Below, piece by piece: positions 1-64,000 of a DNA stretch of 64,000 nt. Below the pieces are notes generated by a model that worked only from the letters and a program-made list of their open reading frames with translations, was not told the origin of the DNA and searched no databases. The DNA comes from Streptomyces sp. NBC_01478 (lineage in GTDB: Bacteria > Actinomycetota > Actinomycetes > Streptomycetales > Streptomycetaceae). Made by a program: the position numbers and the translations under genes. The stretch is from assembly GCF_036227225.1 (NCBI RefSeq), contig NZ_CP109444.1, positions 5,623,501-5,687,500 of the forward strand. Reading direction: 5' to 3'. The stretch's first letter is position 1, and every line of letters begins with the position of its first letter.

Positions 1-143
1 TGCGGGCGGACGTGTCGGTGTCGGACGTCCTGCTGGTGATCGCCACGGCGGCGCCTTCGCTGCCGGACGCGGCGCAGCAGGCGGCGGCGTCGGCGCGGTT
101 GCTGGACATCCTGCTGGAGGGATTGCGGTCCCGGCCGGTGTGA
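1..143 (+). CDS. C-terminal end of a probable TetR-family regulator (partial)
   Basis: The window opens inside a reading frame (first full codon at base 3) that runs 46 residues to a TGA at 141-143. The residues (RADVSVSDVLLVIATAAPSL, then an alanine-rich helix and a final LLDILLEGLR) resemble the last helices of TetR-family ligand-binding domains, where such a leucine-rich end is common. The DNA-binding half lies outside the window, so the family call rests only on this tail. The next gene starts about 250 bases downstream. Confidence 0.4.
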   Translation, partial: RADVSVSDVLLVIATAAPSLPDAAQQAAASARLLDILLEGLRSRPV

Positions 144-394
144 GGGGCGGGGCGGGGTCGGGTGGCCCGCACGCGGGTGACTCGAATAGGTGACTGTGGT
201 GCGTGGGGGCTGTGCACCCCGCGCCCCGAGGAGTGCCCCGGAGCGTTCGGGGCATTTTGGACATCGGCGCCAACTCCCGCCCCGCGCCCGACAGTTGAGC
301 CTTCCCCGCCGGGGTGAACGCTAGTACTGCGTTGCGGGAAGTCCCCACGGACGAGTGGATCGTCCGTACGACGGGGTCCTGAACAAAAGCCAAT

Positions 395-2377
395 ATGGCT
401 ACGCTGACCGGTGTTCGGGACCGGTTGGGCAGGCGGCGGGGGCTTTCCGCGATGAGCGTTGACGGGCGTGACGAGTCACTGGGTGACGGTGACCCGGAGG
501 CCGGTGGGCTGACCTCACCACAGGTGCCGAGTCAGGGTGGGCCGAGCGTGGTCCCCCAGGGTGGCGATCCGGGCGAGGGCAGTGTCCCGCCGCAGCGTGA
601 GGGTCGCGACGGCGGTGTCCTGCCGCCGCCGCTGGAGATGCCCCCCGCCGACGCCTCGTTGATCGAGCGGATGCGTGCCGGTGACGACACGGCGTACGAG
701 GAGCTGTACCGGCGCCACGCGGACGCCGTGCGCCGCTACGCCCGTACCTGTTGCCGGGACGGGCACACCGCCGACGATCTCACCGCCGAGGTGTTCGCCC
801 GCATGCTCCAGGCGGTGCGCGGCGGGTCCGGGCCCGAGCACGCCGTACGCGCCTATCTGCTGACCTCCGTGCGACGCGTCGCCGCGAACTGGACGAAGTC
901 GGCGAAGCGGGAGCAACTCGTCGACGACTTCGCGGTGTTCGCCGCGCAGTCCGCGCGCGTGTCCGAAGTGTCCGACGACGACACGATCGATCTCGGCGCC
1001 GACGTCCGGGCCATGCACGTGGCCGAGCAGTCGATGGCCATGCAGGCCTTCCGGTCGCTGCCCGAGCGGTGGCAGGCCGTGCTGTGGCACACCGAGGTCG
1101 AGGACGAGTCGCCGAGCGACGTCGCCACGCTCTTCGGGCTCGACGCCAACGGCACGCGCGTGCTGGCCAGTCGGGCCCGCGAGGGCCTCAAGCAGGCCTA
1201 TCTCCAGGCCCACGTGAGCGCCGCCCTCGCCGACGACGAGGAGTGCGCGCGCTACGCCGACCAGCTCGGCACCTACGCCCGCCGCCGGCTGCGCACGCGT
1301 GCCGAACGGGGGCTGCGCAAGCACCTGGAGGAGTGCGCCAAGTGCCGGCTGGCCGCGCTGCAGATCGAGGAGGTCGCCAGCGGTATCCCGGCGGTCGTCC
1401 CGGTCGCGGTCATCGGCTGGTTCGGCGCCGCCGGGTACGCCAAGGCGGTCGCGCTCATCGCGGGCGGCGCGGGAGCGGGCGCCGCCGGTGCCGCGGGTGC
1501 CGCCGCGGCGGCGGGCGGGAGTTCGTCCGGCAGCGCCGGCGCGGGAGGCGCGGTGGCCTCCGAGGGGCTCGGCGCGCCGGTGAAGGCGGGCATCGCGGCC
1601 GGTGTGGTCGCCGCGGCCACCGCGGCGGCGATCGCCCTCGCGCTGACCGGCGGCACCGACCACCGCACGAAGACGCCCGAGGCGAAACCGGCGCCCTCGT
1701 CCTCCCCCGTCGCCAAGCCCGAGTCACCGACCCCGGTGCCCCCGAAGAAGCAACCCGCCCAGGAGCCCGCGGCGTTGGCGCCCACGCCGACGCCGACGCC
1801 CACGCCCACTCCGACCCCGTCGCCCAAGCCCACGCCCAGATCCAGCCCCGCCCAGAAGGCCACCCCGACCCCGAGGCCGACCCCCACCCCCACACCCACG
1901 CCGCCCCCCAGCCCCACCCCGGCCCCGACTCCCCCGCCCGCGCCGACGGTCTTCCAGGTCAGCGAACTCTCCTACAACGTCAACGGCGACGGCACCGCAC
2001 CGGAGATCCGGCTCGGCGCGAGCAGTTGGGTGTGGCAGCGCTACGGCGTCTCGATCGGCGGCACGCGGTACGCCCACGGGGTGACCGTGCACGGCCGCTC
2101 CTCCGTCACGATCGACCTCAACCGCCCGTGCGTCTCCTACGACGCGACGGTCGGCGTCGACGACATGACGCTCGGGATCGGCAGGGTCTCCTTCTCGGTG
2201 TACGCCGACGGGGTCCGACTGTGGCGGTCCGGGGAGATCGACGGCGGGGACCCGGCGGTGCCCGTCCACGTCGGCCTCTCCGGGCGCACGACCGTACGGC
2301 TCGTGGTCGAACCGCACAGCTCCTTCGACAGCCTGGCGCTGGCGGACTGGGCGGAGTCGAAGTTCACCTGCCGGTAA
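395..2377 (+). CDS. Membrane-tethered ECF sigma factor with zinc-finger and C-terminal NPCBM-like carbohydrate-binding domain (ECF53-like)
   Basis: 660 aa. Residues about 86-167 form sigma region 2 (LIERMRAGDDTAYEELYRRH, then a DDLTAEVFARML segment). Residues about 214-273 form sigma-70 region 4. A zf-HC2-type motif (HLEECAKC) follows, then Ala/Gly-rich hydrophobic stretches, a clear membrane helix near 400-425, a Pro/Thr linker (TPTPTPTP) and a C-terminal domain from about 526 resembling the NPCBM galactose-binding-like module (YGVSIGGTRYAHGVTVHG, VGVDD). This order is known for ECF group 53. Inference: the sigma domain is cytoplasmic and held at the membrane while the outer domain senses a glycan. 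No separate anti-sigma gene lies beside it. An alternative start is the ATG at 452, which has a GGGGG ribosome site. It converges on the AfsR-type gene with a 39-base gap. Confidence 0.85.
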   Translation: MATLTGVRDRLGRRRGLSAMSVDGRDESLGDGDPEAGGLTSPQVPSQGGPSVVPQGGDPGEGSVPPQREGRDGGVLPPPLEMPPADASLIERMRAGDDTAYEELYRRHADAVRRYARTCCRDGHTADDLTAEVFARMLQAVRGGSGPEHAVRAYLLTSVRRVAANWTKSAKREQLVDDFAVFAAQSARVSEVSDDDTIDLGADVRAMHVAEQSMAMQAFRSLPERWQAVLWHTEVEDESPSDVATLFGLDANGTRVLASRAREGLKQAYLQAHVSAALADDEECARYADQLGTYARRRLRTRAERGLRKHLEECAKCRLAALQIEEVASGIPAVVPVAVIGWFGAAGYAKAVALIAGGAGAGAAGAAGAAAAAGGSSSGSAGAGGAVASEGLGAPVKAGIAAGVVAAATAAAIALALTGGTDHRTKTPEAKPAPSSSPVAKPESPTPVPPKKQPAQEPAALAPTPTPTPTPTPTPSPKPTPRSSPAQKATPTPRPTPTPTPTPPPSPTPAPTPPPAPTVFQVSELSYNVNGDGTAPEIRLGASSWVWQRYGVSIGGTRYAHGVTVHGRSSVTIDLNRPCVSYDATVGVDDMTLGIGRVSFSVYADGVRLWRSGEIDGGDPAVPVHVGLSGRTTVRLVVEPHSSFDSLALADWAESKFTCR

Positions 2378-2416
2378 GGGTGTTCGCCTGTCGGTGGGAG
2401 CGTTCGGTAGGGGCGT

Positions 2417-5400
2417 TCACCCGTCGGTCGGGCCGGGCAGCTCGGCCAGCACCTCGTCCATGGTGAGGGTCTCCCCGCGGGCGCGTTCGGCGGCGTAGCG
2501 CTCGGCTCCCAGGTCGGCGCGGGCCGTGGTCTCGGTGCGCTCGACGCGGGCGCGCTCCGGCATGGGGCGCGGATGGTCGCCGCGCCAGCGGTCTCCGGCG
2601 GCCAACAGGCGTACCGCGCGCGGCAGTTCGCCGAGCTCGGCGGAGAGCAGCGCCGTCTGGTCGACCAGGGCCCCGATCAGCGCGTCGGCGCAGCTCTGCT
2701 CCACGGCCTCGCGCAGGGTGGCCGTCATCATCACCAGCCCGGGGCCGGGACCGGACTCGGCGGCCGTGACCAGGGCGGCGACCGCGTTCAGGCCGGCCCT
2801 GAACTGCGGTGGGGGCGTGCCCTTCTCGCTCTCCGCCCGGGCCCGGTCGCTCAACTCCCGCGCGCGCGGGATCTCCCCGTCCTCCAGGGTGATGTGCGCG
2901 CGCAGCATCAGGACGAACGCGCGGGCGTCCGGTACACCGTGCCGCTCGGCCTCCTCGGTCGCCTCGTCCAGGCCCGCCAGCGCGCTGTCGCGGTCGCCCG
3001 CGCGGAAGGCGAGTTCGGCGAGGCGGGCGATGAGGAACGGGGTCTCGGTGTAGGCGCCGACCTCGTAGGCGAGCTCCAGGGCCTCCTCGTAGGCCGACTT
3101 CGCCTCCTCGAAGCGGCCGCGGACCATGGCGGCCTCGCCGACCGCGCTGGAGACCTGGGCGCGCAGCCAGCGGTCGCCGACGCGTCCGCAGAGCACCTTC
3201 AGCATCTTCAGGTCCTCGTCGATGCCCGCCATGCCGCCCGGTGAGTCGACGAGCAGGTGCGTCCGGAACATCAGCAGGACCGCGTTCTCCCAGTCGCCGC
3301 CGTGGGCACGGACGTTGACGACCGCCGTCTCCATGGCGGGCCGGATGTCCATCGTCTCGGTGAGGAAGTAGGCGGTGAGCGGCCAGATGAGCCCGGGCAT
3401 CCGGGCCGCCTGCGGGCCGCCGACGGCGAAGTGGCCCTGGATCAGCCTCATGTACTGCCACATGCGCTCGTCCCGCAGACCGTCCTCCGTCCGGCCCAGG
3501 AGCTCGGACTCGGCCCTGAGGAAGAGGTTCAGCAGCCGCAGGTCCATCCGCCGGCCGTGCAGGGGGTGGCGGGCATCCGCCTCCGGGTCGGCGACGTAGA
3601 CCTCGTACGGGTCCTGGGCGGACCCCTCCGGTGTGGCCAGGGCGAGGACGCGGATCACCCATTCCGCGCCCTCGGTGCGGTAGTTGCGCAGCCACCAGAA
3701 CCAGCCGACGGCGAGGACCAGGGCGCTCGCCTCCGCCTCGTCGCGTGCGGCGACGGAGCGGGCGAGGGCTGCCCGGATGTTGTCCAGCTCGGTCTCCAGG
3801 CGGGCTATCCACGGGAGTTGGTCGCCGGAGCGGAGCAGTGGCTCGGCCTCCTCGAGGAGGGCGCGCGCCCAGGCGCCGTGCCGGCGCTCGGCCTCGGCGC
3901 GCAGCCCGGGGGTCTCGGCGGCGCGCTCGACGGCGTACTCGTGGATGGTCTCCAGCATGCGGTAGCGCATGCCGCCGTCGGCCTCTCCCGGGGTGGCCAC
4001 GATCAGGGACTTGTCGACCAGGGAGCCGATGAGATGGGCCGCGGGGCCGGTGCACACGGCCTCCGCCGCCGCGAGGTCCCAGCCGCCGGCGAACACGGAG
4101 ACCTCGCGCAGCACCGTGCGCTCCGGCTCGTCGAGCAGCTCCCAGGACCAGTCGACGACGGCCCGCAGGGTCTGCTGGCGGGGCAGGACCGTGCGGCTCC
4201 CGGTGGTGAGGAGGCGGAAGCGGTCGTCGAGGCGGTCGGCGATCTGGCGCGGGGTGAGCAACCGGAGCCGGGCGGCGGCCAGTTCGATGGCCAGGGGCAG
4301 GCCGTCGAGGCGTCGGCAGATCTCCGCGACCGCCTCCGTGTCCTGGAGCACGGTCTCCGCGTCGGGGCGGACGGCGGCGGCGCGCTCCGTGAAGAGGCGG
4401 TGCGCCTGGTCGGGGACGAGGGGCTCGACGGGGCGCACCGACTCGCCGGGGACGCCCAGGGGTTCGCGGCTGGTGGCGAGGATCGTGAGCCCCGGGCAGC
4501 GGGTCAGGAGGGTTTCGGCGAGGTCGGCCACCGCGCCGATGACATGTTCGCAGTTGTCAAGGATCAGGAGTCGGCCGCGCGAGGCGCAGTACTCCACCAG
4601 CAGGGCGACCGGGTCGTCCTGCGTGGTCATCAACTCGGTGGTCAGCAGGGCGGTCTCGCGCAGACCGAGGGCACTGACCACCGCGCCCGGCACCGCCTCC
4701 GGCCGGTCGAGCCGGGCCAGCTCGACCAGCCACGCCTGCGGGAGCCCGGCGGCGGCTTCCTCGGCGAGACGGGTCTTTCCGGAGCCGCCCGGTCCGGTGA
4801 GCGTGACGAGGCGGGCCCTGTGCAATTCGGAACGGATGGCGGCGATCTCGGGTTCCCGGCCCACGAAGGAGGTAAGCCGTGGACGCAGGTTGCCGTCGCG
4901 TCCGGGCCGCCCGGGGGCGGCGGGCGCCGCGCTCGCCGGTGCCGACGGCGTGAGCAACTCGCCGTGCAGCGCCCGGAGTTCGGGCCCCGGGTCGGTACCG
5001 AGCCCCTCGGCCAGCGCACGCCGGGCCGTCTCGTACGCGGCGAGGGCGTCCGCCCCGCGGCCACAGGCGCGCAGAGCACGGATGAGGAGGGCGTGCAGCG
5101 GCTCGTCGTAGGGATGCGCCGCGGTCAGTTCCTTCAGTTCCGGTACGGCGTCGGCGGCGCGGCCGAGCAGGAGGTCGGCCTCGACCCGCGTGCGGGTGGC
5201 CTCCTGGCGCAGGGCGTCCGGACGGGCCGCGGCGGACCTGTCCGGGAGGTCGGCGAGGGCGGGCCCGCGCCACAGGGCGAGCGCCTCGCCGAGTTCGCGG
5301 GCGGCGGCGGTCGCGTCGCCCCGGTCCAGGGCGGCCGTCCCCTGGCGCACCAGCCGCTCGAAGACGAACAGGTCCACGTCGTCCCGGGTCGCCGCGAGCC

Positions 5401-5659
5401 GGTAGCCGCCGGGCTCGGAGACGATCGCGTCCTTGCCGAGGGTGCGGCGGAGGCGGCCGATCAGGGCCTGGAGGGCGGCCGGGGCGTCCTGGGGAGGCTC
5501 CTCCGTCCACACCTCGTCGATCAGGGTGCCGAAGGGGACGACCCGCCCCGGGTGCAGCGCGAGCGCGGCGAGCAGCGCGCGCAGCCGCGCACCGCCGAGG
5601 GGCACATCGGTGCCCTGTTCGTCCTCCGCCCGGGTGCTGCCCAGGATTCTGTACCGCAC
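2417..5659 (-). CDS. AfsR/SARP-type transcriptional regulator with NB-ARC ATPase and TPR region
   Basis: 1080 aa from the GTG at 5659. Residues 1-90 form the OmpR-like winged-helix DNA-binding domain (VRYRILGSTRAED, then LGGARLRALLAALALHPG). About 95-235 is the BTAD domain. An NB-ARC/STAND ATPase follows from about 265 with Walker A GPGGSGKT at 289-296 and a Walker-B-like LLILDNCEHV. The long helical C-terminal part is TPR-like. The open frame extends to 5755, but homology begins at VRYRILG, which supports the GTG. Family knowledge: AfsR-like proteins activate secondary-metabolism genes in Streptomyces. The target here is unknown. The asparagine-synthetase-like gene upstream on the same strand is the obvious candidate neighbour. 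Confidence 0.88.
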   Translation of the reverse strand: MRYRILGSTRAEDEQGTDVPLGGARLRALLAALALHPGRVVPFGTLIDEVWTEEPPQDAPAALQALIGRLRRTLGKDAIVSEPGGYRLAATRDDVDLFVFERLVRQGTAALDRGDATAAARELGEALALWRGPALADLPDRSAAARPDALRQEATRTRVEADLLLGRAADAVPELKELTAAHPYDEPLHALLIRALRACGRGADALAAYETARRALAEGLGTDPGPELRALHGELLTPSAPASAAPAAPGRPGRDGNLRPRLTSFVGREPEIAAIRSELHRARLVTLTGPGGSGKTRLAEEAAAGLPQAWLVELARLDRPEAVPGAVVSALGLRETALLTTELMTTQDDPVALLVEYCASRGRLLILDNCEHVIGAVADLAETLLTRCPGLTILATSREPLGVPGESVRPVEPLVPDQAHRLFTERAAAVRPDAETVLQDTEAVAEICRRLDGLPLAIELAAARLRLLTPRQIADRLDDRFRLLTTGSRTVLPRQQTLRAVVDWSWELLDEPERTVLREVSVFAGGWDLAAAEAVCTGPAAHLIGSLVDKSLIVATPGEADGGMRYRMLETIHEYAVERAAETPGLRAEAERRHGAWARALLEEAEPLLRSGDQLPWIARLETELDNIRAALARSVAARDEAEASALVLAVGWFWWLRNYRTEGAEWVIRVLALATPEGSAQDPYEVYVADPEADARHPLHGRRMDLRLLNLFLRAESELLGRTEDGLRDERMWQYMRLIQGHFAVGGPQAARMPGLIWPLTAYFLTETMDIRPAMETAVVNVRAHGGDWENAVLLMFRTHLLVDSPGGMAGIDEDLKMLKVLCGRVGDRWLRAQVSSAVGEAAMVRGRFEEAKSAYEEALELAYEVGAYTETPFLIARLAELAFRAGDRDSALAGLDEATEEAERHGVPDARAFVLMLRAHITLEDGEIPRARELSDRARAESEKGTPPPQFRAGLNAVAALVTAAESGPGPGLVMMTATLREAVEQSCADALIGALVDQTALLSAELGELPRAVRLLAAGDRWRGDHPRPMPERARVERTETTARADLGAERYAAERARGETLTMDEVLAELPGPTDG

Positions 5660-5803
5660 CGGATCATTGTCGCCGGGCGGGCGGCACGAGGTCACGGCGT
5701 TTGGCGGTGGGGCGGGCACGCGGGGCGGTTTGTGCCGGTGTGCCGACCGGACCAAGTGCCGGTGACCTTCCTGGACGGGCAGAACACCGCGCGCTGCAGG
5801 CGC

Positions 5804-5897
5804 CCCCGCTCATCCCCCGAAGCCACTCCCGCTGATCCCCGGAGATCACTTCCGCTCATCCCCCGGAGGCCACCCCCGCTCACCCGCCGGAGGCCAA
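5804..5897. repeat. Tandem repeat, four degenerate copies of about 23-24 bp
   Basis: The core CCGCTCATCCCCCGGAGGCC recurs with changes, with CCGCT starting at 5806, 5829, 5852 and 5876. The last copy includes the stop codon of the asparagine-synthetase-like gene. The block lies between that gene and the AfsR-type gene. Confidence 0.65.
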
Positions 5898-7958
5898 CGC
5901 CCCCCGCTGCGGCCTGATCCCCTCGGGGACCGCACGCGCGCGTGCGGGTGTCCCCGTCCAGCAGGTCCCCCGGCGGGCGAGCAGCCGGCCCAGCCACAGC
6001 TCCAGGGAGACCAGGTCCGCGAGGCCGTCCAGGGGCAGCGGCTCACCCTGGGCCGCCGCGCGCAGCGCCTTGCGGACGACCCGGGCCTCCACCAGACCCG
6101 CCTGCGCGAGCAGAGGCGTGGCGAAGAGGTCCATCAGGGAGTCCGCGGACACCCGGAGGCCCTTGCGGGCCGCGGCCGTCGCCGACGCCTGGGAGGGGGC
6201 GCCCCAGCCGGGCGGGAGGTCGCCGACGCCGGCGCCCTCCAGGACCGTGCGCAGGATCTCCGCACGGGCGCCCGGGCGCACCCGTAGCGCCTCGGGAAGG
6301 GACCGGCAGGCGCGGACCACCTGGTTGTCGAGGAAGGGGGTGTGCAGGCGCTGGGAGCGGATCTCGGCGGCCTGTTCCAGGATGCGGAGGTCCGAGGCGT
6401 GGCGGGCGAGGGCCGCACGCGCGCGGAAGTCGCCGGGGCGCTGGCCCGGGCCGCTGCCCTGACGGCTGGGCGCGCCTTGCAGGCGAACCGATACTTCAGC
6501 CAGGGCCTCACCGGTCAGCCAACGGGCCGCGGGCCCCGGTCTCGCCCAGGTGAGCGCGGCGAGGGAGGCCCCGACGGCGCCCCCCGGCTCGTCGAAGCGC
6601 TTCTGTAGAAGTCGATCGGCAAGGACTTCGAGTCCGGCGCCGTAGGGCGTACGGGCGAGGCGCCGGGCCGCGCCGTACACGCGCCCGGGGACCATCACCG
6701 AGCCGTCCGCCTTCGCCAACGCGGCCACCGGGCGCACCAGATGACGTCGTTTGCGGTCCATCAGGAGGTCGGCGAGACGGGCCGGGTGCGCGTCCAGGAC
6801 CTGTCGGGCGCCGTACCCGGTGAAGTGGTCGGCGCTGCCGGCCGCGAGCCGCGCGCGGTGGCGGGCCGCGGTGATCAGGGAGGGGCCGGGTTCGTCGGTG
6901 AGGGGGCCGTCGAGTTCGGCGTACGGGAGGACGTCCTCGCCTCCGGTCACCACCACGTGGTGCAGACGGGGGTTGGCCGCCAGCGTGCCCGCGCGCTCCA
7001 CCTCGGACTCGCGGCCGGGGACGGCGAGATCGTTGAACGTGACGGCGAGGAGCCGCTCGCCCGCGCCGGTGCCGTGCCCCAGGACCGTGCCCGGAGCCCC
7101 CGGCAGCCCGGCGGCGAGCAAGGCCAACGTCCCGGAGGCGGGCCCCCCGGAGAGGTCCGCCCCGATCCCGGGAACCGGCATCCCGCGCGCGGCACGCCGT
7201 TCGGCGGGCCCCATGCCGGGCACCGGCCCGGGGTCGATGTCGGGAACATGCCGGGGCGCGGACAGCCGCGCGCGCACGGCGTCCACGAGGGCGTCCCGTA
7301 CGGCGTCCACCGCGCTGTCCGGGTCGACGGCCGCCGCCGCGACCGCGAGGGAGGCGACCGGCTCGTACCCGGCGATCTCGCGCGCCCCGGCGCGCAGCAC
7401 CAGCGCATGCCCCGGCGGAATGCGCCGTACGCCCTCGTACGGCGTCGAGTCGTGCAGCGCGGCCGGCACGTCCGGGGCGGCGAGGAGCGCGGCGAGGTGC
7501 CCGAAGTCGAGGTTGGCCTCGATGAGGTCGGCGAGCGGGAGCGCGGCCGTGGAGTACGCCGTACCGCCGGCCCAGGGGGTGTAGAACACCGGCTTGGCGC
7601 CCGCGAGATCGCCGCAGACCATGGTGCGGCGGTTGACCTTGACGACTGCCGTGTAACTGCCGGACCAGGCCGTCAGATGCCGAAGTGCCCCTCCGCGCGC
7701 GGAGAACAGGCTCAGGCGCAGTTCCTCGTCCGTGGCACCGCACGTACCGAGGACCGCGATACGTGTCGCCGCGTCGACCTTCACGACCCGTACCTCGTCG
7801 GGCCGCCAGTCGCCGACCGCCCACAGCGGATCCGGGTCTCCCCACAGGAGTTGGGACCCCACCGGGTGCACCGTCTCACCGTCGAGTCCGGTCGCCCCCG
7901 CGGAACCGATCGCGGCGGCTCCAGCGGCGGTACTGCTCCATCCCACCAACCACCGCAT
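5880..7958 (-). CDS. Asparagine-synthetase-like amide/macrolactam synthetase (orphan)
   Basis: 692 aa from the ATG at 7958 (MRWLVGWSSTAAG). The N-terminal half has a class II glutamine-amidotransferase-like fold (GDLAGAKPVFYTPWAGG, then PYEGVRRIPPGHALVL), but residue 2 is Arg rather than the catalytic Cys, so no glutaminase activity is expected. The C-terminal half is asparagine-synthetase-like, with a diverged ATP-pyrophosphatase loop LSGGPASGT at about 269-277 in place of SGGLDS. This arrangement is also seen in lasso-peptide cyclases and related Streptomyces proteins of unknown function. No lasso precursor, leader peptidase or RRE protein is visible beside it. It is divergent from the sporulation-associated gene across a 671-base gap. 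Acyl-adenylate-driven amide formation is plausible, and the substrate is unknown. Confidence 0.75.
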   Translation of the reverse strand: MRWLVGWSSTAAGAAAIGSAGATGLDGETVHPVGSQLLWGDPDPLWAVGDWRPDEVRVVKVDAATRIAVLGTCGATDEELRLSLFSARGGALRHLTAWSGSYTAVVKVNRRTMVCGDLAGAKPVFYTPWAGGTAYSTAALPLADLIEANLDFGHLAALLAAPDVPAALHDSTPYEGVRRIPPGHALVLRAGAREIAGYEPVASLAVAAAAVDPDSAVDAVRDALVDAVRARLSAPRHVPDIDPGPVPGMGPAERRAARGMPVPGIGADLSGGPASGTLALLAAGLPGAPGTVLGHGTGAGERLLAVTFNDLAVPGRESEVERAGTLAANPRLHHVVVTGGEDVLPYAELDGPLTDEPGPSLITAARHRARLAAGSADHFTGYGARQVLDAHPARLADLLMDRKRRHLVRPVAALAKADGSVMVPGRVYGAARRLARTPYGAGLEVLADRLLQKRFDEPGGAVGASLAALTWARPGPAARWLTGEALAEVSVRLQGAPSRQGSGPGQRPGDFRARAALARHASDLRILEQAAEIRSQRLHTPFLDNQVVRACRSLPEALRVRPGARAEILRTVLEGAGVGDLPPGWGAPSQASATAAARKGLRVSADSLMDLFATPLLAQAGLVEARVVRKALRAAAQGEPLPLDGLADLVSLELWLGRLLARRGTCWTGTPARARAVPEGIRPQRGALASGG

Positions 7959-8629
7959 CGACGCCTCCACAGGCTGTGGACAACCAGTGCACCGCACGAA
8001 CTGGGCACCATGCTGCCATGAAGGACGCCTTCCGGAGGGCCGGAGAAGCCGCTTGAGATCGCGTGAAGACGCCCTGGACGAGGGACAACCGGACAAGGAA
8101 GACCCTACGTCCGCGACGCGAATGCGCCCCCGATACGCTCCCCCAAAACACCTAACGCGCCCTCAACTCCCGTGGTAGGAGCGGTATTCGGCGCCGAGAG
8201 TCAGGGTCGATTTTCGGCCAAATCGGCGCGACGAGGACAGGCTCGCGCACGCTCCGTACACGCCTTGCGCACCGCTTCGCACCGCGCACAGTCCGGGAGG
8301 CGGAGTACGCCTCCCGGACCGGTCCGCCGCCCGCGGGGATGTAGGCGGCGGTGTCCCCCAGCCCACTGGATCCAGTACAGCGGGCCGACCCACGCACGAT
8401 CCATGGAACCGCTCCCCCGATGGCCGGAGAAGAGCGCACACACAGGCGCACGGCCACACGACGGGGGCACGTCGCAACCCTGCGTGCAAACCCCGCACTC
8501 GCGTACGGACCACAATCCCGCCAACCGGAACAATGCCCCTTAACGCTTGGGATGCGGCGAACTACGCTGGGTTTACGAATGCCGCATGGTTATGCCAGCG
8601 CGGCAGCCGTCTGTGTCGAGGGGTGGCGC
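7959..8629. other. Divergent intergenic region upstream of the sporulation-associated gene
   Basis: 671 bases with no convincing coding frame. Short frames here have no recognisable products. The right end holds a plausible promoter (8540-8568). No lasso-type precursor peptide was recognised in either strand. Confidence 0.5.
8540..8568 (+). promoter_or_regulatory. Candidate promoter of the sporulation-associated HTH/TPR gene
   Basis: TTAACG at 8540-8545 and TACGCT at 8563-8568 are separated by 17 bases, about 60 bases before the ATG at 8630. The spacing fits a HrdB-type promoter. The boxes are imperfect and untested. Confidence 0.35.
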
Positions 8630-10054
8630 ATGTCCAGGGAGCAACGCGGGCCGAACGAAAAACTCGGCACCGTTCTCGCCCTCGCGGGAATCAGCAACGC
8701 AGGACTCGCGCGTCGCGTCAACGATCTTGGCGCTCAACGCGGGTTGACACTTCGCTACGACAAGACGTCGGTGGCGCGCTGGGTGTCGAAGGGAATGGTG
8801 CCCCAGGGCGCCGCCCCGCACCTCATCGCGGCCGCCATCGGCCAGAAGCTCGGCCGCCCTGTGCCGCTCCACGAGATCGGCCTGGCGGACGCGGATCCCG
8901 CACCGGAAGTGGGCCTCGCCTTTCCCCGGGACGTCGGCCAAGCCGTGCGTTCCGCAACGGAGTTGTACCGCCTCGACCTCGCCGGCCGCCGGGCCGGCTC
9001 CGGAGGCATCTGGCAGTCCCTCGCCGGGTCGTTCGCAGTCAGCGCATACGCAACGCCCGCCTCACGGTGGCTCATAACCCCGGCCGACAGTTCGGTGGCG
9101 CGCGAGGCCAACTCCGCGGAGAGCTCCGGGACACCGCTCAAAGTCGGCCACAGCGATGTGCAGAAACTGCGGGAGGCCGCGGAGGACGCGAGGCGCTGGG
9201 ACTCCAAGTACGGCGGCGGTGACTGGCGTTCGTCGATGGTGCCGGAGTGCCTGCGGGTGGAGGCGGCACCGCTGCTGCTCGGCTCGTACTCCGACGAGGT
9301 CGGCAGAGCGCTGTTCGGCGCGAGTGCCGAACTCACCCGTCTCGCCGGGTGGATGGCGTTCGACACCGGGCAACAGGAGGCGGCGCAGCGGTACTACATC
9401 CAGGCGCTGCGGCTGGCCCGCGCGGCGGCGGACGTACCGCTGGGGGGCTACGTACTGGCGTCGATGTCGTTGCAGGCGACCTACCGGGGCTTCGGCGACG
9501 AGGGCGTCGACCTCGCGCAGGCCGCCCTGGAGCGCAACCGGGGGCTCGCGACCGCCCGCACCATGAGCTTCTTCCGGCTCGTCGAGGCGCGGTCCCATGC
9601 GAAGGCGGGGGACGCCCAGGCGGCCGGCGCTGCCCTGAAGGCGGCGGAGGGGTGGCTGGAGCGGTCCCGGGAGGGCGACAACGATCCCTCGTGGCTCGGG
9701 TTCTACGGCTACGACCGGTTCGCCGCGGACGCGGCGGAGTGCTACCGGGACTTGAAGGCGCCGCGTCAGGTCCGTCGGTTCACGGAGCAGGCGTTGTCGA
9801 AGCCGACGGAGGAGTTCGTGCGGTCGCATGGTCTCCGGCTCGTCGTCTCGGCGGTGGCCGAGCTGGAGTCGGGGAATCTTGACGCGGCGTGCGAGCAAGG
9901 GGTTCGGGCGGTGGAGGTCGCTGGGCGTATCTCGTCGGCGCGTACGACTGAGTACGTGAAGGATCTTCTGCACCGGCTGGAGCCGTACGGGGACGAGCCG
10001 CGGGTTGTCGAGTTGCGGGAGAGGGCTCGGCCGTTGTTGATGGCGCCCGCCTAG
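8630..10054 (+). CDS. Sporulation-associated HTH/TPR regulatory protein
   Basis: 474 aa from the ATG at 8630 ([20 protein letters not shown]), preceded by a purine-rich GAGGGG. The N-terminal 80 residues carry a helix-turn-helix-like region ([14 protein letters not shown], then [13 protein letters not shown]). The rest is helical, TPR-like ([36 protein letters not shown]). From memory this matches the Streptomyces 'sporulation associated protein' family that includes S. griseus ORF1590 and S. coelicolor SCO4114. Role: probably a cytoplasmic regulator needed late in development; its DNA target is unknown. The reading frame is open upstream to 8351, but the conserved part starts at MSREQ. Confidence 0.8.
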
Positions 10055-10064
10055 TCGTCTGCGT

Positions 10065-10154
10065 GGCTTGTGTTGTCTTGCGGGTGCGGGTTCGTCGTGG
10101 CTTGTCGCGCCCACGCGGCGGAGCCGCATATCGATACAGCCCCGCGCCCCTTCA
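10065..10154 (+). repeat. 90-bp dispersed repeat, left copy of an inverted pair around the hydroxyglutarate oxidase gene
   Basis: Begins GGCTTGTGTTGTC and ends GCCCCGCGCCCCTTCA. It matches the reverse complement of 11451-11540 at all but about three positions by eye. It contains internal hairpins (GCGGCGGAGCCGC and TATCGATA). The sequence looks like a non-coding repeat found widely in Streptomyces genomes. Confidence 0.85.
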
Positions 10155-10229
10155 GGGCGACAAGCCCTCCCGGCGTTTGAAGTGGCTGTCAGTGGTGCAG
10201 TGCACTATCGGAGGCGGGAGGTGGTGCAC

Positions 10230-11453
10230 GTGGTCGGGTTTGATTGTGACGTGCTTGTGGTCGGGGGCGGGATCGTCGGGCTGTCTACGGCGTATGCGAT
10301 CACTCGTGCCGCACCGGGCACTCGCGTCACGGTGTTGGAGAAGGAGAGCGGGCCCGCTCGGCACCAGACGGGCCGTAACAGCGGGGTGATCCACAGCGGG
10401 ATCTACTACAAACCCGGGTCGCTCAAGGCGCGGTACGCGGTGCGCGGGGCCGCCGAGATGGTCAAGTTCTGTGCGGAGTACGGCGTTCCGCATGCCGTCA
10501 CCGGGAAGCTGATCGTCGCCACGGAGCGGGCCGAGCTGCCCCGTCTGCACGCGCTCGTGCAGCGCGGCCGGGAGAACAACATCCCGGTGCGGGAGCTCGG
10601 CGCCGGACAGATCGCCGAGTACGAACCGGAAGTGCGCGGCCTCGCGGCCATACAGGTCGCGACGACCGGCATCTGCGACTACACCGAGGTCGCCCGCCAC
10701 TTGGCCGAGGCCTCCGGCGCGGAGATCCGCTACGGCGCGCGCGTCGCCCATATCGACCGGCGCCCGGAGCGCGGGGTCGCCGTCCGCACGGTGACCGCCA
10801 CCGGCGGCGACATCGTCCGCGCGCGCGTGCTGGTGAACTGCGCCGGCCTGCACTGCGACCACGTGGCCCGCCTCACCGGCGACGACCCGGAGATGCGGAT
10901 CGTGCCGTTCCGCGGCGAGTACTACACCCTCACCCGACCCGAGCTGGTCCGGGGCCTGGTCTACCCGGTACCCGACCCGGCCTTCCCGTTCCTCGGCGTC
11001 CACCTCACCCGCGGCATCGACGGCAGCGTCCACCTCGGCCCGAACGCGGTACCGGCCCTGGCCCGCGAGGGCTACGGCTGGGGCGTCGTACGCCCCCGAG
11101 AGCTCGCGACGACGGCGGCCTGGCCCGGGGTGTGGCGGATGGCCCGACAGCACTGGCGGTACGGAGCGGGGGAGCTTCGCCGGTCGGTGTCCAAAAGCGC
11201 GTTCACGGCAGCCGTACAGCGACTCCTCCCGGCCGTGACGGCGGAGGACCTGGTGCCGTCGCCGGCCGGGGTGCGGGCCCAGGCCGTACTCCGGGACGGC
11301 ACCCTCGTGGACGACTTCCTGATCAAGGAGGGCCCCCGAGCCATCCACGTCCTCAACGCCCCAAGCCCAGCGGCAACAGCCTCCCTACCGATCGGCAGAG
11401 AGGTGGCCCGACGCGCGCTGGCCTCACTGCACCGAGAACTACAACCCCGCTGA
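10230..11453 (+). CDS. lhgO: L-2-hydroxyglutarate oxidase / FAD-dependent oxidoreductase
   Basis: 407 aa. The N-terminal dinucleotide-binding motif reads VLVVGGGIVGLSTAYAITRA, followed by the family hallmark HQTGRNSGVIHSGIYYKPGS. A DAO-type substrate domain continues to the end (HLGPNAVPALAREGYGW, SPAATASLPIGREVA). The family oxidises L-2-hydroxyglutarate to 2-oxoglutarate with FAD, a metabolite-repair step. The GTG at 10230 was chosen because GGGAG at 10216-10220 sits 9 bases before it; GTGs at 10221 and 10224 are alternatives. The gene lies exactly between inverted 90-bp repeats, and its TGA overlaps the first bases of the right-hand copy. Confidence 0.88.
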   Translation: MVGFDCDVLVVGGGIVGLSTAYAITRAAPGTRVTVLEKESGPARHQTGRNSGVIHSGIYYKPGSLKARYAVRGAAEMVKFCAEYGVPHAVTGKLIVATERAELPRLHALVQRGRENNIPVRELGAGQIAEYEPEVRGLAAIQVATTGICDYTEVARHLAEASGAEIRYGARVAHIDRRPERGVAVRTVTATGGDIVRARVLVNCAGLHCDHVARLTGDDPEMRIVPFRGEYYTLTRPELVRGLVYPVPDPAFPFLGVHLTRGIDGSVHLGPNAVPALAREGYGWGVVRPRELATTAAWPGVWRMARQHWRYGAGELRRSVSKSAFTAAVQRLLPAVTAEDLVPSPAGVRAQAVLRDGTLVDDFLIKEGPRAIHVLNAPSPAATASLPIGREVARRALASLHRELQPR

Positions 11454-11540
11454 AGGGGCGCGGGGCTGTATCGATATGCGGCTCCGCCGCGTGGGCGCGA
11501 CCAGCCACGACGCACCCGCACCCGCACGACAACACAAGCC
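11451..11540 (-). repeat. 90-bp dispersed repeat, right copy of the inverted pair
   Basis: Reverse-complement partner of 10065-10154. It starts at the stop codon of the oxidoreductase gene and ends about 42 bases before trmB. The GC-rich hairpins could also stop transcription in either direction. Confidence 0.85.
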
Positions 11541-11581
11541 GGGCAGGCGCTCGGGCGCACGCCCCGTAAAATCAACGCATT

Positions 11582-12379
11582 GTGTCTGACACCGCCAACA
11601 CCCCCACCGAGCCCGCACCCCGCACCCGAGCCAAAGGCGAACCCCGTTTCCCCGACGGGCCTCGGCCCGACCCCGCCGGTTCTCACTTCGAACGCCGGAT
11701 CCGGAGTTTTCAGCCGCGCCGGAGTCGGGTCACCGCCGGGCAGGCCGACGCGCTGGAACGCCTGTGGCCCAAGTGGGGCCTGGACATCGACGGCCAACGC
11801 AGCCTCGATCTGACCGAGTTGTTCGGCAACGACAACCCCGTCGTCCTGGAGATCGGCTTCGGAATGGGCGAAGCCACCGCGCAGATGGCCGCCGCCGACC
11901 CCGCGACGAACATCCTCGCCGCCGACGTGCACACCCCGGGTCAGGGCAACCTCCTGGGCCTCGCCGACCACCACGGCCTCTCCAACATCCGCGTCGCCAA
12001 CGGGGACGCGATCATCCTGCTCCGCGAGATGCTCGCCCCGGACTCGCTCGACGGGCTGCGCGTCTACTTCCCCGACCCCTGGCCGAAGAAGCGGCACCTC
12101 AAACGGCGGCTGATCCAGCCGGAGTTCCTCTCGCTGGCCGCGACCCGGCTCAAGCCCGGGGCGACCGTGCACTGCGCGACCGACTGGGAGCCGTACGCGG
12201 AGCAGATGCTGGACGTGCTCGGTGCGCACCCGGACTACGAGAACAGCCAACCCGACGGCGGTTTTGCGCCCCGTCCGGACTTCCGGCCGCTGACTCGTTT
12301 CGAGGGCCAGGGACTGGACAAGGGACATGTCGTGAACGATCTGCTGTTCCGTCGCGTACCCCACGACGACCAGCGCTGA
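11582..12379 (+). CDS. trmB: tRNA (guanine-N7-)-methyltransferase
   Basis: 265 aa from the GTG at 11582 (MSDTANTPTEPAPRTRAKGE). It has the SAM-binding motif EIGFGMGEATAQMAA and the TrmB signature YFPDPWPKKRHLKRRL, followed by the conserved QPEFLSLAATRLKPG and ATDWEPYAEQML. It makes m7G46 in the variable loop of several tRNAs, using S-adenosylmethionine, in the cytoplasm. The N-terminal 45 residues are a proline-rich extension. The PrsW-like gene follows 49 bases later on the same strand. Confidence 0.93.
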   Translation: MSDTANTPTEPAPRTRAKGEPRFPDGPRPDPAGSHFERRIRSFQPRRSRVTAGQADALERLWPKWGLDIDGQRSLDLTELFGNDNPVVLEIGFGMGEATAQMAAADPATNILAADVHTPGQGNLLGLADHHGLSNIRVANGDAIILLREMLAPDSLDGLRVYFPDPWPKKRHLKRRLIQPEFLSLAATRLKPGATVHCATDWEPYAEQMLDVLGAHPDYENSQPDGGFAPRPDFRPLTRFEGQGLDKGHVVNDLLFRRVPHDDQR

Positions 12380-12428
12380 CGCCAGGCTCCATCGCGGGCC
12401 GTGCCCTTACCTCGTTAGGGTCGATGCC

Positions 12429-13736
12429 GTGGCCACGTTTTCGCCGTACCCCCCACACCCCGGCCACCTCGCCGGTGGTGTGCCCGGGCACGGGCGGCGC
12501 GAGCGCTGGTGGCGGCGGAACTGGGTCCGGCACGGCGCGCTGATCACCCTGCTCACGCTCTCCGGGCTGGTCATCCTCGCACTCGTGCGCCAACAGACCG
12601 GTACGGAAGGCTTCTTGGTGGGCCTGGGGCTCGCCGTACTGCCCGTGCCGCCGCTGGTCGCCGCGTTCCGCTGGCTGGACCGGGTCGACCCCGGGCCCTG
12701 GCGGAACCTGCTCTTCTCCTTCGCGTGGGGCGCCTGCGCCGCAGCCCTCATAGCCATCGTCGCCAACAGCTTCGCGACCAGATGGATAGCGACCACGACC
12801 GCCGACCCGACCAGCGCGGACACCCTGGGCGCGACCGTCATAGCCCCCATCGTCGAGGAGTCGGCGAAGGCGGCGGCCGTCCTGCTCGTCTTCCTGTTCC
12901 GCAGACGGGACTTCACCGGGATCGTCGACGGCGTGGTGATAGCCGGGGTCACCGCCACCGGCTTCGCGTTCACCGAGAACATCCTCTACCTCGGCACCGC
13001 CTTCGGCACCGACCAGCTCACCGGCGACCGCGGTTTCACCTCCGTCACCGCGGCGACCTTCTTCGTGCGCATCGTCATGTCCCCGTTCGCGCACCCCCTG
13101 TTCACCGTCCTCACCGGCATCGGCTTCGGCATCGCCGCGCTCTCCCCCGACCGGCACCACCTCCGGCGCGTCCTGGTCCCGCTGACCGGCCTGCTGCTCG
13201 CGATGGGCATGCACGCGATCTGGAACGGCTCCTCCACCTTCGGCCAGTACGGCTTCTTCGAGGTCTACGGCGTCTTCATGGTCCCCATGTTCGGCCTGCT
13301 GACCTGGCTCGCGGTCTGGACCCGGCAGCGCGAACTGCGCACCGTGCGCGAGGAGTTGCCCGTCTACGTGTACGCGGGCTGGCTGACCCCGGCCGAACCG
13401 TCCGTGCTCGGCTCGATGAAGGCACGGCGGCTGGCCCGCGAGTACGCCCGCCACCACCTCGGCCGCCCTGCGGGCCGCTCGGTCGCCCAGTACGAGGCGT
13501 ACGCGACCTCCCTGGCGTTCCTGCGACACCGGGCCGCACGGGGCCGCGCCGGCGCCGAATTCGTCGTACGGGAAAGGGAGTTGCTGCACGAGCTGTGGCT
13601 GCGCCGGGAGGTGGCGCGGCCGGCGCTGGACTACGCGGCGCGGCGGACGGTGCCTCCGGTGCCGGTGGTGGTGCCGCCGTGGCCGCCGGTGTACGGGTCG
13701 TACGGGACTTCCCTGTACAACCCGTACCGGTCCTGA
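12429..13736 (+). CDS. PrsW-family intramembrane metalloprotease
   Basis: 435 aa from the GTG at 12429. About eight hydrophobic segments span residues 40-300. The conserved motifs are PIVEESAKAAAVLL (EExxK), GFAFTENILYL, then histidines in SPFAHPLFT and MGMHAIWNGS. These are the expected metal and catalytic residues of the PrsW/CAAX-like superfamily, whose B. subtilis member cleaves the RsiW anti-sigma factor. The C-terminal 130 residues are a soluble Arg-rich cytoplasmic tail. The substrate is unknown. It ends only 6 bases from the convergent aldo/keto reductase gene. Confidence 0.85.
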   Translation: MATFSPYPPHPGHLAGGVPGHGRRERWWRRNWVRHGALITLLTLSGLVILALVRQQTGTEGFLVGLGLAVLPVPPLVAAFRWLDRVDPGPWRNLLFSFAWGACAAALIAIVANSFATRWIATTTADPTSADTLGATVIAPIVEESAKAAAVLLVFLFRRRDFTGIVDGVVIAGVTATGFAFTENILYLGTAFGTDQLTGDRGFTSVTAATFFVRIVMSPFAHPLFTVLTGIGFGIAALSPDRHHLRRVLVPLTGLLLAMGMHAIWNGSSTFGQYGFFEVYGVFMVPMFGLLTWLAVWTRQRELRTVREELPVYVYAGWLTPAEPSVLGSMKARRLAREYARHHLGRPAGRSVAQYEAYATSLAFLRHRAARGRAGAEFVVRERELLHELWLRREVARPALDYAARRTVPPVPVVVPPWPPVYGSYGTSLYNPYRS

Positions 13737-13742
13737 CGGCTC

Positions 13743-14687
13743 TTAGGCGGAGGCGTCCGTCAGCTTGGCGATCTCCGTGTCCGTCAGCTCCAGTTCGGCC
13801 ACGGCCAGCAGCGCGGGGAGCTGGTCGACCGTGCGGGCGGAGGCGATCGGGGCCGCGACCGTGGGCCGGGCGGCGAGCCAGGCCAGGGCGACCGTGGCGA
13901 CCGGGGCGTCGTGGGCCCGGGCGACCTCGTCCAGGGCGGTGAGGACCTTCCGGCCGCGCTCCGACTCGAGGTACTGCGCCGCGCGCCCGGCCCGCGGGCT
14001 GTCGACCGTCGTACCGGGGCGGTACTTGCCGGTGAGGAATCCGGAGGCCAGCGCGAAGTACGGCAGCGCCGACAGGCCGTTCCGCTCGACGACGTCCAGC
14101 AGTTCGCCCTCGTAGGTGTCGCGCGAGACCAGGTTGTAGTGGGGCTGCACGGCGACATAGCGCGCCAGGCCCTCGCGGTCGGAGAAGTCGAGGGATGCCG
14201 TCAGGCGCTCCGGGGAGATGTTGGAGGCGGCGATCTGGCGGACCTTGCCCGCCTTCACCAGCTCGTCCAGCGCGCCGATGATCTCCTCGACCGGTACCTC
14301 GACCTTGTCCCAGTGGGTGTAGTAGAGGTCGATGTGGTCCGTGCCCAGGCGGCGCAGGGACGCGTCCGCGGCGGCCTTGATGTTGGCGGCGCTCAGGCCC
14401 TGGAACTCGGGGTGCTGGCTGACCTTGGTGGCGATGACGACGTCGGAGCGGTTGCCGCGGGCCTCGACCCACTTGCCGATGATGGTCTCGGACTCGCCGC
14501 CCTGGTTGCCCGGCGCGAACGCCGAGTACGAGTCGGCGGTGTCGATGAAGTTGCCGCCCGCGGCGGCGTACGCGTCGAGGACGGCGAAGGAGGTCGCCTC
14601 GTCGGCGGTCCAGCCGAAGACGTTGCCGCCGAGGGAGAGCGGGAAGACCTCGAGGTCGGACCGGCCCAGCTTGCGAAGAGAAGTCAT
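13743..14687 (-). CDS. Aldo/keto reductase
   Basis: 314 aa from the ATG at 14687 (MTSLRKLGRSDLEVFPLSLG). It has the (alpha/beta)8 family pattern: GGNFIDTADSYSAF with catalytic Asp/Tyr, TKVSQHPEFQG with catalytic Lys, HIDLYYTHWD with His, and the C-terminal NADPH-binding IASARTVDQL. It probably reduces aldehydes or ketones with NADPH; the substrate is unknown. A GAGAGG lies unusually close to the ATG, and an upstream TTG at 14699 lacks a visible ribosome site. It follows the M23 peptidase gene by 43 bases on the same strand. Confidence 0.9.
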   Translation of the reverse strand: MTSLRKLGRSDLEVFPLSLGGNVFGWTADEATSFAVLDAYAAAGGNFIDTADSYSAFAPGNQGGESETIIGKWVEARGNRSDVVIATKVSQHPEFQGLSAANIKAAADASLRRLGTDHIDLYYTHWDKVEVPVEEIIGALDELVKAGKVRQIAASNISPERLTASLDFSDREGLARYVAVQPHYNLVSRDTYEGELLDVVERNGLSALPYFALASGFLTGKYRPGTTVDSPRAGRAAQYLESERGRKVLTALDEVARAHDAPVATVALAWLAARPTVAAPIASARTVDQLPALLAVAELELTDTEIAKLTDASA

Positions 14688-14730
14688 GCCTCTCTTCAAC
14701 AGCCGGACCGGAACCCGCTATTCCAGAGGC

Positions 14731-15738
14731 TCAGGGGTTGAGGCCCTTGCTGCGCAGCCAGGGCGCCGGGTCGCTGGCGGTGGCCGCGCCGTTGATGTGG
14801 ACCTCCAGGTGGAGGTGCGGTCCGGTCACGTTGCCGGTGGCGCCCACGCGGCCGATGACGTCACCGGTGGCGACCTTCTGCCCGACGCTGACGTTGATCG
14901 AGGACTGGTGGCAGAACCACAGCTCGGTGCCGTCGTCGAGGGTGAGGATCGTGCGGTAGCCGTACGACCCGGCCCAGCCCGCCTCGGTGACCGTGCCGCT
15001 GTGGATGGCCTTGATCAGCGTGCCGGTGGGCGCGGCGAAGTCGAGTCCGGTGTGGTAGCCGGAGGACCACATCGAGCCGGCCTGGCCGAAGGTGCCGGTG
15101 ATCGTGTACGAGCCGACCGGCAGCGTGTACTGCTTGGCCAGCTCGGCGAGCTTCGCGGCCTCGGCCTTCTTCTTGGCGGCGGCCTCCGCGGCCTTCTTCG
15201 CGTCGGCGGCCTTCTTCGCCGCGTCCTTCTCGGCCTTGGCGGCAGCGGCGTCGACCTGCTTGGCGACGGCGGCCTCGGCGGCGGCCTTCGACTTGCCGTC
15301 GACCTGGAGCTGCTGGAGTTCGGCCTGCTCCATGATCCGGTTGCGCAGCAGCTCACCCGCGTCCGAGGCGCCCTTGGCGGTCTCGGTGGTGGTCACGCCG
15401 ACGCTGCTGAGCGCGGTCGCGGAACCCTTGGGGGTGCTGGAGGAGTCGTCCAGCAGATGGCCCACGGAGGGCAGGTCGGGCATGGAGATCGAGACCGGCG
15501 GCTTGCCGGTGTTGGCGCTTGCCATCCCGCCCGCGCTGACGGCGGCTATGACACCGACGCCCAGAACGGTGGAGCTGCGGGCGAATCCTCCGCCACCACG
15601 CTGCTTTGCGACACGGTGCTTGCCGCGGTTGGGAGCAACGGACTCCGCGCTGGGATTCCACTCCTCCCAGGGGCCCTCGTCGGGGCGGTAACCGCCGTAG
15701 ACGACAGGGGCTTCTGGGGCAGCCTGGTTTGACGCCAC
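14731..15738 (-). CDS. M23 (LytM-type) peptidase, c-di-AMP riboswitch controlled
   Basis: 335 aa from the GTG at 15738, preceded by AAGGAG at a 9-base spacing. A roughly 50-residue cytoplasmic head leads to an uncleaved-looking signal/membrane segment (STVLGVGVIAAVSAGGMASA). A long Ala/Lys coiled coil follows (about 130-215), then a LytM domain with zinc ligands in GYHTGLDFAAP (HxxxD) and GPHLHLEVH (HxH). It should cut peptidoglycan cross-bridges or stem peptides outside the membrane during growth or sporulation. The 5' leader contains a ydaO riboswitch, known in Streptomyces to lie before cell-wall hydrolase genes. Confidence 0.92.
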   Translation of the reverse strand: MASNQAAPEAPVVYGGYRPDEGPWEEWNPSAESVAPNRGKHRVAKQRGGGGFARSSTVLGVGVIAAVSAGGMASANTGKPPVSISMPDLPSVGHLLDDSSSTPKGSATALSSVGVTTTETAKGASDAGELLRNRIMEQAELQQLQVDGKSKAAAEAAVAKQVDAAAAKAEKDAAKKAADAKKAAEAAAKKKAEAAKLAELAKQYTLPVGSYTITGTFGQAGSMWSSGYHTGLDFAAPTGTLIKAIHSGTVTEAGWAGSYGYRTILTLDDGTELWFCHQSSINVSVGQKVATGDVIGRVGATGNVTGPHLHLEVHINGAATASDPAPWLRSKGLNP

Positions 15739-16149
15739 GTGGGCGTGCTCCTTTCCTTCCTTCTCGCCTACCGGGTTAGCTGACGGGTTCGGAGCAGGAA
15801 GGTCTCCTACGCGCGTAAACCTGCCGTGTTCCCACGGCTGTCGACGAGCGATTCACCCCAAGTGGTGGTTCCCCGGTTCCCTCGCGGGATTCGGCGCGTG
15901 CGCACGGAGCTGTCTCTTGTGACAACTGGGACGACCGCGCTGCGTTATCGAACGTTAATAGACACAGGCACCCCTTTCCAAGCCGTTCCGCTTGATCATT
16001 AACCTTTCCTTGCTGGACGAACGGCCCACCACCGGCGAAAAACGGGCGAGTTGGCCAAGTCTCAGAATTCCCACAGGTATTGACGGTATGTCAGTTGTTA
16101 TGCGGAGGGCGGTCGCCCGATCACGGCCCGTGATATCCGGCCCGGACGG
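15739..16149. other. 5' leader and upstream region of the M23 peptidase gene
   Basis: 411 bases without a coding gene. The left half (about 15755-15890) is the c-di-AMP riboswitch. The right part (15900-16100) is AT-richer and should contain the promoter on the minus strand. No box pair was convincing enough to mark. Confidence 0.6.
15755..15890 (-). promoter_or_regulatory. c-di-AMP (ydaO/yuaA) riboswitch
   Basis: Read on the minus strand, the leader contains the aptamer hallmarks GGGGTGAATC, CGTAGGAGACCTTCCTG, and CCGAACCCGTCAGCTAACC followed by CGGTAGGCGAG. ACCGGGG on the 5' side can pair with CCCGGT on the 3' side as the closing stem. It ends about 17 bases before the GTG of the M23 peptidase gene. 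Known behaviour of the class: c-di-AMP binding turns expression of cell-wall hydrolases off. The edges are approximate. Confidence 0.9.
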
Positions 16150-17286
16150 TCATGGATGGCGTACGGCGATCATCGCCATGTCGTCCGTCATCCAGCCCCC
16201 GGAGTAGCGGCGGACCTCCTTGGCGAGGATGTCGAGCAGCGCCTCGGGGCTGCGGAAGGTCCGGCCGGCCAGTCGCTCCCCCGGGTCGTAGAAGACCCCG
16301 CAGGCGTCGCGCGCCTCGGACAGCCCGTCGGTGTACACCAGCAGCGTGGCCCCGCCCGGGAACGCGAACTCCTCGACGCGGTCGGGCCAGACCCCCAACT
16401 CGCCCATTCCCAGCGGCAGTGCGGGCTCCTTGACGAGCAACGTGCCCACGGTGCCGTCCTCGTGCAGGAGCAGCGGCGGCGGATGCCCGCGGTCGACGAT
16501 CCGTACGACGCCGTCGCCGTGCGGGAGTTCGGCGAGGACCGCCGTGGTGAACCCCTCGAACGCGTCGAGCCCGTCACGCCGGGTGCCCTCGCGCGCCAGC
16601 GCCCGCTCCAGCCGCTGGGCGACCGCCTCCAGGGTGGTCTCCTGCTCGGCCGCCTCCCGGAACGCCCCGATCACCACGGCGACGGCGGCGACCGCGCCCA
16701 TGCCCTTCCCGCGCACGTCGCCGACGACCAGCCGTACGCCGTGCGGGGTGTCCTGCACCGCGTACAGGTCGCCGCCGATGAACGCGCCCTCCTGCGCCGC
16801 CTCGTACCGTGCCGCGATCGCGAACCCGCCGATCCGCTCGGCCGGTTCGGGCAGTACGGCGCGCTGGGCGGCCTCGGCGATCTCGCGCGCGGAGGCGAGC
16901 TGTTCTCTGCCGCGGCGGACCAGGAGGTTGATCAGGACCGCGAGGACGGCGACCGTCACCACGGTGGCCGCCTCGGTGACCGCGTCCATGCGGAAGACGA
17001 TGCCGAGCCTGATGTGGACCACGAGGCCGACGACGACGGAGGCCAGGCCGGTGAGGACGGTGCCGCGCCGCGAGTAGAGCGGGGCGGCGACGAGCGGGGC
17101 GGCGGTGAAGAAGGGGGCCGCCGTGAAGTCCTGCGGGGTGAAGTAGTCGTAGCAGGCCCCGACGATCAGCAGCAGCGGGGGCAGGCAGCGGACGAAGGCG
17201 AGGGCGTACGGGATCCGGCGTCCCTCGTCGGGGCCGAGGCCGGGGTCGGGCGTGGGATCGCCGGGCAGGCGCCCGCCGGCTCGCAC
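16150..17286 (-). CDS. PP2C/SpoIIE-type serine phosphatase with N-terminal membrane segments
   Basis: 378 aa from the GTG at 17286, chosen because GGAGGAGGAGGG sits 7 bases upstream; a GTG at 17307 is possible. About four to five hydrophobic segments (residues 30-135) are followed by a SpoIIE domain: AARYEAAQEGAFIGGDLYAV, VRLVVGDVRGKGMGAVA, DGVVRIVDRGHPPPLLL, ATLLVYTDGLSEARD and WMTDDMAMIAVR, which hold the metal-binding aspartates. The family dephosphorylates anti-anti-sigma factors. No partner gene for that role is next to it. It is transcribed away from the initiator tRNA. Confidence 0.88.
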   Translation of the reverse strand: MRAGGRLPGDPTPDPGLGPDEGRRIPYALAFVRCLPPLLLIVGACYDYFTPQDFTAAPFFTAAPLVAAPLYSRRGTVLTGLASVVVGLVVHIRLGIVFRMDAVTEAATVVTVAVLAVLINLLVRRGREQLASAREIAEAAQRAVLPEPAERIGGFAIAARYEAAQEGAFIGGDLYAVQDTPHGVRLVVGDVRGKGMGAVAAVAVVIGAFREAAEQETTLEAVAQRLERALAREGTRRDGLDAFEGFTTAVLAELPHGDGVVRIVDRGHPPPLLLHEDGTVGTLLVKEPALPLGMGELGVWPDRVEEFAFPGGATLLVYTDGLSEARDACGVFYDPGERLAGRTFRSPEALLDILAKEVRRYSGGWMTDDMAMIAVRHP

Positions 17287-17398
17287 ATACGGACCCTCCT
17301 CCTCCACGCGACCAGTTTTTCCCGGTGGGGGGAGGGCGGCGAGCGGGGCGGGCCAATCGGGGTGGGAGAGACGGGGTGGGAGAGACGGGCGGGAAACA

Positions 17399-17437
17399 CC
17401 AAGGGCCGGAACCCATTTCTGGATTCCGGCCCTTGGC
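17399..17437 (-). terminator. Hairpin downstream of the initiator tRNA
   Basis: AAGGGCCGGAA and TTCCGGCCCTT form an 11-bp inverted repeat with a short loop just after the tRNA 3' end on the minus strand. There is no strong T tract. Confidence 0.7.
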
Positions 17438-17442
17438 CTTAG

Positions 17443-17516
17443 TAGCGGGGACAGGATTTGAACCTGCGACCTCTGGGTTATGAGCCCAGCGAGCTACCGA
17501 GCTGCTCCACCCCGCG
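17443..17516 (-). tRNA. Initiator tRNA-fMet (CAT)
   Basis: A complete 74-nt cloverleaf. The anticodon arm CTGGG-CTCATAA-CCCAG carries the three consecutive G:C pairs typical of initiators. The first acceptor base is C facing T, an unpaired 1-72 position as expected for the initiator. The T arm reads GCAGG-TTCAAAT-CCTGT. CCA is not encoded. Confidence 0.93.
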
Positions 17517-17568
17517 CCGTTGTGATTGCAACTATACGCCATTCGCGGGGTCCGATGTCACACGGGTT

Positions 17569-18774
17569 TCAGTCGGCGGTGTTCCCGGCGTGCGTGAGGG
17601 TCTCCCAGGAGACGAAGAGGTCGTCGCTGCCGGCCGGCCTGCTCTCCTCGGCGAGCTTGTGCGCGGCGGGCACCTTCTCGCCGAGCCGGCCCTCCAGGTG
17701 GTTGAGGGCGACCTCCAGGTCGGGCCCCATGTTCCGGTCGACCTTGCCGCCGCACAACCAGGCGGGCGCGGGCTCGCCGAGCTGGTAGCGGGCGTGCAGG
17801 TCGAGGGCTGCCTTGAGCCGGTCCTTGACCCCGGCGTAGAGGTCGACGCCCTGGTGCCAGGCGGTCTCGGCGATGTGCGCGGTGGCCGCGAGCGAGTACC
17901 CGACGTGCTTGAAGTTGCGGCAGGTCTCCTGGGCGACGCCGTCCTTGAAGGTGGTCTGCTTGAACCAGTACGTCGTCAGCTTCTGCGGGGTGGTGAGCTT
18001 CGACCCGACCGGGGCGAGCGGCACCTTGCCGTCCTTGGCCAGGTAGAAGTAGGCGGGCACGCGGTCGCGGAAGCGTTTGACGGCCGCATCGAAGGCCTTG
18101 TGGTCGTCGAGGAAGACGGCGATGCCGATCGCCGCGTCGGTCATCGCGAGGTCCCAGTTGCCGTTGTAGTCCGGCAGGTTCTTGGTGACTTCCGGCTCGT
18201 AGGCGGTACGCAGCATCGTCCCGAACCGCTTGACCCTGTCCGCCGGCCAGTCGGCGCCGGGCGCGTACCGCACGATCTCCGCAGCGCGCGCCCAGGTCGA
18301 CCCCGCCCACGCGGTCTGCAGCCCGGCGTCGTCGGAGGTGTGCTCCTTCATCCTCGCCGACCAGTCGTCCATGATCTCCCGCGCCTTGAGCGCGTGGTGC
18401 TGCTTCCCGGTGATGCTGAACAGCAGGGCCTGCGTGTACGCCGCGATCGCGTCCTCGCGCTCCTCGACGCAGCCGTGCGCGGCCTTGCCGTTCCATGGGC
18501 AGTCGACGTCGGCGGACGGCTTCGCCGTGTACTTGTACGACCCGTACTTGCTGTCCCGCATCCCGAAGTACGCCTTGAGCCAGGGCTGCTTCCCGGCGGC
18601 CACGTTCTGCCGTACGGCGTCCAACTGGCCCTTGCTGACCAGTACTCCGGGGTGGGTGAACGCCGCGTCGGCGGGCAGGGCCCGTGCCATGGTCCGGGTG
18701 CCGGTGTCCGCCGCCCCGCACGAGGCGAGAAGCCCTGCGACCACGGTCGCGCCCAGCACCGCCGCTGCCCTCAT
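17569..18774 (-). CDS. Alginate-lyase-like lipoprotein
   Basis: 401 aa from the ATG at 18774 with GGAGGT 7 bases upstream. The lipobox LLASC at the N terminus predicts a lipid-anchored secreted protein. The mature part matches the helical alginate lyase superfamily (HPGVLVSKGQLDAVRQNVAA near the start, then NGNWDLAMTDAAIGIAVFL and CRNFKHVGYSLAATAHIAET). The family breaks uronate polysaccharides by beta-elimination. The true substrate is uncertain, because many Streptomyces members are annotated only by family. The 39-bp repeat array lies upstream. Confidence 0.82.
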   Translation of the reverse strand: MRAAAVLGATVVAGLLASCGAADTGTRTMARALPADAAFTHPGVLVSKGQLDAVRQNVAAGKQPWLKAYFGMRDSKYGSYKYTAKPSADVDCPWNGKAAHGCVEEREDAIAAYTQALLFSITGKQHHALKAREIMDDWSARMKEHTSDDAGLQTAWAGSTWARAAEIVRYAPGADWPADRVKRFGTMLRTAYEPEVTKNLPDYNGNWDLAMTDAAIGIAVFLDDHKAFDAAVKRFRDRVPAYFYLAKDGKVPLAPVGSKLTTPQKLTTYWFKQTTFKDGVAQETCRNFKHVGYSLAATAHIAETAWHQGVDLYAGVKDRLKAALDLHARYQLGEPAPAWLCGGKVDRNMGPDLEVALNHLEGRLGEKVPAAHKLAEESRPAGSDDLFVSWETLTHAGNTAD

Positions 18775-18879
18775 GTGTCCTACCTCCGCGTTGTCCCTAC
18801 CGGGTCATTCGCAGCGTGGCCCTTCGGGGATGGAGCCGCAGGATTTGATGGGCCGATTGGTCGTGCTGGGGGGTGTTGG

Positions 18880-18960
18880 TGTGGGCGTCCGGGGGCTGCC
18901 GCCCCCAGGCCCCCGCTTCGGCCCGAAAGTGCCTCGTCCTCAAACGCCGGACGGGCTGAT
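18880..18960 (-). repeat. Dispersed Streptomyces repeat (family 2), minus-strand copy
   Basis: On the minus strand it reads CAGCCCGTCCGGCGTTTGAG, then GACGAGGCACTTTCGGGCC, then a GGGGGC-rich hairpin. It matches the plus-strand copies at 40331-40409 and 44790-44873. Its GCCGGACGGGCTGAT end continues directly into the 39-bp array. Confidence 0.8.
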
Positions 18961-19360
18961 TTTGTGGGCCTGCGCTGAACAGGCACCGGACGGACTGGAT
19001 GTTGCCCGGCCGTGCTGAAAAGGGGCCGGACAGGCTGGGTGTTGCCGACCGTGCTGAAAAGGCGCCGGACGGGCTGGATGTCGCCGGCCCGTGCTGAAAA
19101 GCGCCGGACGGGCTGGATGCTGCTGACCTGTGCTGGAGAGGCTCCGGACGGGCTGATTTTGTGGGCCGGTGATGAAGAGGCGCTGGACAGGCTGATTTTG
19201 CTCGCCCGTGCCGAAGAAAGGCGCCGCACGTGCTGACTTTGCTTGCCCCTGCCGAAACGGCGTCGCACATGCTGATTCTGCTCACCCATACCCAGGCGCC
19301 GCACATGCCGATTCTGCTCACCCGTGCCGAAAAGGCGCCGCACGGGCTGATTCCGGTCAC
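18946..19360. repeat. 39-bp minisatellite, about 11 degenerate tandem copies
   Basis: The consensus unit is about CCGGACGGGCTGATTTTGCT followed by CGCCCGTGCTGAAAAGGCG. The CCGGA/CCGCA core starts at 18947, 18986, 19026, 19065, 19104, 19144, 19183, 19224, 19263, 19299 and 19338, giving mostly 39-41-base steps. Copies on the left have GGATGTTGCC and those on the right GCACATGCTGATTCTGCTCA, so two sub-types lie in order. The array fills the gap between the lyase and RibD-like genes and seems to grow out of the family-2 repeat end. No spacers are present. Confidence 0.9.
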
Positions 19361-20487
19361 CTCAGCAGATGTCCGTTCGGCGCCTTCGCCCGCTCCTCGT
19401 ACTCCGGGAGTACGAGCACGGAGACCCCCTGCGCGGCCAGCGCCCCGCTTCCGTCGGCGGCCGCCACGAACGTGTCCGGCTCGCGCCAAGCGGTCACCAC
19501 CCTCCGGACACCCGCGTCGAGGATCAGGCGGGCGCAGGGCTTGGGGCGGGAGGCGCGGTGGGTGCAGGGTTCGAGGCTGGTGTAGACCGTGGCGGTGGGG
19601 AGGCGGGGGTCCGCCGGGTCGAGCTTGGCCAGGGCCGCCTCCTCCGCGTGGACCACCGGGTCGCCGGCCTCGCGGGAGTGGCCCCGGGCGAGTTCCGTGC
19701 CGTCCTCGGCCACGACCACCGCGCCGACGCTGAACGCCGTCTCCGAGGGCGGGCAGCCGGCGGCCAGGTCGCAGGCGAGGGCGAGCCAGTGGTGGTCGGC
19801 CGCGGCGGGGAGGTCACCGGTGCCGGGGGCGGTGGGTTCGTAGCGGATGAGGACGACGTCCTCGATGGGGCGGGTTTCGAGGAGGCGGAGGCGGCCTGCC
19901 TGGTAGGTGCCGGGGCCGAAGAGGCGGGGGGCGTCCGGGGTGCCCACGAAGAGCGGGGACAGGACGAGTTGGAGTTCGTCGGCCAGGCCCTGCTGGAGGA
20001 GTTGGGTGTGGATCGTGCCGCCGCCCTCGACCATCAGGCGGTCAACTCCCCTGACGGCGTGGAGGTGTTCGAGCAGTTGGCGCCAGTCGAGGTCGGGGCC
20101 GAGGGCCACGATGTCTGCGGCCAGGCCGAGTTGGCGTGCTCGCTCCGCGCCCTTGTCCGTCGTATAGACGAGTTTGTCGCCGCCCGTGTGCCAGAAGTTG
20201 GCGCTCGGGTCCAGTTCGCCGGAGCCGCTGACCGTGACCTTGAGGGGGTATTCCGGCTTGCCCGCGGCGGTGCGGGCGGCTCGGCGGGCCGGGGAGTTGA
20301 CGAGGAGGCGGGGGTTGTCCGCGCGGATCGTGCCGGCGCCGATGAGGATCGCGTCCACGGACGCCCGGACCTCGTCGACCCGGTCGAAGTCGGCCGGGCT
20401 GGAGAGGAGCAGCCGGTCGGGGCCGGTGTCGTCGAGGTAGCCGTCGAGGGAGACGGCGGCGGACAGCAGGACGTGGGGGAAGGACAT
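19357..20487 (-). CDS. RibD-like reductase-deaminase fusion with reversed domain order
   Basis: 376 aa from the ATG at 20487 (MSFPHVLLSAAVSLDGYLDD) with GGGAGC upstream. Residues 1-220 form a RibD C-terminal/DHFR-like NADPH reductase (ILIGAGTIRADNPRLLVNSP, RLMVEGGGTIHTQLL, DELQLVLSPLFVG). Residues about 245-376 form a zinc cytidine-deaminase-type domain with HAEEAAL and EPCTHRASRPKPC. In the usual RibD the deaminase comes first. It should carry out the two middle steps of riboflavin synthesis or act on a related pyrimidine. The ribA and marR genes next door support a flavin or GTP-derived product. The MarR operator lies in its divergent promoter region. Confidence 0.82.
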   Translation of the reverse strand: MSFPHVLLSAAVSLDGYLDDTGPDRLLLSSPADFDRVDEVRASVDAILIGAGTIRADNPRLLVNSPARRAARTAAGKPEYPLKVTVSGSGELDPSANFWHTGGDKLVYTTDKGAERARQLGLAADIVALGPDLDWRQLLEHLHAVRGVDRLMVEGGGTIHTQLLQQGLADELQLVLSPLFVGTPDAPRLFGPGTYQAGRLRLLETRPIEDVVLIRYEPTAPGTGDLPAAADHHWLALACDLAAGCPPSETAFSVGAVVVAEDGTELARGHSREAGDPVVHAEEAALAKLDPADPRLPTATVYTSLEPCTHRASRPKPCARLILDAGVRRVVTAWREPDTFVAAADGSGALAAQGVSVLVLPEYEERAKAPNGHLLR

Positions 20488-20539
20488 CGACGCGCTCCCG
20501 GCTCGACGGAATGGCGGGGCTTGGAACAGTGGGGCTTGG

Positions 20540-20553
20540 TTCAAGTTTGAAAC
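20540..20553. promoter_or_regulatory. Candidate MarR operator in the ribD-like/marR divergent region
   Basis: TTCAAGTTTGAA at 20540-20551 is a near-palindrome just upstream of the marR ATG at 20571. It shares TTCAA half-sites with the two palindromes before ribA. This supports autoregulation and shared control. Confidence 0.5.
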
Positions 20554-20570
20554 AAACCTACACTGGGGGC

Positions 20571-21068
20571 ATGACGACTCGCTGGCTCACCGCCGAGGAG
20601 CAGCGCGCCTGGCGCGCGTACATCGCCGCGACGCACCTCCTGGAGGACGCGATCGACCGGCAGCTCCAGCAGGAGGCCGGCATGCCCCACCTGTACTACT
20701 CCATCCTCGCCAACCTCTCCGACGTACCGGACCGCCGGCTGCGGATGACCGACCTCGCCGAGAAGTCGAAGATCACCCGGAGCCGGCTGACGTACGCGGT
20801 GACCCGGCTGGAGAAGGACGGTCTGGTGCGGCGGGAGGGGTGTCCGTCGGACAAGCGGGGCAGCACCGCGATCCTGACCGACGCGGGGATGGACGTCCTG
20901 GAGCGTACGGCGCCGGGCCATGTCGAGACCGTCCGCGCGGCGATCTTCGACCATCTCACCCCGGAGCAGGTGGGCCAGTTGGAGGAGATCAGCACCCAGA
21001 TCGCGCGGGCGCTGGAGACGCCGGAGGACGTTCCGTGGCGGCGCCGCTCCACACCGTCGTGTTCGTGA
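20571..21068 (+). CDS. MarR-family transcriptional regulator
   Basis: 165 aa from the ATG at 20571, with GGGGG just upstream. A winged helix is clear: RLRMTDLAEKSKITRSRLTYAVTRLEKDGLVRREGCPSDKRGSTAILTD holds the recognition helix and wing. The flanking helices serve for dimerisation. It is divergent from the RibD-like gene and upstream of ribA on the same strand. Repeated TTCAA-type palindromes before both neighbours suggest that it controls this small module. The ligand is unknown; a flavin or a ribotoxic intermediate is only a guess. Confidence 0.88.
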   Translation: MTTRWLTAEEQRAWRAYIAATHLLEDAIDRQLQQEAGMPHLYYSILANLSDVPDRRLRMTDLAEKSKITRSRLTYAVTRLEKDGLVRREGCPSDKRGSTAILTDAGMDVLERTAPGHVETVRAAIFDHLTPEQVGQLEEISTQIARALETPEDVPWRRRSTPSCS

Positions 21069-21124
21069 CCCGCCTTCGCGCCCCGTCGCCATGACCCGCC
21101 TTCGTGACCCGTCCCACAAATCTG

Positions 21125-21190
21125 TTGCTTCAAATTTCAAGCATGAGGTAGTGTCCGTGATCGTGGATGTGCTTCAAAACTGAAGCACAT
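21125..21190 (+). promoter_or_regulatory. Two palindromic operators upstream of ribA
   Basis: TTGCTTCAAATTTCAAGCAT (21125-21144) and a second palindrome at 21167-21190 with 9-bp arms ATGTGCTTC and GAAGCACAT. Both contain GCTTCAAA and lie 35-100 bases before the ribA ATG. They are likely MarR binding sites by proximity and by likeness to the site at 20540. Confidence 0.6.
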
Positions 21191-21223
21191 CCGCATACCT
21201 ACCGCCTGACCACGGAGACCCGC

Positions 21224-21865
21224 ATGCCCGACTTCCCCGCCGCCACCCCGCGTGCCCGCGTCCGGGTACCGCTGCGCTTCCAGGACGGCTACGGCGTCGA
21301 CGCCGAACTCGTCACCTTCCACGGCCTGACCGACGGCCAGGAGCATGTCGCGGTCGTCCTCGGCGACCCCGCCCCCGGCACCACCCCGCTGGTCCGGCTG
21401 CACTCCGAATGCCTGACCGGCGATGTCTTCGGCTCCGCCCGCTGCGACTGCGGACCCCAGTTGCGCGAGGCCGTCGAGCGCATCGCCGACCGCGGCGGTG
21501 TCCTGCTCTATCTGCGCCAGGAGGGCCGGGGCATCGGCCTCTACAACAAGCTCGACGCGTACGCCCTCCAGGACCAGGGCCTCGACACCTACGCGGCGAA
21601 CACCGCGCTGGGCCTGCCCGAGGACGCCCGCGACTACACCTCCGCCGCGCAGATGCTCACCGCCCTCGGGATCACCTCGCTGGACCTGCTCTCCAACAAC
21701 CCCGACAAGGCGGACCAGTTGCGCGGTCTCGGCATCGACGTGCACGACCGGGTGCCGACCGGTGTCTTCACCACCCCGCACAACGTCCGCTATCTCCGCG
21801 CGAAGGTCCTCCAGACCCAACACACGCTGCCGCTGGGCCAGTTGACGGAGCTGCACGCGGGCTGA
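21224..21865 (+). CDS. ribA: GTP cyclohydrolase II
   Basis: 213 aa from the ATG at 21224. The zinc cysteines are in HSECLTGDVFGSARCDCG. The active-site region reads RQEGRGIGLYNKLDAYALQDQG, and LPEDARDYTSAAQMLTALGI follows. The Tyr in DAYALQ, matching the catalytic Tyr of E. coli RibA as I recall it, is kept, so normal ring-opening activity is expected. The product is the first dedicated riboflavin intermediate, made from GTP. No DHBP synthase domain is attached, and the rest of the rib pathway is not in the window. Two palindromic sites lie in its promoter region; no FMN riboswitch is seen. Confidence 0.93.
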   Translation: MPDFPAATPRARVRVPLRFQDGYGVDAELVTFHGLTDGQEHVAVVLGDPAPGTTPLVRLHSECLTGDVFGSARCDCGPQLREAVERIADRGGVLLYLRQEGRGIGLYNKLDAYALQDQGLDTYAANTALGLPEDARDYTSAAQMLTALGITSLDLLSNNPDKADQLRGLGIDVHDRVPTGVFTTPHNVRYLRAKVLQTQHTLPLGQLTELHAG

Positions 21866-21887
21866 GGGGCCCGGTGGCGCGGCCGGT

Positions 21888-21905
21888 GGTGTAGCGGGCT
21901 ACACC
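21888..21905. terminator. Perfect inverted repeat after ribA
   Basis: GGTGTAGC, two bases, GCTACACC: 8-bp arms 22 bases downstream of the ribA stop. No T tract follows. It may be a weak terminator, or an operator for the MMPL gene 118 bases further on. Confidence 0.45.
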
Positions 21906-21965
21906 ATCCATTCGGGAGAGCACTCCCTCGTGCCGGAGAGCGGCCGACGGAAGGCTTGAGACCAC

Positions 21966-21981
21966 GATCACGCACGTGATC
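21966..21981. promoter_or_regulatory. 16-bp perfect palindrome upstream of the MMPL transporter gene
   Basis: GATCACGCACGTGATC is perfectly symmetric except for the central CA, 41 bases before the MMPL ATG. The size and position fit an operator for a dimeric repressor. No regulator gene is adjacent to name. Confidence 0.5.
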
Positions 21982-22022
21982 CGGATCTCGACCGACCGCC
22001 GACGTGGAGGCCTTCCCCAGCC

Positions 22023-24236
22023 ATGGCTACTCTCCTTTATCACTTGGGCCGTGTGGCCTTCCGGTGGCGCTGGTTCGTCACCGTCCTGTGGGTGGCGGTC
22101 CTCGGCGCCGTCGGATTCGCCGCCACCAAGGCCCCCGCCGCCCCGGACGACGGCTTCACGATGCCCGGCATCGAGTCGCAGCGCGCCTTCGACCTGCTGG
22201 AGCAGCGCTTCCCCGGCACCGCGGCGGACGGCGCGAGCGCGCGGATCGTCTTCGTCGCCCCGAACGGCGAGAAGGTCACCGCGACCGAGAACAGGGCGGC
22301 GATCGAGAAGCTGGTGACGGAGGCGGCCGACGGCTCCCAAGTCGCCTCCACCGTGGACCCGTTCGCCGCGAAGGCGGTGAGCGCGGACGCGACGACGGCG
22401 TACTCCACCGTCACCTTCAAGGTGAAGGCCGACGACCTCACCGACACCGCCAAGACCCATCTGGAACGGGCCATCGACACGGCCCAGAAGGCGGGACTGA
22501 CCGTCGAGGTCGGCGGTGACGCGCTCGCCACCCAGCCCGCCGCCGGCGGCAGCGCCGAGGCGATCGGCATCGCGATAGCGGCCCTGGTCCTCCTGATCAC
22601 CTTCGGTTCGCTGGCCGCGGCCGGCCTGCCGCTCCTCACCGCGATCCTCGGTGTCGGCATCAGCATGTCGGCGATCCTCGCCCTGGGCAGCGCCTTCGGC
22701 CTCTCCGAGACAACCGGCACGCTCGCCACGATGCTCGGCCTCGCCTGCGGCATCGACTACGCGCTCTTCGTCGTATCGCGCTACCGCGAGGAACGGGCGA
22801 AGGGCCACGCGCCCCGCGAGGCGGCCGGACTCGCGGCCGGTACGGCGGGTTCGGCAGTGGTGTTCGCCGGTCTGACCGTTGTCATCGCCCTGGCCGGTCT
22901 GTCCGTGGTCGGCATCCCGATGCTGACGAAGATGGGCCTGGCGGCGGCCGGCGCCGTCCTCCTGTCGGTCCTGATCTCCCTCACCCTCGTCCCGGCGCTC
23001 CTCGGCTTCTGGCCGAACAAGGTGCTGTCGCGCGGGGTCCGCAAGGGCACCCGGCGCGGCAGGAAGAGCGACGAGAACAACGGCGGCAGCCGCTGGGCCC
23101 GGCTCGTCGTACGCCGCCCGATCCCCGTCCTGCTGCTCGGCGTCGTGGGCCTCGGCGCGATGGCCCTGCCCGCCCTGAACCTCCAGCTCGGCATGCCCGG
23201 CGACGAGGCCAAGTCCACCTCCACCACCGAACGCCGTGCCTACGACGACCTCGCGAAGGGCTTCGGCCCCGGCTTCAACGGCCCCCTGACCATCGTCGTG
23301 GACGCCAAGGGAGCCACCGACGCGAAGAGCGCCGTGGCGACCGTCTCGAAGGAGATCGCGGCCACCGACGGAGTGGTCTCCGTCTCGCCCGCCCGCTTCA
23401 ACTCGGCAGGCGACACAGCGGTGTTCTCCGCGACCCCGTCCACCAGCCCCACCGACGAGAAGACCAAGCAGCTCGTCCAGACGATCCGCGACGAACGGCC
23501 GGGTATCGAGTCGAAGGCTTCCGGCGCCGACTTCGAGGTCACCGGCACCACCGCGCTGAACATCGACGTGGCGCAGAAGGTCCAGGACGCGCTGATCCCG
23601 TATCTGGCCCTGGTGGTCGGCCTGGCGATCGTGCTGCTGCTCCTGGTCTTCCGCTCGCTCCTGGTCCCGCTGAAGGCGGCCCTCGGCTTCCTGCTCTCGG
23701 TCCTCGCGGCGCTCGGCGCGGTGGTCGCGGTCTTCCAACAGGGCCACGGGGCCTCGCTGTTGGGCGTGGACCAGACCGGCCCGATCATGAGCCTGATGCC
23801 GATCTTCCTGGTGGGCATCGTCTTCGGCCTGGCCATGGACTACGAAGTGTTCCTGGTCTCCCGGATGCGCGAGGCGTACGTCCACGGGGACGGGCCCGGT
23901 CAGGCGATCGTCTCCGGGTTCCGGCACAGCGCCCGGGTGGTCGTGGCCGCCGCGCTGATCATGATGGCGGTGTTCTCGGGCTTCATCGGCGCGGGCGCCT
24001 CGATGATCAAGATGATCGGCTTCGGGCTGGCCATCGCGGTCCTGTTCGACGCGTTCGTGGTCCGGATGGCGATCGTGCCGGCCGTCCTCTCCCTGCTCGG
24101 CAACAAGGCCTGGTACCTGCCGAGTTGGCTCAACCGCGTCCTCCCCCGGATGGACGTCGAGGGCGAGGCACTGAGCCGCAAGGTCCCGGCGCCGGTGACC
24201 GACCCGCCGACCGTCCATCTCACCCCGGTCCCCTAG
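22023..24236 (+). CDS. MMPL/RND-family membrane transporter
   Basis: 737 aa from the ATG at 22023, with GGAGG 12 bases upstream. It has two repeats, each with one N-terminal helix, a large extracytoplasmic domain and a block of five helices. The signature GLACGIDYALFVVSRYREERAKG in the first half is mirrored by VFGLAMDYEVFLVSRMREAYVHG in the second; these Asp-Tyr pairs form the proton-relay region. Such transporters export lipids or small hydrophobic compounds by proton motive force. The substrate is unknown. It is followed on the same strand by a secreted SGNH hydrolase gene. Confidence 0.92.
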   Translation: MATLLYHLGRVAFRWRWFVTVLWVAVLGAVGFAATKAPAAPDDGFTMPGIESQRAFDLLEQRFPGTAADGASARIVFVAPNGEKVTATENRAAIEKLVTEAADGSQVASTVDPFAAKAVSADATTAYSTVTFKVKADDLTDTAKTHLERAIDTAQKAGLTVEVGGDALATQPAAGGSAEAIGIAIAALVLLITFGSLAAAGLPLLTAILGVGISMSAILALGSAFGLSETTGTLATMLGLACGIDYALFVVSRYREERAKGHAPREAAGLAAGTAGSAVVFAGLTVVIALAGLSVVGIPMLTKMGLAAAGAVLLSVLISLTLVPALLGFWPNKVLSRGVRKGTRRGRKSDENNGGSRWARLVVRRPIPVLLLGVVGLGAMALPALNLQLGMPGDEAKSTSTTERRAYDDLAKGFGPGFNGPLTIVVDAKGATDAKSAVATVSKEIAATDGVVSVSPARFNSAGDTAVFSATPSTSPTDEKTKQLVQTIRDERPGIESKASGADFEVTGTTALNIDVAQKVQDALIPYLALVVGLAIVLLLLVFRSLLVPLKAALGFLLSVLAALGAVVAVFQQGHGASLLGVDQTGPIMSLMPIFLVGIVFGLAMDYEVFLVSRMREAYVHGDGPGQAIVSGFRHSARVVVAAALIMMAVFSGFIGAGASMIKMIGFGLAIAVLFDAFVVRMAIVPAVLSLLGNKAWYLPSWLNRVLPRMDVEGEALSRKVPAPVTDPPTVHLTPVP

Positions 24237-24418
24237 GGACCCCGCAGACCGGGGCCGCCGAGAGCGGAGGCGGCCTCGCGGCGCCCGGATCCCGTGGGGA
24301 CGGGGACCCGGCGCAAGTCCCGGGCCCGGCGACGGGGCACTCCCCCCGCCCGTCGCCGGGCCCGCGGACGTCCAGATCCCACCCATTCACCAACTCGCCC
24401 ACCAGAGAGGGCACTTCG

Positions 24419-25363
24419 ATGAAAACCTCCGTGCAGGCCGGGGTGGCCGGGCTGCTCGCCTGCGGCACGCTGGTCACCGTGGTCCTGACCACCCGTGACG
24501 GCGGCGACAGCCACACCGGTGTCACCTACTCCGCCCCGTCGAAGGGCCCGTACGTGGCGCTCGGCGACTCCTACACCGCCGGCCCCGGCATCACCGACCC
24601 GACCGGCACCCCGGCCGGCTGCGACCGCTCCGCCGGCAACTACCCGGCCCTGGTCGCCGCCGAACTCGGCGTCAAGGCAGGCGACTTCCGCGACATGAGC
24701 TGCAGCGGCGCCACGACCACCGACCTCACGACCTCCCAGAGCACCGACGACGGCACCAACCCGCCCCAGCTCAGGGCGATTTCGTCCACCACCCGCCTGA
24801 TCACCATAGGCATCGGCGGCAACGACATCGGCTTCAGCTCGATGATCAAGCGGTGCGTCGCGATGGGCGCGCTGTACCAAATGGCGGGCAGCGGCAAGTA
24901 CTTCGCCGAGGACGCGCCCTGCGAGCGCAACTACGTGAAGGGCGACTCCGACACGGTGACGAAGAAGATCGCCACGGCAGGCACCCGCCTCACCCGGGTC
25001 CTGAACGAGGTCAAGCGCCGCGCCCCCGAAGCCCGGATCTACGTCGTCTCGTACCCGGCGCTCCTGCCGGCCGACAGCGCCGACTGCGGCCGGGACATGT
25101 CCCTCGCACCCGGCGACGTGACCTTCCTCCGCGAGAAGGAGCAGCAGCTCAACACCATGCTCCGGCAACGGAGTTCGGAGGCCGGGGCCGGCTACGTCGA
25201 CACGTACGCCCCCTCGGCGGACCACAACGCCTGTGCCGCGCAGGCCACCCGCTGGATCGAGCCGCTCGTACCGAAGAGCCCGGCGGCTCCGGTGCATCCG
25301 AACGCGCGCGGGGAGCGGGGGATGGCGGACGCGGTCCTGCGCACCATCAGGTCGGCGCTGTAG
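24419..25363 (+). CDS. Secreted SGNH/GDSL-type lipase or esterase
   Basis: 314 aa from the ATG at 24419, with AGAGAGGG upstream. An N-terminal signal-like segment (AGVAGLLACGTLVTVVLTT) is followed by block I YVALGDSYTAGPGI with the nucleophile Ser, block III TIGIGGNDIGFSSM, and block V HPNARGERGMADAV with the catalytic His. Cysteine pairs fit the Streptomyces secreted lipases of this fold. It probably hydrolyses ester lipids outside the cell. It is cotranscribed or closely spaced with the MMPL gene, 182 bases apart. Confidence 0.88.
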   Translation: MKTSVQAGVAGLLACGTLVTVVLTTRDGGDSHTGVTYSAPSKGPYVALGDSYTAGPGITDPTGTPAGCDRSAGNYPALVAAELGVKAGDFRDMSCSGATTTDLTTSQSTDDGTNPPQLRAISSTTRLITIGIGGNDIGFSSMIKRCVAMGALYQMAGSGKYFAEDAPCERNYVKGDSDTVTKKIATAGTRLTRVLNEVKRRAPEARIYVVSYPALLPADSADCGRDMSLAPGDVTFLREKEQQLNTMLRQRSSEAGAGYVDTYAPSADHNACAAQATRWIEPLVPKSPAAPVHPNARGERGMADAVLRTIRSAL

Positions 25364-25507
25364 AAGGCGCCGACAGTGTCAACCCGCGGGCCCGCAACCT
25401 AAGTTGCACTCGTGGACACTGTCAGTAACGACAACACGCTGGCTCCTCCCCCCGCCCCCGGCACAGCATGAGGCGACTCGTCCCCAAGCGATCGATCGGG
25501 AGCCCCA

Positions 25508-27187
25508 GTGAACCCCTCCCCCGACGGTGTCGGCCGCCGCGTCTTCCTCGGCCGCACCGCAGGCGTCACGGCCGGCGCGACACTCCTCGGCACCCTGCCC
25601 CCCACCCCCGCGTCAGCCACCCCGCACACCCCCACGAGCCACCCCGTCAGAACCCGGTCCGGCCTGGTCACGGGCGCCCCCGCCGCCCTCCCCGGCGTCA
25701 CCGTCTACAAGGGCATCCCCTACGCCGCCTCCACAGCCGGCGAGAACCGCTGGCGAGCTCCGCAACCACCCCCGTCCTGGCAGGGCGTCCGCAAGGCCGA
25801 CACCTGGGGCGCCGCCTGCCCCCAGCCGGTCACGGGCATAGCGGCGGACAAGGTCCCCCCACTGAGCGAGGACTGCCTGAACCTCAACATCTGGACGGCG
25901 GCGGGCAGTTCACCGTCCCCCCGGGACCTCCGCCCGGTCTTCGTCTGGATCTACGGCGGCCGCAACAGCGCCATGTGGGCCTCGCAGCCGGTGTACGACG
26001 GGGCGAACCTGGCGGCCAAGGGCGCGGTCGTGGTGACGTACAACCACCGGGTGGGCGCCTTCGGCAACCTCGCCCATCCGGCGCTGAGTTCGGAGGGCGG
26101 GCACGGTGGCTCCGGCAACTGGGGTGTGCAGGACACGGTGGCCGCGCTGCGGTGGATCCGCCGCAACATCGCCGCGTTCGGGGGCGATCCGGAGCGGGTG
26201 ACCCTGGCGGGCTGGTCGCACGGCTCGTCCTTCGTGAACATCCTGATGATCTCGAAGCTCGCACGCGGCCTGTTCCACCGGGCACTCCTCTCGGCCGGCG
26301 TGCAGTACACCAAGGACCCCGCGCTGGGCCATGTGGCGGGCGGCTACGCGCAGTTGGCCGCAGCGGAGGCGAACGGCACGGCGTTCGCGACATACATGGG
26401 CGCGACCTCGCTGCCGGAGCTGCGCGCCCTGCCGGCCGACGAGATCGTGACGAAGGTGTACGCGCAGGGCGCCCCGGCGGCGGGCACGAGCTTCGGCAAC
26501 GTACTGGACGGCTACGTCCTGCCGAGGACCTACACGGCCGCCATGACGTCCCGTACCGAGTACGACATCCCCGTCCTCACCGGCAACAACAAGGACGAGA
26601 ACGGCGCTTCACCGACGCTGACGATGACGGTCGCGGCCTACGAGACCTACGCGGCGACGACATTCGGTGAGCGGGCAGCCGACTTCCTCGCCCTCTACCC
26701 CGCGACGACGGACGCGGAGGCGGCAGCCCAGTACAACAACTACGCCCGCGACGAGGAACGCGTCTCCACCTTCCTCTGGGGCACCCAGTTCAGGACCACG
26801 GCCGCCAACCGCAGCCCCGTGTACGCCTATTGGTGGACCCACGTCCCCCCGGGCCAGGACACCACCAACCCGATCGAACCGGCGAACGGCGCGGGCGCGT
26901 ACCACGGCGCCGAGAAGTACTACTTCTTCGGCAACCTGTACGGCACCGACCGCCCGTGGACGGCGGCGGACCACGCCATCGCCGACACCACGTCCTCGTA
27001 CGTCGCGAACTTCGCGGCAACGGGCAACCCGAACGGGCACGGCCTGCCGCCGTGGCCGGCGTTGCGCACATCGAAGCCGGAGTCGATGGAACTGGGCGAC
27101 CACTTCGCGACGCTGCCTGCGGCGGACAGTCCGGCCAAGTACGCGTTTTTGAAGGGGTATTTGGAGGGTCAGGGGACGGAGTACTAG
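25508..27187 (+). CDS. Tat-exported type B carboxylesterase
   Basis: 559 aa from the GTG at 25508. A twin-arginine signal (GRRVFLGRTAGVTAGATLLG) and Ala-rich cleavage region predict Tat export. The alpha/beta-hydrolase core has an oxyanion segment VWIYGGRNSAMWAS and the nucleophile in TLAGWSHGS (Ser about 237). The latter replaces the usual GESAG box with GWSHG. The acid is likely the Glu in NNKDENGAS, and the His is in GAYHGAEKYYFFGN. It should hydrolyse carboxylic esters; the changed nucleophile elbow suggests an unusual substrate. Confidence 0.88.
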   Translation: MNPSPDGVGRRVFLGRTAGVTAGATLLGTLPPTPASATPHTPTSHPVRTRSGLVTGAPAALPGVTVYKGIPYAASTAGENRWRAPQPPPSWQGVRKADTWGAACPQPVTGIAADKVPPLSEDCLNLNIWTAAGSSPSPRDLRPVFVWIYGGRNSAMWASQPVYDGANLAAKGAVVVTYNHRVGAFGNLAHPALSSEGGHGGSGNWGVQDTVAALRWIRRNIAAFGGDPERVTLAGWSHGSSFVNILMISKLARGLFHRALLSAGVQYTKDPALGHVAGGYAQLAAAEANGTAFATYMGATSLPELRALPADEIVTKVYAQGAPAAGTSFGNVLDGYVLPRTYTAAMTSRTEYDIPVLTGNNKDENGASPTLTMTVAAYETYAATTFGERAADFLALYPATTDAEAAAQYNNYARDEERVSTFLWGTQFRTTAANRSPVYAYWWTHVPPGQDTTNPIEPANGAGAYHGAEKYYFFGNLYGTDRPWTAADHAIADTTSSYVANFAATGNPNGHGLPPWPALRTSKPESMELGDHFATLPAADSPAKYAFLKGYLEGQGTEY

Positions 27188-27305
27188 GGCCGCGCGTCTC
27201 CGGCTCTGTCAGGAGGTGAGGGGTCCGTCGAGCACGATTCGCCCGACCTGCTGGTCGCCGTTCGTGCCGATGGATCACTCACGGCCGGACCTGCATGCTG
27301 ACGGT

Positions 27306-27986
27306 ATGGACTCACTGACCGACGCGCTGACCACCAACCCCTACCCCGGCCGCGGAGTGCTGTGGTGCAGAACCGGCGACGGCTCAACGCTCGGCGCCTA
27401 TTTCCTCACCGGCCGAAGCCCCGCGTCCCAGGCCCGCACCCTGCACCGCACTCCTGCCGGCGAACTGATCGTCGCCCCCTCCGACACCCGGCACCACGAC
27501 CACCTCCGGCACTACGTCGCCGCTCGGCAGAGCCAGGACTGGCTGGTCTTCGGCAACGGCGAGCAGGTCTCCGCGGTGGCCGACCGACTCGCCTCGGGGC
27601 AGCCCCCGGCTCTCGCCCTGGACGGCCTGGACTACGAACCCGACCCGCCGATCTTCACTCCCCGCCTGACCGTGATCGCGGACAACCGCGAGACGGGCCG
27701 AGCGTGGTTCGGCGCCGCGCGGCGCAGCAGCGGGAAGCGCACGGCCACCGACCGGCTCACCCTGCACATCGGCGACCCGGCTCCCGGCGAAGGCGTCCTC
27801 ATGACGACCTACCGCTCCGACGGGCAACAGATCGCCACCGGCGCCCCGTTCACGGAAGTCCACACCGGCGCGCACACCCCCGGCGACCTCATGGAAGAGC
27901 TGTGGTCGGCGCTACCGGCCCAACTCCGCATCGCCGCCGCTGTCTTCGCACCCGGAGGGCTCACGACCGCGGACATCCGGAGCTGA
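27306..27986 (+). CDS. IMP cyclohydrolase-like protein (PurO-like fold)
   Basis: 226 aa from the ATG at 27306 (MDSLTDALTTNPYPGRGVLW). The N-terminal NPYPGRG and AYFLTGRSPASQARTL match the archaeal-type IMP cyclohydrolase family (PurO/PF07826 type), which closes the purine ring of FAICAR to IMP. Further family-like parts are DWLVFGNGEQVSAVADRL and PIFTPRLTVIAD. Most Streptomyces use PurH for this step, so the role here may differ. The start is uncertain, since no strong ribosome site is visible; an ATG at 27270 is possible. It lies between the esterase and an oppositely oriented LRR gene. Confidence 0.7.
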   Translation: MDSLTDALTTNPYPGRGVLWCRTGDGSTLGAYFLTGRSPASQARTLHRTPAGELIVAPSDTRHHDHLRHYVAARQSQDWLVFGNGEQVSAVADRLASGQPPALALDGLDYEPDPPIFTPRLTVIADNRETGRAWFGAARRSSGKRTATDRLTLHIGDPAPGEGVLMTTYRSDGQQIATGAPFTEVHTGAHTPGDLMEELWSALPAQLRIAAAVFAPGGLTTADIRS

Positions 27987-28008
27987 AGAGCAAGCGACAA
28001 CCCTCGCC

Positions 28009-28728
28009 TCACAGAAGGACGACGCACCCCCGCCGCTCCAACTCGCCCAGCAGCGCCGCGGAAGGCTCGCAGGCGTTCCAGCGCAGGTCCAGCTTCTCCA
28101 GGGAGGGGATGGTCGGCACCCATTGCGGCAGGGCTGTGAGGCGATTGCTTCGCAGGTCGAGATGGCGCAGTAGGGGCAAGTCGGCGAGCACCGGCGGGAG
28201 TTCGGCGAGGGCGTTCTCGCGCAGGTCCAGGTGACGTAGTTCGTGGAGGTCGGCCACGGACGGTGGCAGGCGGTCGATCTCGTTGCCGCGGAGCCAGAGT
28301 TCGCGCAGGGCACGGAGTTCGCCGAGGTTGTCGGGCAGGGTGGTCAGCCGGTTGTGCTGGGCCCGGAGTTCGATCAGGCCGGCCATGCGGCCGACGGCCT
28401 CGGGCAGGGCGGTGAGCGTGTTCTCGCCGACGTTGAGATAGCGCAGCCGGATCAACTTCCCGAGGGCGTCCGGGAGTTCGGTCAACGCGTTGTCGTGCAG
28501 GTAGAGGAAGCCGTCGAGGTCGGTCAGGTCGCCGAGTTCGTCGGGCAGCGCGGTGAGGCGGTTGTGACCGAGGTCCAGGGTGGTCAGCCGGCGCAGTTGC
28601 CCGACCTCGGGCGGCAGGTCCGTGAGTCCGTTGTCGGCGAGGATGAGGACCTGGAGTTCGGTGCGCCGCCAGACCGACTCGGGTACTTTTCCGAGCTGTC
28701 GGCGCCACAGGTTCAGCGTGTGCGGCAC
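28009..28728 (-). CDS. Leucine-rich-repeat protein
   Basis: 239 aa from the GTG at 28728, with GGGAG 6 bases upstream. Almost the whole protein is about nine repeats of a roughly 23-residue LRR unit (LTALPDELGDLTDLDGFLYL, then LTELPDALGKLIRLRYLNVG and so on), with the LxxLPxxLGxL bacterial pattern. No signal peptide or membrane helix is seen, so it is probably cytoplasmic and binds another protein. Its start is 11 bases after the FMN reductase stop, indicating one operon. The partner is unknown. Confidence 0.85.
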   Translation of the reverse strand: MPHTLNLWRRQLGKVPESVWRRTELQVLILADNGLTDLPPEVGQLRRLTTLDLGHNRLTALPDELGDLTDLDGFLYLHDNALTELPDALGKLIRLRYLNVGENTLTALPEAVGRMAGLIELRAQHNRLTTLPDNLGELRALRELWLRGNEIDRLPPSVADLHELRHLDLRENALAELPPVLADLPLLRHLDLRSNRLTALPQWVPTIPSLEKLDLRWNACEPSAALLGELERRGCVVLL

Positions 28729-28739
28729 GGTTCACTCCC

Positions 28740-29300
28740 TCACGGGGTGGGTCGGTGGTCGGGCCCGGCTGTCGCCAACAGCCGTATCACCTCTACGAGT
28801 TGACGACGTACGCCTGCGTCCGCGATGAGCCCGTCCGCGCCGAGCATCCCCCGGTCCACCGGGATCTTCACGCAGGCCGCGTCCACGATGTCGGCGCCGG
28901 TGTAGCCGAGAACGCCCCGCAACGTGGCCTCCGCGCCCGAACCCCGCCCCGGTGCGGCCGCGTTGACCCAGGCGACCGGCTTGTCACCGATCTCGGTGCC
29001 CCCGACCGTCCAGTCCAACAGGTTCTTGAACGAACCCGGCAGGGTGCCCGCGTACTCCGGGGTGCAGATCAGGATGCCGGCGGCCTGCTCGATCGCCGCC
29101 CGCAACCCGGCCACGGACGCCGGCAACGGGTCCGTGTCGTCATCGGGGTTGAAGTGCGGAAGCTCCGCGAGACCGTCGTACAGCACGGCGCGCGTCCGAG
29201 CGTCCGCCGCCACGTCGTAGGCGGTACGCAGCACGGCGTCGTTGGAGGAGCCGGCCCGCAGGCTGCCTGACAGCAGCAGGATCACTGGTGGAGTGGACAT
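28740..29300 (-). CDS. NADPH-dependent FMN reductase
   Basis: 186 aa from the ATG at 29300 (MSTPPVILLLSGSLRAGSSN). It has the flavodoxin-like fold: the phosphate-binding loop GSLRAGSSND, then ADGILICTPEYAG-type sequence (AAGILICTPEYAGTLPGSFK) and NLLDWTVGGTEIGDKPVAWV. The family reduces FMN or quinones with NAD(P)H. It is the first gene of a two-gene operon with the LRR protein, an unusual pairing. Confidence 0.9.
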   Translation of the reverse strand: MSTPPVILLLSGSLRAGSSNDAVLRTAYDVAADARTRAVLYDGLAELPHFNPDDDTDPLPASVAGLRAAIEQAAGILICTPEYAGTLPGSFKNLLDWTVGGTEIGDKPVAWVNAAAPGRGSGAEATLRGVLGYTGADIVDAACVKIPVDRGMLGADGLIADAGVRRQLVEVIRLLATAGPDHRPTP

Positions 29301-29373
29301 CCGCTCAACCTACTCGCGGCACAGGTACGGGAGTCGAGAGACGGAGCCCGTCCCGAGAACCCAGCCGCATGAC

Positions 29374-29838
29374 CTACGCCCAGCCGTGCAAGGACACCTG
29401 TGTCCCGCTCGCGTTGGGGGAGTTGAGGTAGTCGAGGTAGCGCTCAAGGGCCTGGGCGTTGCCCCGGACGAAGTTCTCAGGAACCGCGTCGACATCGACC
29501 CACCGCACCTGCGCGTGCTTGAGGGGCTCGCGGTTCTCGGGTTCGCCGCTCCACTCGTCGGTGACGAAGACGACCGTGAGGTAACCGTTCGGCGCCTCGA
29601 CCCCCAGGGCGGCGTGGATGACATGAACCACCTTCAGCGACTCCGCCGCCACGACGAGCCCGGTCTCCTCGTACAACTCCCGTACGGCGGTGGCGGTGAC
29701 AGGCTCGCCGGGTTCGTTCTTGCCGACGGGAAGATCCCACATCCCACACCCGAACTTGGCGTGCTCGCCGCGCTGGATGAGGACCACACGCCCCGCGGCC
29801 CTGTCGTGGACGATGACGGCGGCGACCAGCAGGGTCAT
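29374..29838 (-). CDS. Nudix hydrolase
   Basis: 154 aa from the ATG at 29838 (MTLLVAAVIVHDRAAGRVVL). The Nudix box GKNEPGEPVTATAVRELYEETGLVV fits GX5EX7REUXEEXGU with all the metal-binding glutamates. The family hydrolyses nucleoside diphosphates linked to another moiety; the substrate cannot be told. A start at 29880 (GTG) is possible, but neither start has a strong ribosome site. It lies upstream of the FMN reductase gene with a 73-base gap. Confidence 0.88.
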   Translation of the reverse strand: MTLLVAAVIVHDRAAGRVVLIQRGEHAKFGCGMWDLPVGKNEPGEPVTATAVRELYEETGLVVAAESLKVVHVIHAALGVEAPNGYLTVVFVTDEWSGEPENREPLKHAQVRWVDVDAVPENFVRGNAQALERYLDYLNSPNASGTQVSLHGWA

Positions 29839-30013
29839 GCGGTGCCGGGCCTGATGGTGAGGTGGGTCCGGCTGCTCCACGCTCGGGCCGCGTAGCGGTC
29901 GGTGTACACCGGCATGCCTCCCATGGGCTGGCTGAGGGGTGGGGGCTGGGGGCTGGGGCGACCTTGAGGGGTCGTAGCCCAGGATCCCCTCGGACTTGCC
30001 GAAGACGTGACAG

Positions 30014-30115
30014 TCAAGCCGTCGTCACCACGGCCCCTGGAGCGTAACGGGAGTTGCCCGCGAAGACCGCGGTGAGCGTGGTGTCTGCGACCGATCTTCT
30101 CGAACCACCTCTGAG
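30014..30115 (-). pseudogene. Fragment resembling an Ig-like repeat of a secreted protein
   Basis: The frame reads ADTTLTAVFAGNSRYAPGAV and stops soon after. ATFAGD.RYAP-type sequence is typical of bacterial Ig-like repeats in Streptomyces surface proteins. Nothing upstream continues the domain, so it is probably a remnant. Confidence 0.4.
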
Positions 30116-30129
30116 CTGGGTGCGACGCG

Positions 30130-30150
30130 GTAGGCCCTGTGGGACTCGAA
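30130..30150 (+). repeat. 21-bp exact copy of the tRNA-Lys 3' end (candidate att site)
   Basis: The 21 bases, including TAGGCCCTGTGGGACTCGAA (30131-30150), are identical to 32140-32160, which is the acceptor stem and T arm of the tRNA-Lys gene. The copies lie in the same orientation, exactly 2010 bases apart. The rest of the tRNA is absent here. This is what an integrative element attached at a tRNA 3' end leaves behind. Confidence 0.75.
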
Positions 30151-30332
30151 TTCGCCATGGGGCGCGGTCCACGCCAGAACAGCTCCTCTCAGCGCCAACT
30201 CCGGCCGTGGAAAAGGTGGTTGGCTCACCGGCTCCGGTCTGCTCGGCGCCACCGTCGAGAGCCTGGACCTGCACTTGGCGGTCAACGCGCGGGACGGCCG
30301 ACGTGCCCGGCTTCGGGCCGTCCGGGCCATCG

Positions 30333-30434
30333 CCGGGGGAACTGCGGTTCTCCGTGCTCGGCCCGCTCACGGTGGAGGCGGCCGGACGAGCACTGCCGCT
30401 CGTGGTCCGGATCGGCACCGTGCAGCAGCCTTGA
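30333..30434 (+). pseudogene. N-terminal fragment of a SARP/BTAD regulator
   Basis: The frame reads GELRFSVLGPLTVEAAGRAL and ends 12 residues later. RFSVLGPLTVE is the usual start of AfsR/SARP regulators, but the normal continuation (the GG-K-QR-ALLA stretch) is missing and a stop follows at 30432-30434. It is probably a truncated gene, not expressed as a functional protein. Confidence 0.55.
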
Positions 30435-30470
30435 CGGCACAATCGACGCTCCCACCGGGGCCGTTCCCGC

Positions 30471-31079
30471 CTATCGCGGCCCCGACGGCTCGGCCGGTCG
30501 GTTCGGCACAGCCTCGGCATTCCTGGCGGCGGCCGCCGCGACGGTTGCCAGGTCTTCGCCCGAGAAGCCGGCGCGGCTCAGCACCGCCAGGGATTTGTTC
30601 GTCGCCAGCGTGCACAACGCCAGCTCCACCGCCTCCCGCTCACCGGCCCCCGCCGCCAGCAACGCCTGCTCCAGCCTCGCCCGCAGACCGTCGATCATCG
30701 CGCGGACCATCGCCCGGCCCTCCGCGTCGAGCGCCGGGAACTGCGTTGCCGACACCGTGAGCAGGCAGCCGTCCGGGACCGTCGGGTCGGCGATGCGGTT
30801 CAGGGCGACCTGCAGGTAGGCGGCCACGACGGCGCTCGGGCTCGGGTGGGGGCCGGACAGCGCCTGCTCGTACAGCGGTTGGTAGGTCTGCGTGTACCGT
30901 TCGAGGCTTTTCCGGAAGAGGGCGCTCTTGTCGCCGAAGGTGCCGTAGAGCGAGCCCCGGCCCAGGCCCGTGCCCTCGGTCAGGCGATCGATCGACGCCT
31001 CCGAATAACCCCAGCGCCAGAAGACGTGCATCGCACGTCGGAGCGCCTCGTCCACGTCGAATTGCTTGCGGCCTGCCAT
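30471..31079 (-). CDS. TetR/AcrR-family regulator
   Basis: 202 aa from the ATG at 31079 (MAGRKQFDVDEALRRAMHVF). The HTH is ASIDRLTEGTGLGRGSLYGTFGDKSALF. The C-terminal ligand domain ends in an Ala-rich helix. It is divergent from the alpha/beta-hydrolase gene, and a perfect 10-bp palindrome lies in between, so it probably represses both. The pair sits inside the 2-kb segment bounded by the tRNA-Lys duplication. Confidence 0.9.
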   Translation of the reverse strand: MAGRKQFDVDEALRRAMHVFWRWGYSEASIDRLTEGTGLGRGSLYGTFGDKSALFRKSLERYTQTYQPLYEQALSGPHPSPSAVVAAYLQVALNRIADPTVPDGCLLTVSATQFPALDAEGRAMVRAMIDGLRARLEQALLAAGAGEREAVELALCTLATNKSLAVLSRAGFSGEDLATVAAAAARNAEAVPNRPAEPSGPR

Positions 31080-31100
31080 GGTCCGTCAGCCTACACATCT

Positions 31101-31117
31101 TGTAACGATCGTTCAAA
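31101..31117. promoter_or_regulatory. Candidate TetR operator
   Basis: TGTAACGATCGTTCAA contains the perfect palindrome AACGATCGTT (31104-31113) in the 57-base space between the divergent TetR and hydrolase genes. AACGATCGTT-like sites are common TetR operators. Confidence 0.6.
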
Positions 31118-31136
31118 GATGGGTAGGGTCGCCGGC

Positions 31137-32036
31137 ATGACGAACTTGAGTTCGCTACGACTGCCCGACGGATTCCTCGACGTCTTCACCAGCCGGCTCG
31201 TGGAGGTGAACGGACTGCGGCTGCACGCGGTCACCGGTGGGGACGGCCCGCCGCTGCTGCTGATCGGCGGGTGGCCCCAGACCTGGTACGCCTGGCGGGA
31301 GGTGATGCCCGCGCTCGCCCGCCAACACACCGTCGTCGCCGTCGACTCGCGCGGCGCCGGGCTCTCCGACAAGCCCGACGACGGGTACGACGCCGGCACG
31401 CTCGCCGCCGATCTGGTCGCGCTGATGGCCGCGCTCGGGCACGACCGGTTCGACGTGGCCGGCCACGACATCGGTACGTGGACCGCATACGCCCTCGCCG
31501 CCGATCACCCCGAGCGGGTGGGCCGGCTCGCCATCGTCGAAGCGGTGATCCCCGGTCTCACGCCGTCCCCGCCGTTCTTCGGCCCGGATGCGGCCAACCT
31601 GAAGCTCTGGCAGTTCGGCTTCAACCGGCTCGACGACCTCAACGAGGAACTGGTCCGGGGACGGGAACAGCTCTTCCTCGGCTGGCAGTTCGCCACCAAG
31701 GCCGCCACGCCGACCGCGATCCCCGCGTACGCCGTCGACGTCTACGTCGACGCGATCACCGCGGATCCCCGCGCGCTGCGGGCGAGCTTCGCGTACTACC
31801 GGGCGCTGGACGAGACGATCGCGCAGAACGAGCAGCGCGGCAAGACCCGGCTGACGCTGCCGGTGCTCGCCGTCGGCGGCGCGCTGTGGAGCGGCGCGAG
31901 TGCCGCCCAGACGATGCGTCTGGCGGCCGACGACGTCACGGGGTTCGTCCTCGACGACTGCGGCCACTACCCGGCCGAGGAACAGCCGGCGCGGTTCGTC
32001 GAGATCCTGGAGGACTTCCTCACGGCCGACCGGTAG
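31137..32036 (+). CDS. Alpha/beta hydrolase, epoxide-hydrolase-like
   Basis: 299 aa from the ATG at 31137 (MTNLSSLRLPDGFLDVFTSR). It shows the hydrolase fold with LLLIGGWPQTWYAWREVMP (oxyanion side), the nucleophile Asp in FDVAGHDIGTWTAYALA, and the catalytic His in DDCGHYPAEEQPARF. The Asp nucleophile favours an epoxide hydrolase or haloalkane-dehalogenase-like enzyme over a serine esterase. It is probably induced through the divergent TetR protein. A strong inverted repeat follows its stop. Confidence 0.85.
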   Translation: MTNLSSLRLPDGFLDVFTSRLVEVNGLRLHAVTGGDGPPLLLIGGWPQTWYAWREVMPALARQHTVVAVDSRGAGLSDKPDDGYDAGTLAADLVALMAALGHDRFDVAGHDIGTWTAYALAADHPERVGRLAIVEAVIPGLTPSPPFFGPDAANLKLWQFGFNRLDDLNEELVRGREQLFLGWQFATKAATPTAIPAYAVDVYVDAITADPRALRASFAYYRALDETIAQNEQRGKTRLTLPVLAVGGALWSGASAAQTMRLAADDVTGFVLDDCGHYPAEEQPARFVEILEDFLTADR

Positions 32037-32063
32037 CAGGCCCTCGCACGGGGCCGGACACAG

Positions 32064-32099
32064 CGGTGCCCCGGCCGTCCGAAGAGGACCGGGGCACCG
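32064..32099 (+). terminator. Hairpin after the alpha/beta-hydrolase gene
   Basis: CGGTGCCCCGG at the left and a matching CCGGGGCACCG at the right form a GC-rich stem with GTCC/GGAC inside. It starts 28 bases after the stop. Confidence 0.6.
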
Positions 32100-32139
32100 T
32101 AGAACTGCAGGTCAAGGCCCTCCGGAGAGGGACCACCTC

Positions 32140-32160
32140 GTAGGCCCTGTGGGACTCGAA
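32140..32160 (+). repeat. 21-bp tRNA-Lys 3' end shared with 30130-30150
   Basis: The second copy of the exact direct repeat. It contains the discriminator, the 3' acceptor strand and half of the T arm of the tRNA-Lys gene. Confidence 0.75.
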
Positions 32161-32213
32161 CCCACAACCAATGGATTAAAAGTCCACTGCTCTGCCAATT
32201 GAGCTAAGGGCCC
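32141..32213 (-). tRNA. tRNA-Lys (TTT)
   Basis: A complete 73-nt cloverleaf on the minus strand: acceptor GGGCCCT with AGGGCCT, anticodon loop CTTTTAA (anticodon TTT) on stem GTGGA/TCCAT-like pairs, and T arm GTGGG-TTCGAGT-CCCAC. CCA is not encoded. Its 3' end is duplicated 2 kb downstream. Confidence 0.93.
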
Positions 32214-32247
32214 AGGCGATGTTGCCTCCCCGAGCATAGCGGGAGGT

Positions 32248-32282
32248 GGCCGTGTCTCCGATCGGGTATCGGGGACACGGCC
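32248..32282 (-). terminator. Terminator of the amino-acid permease gene
   Basis: GGCCGTGTCTCCGAT and ATCGGGGACACGGCC pair across a short loop, about 40 bases after the permease stop on the minus strand. Confidence 0.7.
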
Positions 32283-32322
32283 GTGCCGGATCGGGGGAAG
32301 GCGGCCGGGCGAGTCCGGAGTG

Positions 32323-33882
32323 TTACGGATCTACCGGTTCGCGCGCCCCGGCCCGCGCCGCCTCCCGCGCCTTCGTGCGGGCGTGTTCCGGGTTCAGGAA
32401 CCAGTGTCGGGCCGAGGCGCCCCACCAGGCCGCCGCGAAGCCCAACACGACCAGCACCGCCACCGGCGCGTAGTTGAACGACTCCCAGGTGACCGGGGAG
32501 ACCTGCGGCAGCATGAAGAGGACCGTGATCACGGCCACCCAGATCACCGACACCACCCCGATCAGCCGCGACCACCGGCCCAGGTGCCACGGCCCGCGCT
32601 GGAAGTCGTCGCCCTTCGCCAGCCGCAGCAGTGTCGGGATGACATACGCGATGTAGAGGCCGATGACGGCGACGGACGTCACCGCCGCGTAGGCCGTGTA
32701 GTTGATCAGATACGGCAGGCCCATGAGCAGCGCGCCCGCCGCCGCGAGCCACACCGCCGCGACCGGGGTCCGGGTCCGCGGGCTCACCGTGTGCCAGACG
32801 CGCGAGAACGGGAGCGCTCCGTCGCGTGAAAAGGCGTAGATCATGCGGCTGTTGGCCGTCACCGACGCCATGCCGCAGAAGAGCTGCGCGCCGATCACCA
32901 CCAGGAGCAGCAGCTTCCCGCTCGTCGCTCCCAGCGCGTCCAGGAGGATCTGGGCCGGGGGCGCCCCCGTCGGCGACTTCCGCTCCGCGTCGTAGGACTG
33001 GATCGCGTACGTGAAGCCCAGGAGCAGGACGAAGCCGGCTATCCACGACGTCCAGATGGAGCGGACGATGCCCTTCGGGCCCGCCGTCGACGCGTCGTGC
33101 GTCTCCTCCGTCATGTGGGCCGAGGCGTCGTAACCGGTGAAGGTGTACTGCGCCATCAGCAGGCCCAGCAACACCACATAGACCCCGCTGCCCCAGCCCG
33201 TGTGGTTCACGAACTTCGTGAAGACGAAGGTCGTGGACTGGTGGTGGTCGGGGACGAAGGCCAGCGCGCCCACGATCACGCCGACGCCCAGCACGTGCCA
33301 CCACACGCTCACGTTGTTGAGGAGGGCGACGATCTTCACGCCGAAGGTGTTCAGCAGGCCGTGCAGGATCAGGATCGCCGCGAACAGGAGCACCGTGCGG
33401 CCCGGCGTCACCTCGAAGTCGAACTGGAGGTTCAGGTACGCGCCCAGGAACGACGCCGCCCCGAAGTCGATGCCCGCGGTCACCGCGACCTGGCCGAGCA
33501 CGTTGAACCAGCCCGTGAACCACGCCCAGGCCGCCGCGCTGCGCGGGGGCGCCAGGCGGTGGGCCCAGAAGTACAGGCCCGCCGACGTCGGGTAGGCCGA
33601 ACAGATCTCGGCCATCGACAGGCCGACGAACAGCGTCATCAGACCTACGGCCACCCAGCCCCAGGTGATGACCGCCGGGCCGCCCGTGTTCATGCCGAAC
33701 AGATAGAGCGTCAGGCAGCCCGACAGGACCGAGATGATCGTGAAGGAGACCGCGTAGTTGGAGAACGCCGACATGCGGCGGGCGAGAACTTGCGTATAGC
33801 CGAGCTGGGCAAGTCGTTCCTCGTCGGAGAGACCGGGGGCATCTCCCTTTGACAGCCCACTCGCTATGGCGTCATCTGTCAT
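32323..33882 (-). CDS. APC-family amino-acid permease
   Basis: 519 aa from the ATG at 33882 (MTDDAIASGLSKGD), with GGGGG just upstream. About 12 membrane helices. The APC signature is in FSNYAVSFTIISVLSGCLTL and GLSMAEICSAYPTSAGLYFW, with PSSFAIV-like helices later (TGYDASAHMTEETHDAST is the conserved loop between helices). It imports an amino acid or amine such as GABA by proton symport. The specificity is not clear. The C-terminal tail is basic. It stands alone between two hairpins. Confidence 0.9.
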   Translation of the reverse strand: MTDDAIASGLSKGDAPGLSDEERLAQLGYTQVLARRMSAFSNYAVSFTIISVLSGCLTLYLFGMNTGGPAVITWGWVAVGLMTLFVGLSMAEICSAYPTSAGLYFWAHRLAPPRSAAAWAWFTGWFNVLGQVAVTAGIDFGAASFLGAYLNLQFDFEVTPGRTVLLFAAILILHGLLNTFGVKIVALLNNVSVWWHVLGVGVIVGALAFVPDHHQSTTFVFTKFVNHTGWGSGVYVVLLGLLMAQYTFTGYDASAHMTEETHDASTAGPKGIVRSIWTSWIAGFVLLLGFTYAIQSYDAERKSPTGAPPAQILLDALGATSGKLLLLVVIGAQLFCGMASVTANSRMIYAFSRDGALPFSRVWHTVSPRTRTPVAAVWLAAAGALLMGLPYLINYTAYAAVTSVAVIGLYIAYVIPTLLRLAKGDDFQRGPWHLGRWSRLIGVVSVIWVAVITVLFMLPQVSPVTWESFNYAPVAVLVVLGFAAAWWGASARHWFLNPEHARTKAREAARAGAREPVDP

Positions 33883-33972
33883 GCCCCCAGCGATTCCCTC
33901 GGCGGGGACGTGACATGCGCCACTTAAGGACTCGATAAGGACTCGAAGTGGCCAGAAAACGTCCCCGCACAC

Positions 33973-34018
33973 AGTGAAGCGGCCCCCACCCGATCTCCCG
34001 GGCAGGGGCCGCTTCACT
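33973..34018 (-). terminator. Terminator of the DEAD-box helicase gene
   Basis: AGTGAAGCGGCCCC and GGGGCCGCTTCACT are perfect 14-bp arms, lying 28 bases downstream of the helicase stop on the minus strand. They can work in both directions. Confidence 0.8.
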
Positions 34019-34046
34019 ACGTCAGCTCACATCAGGTCACATGACC

Positions 34047-36215
34047 TCAGCCGTTGCGCTTCCAACGGGGCTTGTCGTCACGGCGGCCGAAGGTACCGGT
34101 GCCGGTACCCGTGCCGGTCGTGCCGCGGTGGCCGGACGGACGGTCGTGGCCGCCGGCGCGGAAGCCCGGACGGTCGCCCTGGCGGTCACGGTTGAACGGG
34201 CGGTCGCTGCCCCGGTGACCCGTCGCCGGGCGGTCGTCGCGGCGGAAGCCGCCACGGTCACCACCGGAGGGACGGTCGTCGCGCCGGAAACCACCCGAGG
34301 GACGCTCGTCACGACGGTCGAAAGAACGGCCGCCACGGTCGCCGCCCGAGGGACGGTCGTCGCGCCGGAAACCACCCGAGGGACGCTCGTCACGGCGCTC
34401 GAAAGAACGGCCGCCACGGTCGCCGCCGGACGGACGGTCGTCGCGCCGGAAACCACCCGAGGGACGCTCGTCACGACGGTCGAAAGAACGGCCGCCACGG
34501 TCGCCGCCGGACGGACGGTCGTCGCGCCGGAAACCACCGGACGGACGGTCGTCGCGACGCTCGAAGGAACGGCCACCGCGGTCGCCGCCACGGTCGTTGC
34601 CACCGCGGTCGTCCCGACGGAACCCGCCCGACGGACGGTCGTCACGACGGTCACGACGCTCGTAGTTGCCCCGCTCGTCACGCTGCTGACGCGGACGGTC
34701 GTACGACGACTCCTCGCGCACCGGCGACTCGGCGACCGGCTGCTCGGCAGCGGCGGCCTCCACCACGGCGGCGGCCTCGGCGACCGCGGCCTCCGGGTCC
34801 TCGCCCCGCTCGCGCGCGGCACGGGCGATCAGCCGGTCGGACTCCTCACGCAGCTCGGACGCGCGGCGCGTGGCCCGCTCCAGCTCCTTGGTGAGCTGGA
34901 CGACCTCGCGCTCGGCCTGCTGCGCGGCGTCGCCCGCCGACTGGGCCTGGACCTCGGTCATCGAACGGGCGCCGGTGATCTCGGCGACCTCGGGCTCGAA
35001 GGCCGTACCGGAGTTGATGATGTGACGCCCGGCGTCGACGCCCGCGTCCTCCATCAGCCGGAAGATCTGGCGGCGCTGGTGCGGGAGGGAGAGGGAGACG
35101 ACGGTGCCCGTACGACCGGCACGCGCGGTGCGGCCCGCGCGGTGCAGGTAGTCCTTGTGGTCGCCGGCCGGGTCCACGTTCAGGACCAGGTCGATGCCGT
35201 CGACGTGGATACCGCGGGCGGCGACGTCGGTCGCGACGAGCGCGTTGACGTAACCCTCCTTGAAGTCCGCCAGCGTCCGCGTACGGGCGCCCTGCGTCAT
35301 GCCGCCGTGCAGCGCGTCGGCCTTCACACCGGCGTCGCGCAACTGCTCGGCGATACGGTCGGCGCCGAGCTGGGTGCGGACGAAGATGATCGTGCGGCCC
35401 TTGCGGGAGGCGATCGCGGCGGTGACCGGCGCCTTGTCCTTGGGCTTCACGATGAGGATGTGGTGGGACATCGTCGTGACGTTGCCCTGCGCGCTGTCGA
35501 CCTCGTGCGTGACCTCGTCGGTCAGGTAGCGCTTGACCAGCGTGGAGATCTCGTTCTCCATCGTCGCCGAGAACAGCATGCGCTGACCGCCGGCCGGGAT
35601 CTGGTCGAGCAGCTCGGTGACCTCGGGCAGGAAGCCCAGGTCGGACATCTGGTCGGCCTCGTCGAGGACCGCGATGCTCACGTCCTCGAGGGAGCAGGCG
35701 CCGCGGTTGATGATGTCGCGGAGGCGGCCGGGAGTGGCGACCAGCACATCGACGCCGCGCTCCAGGGCGTAGATCTGGTTGCCCATCGACGTACCGCCGC
35801 AGACGACCTTCATCTTCAGGCCGAGGACGTCGCCGTAGGGCTGGAGCGCGTCGGCGACCTGCATCGCCAGCTCGCGGGTCGGGGTGAGGATGATGCCCCG
35901 CGGGCGCTTCTTCTGGGTGTGACCGCCGGACAGCGTCGCCAGCAGCGGCAGACCGAACGAGAGGGTCTTGCCGGAGCCGGTACGGCCGCGGCCGAGGATG
36001 TCCTTGCCGGCCAGGGCGTCCGGGATGGTCGCCGCCTGGATCGGGAAGGGGGCTGTCACACCGTTCTGCGCGAGCTTGCGCACGATGCCCTCGGGGAGAC
36101 CGAGGGACGCGAAGGTGACCTCGGGGGCCGCCTCGGTGGTGGCCTCTACGGCCGTCTCGTCGCCCTCGTTCTCGTTCTCGGGCATGACGATGTGATCAGT
36201 ACTGGAAATGGACAT
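34047..36215 (-). CDS. DEAD-box ATP-dependent RNA helicase with Arg/Gly/Asp repeat tail
   Basis: 722 aa from the ATG at 36215, with GGAAGG upstream. The helicase core (about 30-390) has the Q motif, Walker A GRGRTGSGKT, PTRELAMQ, DEAD in VLDEADQMSDLG, SATM, and the C-terminal HRAGRTARAG. A charged helical segment follows (400-500), then a tail of about 220 residues rich in RDDRPSGG and DRGGRSF. Four nearly identical 27-residue units lie within the tail. It should unwind structured mRNA or rRNA, and the tail should bind RNA. The 3' neighbour is a perfect terminator. Confidence 0.93.
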   Translation of the reverse strand: MSISSTDHIVMPENENEGDETAVEATTEAAPEVTFASLGLPEGIVRKLAQNGVTAPFPIQAATIPDALAGKDILGRGRTGSGKTLSFGLPLLATLSGGHTQKKRPRGIILTPTRELAMQVADALQPYGDVLGLKMKVVCGGTSMGNQIYALERGVDVLVATPGRLRDIINRGACSLEDVSIAVLDEADQMSDLGFLPEVTELLDQIPAGGQRMLFSATMENEISTLVKRYLTDEVTHEVDSAQGNVTTMSHHILIVKPKDKAPVTAAIASRKGRTIIFVRTQLGADRIAEQLRDAGVKADALHGGMTQGARTRTLADFKEGYVNALVATDVAARGIHVDGIDLVLNVDPAGDHKDYLHRAGRTARAGRTGTVVSLSLPHQRRQIFRLMEDAGVDAGRHIINSGTAFEPEVAEITGARSMTEVQAQSAGDAAQQAEREVVQLTKELERATRRASELREESDRLIARAARERGEDPEAAVAEAAAVVEAAAAEQPVAESPVREESSYDRPRQQRDERGNYERRDRRDDRPSGGFRRDDRGGNDRGGDRGGRSFERRDDRPSGGFRRDDRPSGGDRGGRSFDRRDERPSGGFRRDDRPSGGDRGGRSFERRDERPSGGFRRDDRPSGGDRGGRSFDRRDERPSGGFRRDDRPSGGDRGGFRRDDRPATGHRGSDRPFNRDRQGDRPGFRAGGHDRPSGHRGTTGTGTGTGTFGRRDDKPRWKRNG
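34253..34580. repeat. 81-bp coding tandem repeat in the helicase tail
   Basis: About four copies of an 81-bp unit encode RSF(E/D)RRD(D/E)RPSGGF, then RRDDRPSGGDRGG. Copies differ mainly at two codons (Glu/Asp). Copy number could vary between strains. Confidence 0.75.
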
Positions 36216-36435
36216 GCGAATGCGAAACCTTCCGGAGTATCCGTCGGCACGCGCCCGTCAACTCCGTGATTCGCTATCGACCGCCTCAATGCGGTCCGCC
36301 ACGGCAAGGGAGAGTACGCGCCACACGGCGCGCTCTACAGTGGCGCCGGGCAATGGGATCAAACGATCTACCACCTTACGCACCTACCACCCCCCAACGC
36401 AAACCAGCCTTCATTGACCTGCGTCACACCCGCCG

Positions 36436-36951
36436 CTACGCCGGAGAGCCGGCCGCCGGCGCCGGCTCACGGTCCACGAGCTGCGGTACGGGGTCCTCGT
36501 GGGCCGACGACGAGGGCTCCGCGACCGTCGGAGCGGCGGACGACGGCTGCGCGGACGGCGTCGGGTCCGGGGGCGGCGGCGTCCGCGTCGGGGTCGGCTG
36601 CGGCGCGGCCGTCGTCGGTGCCCCCGGCTTCGCGCTCGTCCCCGGTCTCGGCGGGGCGGAGGCGGACGGGCTCACCGCTCCCGGCGCGGACGGCGAGGCC
36701 GAACCCGAGGCGGACTCCCCGGGCTTGGGCTTGCCGTGCCCGTGCTTCCCGTCCCCCGCCGAACCACCGAACCCGAGCCCGCCCCCCGGCGCCCCCGAAC
36801 CACCGTCCGGTACCTCACCGGCATGCCGCCCGGCGGAGTGCGAGGGCTTGGCACCGCCGCCCGCGTCGTCACCCACACTCATACAGCCGGCGGCAGCGGC
36901 GACGACGGCGACCGCGGCGACCAGACGGACGGGTACGTACATGGGGCGCAC
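36436..36951 (-). CDS. Small proline/serine-rich lipoprotein of unknown function
   Basis: 171 aa from the GTG at 36951, chosen because GGAGGT sits 6 bases upstream; the ATG at 36942 is possible. The lipobox VVAAAAGC after a short hydrophobic signal predicts a lipid-anchored surface protein. The rest is low-complexity Gly/Pro/Ser sequence without a recognised domain. It is convergent with nothing and follows the helicase gene on the same strand. Confidence 0.6.
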   Translation of the reverse strand: MRPMYVPVRLVAAVAVVAAAAGCMSVGDDAGGGAKPSHSAGRHAGEVPDGGSGAPGGGLGFGGSAGDGKHGHGKPKPGESASGSASPSAPGAVSPSASAPPRPGTSAKPGAPTTAAPQPTPTRTPPPPDPTPSAQPSSAAPTVAEPSSSAHEDPVPQLVDREPAPAAGSPA

Positions 36952-37270
36952 GGGGCCACCTCCGAGGGCGAAAAAGGGAGTCCCCCTCTCAACTCCCGCC
37001 GCCCACCGGAAGACACGCACCGCACGGCCCCACCCCGGTTTCCGACCCGGAGACGACCGGTTCCCGACCTGTTCCCGTCCCCACACAGGCCGAGAATCGC
37101 CGCTACGGCATCCGCCACAACCCCCACTCCCCTTCAACTCATCTAATCTCCCCTCAAATCACCCCAACTCCCCTTCCCCAGAACCGACTTCGGGGACATA
37201 CCGAACAAGCCCGCTCTGCCGCCTCCGCGCCCACCGCCCCGAACCGGCGTTCGTCCCGGACAATGGGCAT

Positions 37271-37621
37271 GTGCTGGAAATGACACGCGAGGCATTCGAA
37301 GAGCTGGTGAGCGAGGCCCTGGACCGGATCCCGCCGGAGCTGACGCGGGTCATGGACAACGTGGCCGTCTTCGTCGAGGACGAACCCGACCCCGCCGACC
37401 CCGAACTCCTCGGCCTCTACGAAGGAACACCCCTCACCGAACGCGGCGAGTGGTACGCCGGCGTCCTCCCCGACCGGATCTCCATCTACATGGGCCCGAC
37501 CCTGCGCTACTGCGCCACCACCGAGGAAGTCGTCCACGAGGTCGCCGTCACCGTCGTCCACGAAGTCGCCCACCACTTCGGCATCGACGACGAACGCCTG
37601 CACGAACTCGGCTGGGGCTGA
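37271..37621 (+). CDS. Small zincin-like metallopeptidase (MMP-like domain)
   Basis: 116 aa from the GTG at 37271; an ATG at 37280 is an alternative. The protein is one domain, with FEELVSEALDRIPPELTRVM near the start and the zinc motif HEVAHHFGID (HExxH) followed by DERLHELGWG. This is the short zincin family common in actinobacteria. The cellular substrate is not known. A structured repeat starts about 60 bases after the stop. Confidence 0.88.
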   Translation: MLEMTREAFEELVSEALDRIPPELTRVMDNVAVFVEDEPDPADPELLGLYEGTPLTERGEWYAGVLPDRISIYMGPTLRYCATTEEVVHEVAVTVVHEVAHHFGIDDERLHELGWG

Positions 37622-37921
37622 CCCGCACCGCACCCGCCCCCGCAGCCCTCGCCCCGGGGCCCCCTTCCCGCCGCCGACCCTGTCCTGTCTGGAAGCTGGG
37701 GTCTTTCCTAACCGGTCAAAGCCCGTGAAGGTGGTTAGTTTTACCCCCAGCCTCCAGCACCCCCCACCCCATTCCTGCGGCTCGCGCCACACACCCGCCC
37801 CTACCTGCCTTCCAGCGGCCACCCCCGCACACCAGGCCCCGGCCCCGCGCATCCCTCCCCCACGCCCCACTCCCGCGCCCCGCCCCGCATACCTGCCCCC
37901 ACCCCTGGGCATACGGGACCA
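37622..37921. other. Intergenic region holding a structured repeat, then C-rich sequence
   Basis: 300 bases between the zincin and phosphoesterase genes. The left third is the hairpin element (37675-37756). The rest is C-rich with no gene or clear promoter seen. Confidence 0.5.
37675..37756 (+). repeat. Structured repeat (hairpin element), copy A
   Basis: AGCTGGGGT and ACCCCCAGC form an outer stem, with TTCCTAACCGGTCA and GGTGGTTAGTTTT inside (CTAACC/GGTTAG). Copy B lies at 55288-55362 with the same design. The pair GCTGGGG/CCCCAGC here is GCCGGGG/CCCCGGC there, a compensatory change. Confidence 0.75.
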
Positions 37922-39496
37922 ATGGCCCGCGTCCCCGTCGCAGCCCTGAACCGCCTCCGCCGAACCCGGCACGCCCTGATCCGCCGGCACCGCGCCCGCC
38001 GTCCCCGCCCCGTCGTCGAGCTCGTCCCCCAGCCGCACCCCTGGACCCGCGCCCTCGGCCTCGTGATGGTCGTCATCGTCGGGGCCTGGCTCGGTCTGCT
38101 GATCGTCGGCAACGTACGGGCCCAGGTCGGCCCCATGAACACGACCATGACCCTGCGCCCGTCCCTCACCGGCGGCACGAAGATCAACGTGTCCCCGCTC
38201 GGCGCGCTCTCCCTGGACAGCCACCACGCCCCGGTCCGCCTCGACGTCAACGTCGACCAGCTCGACCCGGAACGCTCCCAGGCCCTCGTCGACCACCCAG
38301 AACGCATCTCCGGCCTCCAGGACGAGGTCGCCCGGGACGTCGAACACGGCACCCTCGACCTCGCCGTACGCTCCTGCACCGCCGTGGTCCTCGGCGCCAC
38401 CACCCTCGGCCTCGCGGTCTACCGCCGCCCCCGCCGGGCCCTCGCCGCCGGCGGCCTCGCCCTGACCCTCCTGGCGGCGTCCGGAGCGACGGCGTACGCG
38501 ACCTGGAACCCCAAGTCGATCCTCGAACCGAAATTCTCGGGACTGCTCTCCTCCGCCCCGTCCCTGGTCGGCAACGCGCGCAACATCGTCACCGAATTCG
38601 ACGTCTACCAGAAGGAGTTGGCCCGCCTGGTGACCAACGTGACCAAGCTCTACGACGTCACGTCCACGCTCCCCGCGTACCAGCCGGACCCCGCGACCAT
38701 CCGCGTGCTCCACGTCTCGGACATCCACCTGAACCCCGCGAGCTGGAAGATCATCGCGTCACTGGTGGAGCAGTACGAGGTGAACGTCATCGTCGACACC
38801 GGCGACACCATGGACCACGGCACGACCGCCGAGAACGGCTTCCTCGACCCGATCGCCGACCTGGGCGTCCCGTACGTCTGGGTCAGGGGCAACCACGACT
38901 CCCTCGCCACCCAGCGCTACCTCGAGCACATCAAGAACGTGCACGTCCTGGACGAGGGCCGCGCGGAAACGGTCGCCGGCGTGCGCTTCGCGGGCATCGG
39001 CGACCCCCAGTTCACCCCCGACCGCTCTACCGCCCCGGGCGGCAACGCGGCGGAGGAACTGGCCGGCGACCAGCTCGCCTCCGCCCTCCGCGACCAGCGG
39101 GCCGCCGGCACCCCGGTCGACATCGCCCTGGTCCACGAACCGTCGGCGGCCCGCCAGACCGACGGCGAGGTCCCGCTCGTCCTGGCCGGCCACCTCCACC
39201 ACGAGGGCACCGAGGTCATGAAGCACGGCACCCGCCTCCGTATCGAAGGCTCCACGGGCGGCAGCGGACTGCGCGCGGTCGAGGGCAAGTACCCCGACCC
39301 GATCGAGGCGTCGATCCTCTACATCGACCGAGACACCCACCGCCTCCAGGCCTGGGACGAGATCAAACTCGGCGGCCTGGGCCTGACGACGGCAGAGGTC
39401 AGCCGCCACCTCCCGAAGGAGAACCTGCCGGGCGCGCCACAGTCGCCGAGTCCGTCCCCGAGCCCTTCCCCTTCGGCGTCCCCTTCGGCCCCGTAA
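37922..39496 (+). CDS. Membrane-anchored metallophosphoesterase
   Basis: 524 aa from the ATG at 37922. Two hydrophobic segments (about 40-60 and 150-200) precede a calcineurin-like domain with all the metal motifs: VLHVSDIHLNPASW, VDTGDTMDHG, WVRGNHDSLA and VLAGHLHHEGTEV. The tail ends in a Ser/Pro run (SPSPSPSPSASPSAP). The active site should face outside or lie near the membrane; the substrate is unknown. It ends 80 bases before the tRNA-Glu gene. Confidence 0.88.
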   Translation: MARVPVAALNRLRRTRHALIRRHRARRPRPVVELVPQPHPWTRALGLVMVVIVGAWLGLLIVGNVRAQVGPMNTTMTLRPSLTGGTKINVSPLGALSLDSHHAPVRLDVNVDQLDPERSQALVDHPERISGLQDEVARDVEHGTLDLAVRSCTAVVLGATTLGLAVYRRPRRALAAGGLALTLLAASGATAYATWNPKSILEPKFSGLLSSAPSLVGNARNIVTEFDVYQKELARLVTNVTKLYDVTSTLPAYQPDPATIRVLHVSDIHLNPASWKIIASLVEQYEVNVIVDTGDTMDHGTTAENGFLDPIADLGVPYVWVRGNHDSLATQRYLEHIKNVHVLDEGRAETVAGVRFAGIGDPQFTPDRSTAPGGNAAEELAGDQLASALRDQRAAGTPVDIALVHEPSAARQTDGEVPLVLAGHLHHEGTEVMKHGTRLRIEGSTGGSGLRAVEGKYPDPIEASILYIDRDTHRLQAWDEIKLGGLGLTTAEVSRHLPKENLPGAPQSPSPSPSPSPSASPSAP

Positions 39497-39576
39497 ACCG
39501 TTTTGGCGATACCTCCCGCCATCCCATATGCTTCTCACGTCCCCGACGCGCTGAGAAGCGCCCAGGCGGGCCGATA

Positions 39577-39649
39577 GCCCTCATCGTCTAGCGGCCTAGG
39601 ACGCCGCCCTTTCAAGGCGGTAGCACGGGTTCGAATCCCGTTGGGGGCA
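39577..39649 (+). tRNA. tRNA-Glu (TTC)
   Basis: A 73-nt cloverleaf: acceptor GCCCTCA/TGGGGGC, anticodon arm CCGCC-CTTTCAA-GGCGG, T arm ACGGG-TTCGAAT-CCCGT. First of a three-tRNA cluster. Confidence 0.93.
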
Positions 39650-39698
39650 CGTAACACCGTGTGCGACACTGGCTCCGCCAGTTCGTGCGCAGTAGCTG

Positions 39699-39773
39699 GG
39701 TCCTGTGGAGCAGTTTGGAGTGCTCGCCACCCTGTCAAGGTGGAGGCCGCGGGTTCAAATCCCGTCAGGACCG
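39699..39773 (+). tRNA. tRNA-Asp (GTC), copy 1
   Basis: A 75-nt cloverleaf with GGTCCTG/CAGGACC acceptor and anticodon loop CTGTCAA (GTC). It differs from the second tRNA-Asp at 44579 by one base in the D arm (CAGTTTGG against CAGCTTGG). Confidence 0.93.
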
Positions 39774-39797
39774 CTGAGGTTTCGTGAGGAATCTCGT

Positions 39798-39871
39798 GGC
39801 TGGGTAGCTCAGTTGGTACGAGCGATCGCCTGAAAAGCGATAGGTCGCCGGTTCGATCCCGGCCCCAGCCA
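39798..39871 (+). tRNA. tRNA-Phe (GAA)
   Basis: A 74-nt cloverleaf: acceptor GGCTGGG/CCCAGCC, anticodon arm ATCGC-CTGAAAA-GCGAT, T arm GCCGG-TTCGATC-CCGGC. Confidence 0.93.
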
Positions 39872-39876
39872 CAACC

Positions 39877-39907
39877 AAGGCCTCGATCTTCGGATCGGGG
39901 CCTTTTT
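39877..39907 (+). terminator. Intrinsic terminator of the tRNA cluster
   Basis: AAGGCCTCGATC and GATCGGGGCCTT form a stem with the stable TTCG loop, followed by TTTTT. Confidence 0.9.
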
Positions 39908-39982
39908 GTATGCCTCTCGCGCACCAGGGATACGATCCGGCTCTGTCGGCGCCAGGGTGGCGGAACTGCGGGGGGATCAACC

Positions 39983-40354
39983 ATGAGCCAGGACCAGGCG
40001 AGAGGCATCCGGGACACGGACCTGGAGAAGGTGCGGGCCCGGTACGGGCTGCTCGCGGTGATGCTCAGCAACCTCGGGATCACCGGGGTGGCGATGTTCG
40101 GCGTGTGGCAACTGAACGGCGATCGGGCGGTGATCGTGGGCGTCCTGACCTCGGCGTTCACCGCGATGGCCAGCCTCACGACGGCGTACCTGGGCATCAA
40201 GGCCGTGTCGAACACGGCCCAGTCGATGTCCCAGGACGCGGACCGCAGACGCGAGGACAAAGCGGCGGCGACACCACCGGCGCAGCGCACTTCACAAGAC
40301 GCGAGCGCACCTAACAAGACGCAGCCGACACCATCCAGCCCGTCCGGCGTTTGA
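39983..40354 (+). CDS. Small membrane protein of unknown function
   Basis: 123 aa from the ATG at 39983, with GGGGGG upstream. Two membrane helices (GLLAVMLSNLGITGVAMFGV and AVIVGVLTSAFTAMASLTTA) are followed by a hydrophilic tail. The last residues PSSPSGV and the stop codon are encoded by the start of the family-2 dispersed repeat. This suggests the original end was replaced. It is the only gene between the tRNA cluster and hrpA. Confidence 0.65.
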   Translation: MSQDQARGIRDTDLEKVRARYGLLAVMLSNLGITGVAMFGVWQLNGDRAVIVGVLTSAFTAMASLTTAYLGIKAVSNTAQSMSQDADRRREDKAAATPPAQRTSQDASAPNKTQPTPSSPSGV

Positions 40355-40409
40355 GGACGAGGCCCCTTCAGGGCCGACGCGGGGGTCTGGGGGCGGAGCC
40401 CCCGGGGCG
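40331..40409 (+). repeat. Dispersed Streptomyces repeat (family 2), plus-strand copy 1
   Basis: CCATCCAGCCCGTCCGGCGT, then TTGAGGACGAGGCCCCTTCA, then a GGGGGC hairpin (CTGGGGGCGGAGCCCCCGG). It covers the stop codon of the small membrane protein and may act as its terminator. Confidence 0.85.
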
Positions 40410-40499
40410 TCCACTTTCCCCACCCGCACACCCCCTGCCCAGCCGTCGCGGACAATTCGCTCGCCAGGAATTTCGCCGAGGTGAGATCCTGGACGGCGT

Positions 40500-43400
40500 A
40501 TGTCTACGCACCCCGCCTCCGCATCCGGTACCCCGGACCCCGGCACTCCCGCCGCCCCCGCCCTCGGCGACCTCGCCCCCCGCCTGACCGAGCTGACCCT
40601 GCGCGACGCGCACCGGCTCGGGCGCAGGCTCGAAGGCGCGCGCAAGATCCGTAAGCCGGAGGCCCGCGCCGCCGTGCTCGCCGAGATCGAGGCCGAGGTG
40701 GCCCGCGGCGAGGAGCGGATGGCCGAGCGGCGCCGCCGTATCCCCGCGATCTCGTATCCGGAGCAACTGCCGGTCAGCCAGAAGAAGGCCGACATCGCGG
40801 CCGCGATCCGTGATCACCAGGTGGTGATCGTGGCCGGTGAGACGGGGTCGGGAAAGACCACCCAGATCCCGAAGATCTGTCTCGAACTCGGCCGCGGCGT
40901 CCGCGGCATGATCGGCCACACCCAGCCCCGCCGTATCGCCGCGCGTACGGTCGCCGAGCGGGTCGCCGAGGAGATGGACACTCCGCTCGGGGAGGCCGTC
41001 GGCTGGAAAGTCCGTTTCACCGACCAGGTGAATCAGGAGTCCACCTTCATCAAGCTGATGACGGACGGCATCCTGCTCGCCGAGATCCAGACCGACCGTG
41101 AACTGCGCGCCTACGACACGATCATCATCGACGAGGCCCACGAGCGCTCCCTCAACATCGACTTCCTCCTCGGCTATCTGGCCCAACTGCTGCCCAAGCG
41201 CCCGGACTTGAAGGTCGTCATCACCTCGGCGACCATCGACCCCGAGCGTTTCTCCCGGCACTTCGGCGAGGCCCCGATCATCGAGGTCAGCGGCCGGACG
41301 TATCCGGTGGAGGTCCGCTACCGCCCGCTCCTCGAAGACGACTCCGATGACTCCGACCGCGACCAGATCACCGCGATCTGCGACGCGGTCGAGGAGCTTC
41401 AGGGCGAGGGCAAGGGCGACATCCTGGTCTTCCTGTCCGGCGAGCGCGAGATCCGCGACACGGCGGACGCGCTGACGAAGAAGAACTACCGCTTCACCGA
41501 GGTCCTCCCCCTCTACGCCCGCCTCTCGCACGCCGAGCAGCACCGCGTGTTCCAGCAGCACACGGGCCGAAGGATCGTTCTGGCGACCAACGTCGCCGAG
41601 ACCTCCCTCACCGTCCCGGGCATCAAGTACGTCATCGACCCGGGCTTCGCCCGGATCAGCCGCTACAGCCACCGTACGAAGGTGCAGCGGCTGCCCATCG
41701 AGGCGGTCAGCCAGGCAAGTGCCAATCAGCGCAAGGGTCGTTGTGGCCGTACGTCGGACGGCATCTGCATCCGCCTGTACTCGGAGGAGGACTTCGAGGC
41801 CCGCCCGGAGTTCACGGACGCCGAGATCCTGCGGACGAACCTCGCCTCCGTGATCCTGCAGATGACCGCGGCCGGTCTCGGTGACATCGAGAGGTTCCCG
41901 TTCATCGACCCGCCGGACCACCGCAACATCCGCGACGGCGTCCAACTCCTCCAGGAACTGGGCGCGTTGGACCCGGGCGAGAAGGACCCGCGCCGCCGGC
42001 TCACCCAGACGGGCCGCAAGCTCGCCCAGCTCCCGGTCGACCCACGCCTGGCCCGCATGGTCCTGGAGGCCGACAAGAACGGCTGTGTCCGCGAGGTCAT
42101 GGTGATCGCCGCCGCGCTCTCCATCCAGGACCCGCGCGAACGCCCCGCCGACAAGCAGACGCAGGCCGACCAGCAGCACGCCCGTTTCCGGGACGAGACG
42201 AGCGACTTCCTGGCGTTCCTCAACATGTGGCGGTACATCCGCGAGCAGCAGAAGGAGCGCGGCTCCTCCGCGTTCCGCCGCATGTGCAAGCAGGAGTACC
42301 TGAACTTCCTCCGCATCCGCGAGTGGCAGGACATCTACAGCCAACTCCGCACGGTGGCCAAGCAGATGGGCCTTCAGCTCAGCGAGGACGACGCGGCGGA
42401 CCAGAGCGTGCACCTCTCGCTCCTCGCGGGCCTGCTGTCCCACATCGGCATGAAGGACGTGAAGGACGGCGCGAAGAACGAGTATCTGGGCGCCCGTAGC
42501 GCCAAGTTCGCGATCTTCCCGGGTTCGGCGCTCTTCAAGAAGACCCCGCGTTTCGTCATGTCGGCGGAACTGGTGGAGACGTCACGCCTCTGGGCGCGCG
42601 TCAATGCGAAGATCGAGCCCGAGTGGGTCGAGCCGCTCGCCGGCCATCTCCTCAAGCGGACGTACAGCGAACCGCACTGGGAGAAGGACCAGGCGGCGGT
42701 GATGGCCTTCGAGAAGGTCACGCTCTACGGCGTCCCGATCATCGCCCAGCGCAAGGTGAACTACGGGCGTATCGACCCGGAGGCGAGTCGCGAACTCTTC
42801 ATCCGCAACGCGCTGGTCGAGGGCGACTGGCGCACGCACCACAAGTTCTTCGCCGACAACCGCAAACTCCTCACCGAGGTCGAGGAGTTGGAGCATCGCG
42901 CGCGCCGCCGGGACATCCTGGTCGACGACGAGACGCTCTACGACTTCTACGACCAGCGGGTGCCCGAACACGTCGTGTCCGGCGCCCACTTCGACTCCTG
43001 GTGGAAGCACAAGCGCCATGAGGAGCCCGAACTCCTCGACTTCGAGCGCTCGATGCTCATCAACGAGCGTGCGGGCGACATCAGCAAGGACGACTATCCG
43101 GACTCGTGGCGGCAGGGTCCGCTCAAGTTCCGGGTGACGTACCAGTTCGAGCCGGGGGCGGACGCGGACGGTGTCACGGTCCACATCCCGCTGCACGTCC
43201 TCAACCAGGTCACGGACGAGGGCTTCGACTGGCAGATCCCGGGCCTGCGCGAGGAGGTGGTGACGGAGCTGATCCGTTCCCTCCCGAAGCCGATCCGCCG
43301 CAACTACGTACCGGCCCCGAACTTCGCCCAACGCTTCCTGGCCGCGGCCGTCCCCCTCCAGGAACCCCTCACCACCACCATGGCCCGCGAGTTGAAGCGC

Positions 43401-44483
43401 ATGGTCGGAGTCCCCTTCACCGCCGACGACTTCGACTGGTCGAAGGTCCCGGACCATCTCCTGATCACCTTCCGGATCGTCGACGAGCGGCGCCGCAAGA
43501 TCGCCGAGGACAAGGACCTGGAGGCGCTGAAGCTCCGGCTGAAGCCGAAGGCGCGGCAGGCCATCTCACAGGCGGCCGCGGCGACGGCCGAGCGCGAGGG
43601 CGGGGAGTCCCTGGAACGCAAGGGCCTGACCGACTGGTCGATCGGCACGCTGTCGCGCGTCTTCGAAACCCGCCGGGCCGGCCAGCCGGTGAAGGCGTAC
43701 CCGGCGCTGGTCGACGACGGCGACACCGTTTCCGTACGGCTCTTCGACACGGAGGAGGAGCAGGCGGAGGCGATGTGGAAGGGCACACGGCGGCTGATCG
43801 TGCGCAACATCCCGGTCAATCCGGCGAAGTTCGCGTCCGAAAAGCTCACGAACGTGCAGAAGCTCGCGCTGTCCGCGAATCCGCACGGTTCGATCCAGGC
43901 GCTGTTCGACGACTGCGCGTTGGCGGCGGCCGACAAGCTCATCGCTGACTTCGGGGGCCCGGCGTGGGACGAGGAGTCGTACCGGAAGCTGTACGAGAAG
44001 GTGCGCGCCGAGATCGTCGACACGACGGTGCGGGCCGTGGGCCAGGTGCAGCAGGTGCTGGCCGCCTGGCAGGCCTGTGAGCGCCGTCTGAAGGCGGCGA
44101 ACAGCCCGGCGCTCCTGCCGAACCTCGCGGACGTACGCGCCCAGTTGGACGCCCTCGTGAAGCCCGGGTTCGTCACGGCGGCCGGGATACGCCGGCTCCC
44201 CGACCTGATGCGCTACCTGGTGGCCGCCGACCGCCGTCTCCAGCAGATGCCGACGAGCGTCCAGCGGGACACCACGCGGATGGAGAAGGTCCACGAGATG
44301 CAGGACGAGTACGCGTGGCTCCTGGAACAACTCCCGCGGGGCCGCCCGGTCCCCTCCTCCGTCCGTGACATCCGCTGGATGATCGAGGAGCTCCGGGTCA
44401 GCTATTTCGCGCACGCGCTCGGCACGGCGTACCCGGTCTCCGACAAGCGGATCGTGAAGGCGATCGACGCGGCCGCACCGTAA
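40500..44483 (+). CDS. hrpA: ATP-dependent RNA helicase HrpA
   Basis: 1327 aa from the ATG at 40500. The DEAH-box core starts with Walker A AGETGSGKTTQIPK (112-125), then TQPRRIAARTVAER, DEAH in IIDEAHERSLNID, SAT in VITSATIDPERFS, and motif VI QRKGRCGRTSDG. The HA2/ratchet and OB-fold parts follow, and the remaining long C-terminal half (about 650-1327) matches the HrpA-specific extension. It acts on mRNA in the cytoplasm; in other bacteria HrpA has been tied to mRNA processing and to collided ribosomes. The gene sits alone between tRNA genes. Confidence 0.94.
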   Translation: MSTHPASASGTPDPGTPAAPALGDLAPRLTELTLRDAHRLGRRLEGARKIRKPEARAAVLAEIEAEVARGEERMAERRRRIPAISYPEQLPVSQKKADIAAAIRDHQVVIVAGETGSGKTTQIPKICLELGRGVRGMIGHTQPRRIAARTVAERVAEEMDTPLGEAVGWKVRFTDQVNQESTFIKLMTDGILLAEIQTDRELRAYDTIIIDEAHERSLNIDFLLGYLAQLLPKRPDLKVVITSATIDPERFSRHFGEAPIIEVSGRTYPVEVRYRPLLEDDSDDSDRDQITAICDAVEELQGEGKGDILVFLSGEREIRDTADALTKKNYRFTEVLPLYARLSHAEQHRVFQQHTGRRIVLATNVAETSLTVPGIKYVIDPGFARISRYSHRTKVQRLPIEAVSQASANQRKGRCGRTSDGICIRLYSEEDFEARPEFTDAEILRTNLASVILQMTAAGLGDIERFPFIDPPDHRNIRDGVQLLQELGALDPGEKDPRRRLTQTGRKLAQLPVDPRLARMVLEADKNGCVREVMVIAAALSIQDPRERPADKQTQADQQHARFRDETSDFLAFLNMWRYIREQQKERGSSAFRRMCKQEYLNFLRIREWQDIYSQLRTVAKQMGLQLSEDDAADQSVHLSLLAGLLSHIGMKDVKDGAKNEYLGARSAKFAIFPGSALFKKTPRFVMSAELVETSRLWARVNAKIEPEWVEPLAGHLLKRTYSEPHWEKDQAAVMAFEKVTLYGVPIIAQRKVNYGRIDPEASRELFIRNALVEGDWRTHHKFFADNRKLLTEVEELEHRARRRDILVDDETLYDFYDQRVPEHVVSGAHFDSWWKHKRHEEPELLDFERSMLINERAGDISKDDYPDSWRQGPLKFRVTYQFEPGADADGVTVHIPLHVLNQVTDEGFDWQIPGLREEVVTELIRSLPKPIRRNYVPAPNFAQRFLAAAVPLQEPLTTTMARELKRMVGVPFTADDFDWSKVPDHLLITFRIVDERRRKIAEDKDLEALKLRLKPKARQAISQAAAATAEREGGESLERKGLTDWSIGTLSRVFETRRAGQPVKAYPALVDDGDTVSVRLFDTEEEQAEAMWKGTRRLIVRNIPVNPAKFASEKLTNVQKLALSANPHGSIQALFDDCALAAADKLIADFGGPAWDEESYRKLYEKVRAEIVDTTVRAVGQVQQVLAAWQACERRLKAANSPALLPNLADVRAQLDALVKPGFVTAAGIRRLPDLMRYLVAADRRLQQMPTSVQRDTTRMEKVHEMQDEYAWLLEQLPRGRPVPSSVRDIRWMIEELRVSYFAHALGTAYPVSDKRIVKAIDAAAP

Positions 44484-44578
44484 CGGCGCCTGCACACCGG
44501 GTGAGTTCGACCAGGCGGGCCACCCTCCTGTACAGTCTCATCTCGCAGCACAACGCACCATCAAGTGCCGCGAAACCA

Positions 44579-44653
44579 GGTCCTGTGGAGCAGCTTGGAG
44601 TGCTCGCCACCCTGTCAAGGTGGAGGCCGCGGGTTCAAATCCCGTCAGGACCG
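44579..44653 (+). tRNA. tRNA-Asp (GTC), copy 2
   Basis: 75 nt, with a GTC anticodon and the same structure as the copy at 39699 with one base changed. A hairpin terminator begins 13 bases downstream. Confidence 0.93.
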
Positions 44654-44665
44654 CAGCGAACGACC

Positions 44666-44698
44666 AAGGCCCGCAACTCTCCGGAGACGCGGGCCTTA
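44666..44698 (+). terminator. Terminator after tRNA-Asp copy 2
   Basis: AAGGCCCGC and GCGGGCCTT are perfect 9-bp arms, followed by ATTCG. Confidence 0.75.
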
Positions 44699-44723
44699 TT
44701 CGTGCCCGGTCGCCAGCGAACGA

Positions 44724-44754
44724 GACCCACTTCCTTCGGGTGGTGGGTTTTTTC
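44724..44754 (+). terminator. Second terminator hairpin with T tract
   Basis: ACCCACTTCC and GGTGGTGGGT pair around a TTCG-type loop, followed by TTTTTT. It backs up the first hairpin. Confidence 0.75.
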
Positions 44755-44789
44755 GTGCGCGTACGGCGACCTGTCGGCACCGGCCCGCA

Positions 44790-44873
44790 CCATCCAGCCC
44801 GTCCGGCGTTCGAGGACGAGGCCCCTTCAGGGCCGACGCGGGGGTCTGGGGGCGCAGCCCCCAGGGACGGCAC
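44790..44873 (+). repeat. Dispersed Streptomyces repeat (family 2), plus-strand copy 2
   Basis: CCATCCAGCCCGTCCGGCGT, then TCGAGGACGAGGCCCCTTCA, and the CTGGGGGCGCAGCCCCCAGG hairpin. It is nearly identical to 40331-40409 in the same orientation. Confidence 0.85.
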
Positions 44874-44996
44874 CTCAGAGGGACGGCACCATCCCACCCC
44901 GGCACCCGGCGGAGCCTCACGCACCCTTGACGCCGCCCAGCGGTCCAGGTACCCAGAAACCAGGCCCCGTTCCCGCAGGGCCACTGGAGGTGGCGC

Positions 44997-45194
44997 ATGG
45001 CGGCTTCGGTCAGGCACGAGACGCGGGCCCTGCTCCGTGCGCATCTGTCGGCCGCCAGCTCCTACCGGCACGTGACCCCGCACTGCCCGATCTGCCACCG
45101 CCTGCAGCGCCTGGCCCTGGATTCCCCGCCCCCGCCCCCGCCACCGGAGCCCGAGGACGATCCACCGGATCAACTCCCCCAGCGCATCTCCTAG
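44997..45194 (+). CDS. Small CxxC protein (DUF6274-like)
   Basis: 65 aa from the ATG at 44997, with a perfect GGAGGT 6 bases upstream. It reads MAASVRHETRALLRAHLSAA, then HCPICHRLQRL with a CxxC that may hold a metal. The tail is Pro/Glu/Asp-rich. From memory, short proteins of this kind lie beside bldC in Streptomyces. The function is unknown. Confidence 0.7.
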   Translation: MAASVRHETRALLRAHLSAASSYRHVTPHCPICHRLQRLALDSPPPPPPPEPEDDPPDQLPQRIS

Positions 45195-45575
45195 CGCACA
45201 TACGCCAGAGGCAACAAGCCATCCGGTATGTGACGGGTGTCACCGCATAAGTTTTTGAAACGTCGGAACTTACACCTCACCTACAACTGGTCAATTTAAT
45301 ATGTGCAATTGCACTCCCACGAGGGATGGTCCACAGAAGATCCGACACCCCTCCCCAGACTCCGACAAGGTTCCTCACAGACGCCCGCGACCAGGCACAA
45401 AAAAGATCGCGCTGGACCCGGCGGAGTCCAGCGCGACCGACGACGCACCCTGTATTCACATGTCTGAAGAGCGTTGGGCGTGGGACCTGTTGGGGCAGAA
45501 CCCGCGTCGCTTGGAGCTGTGTTGTCGGGCGCCTGACCGGTTGGGGGACCAGCCGTTTCGCCCGTATTCAGTTGG
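45195..45575. other. AT-rich gap between the DUF6274-like gene and bldC
   Basis: 381 bases with no gene. 45240-45320 is unusually AT-rich and contains the perfect palindrome GTGCAATTGCAC (45303-45314). The bldC terminator lies at 45398-45437. Confidence 0.5.
45398..45437 (-). terminator. Terminator of bldC
   Basis: On the minus strand, TCGCGCTGGAC and GTCCAGCGCGA form an 11-bp stem followed by TCTTTTTTG. A classic intrinsic terminator. Confidence 0.9.
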
Positions 45576-45782
45576 TCAGGCTTCGCTGCGCTGCTGCGGA
45601 ATGCCCGCGAGCAGTGCACGGACCTCCGCCTCGCGGTAACGGCGGTGTCCGCCGAGCGTGCGAATCGAAGTGAGCTTGCCGGCCTTCGCCCACCGCGTGA
45701 CCGTCTTGGGGTCCACACGGAACATCGTGGCGACCTCAGCCGGGGTCAGCAGCGGCTCGGCATCAGGGGTGCGAGCGGTCAT
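45576..45782 (-). CDS. bldC: Developmental regulator BldC
   Basis: 68 aa from the ATG at 45782, with GAGGAGG 7 bases upstream. The sequence (LLTPAEVATMFRVDPKTVTR, then WAKAGKLTSIRTLGGHRRYR) is the single MerR-like winged-HTH domain of BldC. Known role: BldC binds DNA cooperatively as head-to-tail oligomers at direct repeats and keeps Streptomyces in vegetative growth, delaying sporulation. The minus-strand promoter region is the 491-base gap to the right. An intrinsic terminator follows. Confidence 0.97.
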   Translation of the reverse strand: MTARTPDAEPLLTPAEVATMFRVDPKTVTRWAKAGKLTSIRTLGGHRRYREAEVRALLAGIPQQRSEA

Positions 45783-46273
45783 GAGCGGCCTCCTCGGGAG
45801 AACCGAACCTTCTCGGTTCTTTCCTCTAAATTCTGCACCTTGACCCGCGTTGCCCGAAATGGCGTGTGCGGGTCGAGTCGGTTATAGGACGAACGGCTTG
45901 TCCTCGGCACTACAACTACACCATCTGTCCAACCGCGTAGGCCAAACCGATGGAATTGCCCTCCCAGGTGTCCATCAGCGACGGAAGCCGATGGACCATG
46001 CCATAGCGGACAGTCACACCACTGTGACGATCAGTCACAGGGGCGATCAGGAGTCATCCAGACCCCCCAAAGCGCGCAATGCCGAGATTCCGCCCAAAGC
46101 ATGACGGATGGAGTCCTCCCCGGACTCCTTGTCCTATTTTGGCATGAGGAGGGGCAAGCGGCGCAAGGGATCTGCACGTGCGGTCCGTCACGCTTGGCAT
46201 CAATCGTCCGGATCGGGACCTACGTCCCGTGTTGACGAACCGTAAGAATCCTATGCGCACTTGTTCGAAACTG
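45783..46273. other. Upstream region of bldC
   Basis: 491 bases without a believable gene. It contains alternating inverted half-sites (46013-46039), a GGAGTCCTCCCCGGACTCC hairpin at 46111-46129, and AT-rich stretches. It is expected to hold the bldC promoter(s). Confidence 0.55.
46013..46039. promoter_or_regulatory. Triple GTCACA/TGTGAC half-site array upstream of bldC
   Basis: GTCACA (46013-46018), TGTGAC (46023-46028) and GTCACA (46034-46039) alternate in orientation and are separated by 4 and 5 bases. The pairs form two overlapping palindromes. The half-sites resemble Crp-type TGTGA, but the spacing does not match the 6-base rule. Confidence 0.4.
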
Positions 46274-47119
46274 TCAGTTCGCCGAGCGCCGGTCCCTGAC
46301 CGACCGCCAGCGCTCCACGAGCCGCCCGTACGCCTCGCCCGCCGCCGGCCCGTCCCCGACCCGCAGCGCCTCGATGCCGGCCGCCACGTCCGCCGCCGAG
46401 TGGTCGTCCTCCAGCTCGCCGGCCGGCACGACGTGCACGAGCCCGCCGTAGTCCAGCTCGACCAGGGACCGCGGATGGAACTCCTCCAGCCAGCGCCCCA
46501 CGTCCACCAGACCGTCGATCAGCGGCCCGTCGTCGATCGCGTCCTTCAGCGTCCGCAGCGCCCGCGCCGTGCGCCGCCGCGCCTGCACCATGGGCGTCCG
46601 GTACCGGAGCATCGGCGGATCGTCCCCGGCGGCCTTGTCGTAGCGCCGCTCCTCGTCCCCGACGAGCACGAACCAGTTCAGCGGCACCTGCCAGGTCGCC
46701 GTCCGGATCCACGGCCGGGCGTCCGGATTCCGGGCCAGCCAGCGCTCGTAGTCCTGGGTCGCCTGGTGCCGTACGAGCGGCGGCAGTACGGCGTCCAGGA
46801 CCGACGGCGGAAGCTCCTCCGCGAGGTCTCCCAGGGCCTGCCAGCCGCGCAGCCGGGTGCGCCAGGGGCAGACGCAGACCACGCCGTCGACCTCCACCAC
46901 GAAGGCGTCGGCGCTCTCGTGCACCGGCACCGGGACCGGCGGGGTGGGCAGCAAGTCGGCCAGCGCCCGGCGCAGTTCGTCCTGGTACGACGGACGGTCC
47001 GGGCGGCGGGCGTAACGCTCCCAGTGGCCGCGCTCCGGCTCCGGGAAAGCGGCCAGCGGTTCATAGACCCGTAGATAGGTCGCGTACGGGACGGTCACCG
47101 AGGACACCTTCTTGGGCAC
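46274..47119 (-). CDS. Conserved Streptomyces protein of unknown function
   Basis: 281 aa from the GTG at 47119, with GGGAGC upstream. The protein is soluble and has no recognised domain. It begins [20 protein letters not shown] and has conserved-looking tryptophan-rich patches ([40 protein letters not shown]). A homologue is next to bldC and vdh in other Streptomyces, from memory. It is divergent from vdh across about 220 bases. Confidence 0.7.
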
Positions 47120-47341
47120 GCCTGCTCCCTCCCCCGCCGTCCGCCAGGAAAACCTCCGGAACCCGCTCACAAACGCGCGGGAAAACTATGCAAATCGTCG
47201 CACGATCACCCCTCTTCGGTAGGTGATCCTGAACACTGCACGGATGGCGGCCGCACGCAGGCTCTACGCTCATGCCACGGCACCCGCCACCCCTACGGGA
47301 GCCTGTCTCCAACCGCCGCCACTCACCCAGGAGTCACCACC

Positions 47342-48433
47342 GTGACCGACGTAGACAACGGCGTCCTGCACACCCTGTTCCACTCGGACCAGGGCGGTCA
47401 TGAGCAAGTCGTGCTCTGCCAGGACCGGGCCAGCGGCCTCAAGGCCGTCATCGCCATCCACAACACCGCGCTGGGCCCCGCTCTGGGCGGCACGCGCTTC
47501 TACCCGTACGCGAGCGAGGCCGACGCCGTCGCCGACGCGCTCAACCTCGCCCGCGGGATGTCGTACAAGAACGCCATGGCCGGCCTGGACCACGGCGGCG
47601 GGAAAGCCGTGATCATCGGTGACCCGGAGCGCGACAAGACCGAGGAACTGCTGCTCGCCTACGGCCGGTTCGTGGCCTCGCTGGGCGGGCGGTACGTCAC
47701 CGCGTGCGACGTCGGCACGTATGTCGCCGACATGGACGTCGTGGCGCGCGAGTGCCGCTGGACGACCGGCCGCTCTCCGGAGAACGGCGGCGCGGGCGAC
47801 TCCTCCGTACTGACCGCCTTCGGCGTCTTCCAGGGCATGCGGGCCAGCGCCCGGCACCTGTGGGGCAACCCGTCGCTGCGCGGCCGTACGGTCGGCATCG
47901 CGGGCGTCGGCAAGGTCGGGCACCACCTGGTGGAGCACCTGCGGGACGAGGGCGCCGAGGTCGTGATCACGGACGTGCGCGAGGAGTCCGTGCGACGGAT
48001 CCTCGACAAGCACCCGACCGGTGTGCGGGCCGTCGCGGACACGGAGGCGCTGATCCGGGTCGAGGGGCTCGACGTCTACGCCCCCTGCGCGCTCGGCGGA
48101 GCCCTGAACGACCGGACCGTGCCGGTGCTGACCGCCAAGGTGGTGTGCGGCGCGGCCAACAACCAGTTGGAGCACCCGGGCGTCGAGAAGGACCTCGCCG
48201 ACCGCGGGATCCTCTACGCGCCGGACTACGTGGTGAACGCCGGCGGGGTGATCCAGGTCGCCGACGAGCTGCACGGGTTCGATTTCGAGCGGTGCAAGGC
48301 GAAGGCCGCGAAGATCTACGACACCACGCTGGCCATATTCGCACGTGCGAAGGACGACGGTATTCCGCCGGCCGCCGCGGCCGACCGGATCGCCGAGCAG
48401 CGCATGCACGAGGCGGCTGCCGGGAACAGGTGA
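47342..48433 (+). CDS. vdh: Valine dehydrogenase (branched-chain amino acid dehydrogenase)
   Basis: 363 aa from the GTG at 47342. It is a Glu/Leu/Phe/Val dehydrogenase: the substrate part has [21 protein letters not shown] sequence ([20 protein letters not shown]) and the catalytic Lys in [19 protein letters not shown]. The NAD-binding part has [17 protein letters not shown]. It deaminates valine, leucine and isoleucine to 2-oxo acids with NAD. Those acids feed branched fatty acids and polyketide starters in Streptomyces. Vdh enzymes of the genus are near this length. Confidence 0.95.
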
Positions 48434-48439
48434 GCGGTA

Positions 48440-48485
48440 CCCGCCGGCGAGGACTTAGAGAGAACTCTCACGTTCGTCGGCGGGT
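48440..48485 (+). terminator. Hairpin after vdh
   Basis: CCGCCGGCGA and TCGTCGGCGG pair, with a smaller AGAG/CTCT stem inside. It starts 7 bases after the stop. Confidence 0.6.
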
Positions 48486-48707
48486 CGCCTGCCAAGAAGT
48501 GGTTAAAATCGCGGTTGACCAGCGAGTACAGGGCACCTCGCGGGTCCTGGAGCCCGGCACGTGCTGCGGGCGACGTACCGTATGGGCGCGGGCTCAGGTA
48601 CCGTGGAAGCCCTACGGACCGGTCTCTCCACGGAGAGTCCGTTCCAGATCATGAACGCGTGTCAAGACTCTGAGGCCACCGAGCCTCGTATCCGAGGGGG
48701 TCGAGCC

Positions 48708-48965
48708 ATGGGGCGCGGCCGGGCAAAGGCCAAGCAGACGAAGGTCGCCCGCCAGCTGAAGTACAGCAGCGGCGGGACTGACCTCTCGCGTCTGGCCAAT
48801 GAGCTGGGCGCTTCGACTTCGAGCCAGCCGCCGAATGGCGAGCCGTTCGAAGACGACGACGAGGAAGAAGACGACCCGTACGCTCAGTACGCGGATCTCT
48901 ATAACGACGATGACGAGGACGAGGACGACGAGTCCGGTCCCCAGTCTCAACGTCGCGGCGCTTGA
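48708..48965 (+). CDS. DUF3073 protein
   Basis: 85 aa from the ATG at 48708, with GAGGGGG upstream. A conserved basic head, MGRGRAKAKQTKVARQLKYS, is followed by a very acidic tail (EDDDEEEDDPYAQYADLYND). The pattern matches the actinobacterial DUF3073 family, usually next to purM/purF as here (purM converges on it). The function is unknown. The charge pattern suggests nucleic-acid or protein binding. Confidence 0.9.
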   Translation: MGRGRAKAKQTKVARQLKYSSGGTDLSRLANELGASTSSQPPNGEPFEDDDEEEDDPYAQYADLYNDDDEDEDDESGPQSQRRGA

Positions 48966-49016
48966 CGCAACAGCGTCCCTCGCAGTTTCCGCCATTTCCG
49001 GAACAACTGCACTTCA

Positions 49017-49050
49017 CCCGGTCCGGGGCAACACCGCCGGACCGGGTTTT
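49017..49050 (+). terminator. Terminator between DUF3073 and purM
   Basis: CCCGGTCCGG and CCGGACCGGG are perfect 10-bp arms, followed by TTTTG on the plus strand. Confidence 0.85.
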
Positions 49051-49081
49051 GTGCTGCCGTTCGTCAGGCGGCTGCCCTTGA

Positions 49082-50146
49082 TCAGGCCGAGTAGTCGCCA
49101 ACCATTTCCGCACCGGTGGTGTGGTCGCCGCGCTCGGTGATCTCGCCGGCGACCCATGCCTCGACCCCGCGGTCGGCCAGGGTCTCCAGAGCCACGTCCG
49201 CGGACTCCTCGGGCACGATCGCGATCATGCCGACGCCCATGTTCAGGGTCTTCTCCAGCTCCAGGCGCTCGACCCGGCCGGTCTTCCCGACGAGGTCGAA
49301 GATCGGCGCCGGGGTCCAGGTGGAGCGGTCCACGATCGCGTGCAGGTCGTCCGGGATCACCCGGGCGAGGTTCGCGGCGAGTCCGCCGCCGGTGACGTGC
49401 GAGAAGGCGTGCACGTCGGTCGTACGGGTCAGCGCCAGGCAGTCCAGCGAGTAGATCTTGGTGGGCACGAGGAGTTCCTCGCCAAGCGTGCGGCCGAGTT
49501 CCTCGACGCGCGCCTCCAGGTCGAGACCGGCCTGGTCGAGGAGCACATGCCGGACGAGCGAGTACCCGTTCGAGTGAAGTCCCGAGGACGCCATCGCGAT
49601 GACCGCGTCACCCGTGCGGATGCGATCCGCGCCGAGCAGCCGGTCGGCCTCCACGGCGCCCGTACCGGCGCCGGCGACGTCGAAGTCGTCCGGGCCCAGT
49701 AGGCCGGGGTGTTCGGCGGTCTCACCGCCGACCAGGGCGCAGCCTGCCAGCACACAGCCCTCGGCGATGCCCTTGACGATGGCCGCGACACGCTCGGGGT
49801 GCACCTTGCCGACGCAGATGTAGTCGGTCATGAAGAGCGGCTCCGCGCCGCACACCACGATGTCGTCCATGACCATCGCGACCAGGTCGTGGCCAATCGT
49901 GTCGTAGACGCCGAGGCGGCGGGCGATGTCGACCTTCGTGCCGACGCCGTCCGTGGCGGAGGCGAGCAGGGGGCGCTCGAACCGCTTGAGGGCGGAGGCG
50001 TCGAAGAGCCCGGCGAAGCCGCCGAGGCCACCGAGGACCTCTGGGCGATGGGTCTTCTTCACCCACTCCTTCATGAGTTCTACGGCGCGGTCGCCCGCTT
50101 CGATGTCGACGCCTGCGCTGGCGTAGCTGGCACTGGTCTCAGACAT
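49082..50146 (-). CDS. purM: Phosphoribosylformylglycinamidine cyclo-ligase
   Basis: 354 aa from the ATG at 50146 (MSETSASYASAGVDIEAGDR). It has the AIR synthase fold: ASATDGVGTKVDIARRLGVY, DLVAMVMDDIVVCGAEPLFM, and GGETAEHPGLLGPDDFDVAG. It closes the imidazole ring of FGAM to AIR using ATP, step five of purine synthesis. It starts 37 bases after purF and lies in the same operon. Confidence 0.96.
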   Translation of the reverse strand: MSETSASYASAGVDIEAGDRAVELMKEWVKKTHRPEVLGGLGGFAGLFDASALKRFERPLLASATDGVGTKVDIARRLGVYDTIGHDLVAMVMDDIVVCGAEPLFMTDYICVGKVHPERVAAIVKGIAEGCVLAGCALVGGETAEHPGLLGPDDFDVAGAGTGAVEADRLLGADRIRTGDAVIAMASSGLHSNGYSLVRHVLLDQAGLDLEARVEELGRTLGEELLVPTKIYSLDCLALTRTTDVHAFSHVTGGGLAANLARVIPDDLHAIVDRSTWTPAPIFDLVGKTGRVERLELEKTLNMGVGMIAIVPEESADVALETLADRGVEAWVAGEITERGDHTTGAEMVGDYSA

Positions 50147-50183
50147 TGCCTGGGATCTTTCGCGTTGAGTGGTGCGGCGGGGC

Positions 50184-51710
50184 TTACGGGCGACGGATCG
50201 CGTCGGCCGCGGCCGTGGCGGCCGGACCGGCCGCCAGCTCGGTCTCCAGGAGCTGCTTGCCGAGCAGCTCGGGGTCCGGGAGGTCCATCGGGTACTCGCC
50301 GTCGAAGCAGGCGCGGCACAGGTTCGGCTTGGCGATGGTGGTCGCCTCGATCATGCCGTCGAGCGAGATGTACGACAGGGAGTCGGCGCCGAGCGAGGTG
50401 CCGATCTCGTCGATGGTCATGCCGTTGGCGATGAGTTCCGCGCGGGTGGCGAAGTCGATGCCGAAGAAGCAGGGCCACTTCACGGGCGGCGAGGAGATCC
50501 GGATGTGGACCTCGGCGGCGCCGGCCTCGCGGAGCATGCGCACCAGCGCCCGCTGGGTGTTGCCGCGCACGATCGAGTCGTCGACGACGACCAGGCGCTT
50601 GCCCTTGATGACTTCCTTCAGCGGATTCAGCTTCAGGCGGATGCCGAGCTGCCGGATGGTCTGCGAAGGCTGGATGAACGTACGGCCGACGTAGGCGTTC
50701 TTCACCAGACCCGCACCGAACGGGATGCCCGAGGCCTCCGCGTAGCCGATGGCGGCCGGGGTGCCGGACTCCGGAGTCGCTATGACCAGATCGGCGTCGA
50801 CCGGAGCTTCTTTGGCGAGTTTCCGGCCCATCTCGACACGGGAGAGGTAGACGTTCCGCCCGGCGATGTCGGTGTCGGGGCGGGCGAGATAGACGTACTC
50901 GAAGACGCAGCCCTTGGGCTTCGCTTCCGCGAATCGGGACGTCCGCAGGCCGTTCTCGTCGATGGCGACGAACTCGCCCGGCTCGATCTCGCGGACGTAG
51001 GCCGCGCCGCAGATGTCGAGGGCGGCGGACTCGGAGGCGACGACCCAGCCGCGCTCCAGGCGGCCGAGGACCAGCGGGCGGATGCCCTGGGGGTCGCGGG
51101 CCGCGTAGAGGGTGTGCTCGTTCATGAAGACGAGCGAGAAGGCGCCCTTGACCTGCGGGAGGACCGTGTGAGCGGCCTCCTCGATGGTCAGCGGCTTGCC
51201 GTTCTCGTCGACCTGGGCCGCGAGGAGCGCGGTGAGGAGGTCGGTGTCGTTGGTGGCCGCGACGCGGGGCGTACGGCCTTCCTGCTTGGGGAGGTCGGCG
51301 ACCATCTCCGCGAGCTGCGCGGTGTTGACCAGGTTGCCGTTGTGGCCGAGCGCGATCGAACCGTGCGCGGTGGCGCGGAACGTCGGCTGGGCGTTCTCCC
51401 ACACGGAGGCACCGGTGGTCGAGTAGCGGGCGTGACCGACCGCGATATGACCTAGGAGCGAACCGAGCGAGGTCTCGTCGAAGACCTGGGAGACCAGGCC
51501 CATGTCCTTGAAGACGAGGATCTGCGAGCCGTTGCTGACCGCGATTCCCGCGGATTCCTGGCCTCGATGCTGGAGGGCGTAGAGCCCGAAGTAAGTGAGC
51601 TTGGCGACCTCTTCACCGGGAGCCCAGACTCCGAAGACGCCGCAAGCGTCCTGGGGTCCTTTCTCGCCGGGGAGCAGATCATGACTGAGTCGACCGTCAC
51701 CACGTGGCAC
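50184..51710 (-). CDS. purF: Amidophosphoribosyltransferase
   Basis: 508 aa from the GTG at 51710. A short propeptide (PRGDGRLSHDLLPGEKGPQD) is removed to expose the N-terminal Cys in ACGVFGVWAPGEEV. The glutaminase part holds QHRGQESAGIAVS. The phosphoribosyltransferase part ends in the PRPP loop VVVDDSIVRGNTQRAL. It makes phosphoribosylamine from PRPP and glutamine, the first and controlled step of purine synthesis. The longer open frame to 51881 lacks family likeness. Upstream, a 231-base space separates it from the next gene. Confidence 0.96.
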   Translation of the reverse strand: MPRGDGRLSHDLLPGEKGPQDACGVFGVWAPGEEVAKLTYFGLYALQHRGQESAGIAVSNGSQILVFKDMGLVSQVFDETSLGSLLGHIAVGHARYSTTGASVWENAQPTFRATAHGSIALGHNGNLVNTAQLAEMVADLPKQEGRTPRVAATNDTDLLTALLAAQVDENGKPLTIEEAAHTVLPQVKGAFSLVFMNEHTLYAARDPQGIRPLVLGRLERGWVVASESAALDICGAAYVREIEPGEFVAIDENGLRTSRFAEAKPKGCVFEYVYLARPDTDIAGRNVYLSRVEMGRKLAKEAPVDADLVIATPESGTPAAIGYAEASGIPFGAGLVKNAYVGRTFIQPSQTIRQLGIRLKLNPLKEVIKGKRLVVVDDSIVRGNTQRALVRMLREAGAAEVHIRISSPPVKWPCFFGIDFATRAELIANGMTIDEIGTSLGADSLSYISLDGMIEATTIAKPNLCRACFDGEYPMDLPDPELLGKQLLETELAAGPAATAAADAIRRP

Positions 51711-51941
51711 GCCACCGAGTGTAGGCGAGATCGACCACTGGTCCGAATTCGGGTTACGCGGCTGTAATGGATCACTCGGTCCCGGTACCGCTCTCACCAG
51801 CGGAAACGCCGGGAGCGGTGCCGGGACGGTCGCGCTTCCCACCGTATGAGGTGAGCCGTCGCACATCCTGGCGCAGCGCAATCGGGTCGTTGGCGGGGCG
51901 CTGTCGGGTCTCAGTCGGGTCGCTGCCGGGTCGTTGTCTGG

Positions 51942-52739
51942 TCAGGACATGATCGGCAGCAGTGCCCGGAGGTCCGCCCGTTCACCGCTCGCTGTGACCT
52001 TCGCCTCTTCTACGGCGTCCTTCCACGACGTCCGCCCGGTCGCGAGCCGGAGCCAGGTCAGGGGGTCGGTCTCGACGACGTTGGGCGGGGTGCCGCGGGT
52101 GTGCCGGGGGCCTTCGACGCACTGCACGACGGCGTACGGCGGGATGCGGACCTCGGTCGAGCCGCCGGGGGCCTTCGTGGCGAGGGCGTCGGCGAGGAGG
52201 CGGGTGCAGGCGGCGAGGGCCTGGCGATCGTACGGGATGTCGAGGCCGGGGACGGCCGCGTTCAAGTCGTCGGTGTGGACGACCAGTTCGACGGTACGGG
52301 TGACCAGGTAGTCGGCGAGGGGCATGGCGCCGGCGTTCGTTTCGAGGAGGCGGGTGCCGGGGTTCGTGTCGAGGTGCTCGGTGAGGGTCCGCTCGATGTC
52401 GGCGAGGTAGGTGTCGAGGTCGGGGTGCTGTGCGGCGAGCTGGTGGGTGAAGTCGGCGATGGCCGAGGAGTTGGCCGCGGTGGCGAAGGGCCAGTCGAGG
52501 ATCACGGCGTCCTGCGCGGGCGGGGGCGGCCGGTCCAGGGAGCGGTGGACCGCGGTGACCGCCATGCCGATGTGCGCGATCAGTTCGCGTACGGTCCATT
52601 CGCCGAGGCGGGTGGGGAGCGCGAGTTGCTCGGGGGTGAGGGTTCCTACGGCCTTTCGTACGTTCCCGAACTGGGCCAGGACCGCGGTGCGGGTCTTGGC
52701 GGGGTCGTATGTACGGGCGCGCTTTTTGGCCGTGGGCAT
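51942..52739 (-). CDS. Maleylpyruvate-isomerase/SCP-family (mycothiol-type) protein
   Basis: 265 aa from the ATG at 52739 (MPTAKKRARTYDPAKTRTAV). The N-terminal DinB/MDMPI-like bundle (LPTRLGEWTVRELIAHIGMA, with the His of the metal-type motif) is followed by a sterol-carrier-like C-terminal domain. Related actinobacterial proteins use mycothiol as cofactor or are called sterol carrier family. The substrate is unknown. It sits beside purF, where homologues of this type are often found, from memory. Confidence 0.8.
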   Translation of the reverse strand: MPTAKKRARTYDPAKTRTAVLAQFGNVRKAVGTLTPEQLALPTRLGEWTVRELIAHIGMAVTAVHRSLDRPPPPAQDAVILDWPFATAANSSAIADFTHQLAAQHPDLDTYLADIERTLTEHLDTNPGTRLLETNAGAMPLADYLVTRTVELVVHTDDLNAAVPGLDIPYDRQALAACTRLLADALATKAPGGSTEVRIPPYAVVQCVEGPRHTRGTPPNVVETDPLTWLRLATGRTSWKDAVEEAKVTASGERADLRALLPIMS

Positions 52740-53052
52740 GGCGGTGAGCCTAATCCTCGGGGTGGGGCGGTACCCGGCGTTTTCGTTCCGGCGTCGGCCG
52801 GTGGGGGCGTCGGGGTCGCGGCGGTACGGCGAGCCCGCCGCAGGTTGCGCCCCTCTGCCTGCTGCCACAGTCGAACGCGTGGGGACCAGCTACGCGGCGG
52901 GCCGCCGTACCGCCACGACCCGCTCGCGTACGACGGCGGGTGCGGGCCCGTGCGGGGGTGAGGGCCTGTGCGTGGGTGCCGGCACGTACGTGGGTGCGGG
53001 CCCGTACGTGGGTGCGGGGGTTCGGGGCTTTGCCGTTCAGGGGTTCCGGTGG
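52740..53052. other. Gap with 18-bp tandem repeats
   Basis: 313 bases between the SCP-family gene and the TetR gene. The main feature is the 18-bp repeat at 52936-53024. No believable gene is seen; a basic Pro/His-rich minus-strand frame is read from the repeat. Confidence 0.5.
52936..53024. repeat. 18-bp tandem repeat, about 4.9 copies
   Basis: Consensus GTGGGTGCGGGCCCGTAC. Starts are at 52936, 52954, 52972, 52990 and 53008, exactly 18 bases apart, with a few changes and a partial last copy. A multiple of three, it translates to VGAGPY-like repeats, but no gene covers it. Confidence 0.85.
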
Positions 53053-53718
53053 TCAAAGGGCTTGCTGGTCAAGAGGCTTGCGGGCGTAGTCTCCGAGGCC
53101 TCGTTCCACCAGGTCGAAGGCTCGGGTGGCCAGGGTGGCGGCGTCGGCGGTGACGTCCTCGATGGATTCGCCGGCGTCCAGGCGGCGGTGGTGGTCCTCG
53201 ACCAGGGCGTTGCGGGCGGCGGTGAGGGTGGCGGCGGCGATCAGGGCGAGGACGGGGTCGCCGGTCTCGTCCCTGAGGAGGTCGGTCAGTTCGCGGGCGC
53301 CCTTTTCGGAGGTGAGGTAGGCGCGCTCCATCAGAACCGGGGTCTCCATGATGAGCCGGCGGATCCGGCGCCCGAACGGCTCGACGTGCAGGCCTATCGA
53401 CGGGTCGCGGTTCTCGATCATCTCCAGGAACTGCTTGCGTACGGCGGCCACCGCGGACTCGCCGGGGGCGCGGTCGCGCACGGCGCGGGCGGCGTCGGAG
53501 AAGTGGTCCTCGATGGGGCGGAAGACCAGGTCCTCCTTGGTCCCGAAGTAGTTGAAGACGGTCATCTTCGACACCTCGGCCGCGTCGGCGATCTCCTGCA
53601 CCGAGACGGCGTCGAAGCTCTTCTCCAGGAACAGCTCCACGGCGGTGCGGTAGATCCGCAGTTCCGTCTGGATCTTCTTGCGCTCGCGCAGTCCCATCGT
53701 CGCCTCAGCAGCAGCCAT
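53053..53718 (-). CDS. TetR/AcrR-family regulator of the MFS/monooxygenase cassette
   Basis: 221 aa from the ATG at 53718 (MAAAEATMGLRERKKIQTEL), with AAGG upstream. The HTH is AVSVQEIADAAEVSKMTVFN, followed by YFGTKEDLVF. The ligand-binding part follows to the end (RAFDLVERGLGDYARKPL). It is divergent from the MFS exporter gene, and two similar AT-rich sites lie between them, so it probably represses the exporter until a drug or metabolite binds. Confidence 0.9.
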   Translation of the reverse strand: MAAAEATMGLRERKKIQTELRIYRTAVELFLEKSFDAVSVQEIADAAEVSKMTVFNYFGTKEDLVFRPIEDHFSDAARAVRDRAPGESAVAAVRKQFLEMIENRDPSIGLHVEPFGRRIRRLIMETPVLMERAYLTSEKGARELTDLLRDETGDPVLALIAAATLTAARNALVEDHHRRLDAGESIEDVTADAATLATRAFDLVERGLGDYARKPLDQQAL

Positions 53719-53733
53719 AACCTTACTGTACCA

Positions 53734-53785
53734 AGCTGAATTATAGCCTGAGGATAAGTGTGTGCCGGGCTGAATAATAGTCTCG
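53734..53785. promoter_or_regulatory. Two similar candidate TetR operators before the MFS gene
   Basis: GCTGAATTATAGCCTGAGGA (53735-53754) and GCTGAATAATAGTCTCGGA (53769-53787) are direct repeats, both in AT-rich sequence between the divergent genes. The first contains a partial palindrome TTATAGCCTGAGGATAA. Confidence 0.5.
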
Positions 53786-53830
53786 GAAAAAAGATTGACT
53801 CGGTATATGGAAGTGTCGCATCGTGGAGGC

Positions 53831-55318
53831 ATGACCGAGACCCAGCGCCGCATCGGCTTCCTCGTCTGTCTGGTGACGATCGTTCTGGCCGTCCTGGACA
53901 TGCAGATCGTGTCCGCGGCGACCGTGCCGATCGTCCGCGACCTGGACCCCGCCCATGGCATCGACAAGATCCCGTGGCTGGTCAGCGCGTTCGCGCTGGC
54001 GTCGGCCGCGGTGCTCCCGCTGTACGGCACCTTGTGCGACACCCTCGGCGCGAAGCGCGTTTTCCTGACGGCCGTGGGGGTGTTCCTGGTCGGCTCGGCG
54101 CTGTGCGGGGCGGCTCAGTCCATAGCGCAGTTGATCGCCGCGCGGGCCGTGCAGGGCATCGGTGCCGGCGGCCTGATGAGCGTCACGATGGTGGTGATCG
54201 CCGAGCTGAGAGGCCCCGGCGAGAGGGACGCCAAGGGCGCGGGCATGGGTGGGGTCGTCTCCGGCGGCGGAATGGCGGTCGGCCCGTGGATCGGCGGCCT
54301 GCTCGCGGACCACGCGAGCTGGCGCTGGATCTTCTACGTCAACCTGCCGCTCGGCATGGCCGTGCTTGTCCTCGGCGCGCTCGTCCTGAGACTGCCCCGG
54401 GAGCCGCACCGCCACCGCATCGACTTCCTGGGCGCGGCCCTTGCCGCCGCGTTCTCGGCGGCGCTGCTGCTGATGACCGAGTGGGGCGGGAAGCAGTACG
54501 CGTGGTCGTCACCGCAGATCGTGGGGCTGGCCCTGGCCGCGGTGGCCGCGCTCGCCCTCTTCGTGTGGCGCCAGAAGGCGGCGCCCGAGCCGATCCTGCC
54601 GCTGTCCCTGTTCCGGGTGCGGGAGTTGCGGTGGGGGTTCGCGATCCAGGGGTTGATGGGGGCGGCGATCGTGGGCGCCATGTACTACGTCATGGTCTAT
54701 CTCCAGGTGGCCCGTGGCATCACCAGCTCCTCGGCCGGCCTCTACCTGCTCCCCATGGCCCTCGGCATGACCGTGGTCGGCTTCCTCTCCGCCAAGCTGA
54801 CGGAACGGGGCTGGCACGAGCGGACGTTCGCGATAGCCGGCTCCGTGATCGGCACGGTGGCGTTCCTGTCCCTGTCCACCCTGGGCACGGACACGTCCCT
54901 CTGGCTGCTGCGCGGAGATCTGCTCCTGGTCGGCGTGGGCTTCGGCCTCCTCCTCGGCCAGCTCATCCAACTGGTCCAGGAGGCGGCCCCCCGACACCAG
55001 TTGGGCGTGGCCACGACCGCCATCCGCTTCTTCCAGACCCTGGGCACGGCGCTGGGCGCGGCACTCTTCGGCACGGTGATCACTCGGCTGTACGACGGCC
55101 CCGGCCCGCTCGCGTCACTGACGGGGGCGGCGCGAGTGGCGGGGGTGAGCTCGTACGTCGACGCGATGGACGCGGTGTTCCTGTGCGGGGCGGTGTTGAT
55201 GGGGGTGTGCGTGGTGATGGCACTGCGGTTGCCGAGGCACTCGGGTCCCCGGGACGCCGGGCAGGTTTCCGCGGAGGTGGCCCGACCTGTCCCCTCTGCA
55301 AGCCGGGGTCGTTCCTAA
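53831..55318 (+). CDS. MFS drug exporter (DHA2, 14 helices)
   Basis: 495 aa from the ATG at 53831 (MTETQRRIGFLVCLVTIVLA). GGAGG precedes it by only one base; an ATG at 53807 has no ribosome site. The DHA2 signatures are DMQIVSAATVPIVRDL, WLVSAFALASAAVLPLYGTLCDTLG and the motif-C-like VSGGGMAVGPWIGG. About 14 helices. It exports drugs or a metabolite by proton antiport. The divergent TetR and downstream flavin monooxygenase suggest a detoxification cassette. The last codons lie inside structured repeat copy B. Confidence 0.92.
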   Translation: MTETQRRIGFLVCLVTIVLAVLDMQIVSAATVPIVRDLDPAHGIDKIPWLVSAFALASAAVLPLYGTLCDTLGAKRVFLTAVGVFLVGSALCGAAQSIAQLIAARAVQGIGAGGLMSVTMVVIAELRGPGERDAKGAGMGGVVSGGGMAVGPWIGGLLADHASWRWIFYVNLPLGMAVLVLGALVLRLPREPHRHRIDFLGAALAAAFSAALLLMTEWGGKQYAWSSPQIVGLALAAVAALALFVWRQKAAPEPILPLSLFRVRELRWGFAIQGLMGAAIVGAMYYVMVYLQVARGITSSSAGLYLLPMALGMTVVGFLSAKLTERGWHERTFAIAGSVIGTVAFLSLSTLGTDTSLWLLRGDLLLVGVGFGLLLGQLIQLVQEAAPRHQLGVATTAIRFFQTLGTALGAALFGTVITRLYDGPGPLASLTGAARVAGVSSYVDAMDAVFLCGAVLMGVCVVMALRLPRHSGPRDAGQVSAEVARPVPSASRGRS

Positions 55319-55362
55319 CTGGTCACGCTCAAGACAGTGGTTAGTTTCTACCCCGGCTTCCG
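55288..55362 (+). repeat. Structured repeat (hairpin element), copy B
   Basis: AAGCCGGGGT and ACCCCGGCTT form the outer stem; TTCCTAACTGGTCA and GTGGTTAGTTT are inside. It overlaps the end of the MFS gene (stop at 55318). Copy A is at 37675-37756. Confidence 0.75.
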
Positions 55363-55496
55363 GTGAGCCACCCCCTGTCGGGCATCTGTCGGAGCTGTCG
55401 GTGCCGCGTCAGCGAACTGTCGGCGGGGCGTTGAAGCCTTGGGAGAGATCCCGCCGGGTGACCGTCCGGCAGGCCCGCGACACATAAGGAGTCGGC

Positions 55497-56615
55497 ATGA
55501 CCACTCACGTCACGATCATCGGCGCAGGACTCGGCGGACTGACCCTGGCCCGCGTCCTGCACGTCCACGGCATACCGGCCACCGTCTACGAGGCGGAGGC
55601 CTCGCCGATGGCCCGGCTGCAGGGCGGGATGCTCGACATTCACGACTACAACGGCCAACTGGCTCTGGAAGAAGCCGACTTGATGGACGAGTTCCGCGCC
55701 ATCATCCTGGAGGGACGGCAGGCGACCCGGGTCCTCGCCCCGGACGGAACCGTTCTGCTCGACAAGCCCGACGACGGCACGGGCACCCGTCCCGAGGTGC
55801 AGCGCGGCGCGTTGCGGCAGATCCTCCTCGACTCGCTCCCGGCCGGCACCGTGCGGTGGGGTCACAAGGTCACCGGGACCCGCACCCTCGCCGACGGCCG
55901 CCATGAAGTGGCCTTCACCGACGGCGGCATCGTCGTCACCAGTCTCCTTGTCGGCGCCGACGGCGCTTGGTCGCGGGTGCGGCCGCTGTTGTCCGACGTC
56001 AGCCCGGAGTATTTCGGCCGGGCCTTCGTCGAGGCCTATCTGTACGACGCCGAGACCCGGCATCCCGCCGCCGCGAAGGCGGTCGGCGGCGGCTCGCTGT
56101 TCGTGTTCGACAAGGGCACGAGCGAGAGGTGGATCGCGGCACACCGGGAGAGCGGCGAAACGCTGCACGCCTATATGACGCTGGCTCGGCCGCAGGAGTG
56201 GTTCGACGACATCGACTTCACCGACGCCGCCGCGGCCACCCCGCGGATCGCCGCGGAGTTCGAGGGCTGGGCCCCCGAGATCACCGCCCTGATCACCGAC
56301 AGCGACACAGCTCCGGTCGTACGACCCCTCAACTCGCTGCCGATCGGGCACCGTTGGGACCGGGTGCCGGGAGTGACCCTCCTCGGCGACGCCGCCCATC
56401 TCTCCCCGCCGGACGGCGAGGGCGCCAACCTCGCCATGCAGGACGGCGCCGAACTCGCCCTCGCCATCGCCGCGTACCCGGACGACATCGAGCAGGCGCT
56501 CACCTCGTACGAGGAGGCACTGTTCCCCCGGAGCGCCACAGCCGCCGTCGAGGCCGTGGCCACCAACGAAGCCATCGGTCAGGACCCGTTCGCCTTCTTC
56601 GACCAGGAGGCCTGA
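55497..56615 (+). CDS. FAD-dependent monooxygenase, TetX-like
   Basis: 372 aa from the ATG at 55497, with AAGGAG 7 bases upstream. The FAD motifs are VTIIGAGLGGLTLARVL (GxGxxG), EVQRGALRQILLDSL (the Arg-containing family segment), LLVGADGAWSRVRPLL (DG motif) and VTLLGDAAHLSPPDGEGANL (GD motif). The layout follows the class A flavin monooxygenases near TetX, which hydroxylate tetracyclines and other aromatics. Substrate unknown. Gene order TetR-MFS-monooxygenase suggests modification plus export of one compound. Confidence 0.88.
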   Translation: MTTHVTIIGAGLGGLTLARVLHVHGIPATVYEAEASPMARLQGGMLDIHDYNGQLALEEADLMDEFRAIILEGRQATRVLAPDGTVLLDKPDDGTGTRPEVQRGALRQILLDSLPAGTVRWGHKVTGTRTLADGRHEVAFTDGGIVVTSLLVGADGAWSRVRPLLSDVSPEYFGRAFVEAYLYDAETRHPAAAKAVGGGSLFVFDKGTSERWIAAHRESGETLHAYMTLARPQEWFDDIDFTDAAAATPRIAAEFEGWAPEITALITDSDTAPVVRPLNSLPIGHRWDRVPGVTLLGDAAHLSPPDGEGANLAMQDGAELALAIAAYPDDIEQALTSYEEALFPRSATAAVEAVATNEAIGQDPFAFFDQEA

Positions 56616-56620
56616 CAAGC

Positions 56621-56667
56621 GAAAGCGTCCGTGGAGCGGTCATGGTGACCGTTCCACGGACGCTTTC
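56621..56667. terminator. Bidirectional terminator between the monooxygenase gene and purL
   Basis: GAAAGCGTCCGTGGAGCGGT and its near-perfect complement (TGACCGTTCCACGGACGCTT) make a roughly 22-bp stem between convergent genes. Confidence 0.9.
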
Positions 56668-56679
56668 CCCACCCGTGCG

Positions 56680-58938
56680 CTACGCCAGCAGCGCCGGGAT
56701 CGTCCCCTCGTGCGCCTCGCGCAGCTCCTCCAGGGACAGGGCGAACTCGCCCTGGATGTCGACCGAGTCGCCGTCCACGACACCGATGCGCGTGACCGGC
56801 AGGCCCCGTGCGCCGCACATGTCGTTGAAGCGGAGTTCCTCGGAGCGCGGGACCGCGACGACCGCGCGGCCCGCCGACTCCGAGAAGAGGAAGGTGAACG
56901 CGTCCAAGCCGTCCGGGACGATCAGGCGTGCGCCCTTCTCGCCCAACAGGGCCGATTCCACTACCGCTTGGATCAGACCGCCGTCGGACAGGTCGTGCGC
57001 CGAGTCGATCATGCCGTCGCGGGACGCGGAGATCAGGATCTCGGCCAGCAGCCGCTCCCGTTCGAGGTCGACCTTCGGAGGCAAGCCGCCCAGGTGGTCG
57101 TGGACGACCTGCGACCAGGCCGAACCGCCGAACTCCTCACGTGTGTCGCCCAGCAGGTAGAGGAGCTGGCCCTCTTCCTGGAACGCGACCGGCGTGCGGC
57201 GCGCGACATCGTCGATCACGCCCAGCACCGCCACCACCGGGGTCGGGTGGATCGCCACCTCGCCCGTCTGGTTGTACAGGGAGACGTTGCCTCCCGTCAC
57301 CGGCGTGCCCAACTGCTGGCAGGCGTCCGCCAGTCCACGGATCGCCTCCGCGAACTGCCACATCACCGCCGGGTCCTCGGGCGAACCGAAGTTCAGGCAG
57401 TCGGAGACCGCGAGGGGCTTCGCACCCGTCGTCGCCACGTTGCGGTACGCCTCCGAAAGCGCCAACTGCGCGCCCGCGTACGGGTCCAGCTTCGCGTAAC
57501 GGCCGTTGCCGTCCGTCGCGATGGCGACTCCGAGGCCGGTCTCCTCGTCGATGCGGATCATGCCCGAGTCCTCGGGCTGCGCCAGCACCGTGTTGCCCTG
57601 CACGAAGTGGTCGTACTGAGACGTGATCCACTTCTTCGACGCCTGGTTCGGGGACGACACCAGGGCCAGGACCTGGGACTTCAGTTCCTCCGAAGTCCCG
57701 GGCCGGGCAAGCTTGTTGGCGTCGTCCGCCTGGAGCGCGTCCTGCCAGGACGGACGGGCGTACGGGCGCTCGTAGACCGGGCCGTCGTGCGCGACCGTGC
57801 GCGGGTCCACGTCCACAATCTTGCCGCCGTGCCAGAAGATCTCCAGGCGGTCGCCGTCCGTCACCTCGCCGATGACCGTGGCGATGACGTCCCACTTCTC
57901 GCAGATCTCCAGGAAGCGGTCGACCTTCGACGGTTCGACGACCGCGCACATCCGCTCCTGCGACTCGCTCATGAGGATTTCCTCGGGAGAGAGGGTCGAG
58001 TCGCGGAGGGGGACGTCGTCGAGCGTCACCGTCATGCCGCCGGAGCCGTTCGACGCCAACTCGCTTGTGGCGCAGGAGAGTCCGGCCGCTCCCAGGTCCT
58101 GGATGCCGACCACCAGCTTCTCGGCGAAGGCCTCGAGCGTGCACTCGATGAGGAGCTTCTCCTGGAAGGGGTCGCCGACCTGGACCGCGGGGCGCTTCGA
58201 CGGCTTCGCGTCGTCGAAGGTCTCGGAGGCGAGGATCGACGCGCCGCCGATGCCGTCGCCGCCCGTGCGGGCGCCGTAGAGGATGACCTTGTTGCCGGCG
58301 CCGGAGGCCTTCGCGAGGTGGATGTCCTCGTGCCGCATGACGCCGATGGCGCCCGCGTTGACCAGCGGGTTGCCCTGGTAGCAGGCGTCGAAGACGACCT
58401 CGCCGCCGATGTTCGGCAGGCCCAGGCAGTTGCCGTAGCCGCCGATGCCCGCGACGACGCCCGGCAGGACGCGCTTGGTGTCGGGGTGGTCGGCCGCGCC
58501 GAAGCGGAGGGGGTCGACGACCGCCACCGGGCGGGCGCCCATCGCGATGATGTCGCGCACGATGCCGCCCACGCCCGTGGCCGCGCCCTGGTAGGGCTCG
58601 ACGTAGGAGGGGTGGTTGTGGGACTCGACCTTGAAGGTGACCGCGTAGCCCTGGCCGACGTCGACGACGCCCGCGTTCTCGCCGATGCCGACGAGCAGGG
58701 CGTCGGACTGCGGGGCCTTCTCGCCGAACTGGCGGAGGTGGACCTTGGAGGACTTGTACGAGCAGTGCTCGGACCACATGACGGAGTACATGGCCAGCTC
58801 GGCGCCGGTGGGCCGACGGCCGAGGATCTCCACGACCTTCTCGTACTCGTCCTTCTTCAGGCCGAGTTCGGCCCAGGGCAGCTCGACGTCGGGGGTCTCG
58901 GCCGCGTGCTCGACCGTGTCCAGAGGCGTCCGGCTCAT
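56680..58938 (-). CDS. purL: Phosphoribosylformylglycinamidine synthase subunit PurL
   Basis: 752 aa from the ATG at 58938, the small (Bacillus-type) PurL that works with PurS and PurQ. Motifs: [31 protein letters not shown] ([17 protein letters not shown]), and the C-terminal ATP site region [19 protein letters not shown]. It converts FGAR, glutamine-derived ammonia and ATP to FGAM. Its ATG overlaps the purQ stop by 4 bases, so the genes are translationally coupled. Confidence 0.97.
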
Positions 58939-59615
58939 GCGTTGACCAGCTTCTTGAGGATCGAGGTGAAGAAGGGGAGGCCGTCGGTGCGGCCGGACCC
59001 GATGAGCGGCTCGACCGCGTGCTCGGGGTGCGGCATGAGGCCCACGACGTTCCCGGCGGCGTTCGTGATGCCGGCGATGTCGCGCAGCGAGCCGTTCGGG
59101 TTCAGGTCCAGGTAGCGGAAGACGACCCGGCCCTCCGCCTCCAGCTCGTCGAGCGTGCGCTCGTCGGCGACGTAGCGGCCGTCCATGTTCTTCAGCGGGA
59201 TGTGGATCTCCTGGCCCGCGGTGTAGTCACCGGTCCAGGCGGTGTCCGCGTTCTCCACCCGCAGTTTCTGGTCACGGCAGATGAAGTGCAGGTGGTTGTT
59301 GCCGAGCATCGCACCGGGGAGGAGGTGCGCCTCGGTGAGGACCTGGAAGCCGTTGCAGATTCCGAGGACCGGGAGTCCCGACTTCGCCTGCTCGATGAGC
59401 GTCTCCATCACCGGCGAGAAACGGGAGATGGCGCCCGCGCGCAGATAGTCGCCGTAGGAAAAACCGCCCGGGAGGACGACCGCGTCGACCTGGTGGAGGT
59501 TCTTGTCCTTGTGCCAGAGGGCCACCGGTTCGGCGCCGGCGAGACGGATCGCGCGCTGGGTGTCGCGGTCGTCGAGGCTGCCGGGGAAAGTGACGACGCC
59601 AATACGAGCGGTCAC
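58935..59615 (-). CDS. purQ: Phosphoribosylformylglycinamidine synthase subunit PurQ
   Basis: 226 aa from the GTG at 59615. A class I glutamine amidotransferase with the nucleophile Cys in [20 protein letters not shown] and His/Glu in [15 protein letters not shown]. It supplies ammonia to PurL. The start overlaps the purS stop by 4 bases (GTGA). Confidence 0.97.
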
Positions 59616-59875
59616 TTGGCGGCCTCCGCCACTTCTTCGACCTTGACCGTGAAGTCCTCGATCACCGTGTTGGCGAGGAAGGATTCCGCAAGATCGTGGA
59701 TGCGGGCGAGCGCGGCCTCGTCGACCGGGCCGTCAACTTCCAGTTCGAATCGCTTTCCCTGACGTACGTCGGAGATGCCTTCGAAACCCAGGCGTGGCAG
59801 CGCACGCTGGACCGCCTGGCCCTGGGGGTCGAGGATCTCCGGCTTGAGCATGACGTCGACTACGACGCGTGCCAC
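59612..59875 (-). CDS. purS: Phosphoribosylformylglycinamidine synthase subunit PurS
   Basis: 87 aa from the GTG at 59875, chosen because GGGAG sits 5 bases before it; a GTG at 59881 would add two residues. The sequence [20 protein letters not shown] and then [19 protein letters not shown] is typical PurS, a small dimer that bridges PurQ and PurL. First gene of the purSQL operon. Divergent from the Lsr2-like gene. Confidence 0.95.
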
Positions 59876-60257
59876 TGGCACTCCCGGTGTTGTGGTGCTG
59901 AGCGTGTTCCTGCGGGTCTTCGACAGGTGTCTTCAGACTACCCGCACAAAATTTCTACGCGAGTAGAGTTGTAGGAATCTACGTGAGGACCATCACGATC
60001 CGGTGTCGGACAGGGGTCTTCACGAAAAGTTCAGGGAAAGATCCCGGATCGATCCCGGTTCGCTATTGCGCCAAGACACGCGGGAAGATTTAGTCGGGCT
60101 TCACATTGCATTGCCGGGCACTGTACAAATGAATTGGCAATAGCCGATACTTTGCCCAATAACAGGCGGACAGTCGACATCTCCGCACCTCCGTGGCGTC
60201 TCCGTACGTCCCCGCGGATAGTGCGGCTGAAGGTGTCGCACGAAGGGACCGATATTC
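59876..60257. other. AT-rich divergent promoter region of purS and the Lsr2-like gene
   Basis: 382 bases with no gene. 60080-60170 is much richer in A/T than its surroundings, with an inverted ATTGCC/GGCAAT pair (60108-60141 area) and a CTAC/GTAG inverted set near 59956-59982. It is expected to hold both promoters. Confidence 0.55.
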
Positions 60258-60575
60258 GTGGCGCAGAAGGTCGTGGTCACTCTCTTTGACGACATCGACG
60301 GCTCGGAAGCGGCGGAAACGATCGCCTTCGGGCTCGACGGCAAGTCGTACGAGATCGACCTGAATCAAGCCAATGCCAAGAAACTGCGTAAGGCGCTCGA
60401 GCCCTACGTGGACGCAGGTCGCAAGCGGTCGAGGTCGGGCAAGGCCTACCGCCAGACCGAGGTCGCCCCCGACCCGGCGGCCGTCCGGGCCTGGGCCCAG
60501 GCGAACAAGATGGACGTGCCGGCCCGCGGACGCATCCCCAAGAAGGTCTACGAGGCGTTCGCCGCCGCGCAGTAG
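60258..60575 (+). CDS. lsrL: Lsr2-like nucleoid-associated protein
   Basis: 105 aa from the GTG at 60258, with AAGGGA upstream. The N-terminal oligomerisation part (VVVTLFDDIDGSEAAETIAF) and the C-terminal DNA-binding part, with the AT-hook-like ARGRIPKKVYEAF, match Lsr2. Lsr2 binds and bridges AT-rich DNA and silences foreign or specialised-metabolite genes. Streptomyces keep two copies. The second one, next to the pur genes, is called LsrL from memory. The AT-rich region before it could be its own target. Confidence 0.92.
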   Translation: MAQKVVVTLFDDIDGSEAAETIAFGLDGKSYEIDLNQANAKKLRKALEPYVDAGRKRSRSGKAYRQTEVAPDPAAVRAWAQANKMDVPARGRIPKKVYEAFAAAQ

Positions 60576-60712
60576 ACGGACCGTGAACCGCTGGGCCTAC
60601 GGCCGGTCATCGGGCCCTCGGGGCAACCGACTTGCGCTGCACCCCTCCTGGTCAGCTAGAGTTCGGAGCACGCCGAGGGGCGAGGCCGAAAGGCCCAGCT
60701 CACGGAGTACAT

Positions 60713-60784
60713 GCGGGTGTAGTTCAGTAGCAGAACATCCCCCTTCCAGGGGGAAGGCGCAGTGTGCAATTCCTGTCACCCGCT
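60713..60784 (+). tRNA. tRNA-Gly (TCC)
   Basis: A 72-nt cloverleaf: acceptor GCGGGTG/CACCCGC, anticodon arm TCCCC-CTTCCAG-GGGGA. First of two tRNA-Gly genes. Confidence 0.92.
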
Positions 60785-60881
60785 CTGCATCGCCGTCCGG
60801 ACCACTCTGGTGGATCGGGTAGGCTGGTGCTCGCGCCGATCGGCGGCTGAGTCTCCTAGAGGCTTGGCGGTCGGAGGCAAT

Positions 60882-60954
60882 GCGGACGTAGCTCAGTTGG
60901 TAGAGCGCAACCTTGCCAAGGTTGAGGTCGCCAGTTCGAACCTGGTCGTCCGCT
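60882..60954 (+). tRNA. tRNA-Gly (GCC)
   Basis: A 73-nt cloverleaf: acceptor GCGGACG/CGTCCGC, anticodon arm CAACC-TTGCCAA-GGTTG, T arm GCCAG-TTCGAAC-CTGGT. Confidence 0.93.
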
Positions 60955-60960
60955 CCAGCG

Positions 60961-60989
60961 AAAACCCCGGTCCACTGGACCGGGGTTTT
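60961..60989 (+). terminator. Terminator after tRNA-Gly (GCC)
   Basis: AAAACCCCGGTCC, three bases, GGACCGGGGTTTT: perfect 13-bp arms ending in a T run. Confidence 0.93.
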
Positions 60990-61080
60990 CTCGTATGCCC
61001 GGTGCCCGTCTGACATTTGTCATGCCGAGTGATGACACCGCGCACTGCTGCCGGCCCCCGCTCGCCGCGACGCTGAAGGC

Positions 61081-62025
61081 ATGGACACCAACGAACACGA
61101 ACACGTGATTGAGGTCACTGACCTACGCCGTGTGTACGGGGGCGGGTTCGAGGCCGTGCGGGGGATCACCTTCTCCGTGCGGCGCGGGGAGGTCTTCGCG
61201 CTCCTGGGCACCAACGGCGCGGGCAAGACGTCCACGGTCGAACTTCTGGAGGGGCTCGCGCCGGCGTCCGGCGGGCGGGTGCGCGTCCTCGGGCACGATC
61301 CCTACCGCGAGCGGGCCGCCGTACGGCCGCGTACCGGGGTGATGTTGCAGGAGGGCGGGTTTCCGTCCGAGCTGACCGTCGTCGAGACCACGCGGATGTG
61401 GGCGGGCTGCACGAGCGGGGCGCGGCCCGAGGCGGAGGCGCTCGCGCTGGTCGGGCTCGCGCGGCGGGCGGACGTACGGGTGAAGCAGTTGTCCGGGGGT
61501 GAACGGCGGCGGCTCGATCTCGCGCTCGCGCTGCTCGGGAAGCCCGAAGTGCTGTTCCTCGACGAGCCGACGACCGGCCTTGACGCCGAAGGGCGGCGGG
61601 ACACCTGGGAGTTGGTGCGGGCGCTGCGGGACGGTGGGACGACCGTGCTGCTGACCACGCACTACCTGGAGGAGGCCGAGGGGCTCGCCGACCGGCTCGC
61701 GATCATGAGCGAGGGGCGGATCGCGGTCACCGGGACTCCGGCCGAGGTGACGGCGGGGCGGCCCTCGCGGATCTCCTTCGAACTGCCCGCCGGATATTTC
61801 GTGGGGGACCTGCCGCCGCTCGGCGAACTGGGGGTCGTCGGGCACGAGGTGGCCGGGGGAGTCGTACGGCTGGAAACGCATGAGTTGCAGCGGGCGGCCA
61901 CCGGGCTGTTGGTGTGGGCCGAGCGGGCGCGGATCGAACTGCGGCGGCTCGAAGTGCGGTCGGCCTCGCTGGAAGAGGCGTTTCTCGGGATCGCGCGGGA
62001 GCAGGAGCAGGGGGTGGCGGTGTGA
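61081..62025 (+). CDS. ABC transporter ATP-binding protein
   Basis: 314 aa from the ATG at 61081. It has Walker A LLGTNGAGKTSTVELLEG, signature VKQLSGGERRRLDLALALLG and Walker B EVLFLDEPTTGLD, then the switch TTHYLEEAEGLADRL. The C-terminal tail is typical of DrrA/NatA-type exporters. It powers the permease encoded next, whose start overlaps its stop by 4 bases. The substrate is not known. The sensor kinase gene follows, so it may be induced by a membrane or drug signal. Confidence 0.94.
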   Translation: MDTNEHEHVIEVTDLRRVYGGGFEAVRGITFSVRRGEVFALLGTNGAGKTSTVELLEGLAPASGGRVRVLGHDPYRERAAVRPRTGVMLQEGGFPSELTVVETTRMWAGCTSGARPEAEALALVGLARRADVRVKQLSGGERRRLDLALALLGKPEVLFLDEPTTGLDAEGRRDTWELVRALRDGGTTVLLTTHYLEEAEGLADRLAIMSEGRIAVTGTPAEVTAGRPSRISFELPAGYFVGDLPPLGELGVVGHEVAGGVVRLETHELQRAATGLLVWAERARIELRRLEVRSASLEEAFLGIAREQEQGVAV

Positions 62026-62798
62026 GTGCGATGACCACTACTCCGGCCGGTCGGCTGCGGGCGCTGGGGCGGGCCGAGTTGAGCCTTCTCGGGCGGAACC
62101 GGAGTGCCGTGGTCACGGCGCTGCTCGTGCCCTTGGCGCTGCCGTTCAGCGTGCGGCCCGCGGTCGACCAGATGGATCTCAAGGGGGAGGGGCTGAGCGT
62201 CGGCTCGGTGATGCTCACCGCCGCGATCGGGTTCTCGCTGCTCTTCGCCGTGTACTCGTCGCTGGTGAGCGCGTTCGTCGCGCGGCGGGAGGAACTGGTC
62301 CTCAAGCGCCTGCGCACCGGGGAACTGGGCGACCCCGAGATCCTCGCCGGGACCGCGCTGCCGTCCGTGTGCCTCGGGCTCGTCCAGTCCGTGCTGCTGG
62401 CCGTGGCGTGCGTGGCGCTGCTCGACGCGGGGGCGCCCGCGATGCCCCAACTCGCGCTCCTGGGGCTGCTGTTCGGCCTCTTCCTGAGTGCCGCCCTTGC
62501 GGCCCTCACGGCCAGCGTGACCAGGACGGCGGAGAGCGCGCAGGTGACCGCGCTGCCTGTGCTGTTCGCGTCCATGCTCGGCTCCGGGATCATCGTCCCG
62601 CTACAGCTCCTGCCCGACCGGGTCGCCGATGTCTGCCGGTTCCTGCCCCTCTCCCCCGCGATCCGGCTGATCAGCGGCGGCTGGAACGGCGACCTGTCCG
62701 GCTACGACGCGCTCGGCGCCGTCCTGACCGCGCTGGCCTGGACCGTCCTCGCGGTGTTTGCTGTACGGCGGTGGTTCCGTTGGGAACCGCGGCGCTGA
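62022..62798 (+). CDS. ABC transporter permease (ABC-2 type)
   Basis: 258 aa from the GTG at 62022, overlapping the upstream stop (GTGA). About six membrane helices, with the usual ABC-2 charged loop after helix 2 (SAFVARREELVLKRLRTGEL). It forms the membrane channel of the exporter. Confidence 0.9.
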   Translation: MSAMTTTPAGRLRALGRAELSLLGRNRSAVVTALLVPLALPFSVRPAVDQMDLKGEGLSVGSVMLTAAIGFSLLFAVYSSLVSAFVARREELVLKRLRTGELGDPEILAGTALPSVCLGLVQSVLLAVACVALLDAGAPAMPQLALLGLLFGLFLSAALAALTASVTRTAESAQVTALPVLFASMLGSGIIVPLQLLPDRVADVCRFLPLSPAIRLISGGWNGDLSGYDALGAVLTALAWTVLAVFAVRRWFRWEPRR

Positions 62799-62827
62799 GG
62801 TACGGGGAGTACGGGGAGCACAACGGC

Positions 62828-64000
62828 ATGCGGACACTTGTTGGCTCGCGCGGCTCCGGCGGCTGGTGGGGGCGGAAGAGCACGCCCGGGAAGGTCGAGA
62901 CGTACACCCGGTGGTCCTTCCACTTCTTCGCCGTGGTCGAGGTCGGCGCGATCGGGCTGCCGCTGTTCGCGCAGGTCGGGGTGGACACCGCGGGCTGGAT
63001 GGCGGCCGTCGTGACCGGGCACGCGCTGCTCTGCTCCGCCACCGCCTCCCGGGCGCTCGACTGGACGCGCGGCCGGCGCGCACAGCCCGTACGGCTGCTG
63101 TGGTTCCTCGGCGCGGTGACCGTGCTGATCGCCGTCGTCGCGCTGGTGCTGCGGGAGCGGGGTCCCGGCGGCGACCAGGCGCGGGCCGCCGCGAGCACGC
63201 TCTTCGTGGGCGTGCTGGGCTTCGGCGCGGGCACGCTGACGCTCGGGGTCCGCGGCCGGCGGCAGATCCTCGCGGTGGTCGCGGGCGCGGTCGTCGGCAC
63301 GCTGGTGCTGCAGCTTCCGCTGGGCGTGGCCGCGGGCGCCGCGTTCGGCACCGGGCTCGCCGTCCTCTTCACCGCCGGCGGTCTCGCCTTCACCGCCGCG
63401 TTCTCCGTCTGGCTCCTCGACGCCGTCTACGAACTCGACGAGGCCCGCGAGACCCGGGCCCGGCTCGCCGTCGCCGAGGAACGGCTGCGGTTCGGGCGCG
63501 ATCTGCACGACGTGATGGGCCGCAACCTGTCGGTGATCGCGTTGAAGAGCGAACTCGCCGTGCAGCTCGCCCGGCGCGGGCGGGCCGAGGCCGTGGAGCA
63601 GATGATCGAGGTGCAGCGGATCGCCCGGGAGTCGCAGCGGGAGGTGCGCGATGTCGTACGGGGCTACCGCGAGGCCGACCTCCGGCTCGAACTGGCCGGT
63701 GCGCAGGGCGTGTTGGCCGCCGCCGGCATCGAGTGCGAGGTGACCGGCGACGCGGCGGGGCTGCCGGTCGAGGTGCAGTCGGCGCTCGGGTGGGTGGTGC
63801 GGGAGGCGACGACGAACGTGCTGCGGCACGGGGATGCCGGGCGGTGTGTGGTGGGGGTGCGGGTGGCTGGAGGGCGGGTCGTGCTCACCGTCGAGAACGA
63901 TGGGGCCGAGGTGGTGGCGGGTGGTGATGTCCCTGCGGGCGTCGGTGGTGGCGGCAAGGGCGGGTCGGGGCTCGTGGGGTTGCGGGAGCGGTTGAGCGCG
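62828..64000 (+). CDS. NarL/DesK-type sensor histidine kinase (partial, cut by window end)
   Basis: At least 391 residues from the ATG at 62828, with GGGGAG upstream; the end lies beyond the window. Four to six membrane helices (about 30-195) precede a HisKA_3 dimerisation domain with the phospho-acceptor His 227 in RFGRDLHDVMGRNLSVIALK. The HATPase domain follows (LGWVVREATTNVLRHGDAG, with the N box, then GGSGLVGLRERL). It probably phosphorylates a LuxR-type regulator encoded just downstream and senses stress at the membrane. It starts 29 bases after the permease gene. Confidence 0.92.
   Translation, partial: MRTLVGSRGSGGWWGRKSTPGKVETYTRWSFHFFAVVEVGAIGLPLFAQVGVDTAGWMAAVVTGHALLCSATASRALDWTRGRRAQPVRLLWFLGAVTVLIAVVALVLRERGPGGDQARAAASTLFVGVLGFGAGTLTLGVRGRRQILAVVAGAVVGTLVLQLPLGVAAGAAFGTGLAVLFTAGGLAFTAAFSVWLLDAVYELDEARETRARLAVAEERLRFGRDLHDVMGRNLSVIALKSELAVQLARRGRAEAVEQMIEVQRIARESQREVRDVVRGYREADLRLELAGAQGVLAAAGIECEVTGDAAGLPVEVQSALGWVVREATTNVLRHGDAGRCVVGVRVAGGRVVLTVENDGAEVVAGGDVPAGVGGGGKGGSGLVGLRERLSA

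Follow-up and report, generated by a model that had tools for sequence, protein, structure and literature searches.

Short palindromic sequences that are dispersed, mostly extragenic and often located behind genes are familiar as REP elements and BIMEs, which are associated with RAYT transposases; another familiar hairpin, the intrinsic terminator, consists of a GC stem and then a T-run. Further systems are relevant here. ERIC- and MITE-like repeats are palindromes of ~100 bp that are intergenic and sometimes in-frame in ORFs, one of which is reported to favour 3' UTRs, and the Rickettsia palindromic elements are inserted in-frame inside a protein-coding gene (PMC10969869). The U-poor, structured 3' ends of Streptomyces transcripts have been likened to I-shaped terminators (PMC8269248). 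Lastly, when template switching occurs in replication, hairpin stems may be both generated and repaired by it (PMC8794818).

A hairpin that occurs twice in a 64,000-nucleotide stretch of DNA from Streptomyces sp. NBC_01478 (the window, to which positions refer unless stated otherwise) has something in common with each of these. Like the REP elements and BIMEs, it is short, palindromic, mostly extragenic, dispersed and often behind genes; unlike them, it is accompanied in NBC_01478 by only a partial Y1 match, and half of its copies in that genome lie within kilobase palindromes. It resembles the ERIC/MITE-like repeats of PMC10969869 in being of similar size, palindromic, intergenic and sometimes in-frame, but it has been seen only in a few Streptomyces, and no partner IS is known. 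As with the Rickettsia elements, an in-frame insert is retained, here at one locus in an AfsR/SARP gene, and one reading frame is open in 11 of the 11 translated copies of the element, although only one of the 14 NBC_01478 copies is known to be intragenic and the likeness is by analogy. With the U-poor 3' ends of PMC8269248 it shares a GC-rich hairpin behind genes without a T-run, yet it has fixed boxes and is found inside a gene and upstream of a gene start as well. Finally, as in the template-switch hairpins of PMC8794818, one arm can be a reverse-complement copy of the other and apparent compensatory changes come in blocks; that paper, however, treats RNA genes, and the present case is a dispersed DNA repeat. 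We consider it likely, at a probability of roughly 0.6, that the hairpins belong to a lineage-restricted, dispersed repeat of the REP/ERIC/MITE-like kind, ~80–110 bp in length, that is recognized through its sequence, whether in DNA form or extruded into a hairpin, and is not a classical RNA gene.

Two copies in the window

Both copies are on the plus strand and were matched by a covariance model, R2, over all 89 of its positions: copy 1 at 37680..37768 (G000:C1:5661180-5661268; E 4.6e-25) and copy 2 at 55287..55374 (G000:C1:5678787-5678874; E 8.7e-20), E values that are to be read in the knowledge that both copies are themselves in the model. Within copy 1, the outer box GCTGGGG (37695..37701) and the inner box CTAACC (37708..37713) of the 5' side are answered on the 3' side by GGTTAG (37733..37738) and CCCCAGC (37745..37751). 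In copy 2, the corresponding boxes are GCCGGGG (55302..55308), CTAACT (55315..55320), GGTTAG (55339..55344) and CCCCGGC (55351..55357). In both cases, GCYGGGG pairs with CCCCRGC and CTAAC(C/T) with GGTTAG, and a six-base segment lies between the boxes on each side. The predicted folds have energies of −32.0 kcal/mol (z −2.5) for copy 1 and −31.7 kcal/mol (z −1.9) for copy 2. The shared boxes quoted in the preliminary description are all present, and both copies fold as it had drawn them.

Its account of the surroundings also holds: copy 1 follows, by 58 nt, the ORF of a zincin-like metallopeptidase (36266..37621, plus strand; domain at residues 363–450, true start uncertain), and copy 2 overlaps the 3' end of an MFS transporter ORF (53795..55318, plus strand; assigned through Pfam MFS_1 and homolog C-termini), the last codons and stop of which lie inside the element. 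The two copies are real, but the extent first given for copy 1 was too short, as similarity runs from ~37633 to 37769: a 140-bp stretch matches a giant palindrome copy (C313) of Streptomyces sp. MBT65 with 86% identity, and by eye the ~50 nt upstream of the hairpin resemble the left arm of the giant palindromes of NBC_01478 described below. To judge from these sequence matches, copy 1 together with its left-arm remnant (37633..37769, plus strand) is a fragment of the giant-palindrome type that retains ~50 bp of the left arm. Copy 2 has an ortholog at the same place in MBT65 (C56/L114). Elsewhere in the window, Rfam identifies a c-di-AMP riboswitch (15750-15906, minus strand) and the Scr4115 sRNA (8287-8395, minus strand).

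Family size and distribution

In the whole NBC_01478 genome, TTCCTAACYGGTCA occurs at 9 exact places and at 11 with up to one mismatch (one of the two one-mismatch places, L011, is not a family member), against 0 for a reversed-pattern control. Model R2, built from 16 copies and run with lax filters on three genomes, found 14 distinct places in NBC_01478 (12.1-Mb genome), 10 in MBT65 (G061; locus L037) and 3 in a third genome, G207; in these counts hits on both strands are merged and matches above E 0.01 omitted, among them one weak match (E 0.36–0.48) in each genome (NBC_01478 8120175, G061 C383 and G207 C531). The further copies that the preliminary description had proposed to seek with a covariance model therefore exist, and a chance origin of the window pair is excluded, because TTCCTAACYGGTCA recurs against a zero control and the model finds 14 places. 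All 14 lie between 3.7 and 6.8 Mb of the 12.1 Mb, that is, in the central chromosome. The loose-pattern loci L011–L014 and L023 were dropped, being without the two-box element. L023 (NBC_01478 6332175-6332205) and L042 of MBT65 represent another conserved hairpin, CTAACCGCTGTAGGG...GCGGTTAG in NBC_01478, at apparently orthologous places and without outer boxes.

The family appears narrowly distributed. Across 392 sampled Streptomyces genomes, searched with stricter filters at which weak matches are lost, matches were obtained only in NBC_01478 and G207, the other 390 giving none. A strict pattern matched NBC_01478 only among 61 genomes, and in a scan of 84,980 species, one genome each, it found two stretches in MBT65 and a third in Flavihumibacter, the predicted fold of the latter being without the outer stem. 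Protein evidence extends the family to Streptomyces sp. N50, through an insert in the AfsR/SARP homolog P0002, and we infer a copy in Streptomyces sp. NBC_01239 from the C-terminus SSGSRGHF of its MFS homolog, P0121.

Several sources for such a repeat found no support. The preliminary description recognized no named family, and indeed the hairpin was unmatched in Rfam 15 at gathering scores; a permissive Rfam search of eight loci returned an animal lncRNA family overlapping the L010 copy at E 0.58 and one other match lying elsewhere, and a known RNA family is thus not supported. A phage or plasmid repeat is likewise unsupported, as a blastn search with copy 1 found no match among phages and plasmids and the strict pattern is absent from the viral_contigs collection. 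Flanks of rRNA operons are rejected as the cause of seven near-identical copies, since a search of 12 loci detected no rRNA. Y1_Tnp, the sole transposase family searched for, gave across the NBC_01478 genome no full-length RAYT and one partial match, which lies in a 385-aa open frame, covers 30/121 positions and narrowly exceeds the curated cut-off (E 2.2e-4; 24.4 bits, cut-off 23), so a RAYT-driven REP has no clear support. As for MITE features, palindromic arms are present and, by eye, an imperfect flanking duplication of ~40 bp is seen at the ABC ATPase site described below. Literature searches that named Streptomyces, confined to open-licence papers, brought up no title or opening of an abstract concerned with this hairpin repeat or with palindromes such as those below.

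Genomic placement

Seven of the 14 copies in NBC_01478 are inside giant non-coding palindromes and an eighth is beside an apparent half palindrome (by eye, copy 3726701 is followed by an apparent half of a giant). Gene calls next to the giants, being crude, do not enter the following counts. Among the seven non-giant copies, five are behind genes: the two window copies (one 58 nt past the zincin ORF, the other overlapping the end of the MFS ORF) and those located 11 nt behind a DEAD/ResIII helicase gene, 26 nt behind an ABC ATPase gene (before the next gene) and 3 nt behind a HATPase gene. Of the remaining two, one is intergenic, upstream of an aminotransferase start, and the other is in frame inside the ORF of an AfsR/SARP regulator. 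Hence, six of the seven are outside the predicted gene body, one of the six overlapping a stop codon. An initial assignment of the 599-residue gene beside NBC_01478 4649666 as PEP carboxykinase was discarded, since Pfam gives DEAD/ResIII helicase.

In two cases the element contributes to a protein. The MFS stop codon TAA (55316-55318) belongs to the CCTAAC box of window copy 2, and the last residues of the transporter are element-encoded; among 29 homologs compared, 28 have other C-terminal ends, and that of P0121 is what the element would encode. The AfsR/SARP ORF carries the in-frame insert LSPLEAGGRSNQSKPKTVVRSTPSFQ, which can be recognized in Streptomyces sp. N50 and of which MBT65 has the beginning, up to a contig end; of 59 homologs, NBC_01478 included, 50 have a readable linker without the insert and six are unreadable. 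The insert site is a linker that in the 50 readable homologs is short or filled by unrelated repeats. This linker, before RYGMHDL (L102:3765-7040), is hypervariable across Streptomyces homologs and often contains QRADTTPAPTGTSTPD-type repeats.

The main rival to a repeat recognized by sequence is a 3'-end RNA hairpin, namely, an I-shaped (U-less) terminator or an mRNA-processing or stability hairpin that has been copied from gene to gene. The proximity of five of the seven non-giant copies to stop codons (at 58, 11, 26 and 3 nt, or overlapping in the case of MFS) is what this reading would predict, as is an MBT65 copy (C822) located 10 nt behind phoU on the opposite strand; structured, U-poor 3' ends occur in Streptomyces clavuligerus (PMC8269248), and the constraint on the stem boxes reported below would suit it too. 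However, one copy is inside an ORF and another upstream of the aminotransferase start, the stem pairing is without covariation beyond shuffles on most measures, and a terminator needs no invariant CTAAC/GTTAG. Moreover, consensus scanning of 37000-38300 and 54800-55800, around the two window copies, found no terminator-like sites and no T-run after the hairpin; an intrinsic terminator with a T-run behind the two window copies is accordingly rejected. Overall, we regard a 3'-end hairpin as an unlikely explanation. The element probably also acts as a 3'-end structure in transcripts, a secondary role that may coexist with recognition of the repeat by sequence.

Constraint on the boxes and covariation

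From the 27 places, an alignment (A6) with 21 rows was made. Three copies, MBT65 C185 and C276 and G207 C246, are perfect or near-perfect palindromes at contig ends and, as possible assembly fold-backs, were left out of the alignments while being counted as places; the near-identical giant copies at NBC_01478 4823129, 5199927 and 5259401, with boxes intact, were also left out of A6. The core of the element comprises two half-sites in inverted orientation, each made up of two boxes (GCYGGGG-N6-CTAACC); their internal spacing is constant in the 21 aligned copies, with 18–19 bases between the inner boxes. CTAAC/GTTAG is invariant in all 21 (as is the whole GGTTAG), and the sixth pair is C-G in 20 and T-G in one; this invariance is in part ascertainment, as the copies were first collected by CTAAC/GGTTAG patterns and the models built from them. 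Outside the alignment, C185 has AGTTAG and C246 is without the outer GCTGGGG box, both at contig ends.

The preliminary description had pointed to a T-A to C-G change in the outer stem as compensatory. The change is present as described, but among the aligned copies it is confined to window copy 2 and its MBT65 ortholog and therefore counts as one event, not repeated covariation. Similarly, pair 12-76 (G-C to A-U) has changed in the orthologous aminotransferase-side copies of NBC_01478 and MBT65, and a third case, at MBT65 phoU, sits in a shifted stretch of the alignment. A search for more covarying pairs, as had been suggested, gave a mixed result: with 16 copies there were 5 double-change pairs against 4.6 in shuffles and a score of 26/500, no measure being clearly above shuffles, whereas with 21 copies (9 double-change pairs against 7.6, score 16/500, cells paired 7/500) two of five measures were modestly above shuffles and three ordinary. 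With most measures within shuffles, the case for a functional RNA demonstrated by covariation is weak; the invariance of the inner stem points instead to sequence recognition.

The element may nonetheless be functional in a broad sense, as its boxes are constrained relative to its loops at orthologous sites. In six pairs of NBC_01478–MBT65 orthologs, box changes number 6/156 against 27/137 in loops (Fisher P 1.4e-5), and in two NBC_01478–G207 pairs 3/52 against 17/46 (P 1.2e-4), P values that are optimistic because the box and loop classes were set from the same copies, making the test partly circular. These comparisons cover 6/8 of the MBT65 and 2/3 of the G207 ortholog pairs, with columns 35-39 and 48-50 omitted. 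The outermost stem columns changed at 2/72 (MBT65) and 6/24 (G207) positions and the flanks at 27/120 and 10/40, respectively; the outermost stem is conserved between NBC_01478 and MBT65 and flank-like between NBC_01478 and G207. These counts support the proposal that the stem boxes are under constraint. Taken together, invariant boxes at fixed spacing, free loops and scarce covariation argue for sequence recognition rather than for an RNA in which structure alone matters.

The six-base segment between the boxes is bimodal: among 17 distinct copies, four have it paired at 5–6 of 6 positions and 13 at 0–2, and the four well-paired segments are mutually unrelated in sequence. By permutation, the count of well-paired copies has P 0.011; summed complementarity, with P 0.19, is not significant. 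Arms that match in novel sequence look like copies of each other, the outcome expected of template switching. A spacer that is unpaired in 13 of 17 copies, two boxes per arm at fixed spacing and an inner box that is invariant in the aligned copies would all befit a site in double-stranded DNA, operator or architectural, that a clade-specific DNA-binding protein occupies, the hairpin being only a by-product of palindromic binding, and the intergenic copy upstream of the aminotransferase is suitably placed. Against this, five of the seven non-giant copies are behind genes and not in promoters, and no candidate protein was found. Half-sites with up to two mismatches occur 9 times in the window against 6.8 expected, four of the nine being those of the two elements, and this lack of a clear excess led us to reject lone half-sites as operators. 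We therefore judge an operator to be quite improbable.

Orthology, giant palindromes and arm copying

By flanking homology, 8 of the 10 places in MBT65 and all 3 in G207 are orthologous to NBC_01478 copies; the MBT65 comparison left out the NBC_01478 giants at 4823129, 5015553, 5199927 and 5259401, and copy 3726701. Because most MBT65 places are orthologous, with NBC_01478–MBT65 flanks 89–97% identical, the family appears to have spread mostly before the two strains split, with a few later gains or losses. Two places are specific to MBT65, C822 (phoU) and C332, the orthologous NBC_01478 sites being without the element. At phoU, the element is absent from G065, G146 and G033 also; at C332, the counterpart site in NBC_01478, which is at 11.25 Mb, holds ~720 bp of other sequence. 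Conversely, MBT65 diverges right after the zincin stop, and window copy 1 is without a counterpart there. A clean empty site with exact ends was sought at phoU, C332 and window copy 1 and found at none of them: there is no clear boundary at phoU, and at the other two the compared sequences diverge. In G207 (C80; L150), the phoU 3' end has an inverted duplication next to an N, possibly a template-switch product or an assembly error. The suggestion of a self-folding mobile element is thus borne out as regards a dispersed palindromic repeat that is present or absent at given sites and lies behind genes or in frame, but not as regards movement itself.

The giant palindromes of NBC_01478 that contain a copy (seven loci, L046–L052) are non-coding inverted repeats of 1.2–1.6 kb. 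Their largest aligned arms are 376–501 bp with 85–92% identity, and the distance from the midpoint of the largest inverted repeat to the start of the inner box is 19–114 bp; in L047 (5320-6612), the arms contain tandem units of 94 and 101 bp. Giant-palindrome pieces, mostly arms, match in at least 40 of 150 sampled Streptomyces genomes, NBC_01478 included, a lower bound since few candidates were scored per genome. Among palindrome regions of other genomes, 8 of 14 were examined. MBT65 C67 has no inverted repeat above the length cut, and the centres of six giants hold other sequence by eye. The central hairpin of a G026 palindrome recurs in another copy in which no second arm could be detected (L137 ~660-790 and L167 1483-1601), and two giants of G125 have in common a central block of ~160 bp with 88% identity (L135 900-1060 and L136 621-780), which is off-centre in one. 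These central sequences of G026 and G125 differ from the NBC_01478 hairpin, as if the core were lineage-own.

One ortholog pair suggests how perfect arms might arise. MBT65 C27 has a left flank, GGTGGGTGGGTGCTGGAGGCTGGG, that corresponds exactly to its right flank in reverse complement (24 bases, the outer 12 of which have changed); in its NBC_01478 ortholog, the left flank is the one usual for other copies and the right flank is like that of MBT65. The left arm of C27 therefore seems to have been copied from the other by template switching, unless the MBT65 assembly is in error.

These observations bear on the last rival, in which the hairpins are debris left by giant palindromes, have no function and owe their likeness solely to gene conversion and template switching. 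Seven of 14 copies within giants, an eighth beside an apparent half giant, the piece of giant arm carried by window copy 1 and the arm copying in C27 would fit, but orthologous stand-alone copies keep their boxes while loops and flanks change, and paralogs with differing loops and flanks keep CTAAC/GTTAG, where conversion would carry the loops along; debris is thus, in our estimation, improbable.

Possible mechanism and implications

In the favoured interpretation of a sequence-recognized repeat, the boxes would be read by a host or mobile-element protein, either in the DNA duplex or once extruded into a single-strand hairpin. Quasi-palindrome template switching would occasionally copy one arm onto the other, which would make perfect stems without step-by-step compensatory selection, and the same process may help to build the giant palindromes.

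A wider proposal, which we offer tentatively and which has the odds against it, is that the kilobase intergenic palindromes of Streptomyces form a general class with lineage-own cores, the core here being an active, spreading hairpin that is recognized by a lineage-specific protein and nucleates palindromes. Such a core would be able to move by itself to sites behind genes and within coding sequence, and to set off the inverted duplication from which the large palindrome around it is built. Were this true, the window hairpins would represent, for one lineage, a chromosomal element of a new kind.

On the strength of sequence comparison, these findings would add to Streptomyces a constrained palindromic repeat family, and what reads its boxes becomes a testable question. 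C27 and its NBC_01478 ortholog provide a pair in which one arm of the palindrome looks like a copy of its partner. Moreover, a small dispersed hairpin is now tied to kilobase palindromes, and whether hairpins seed large bacterial palindromes becomes testable.
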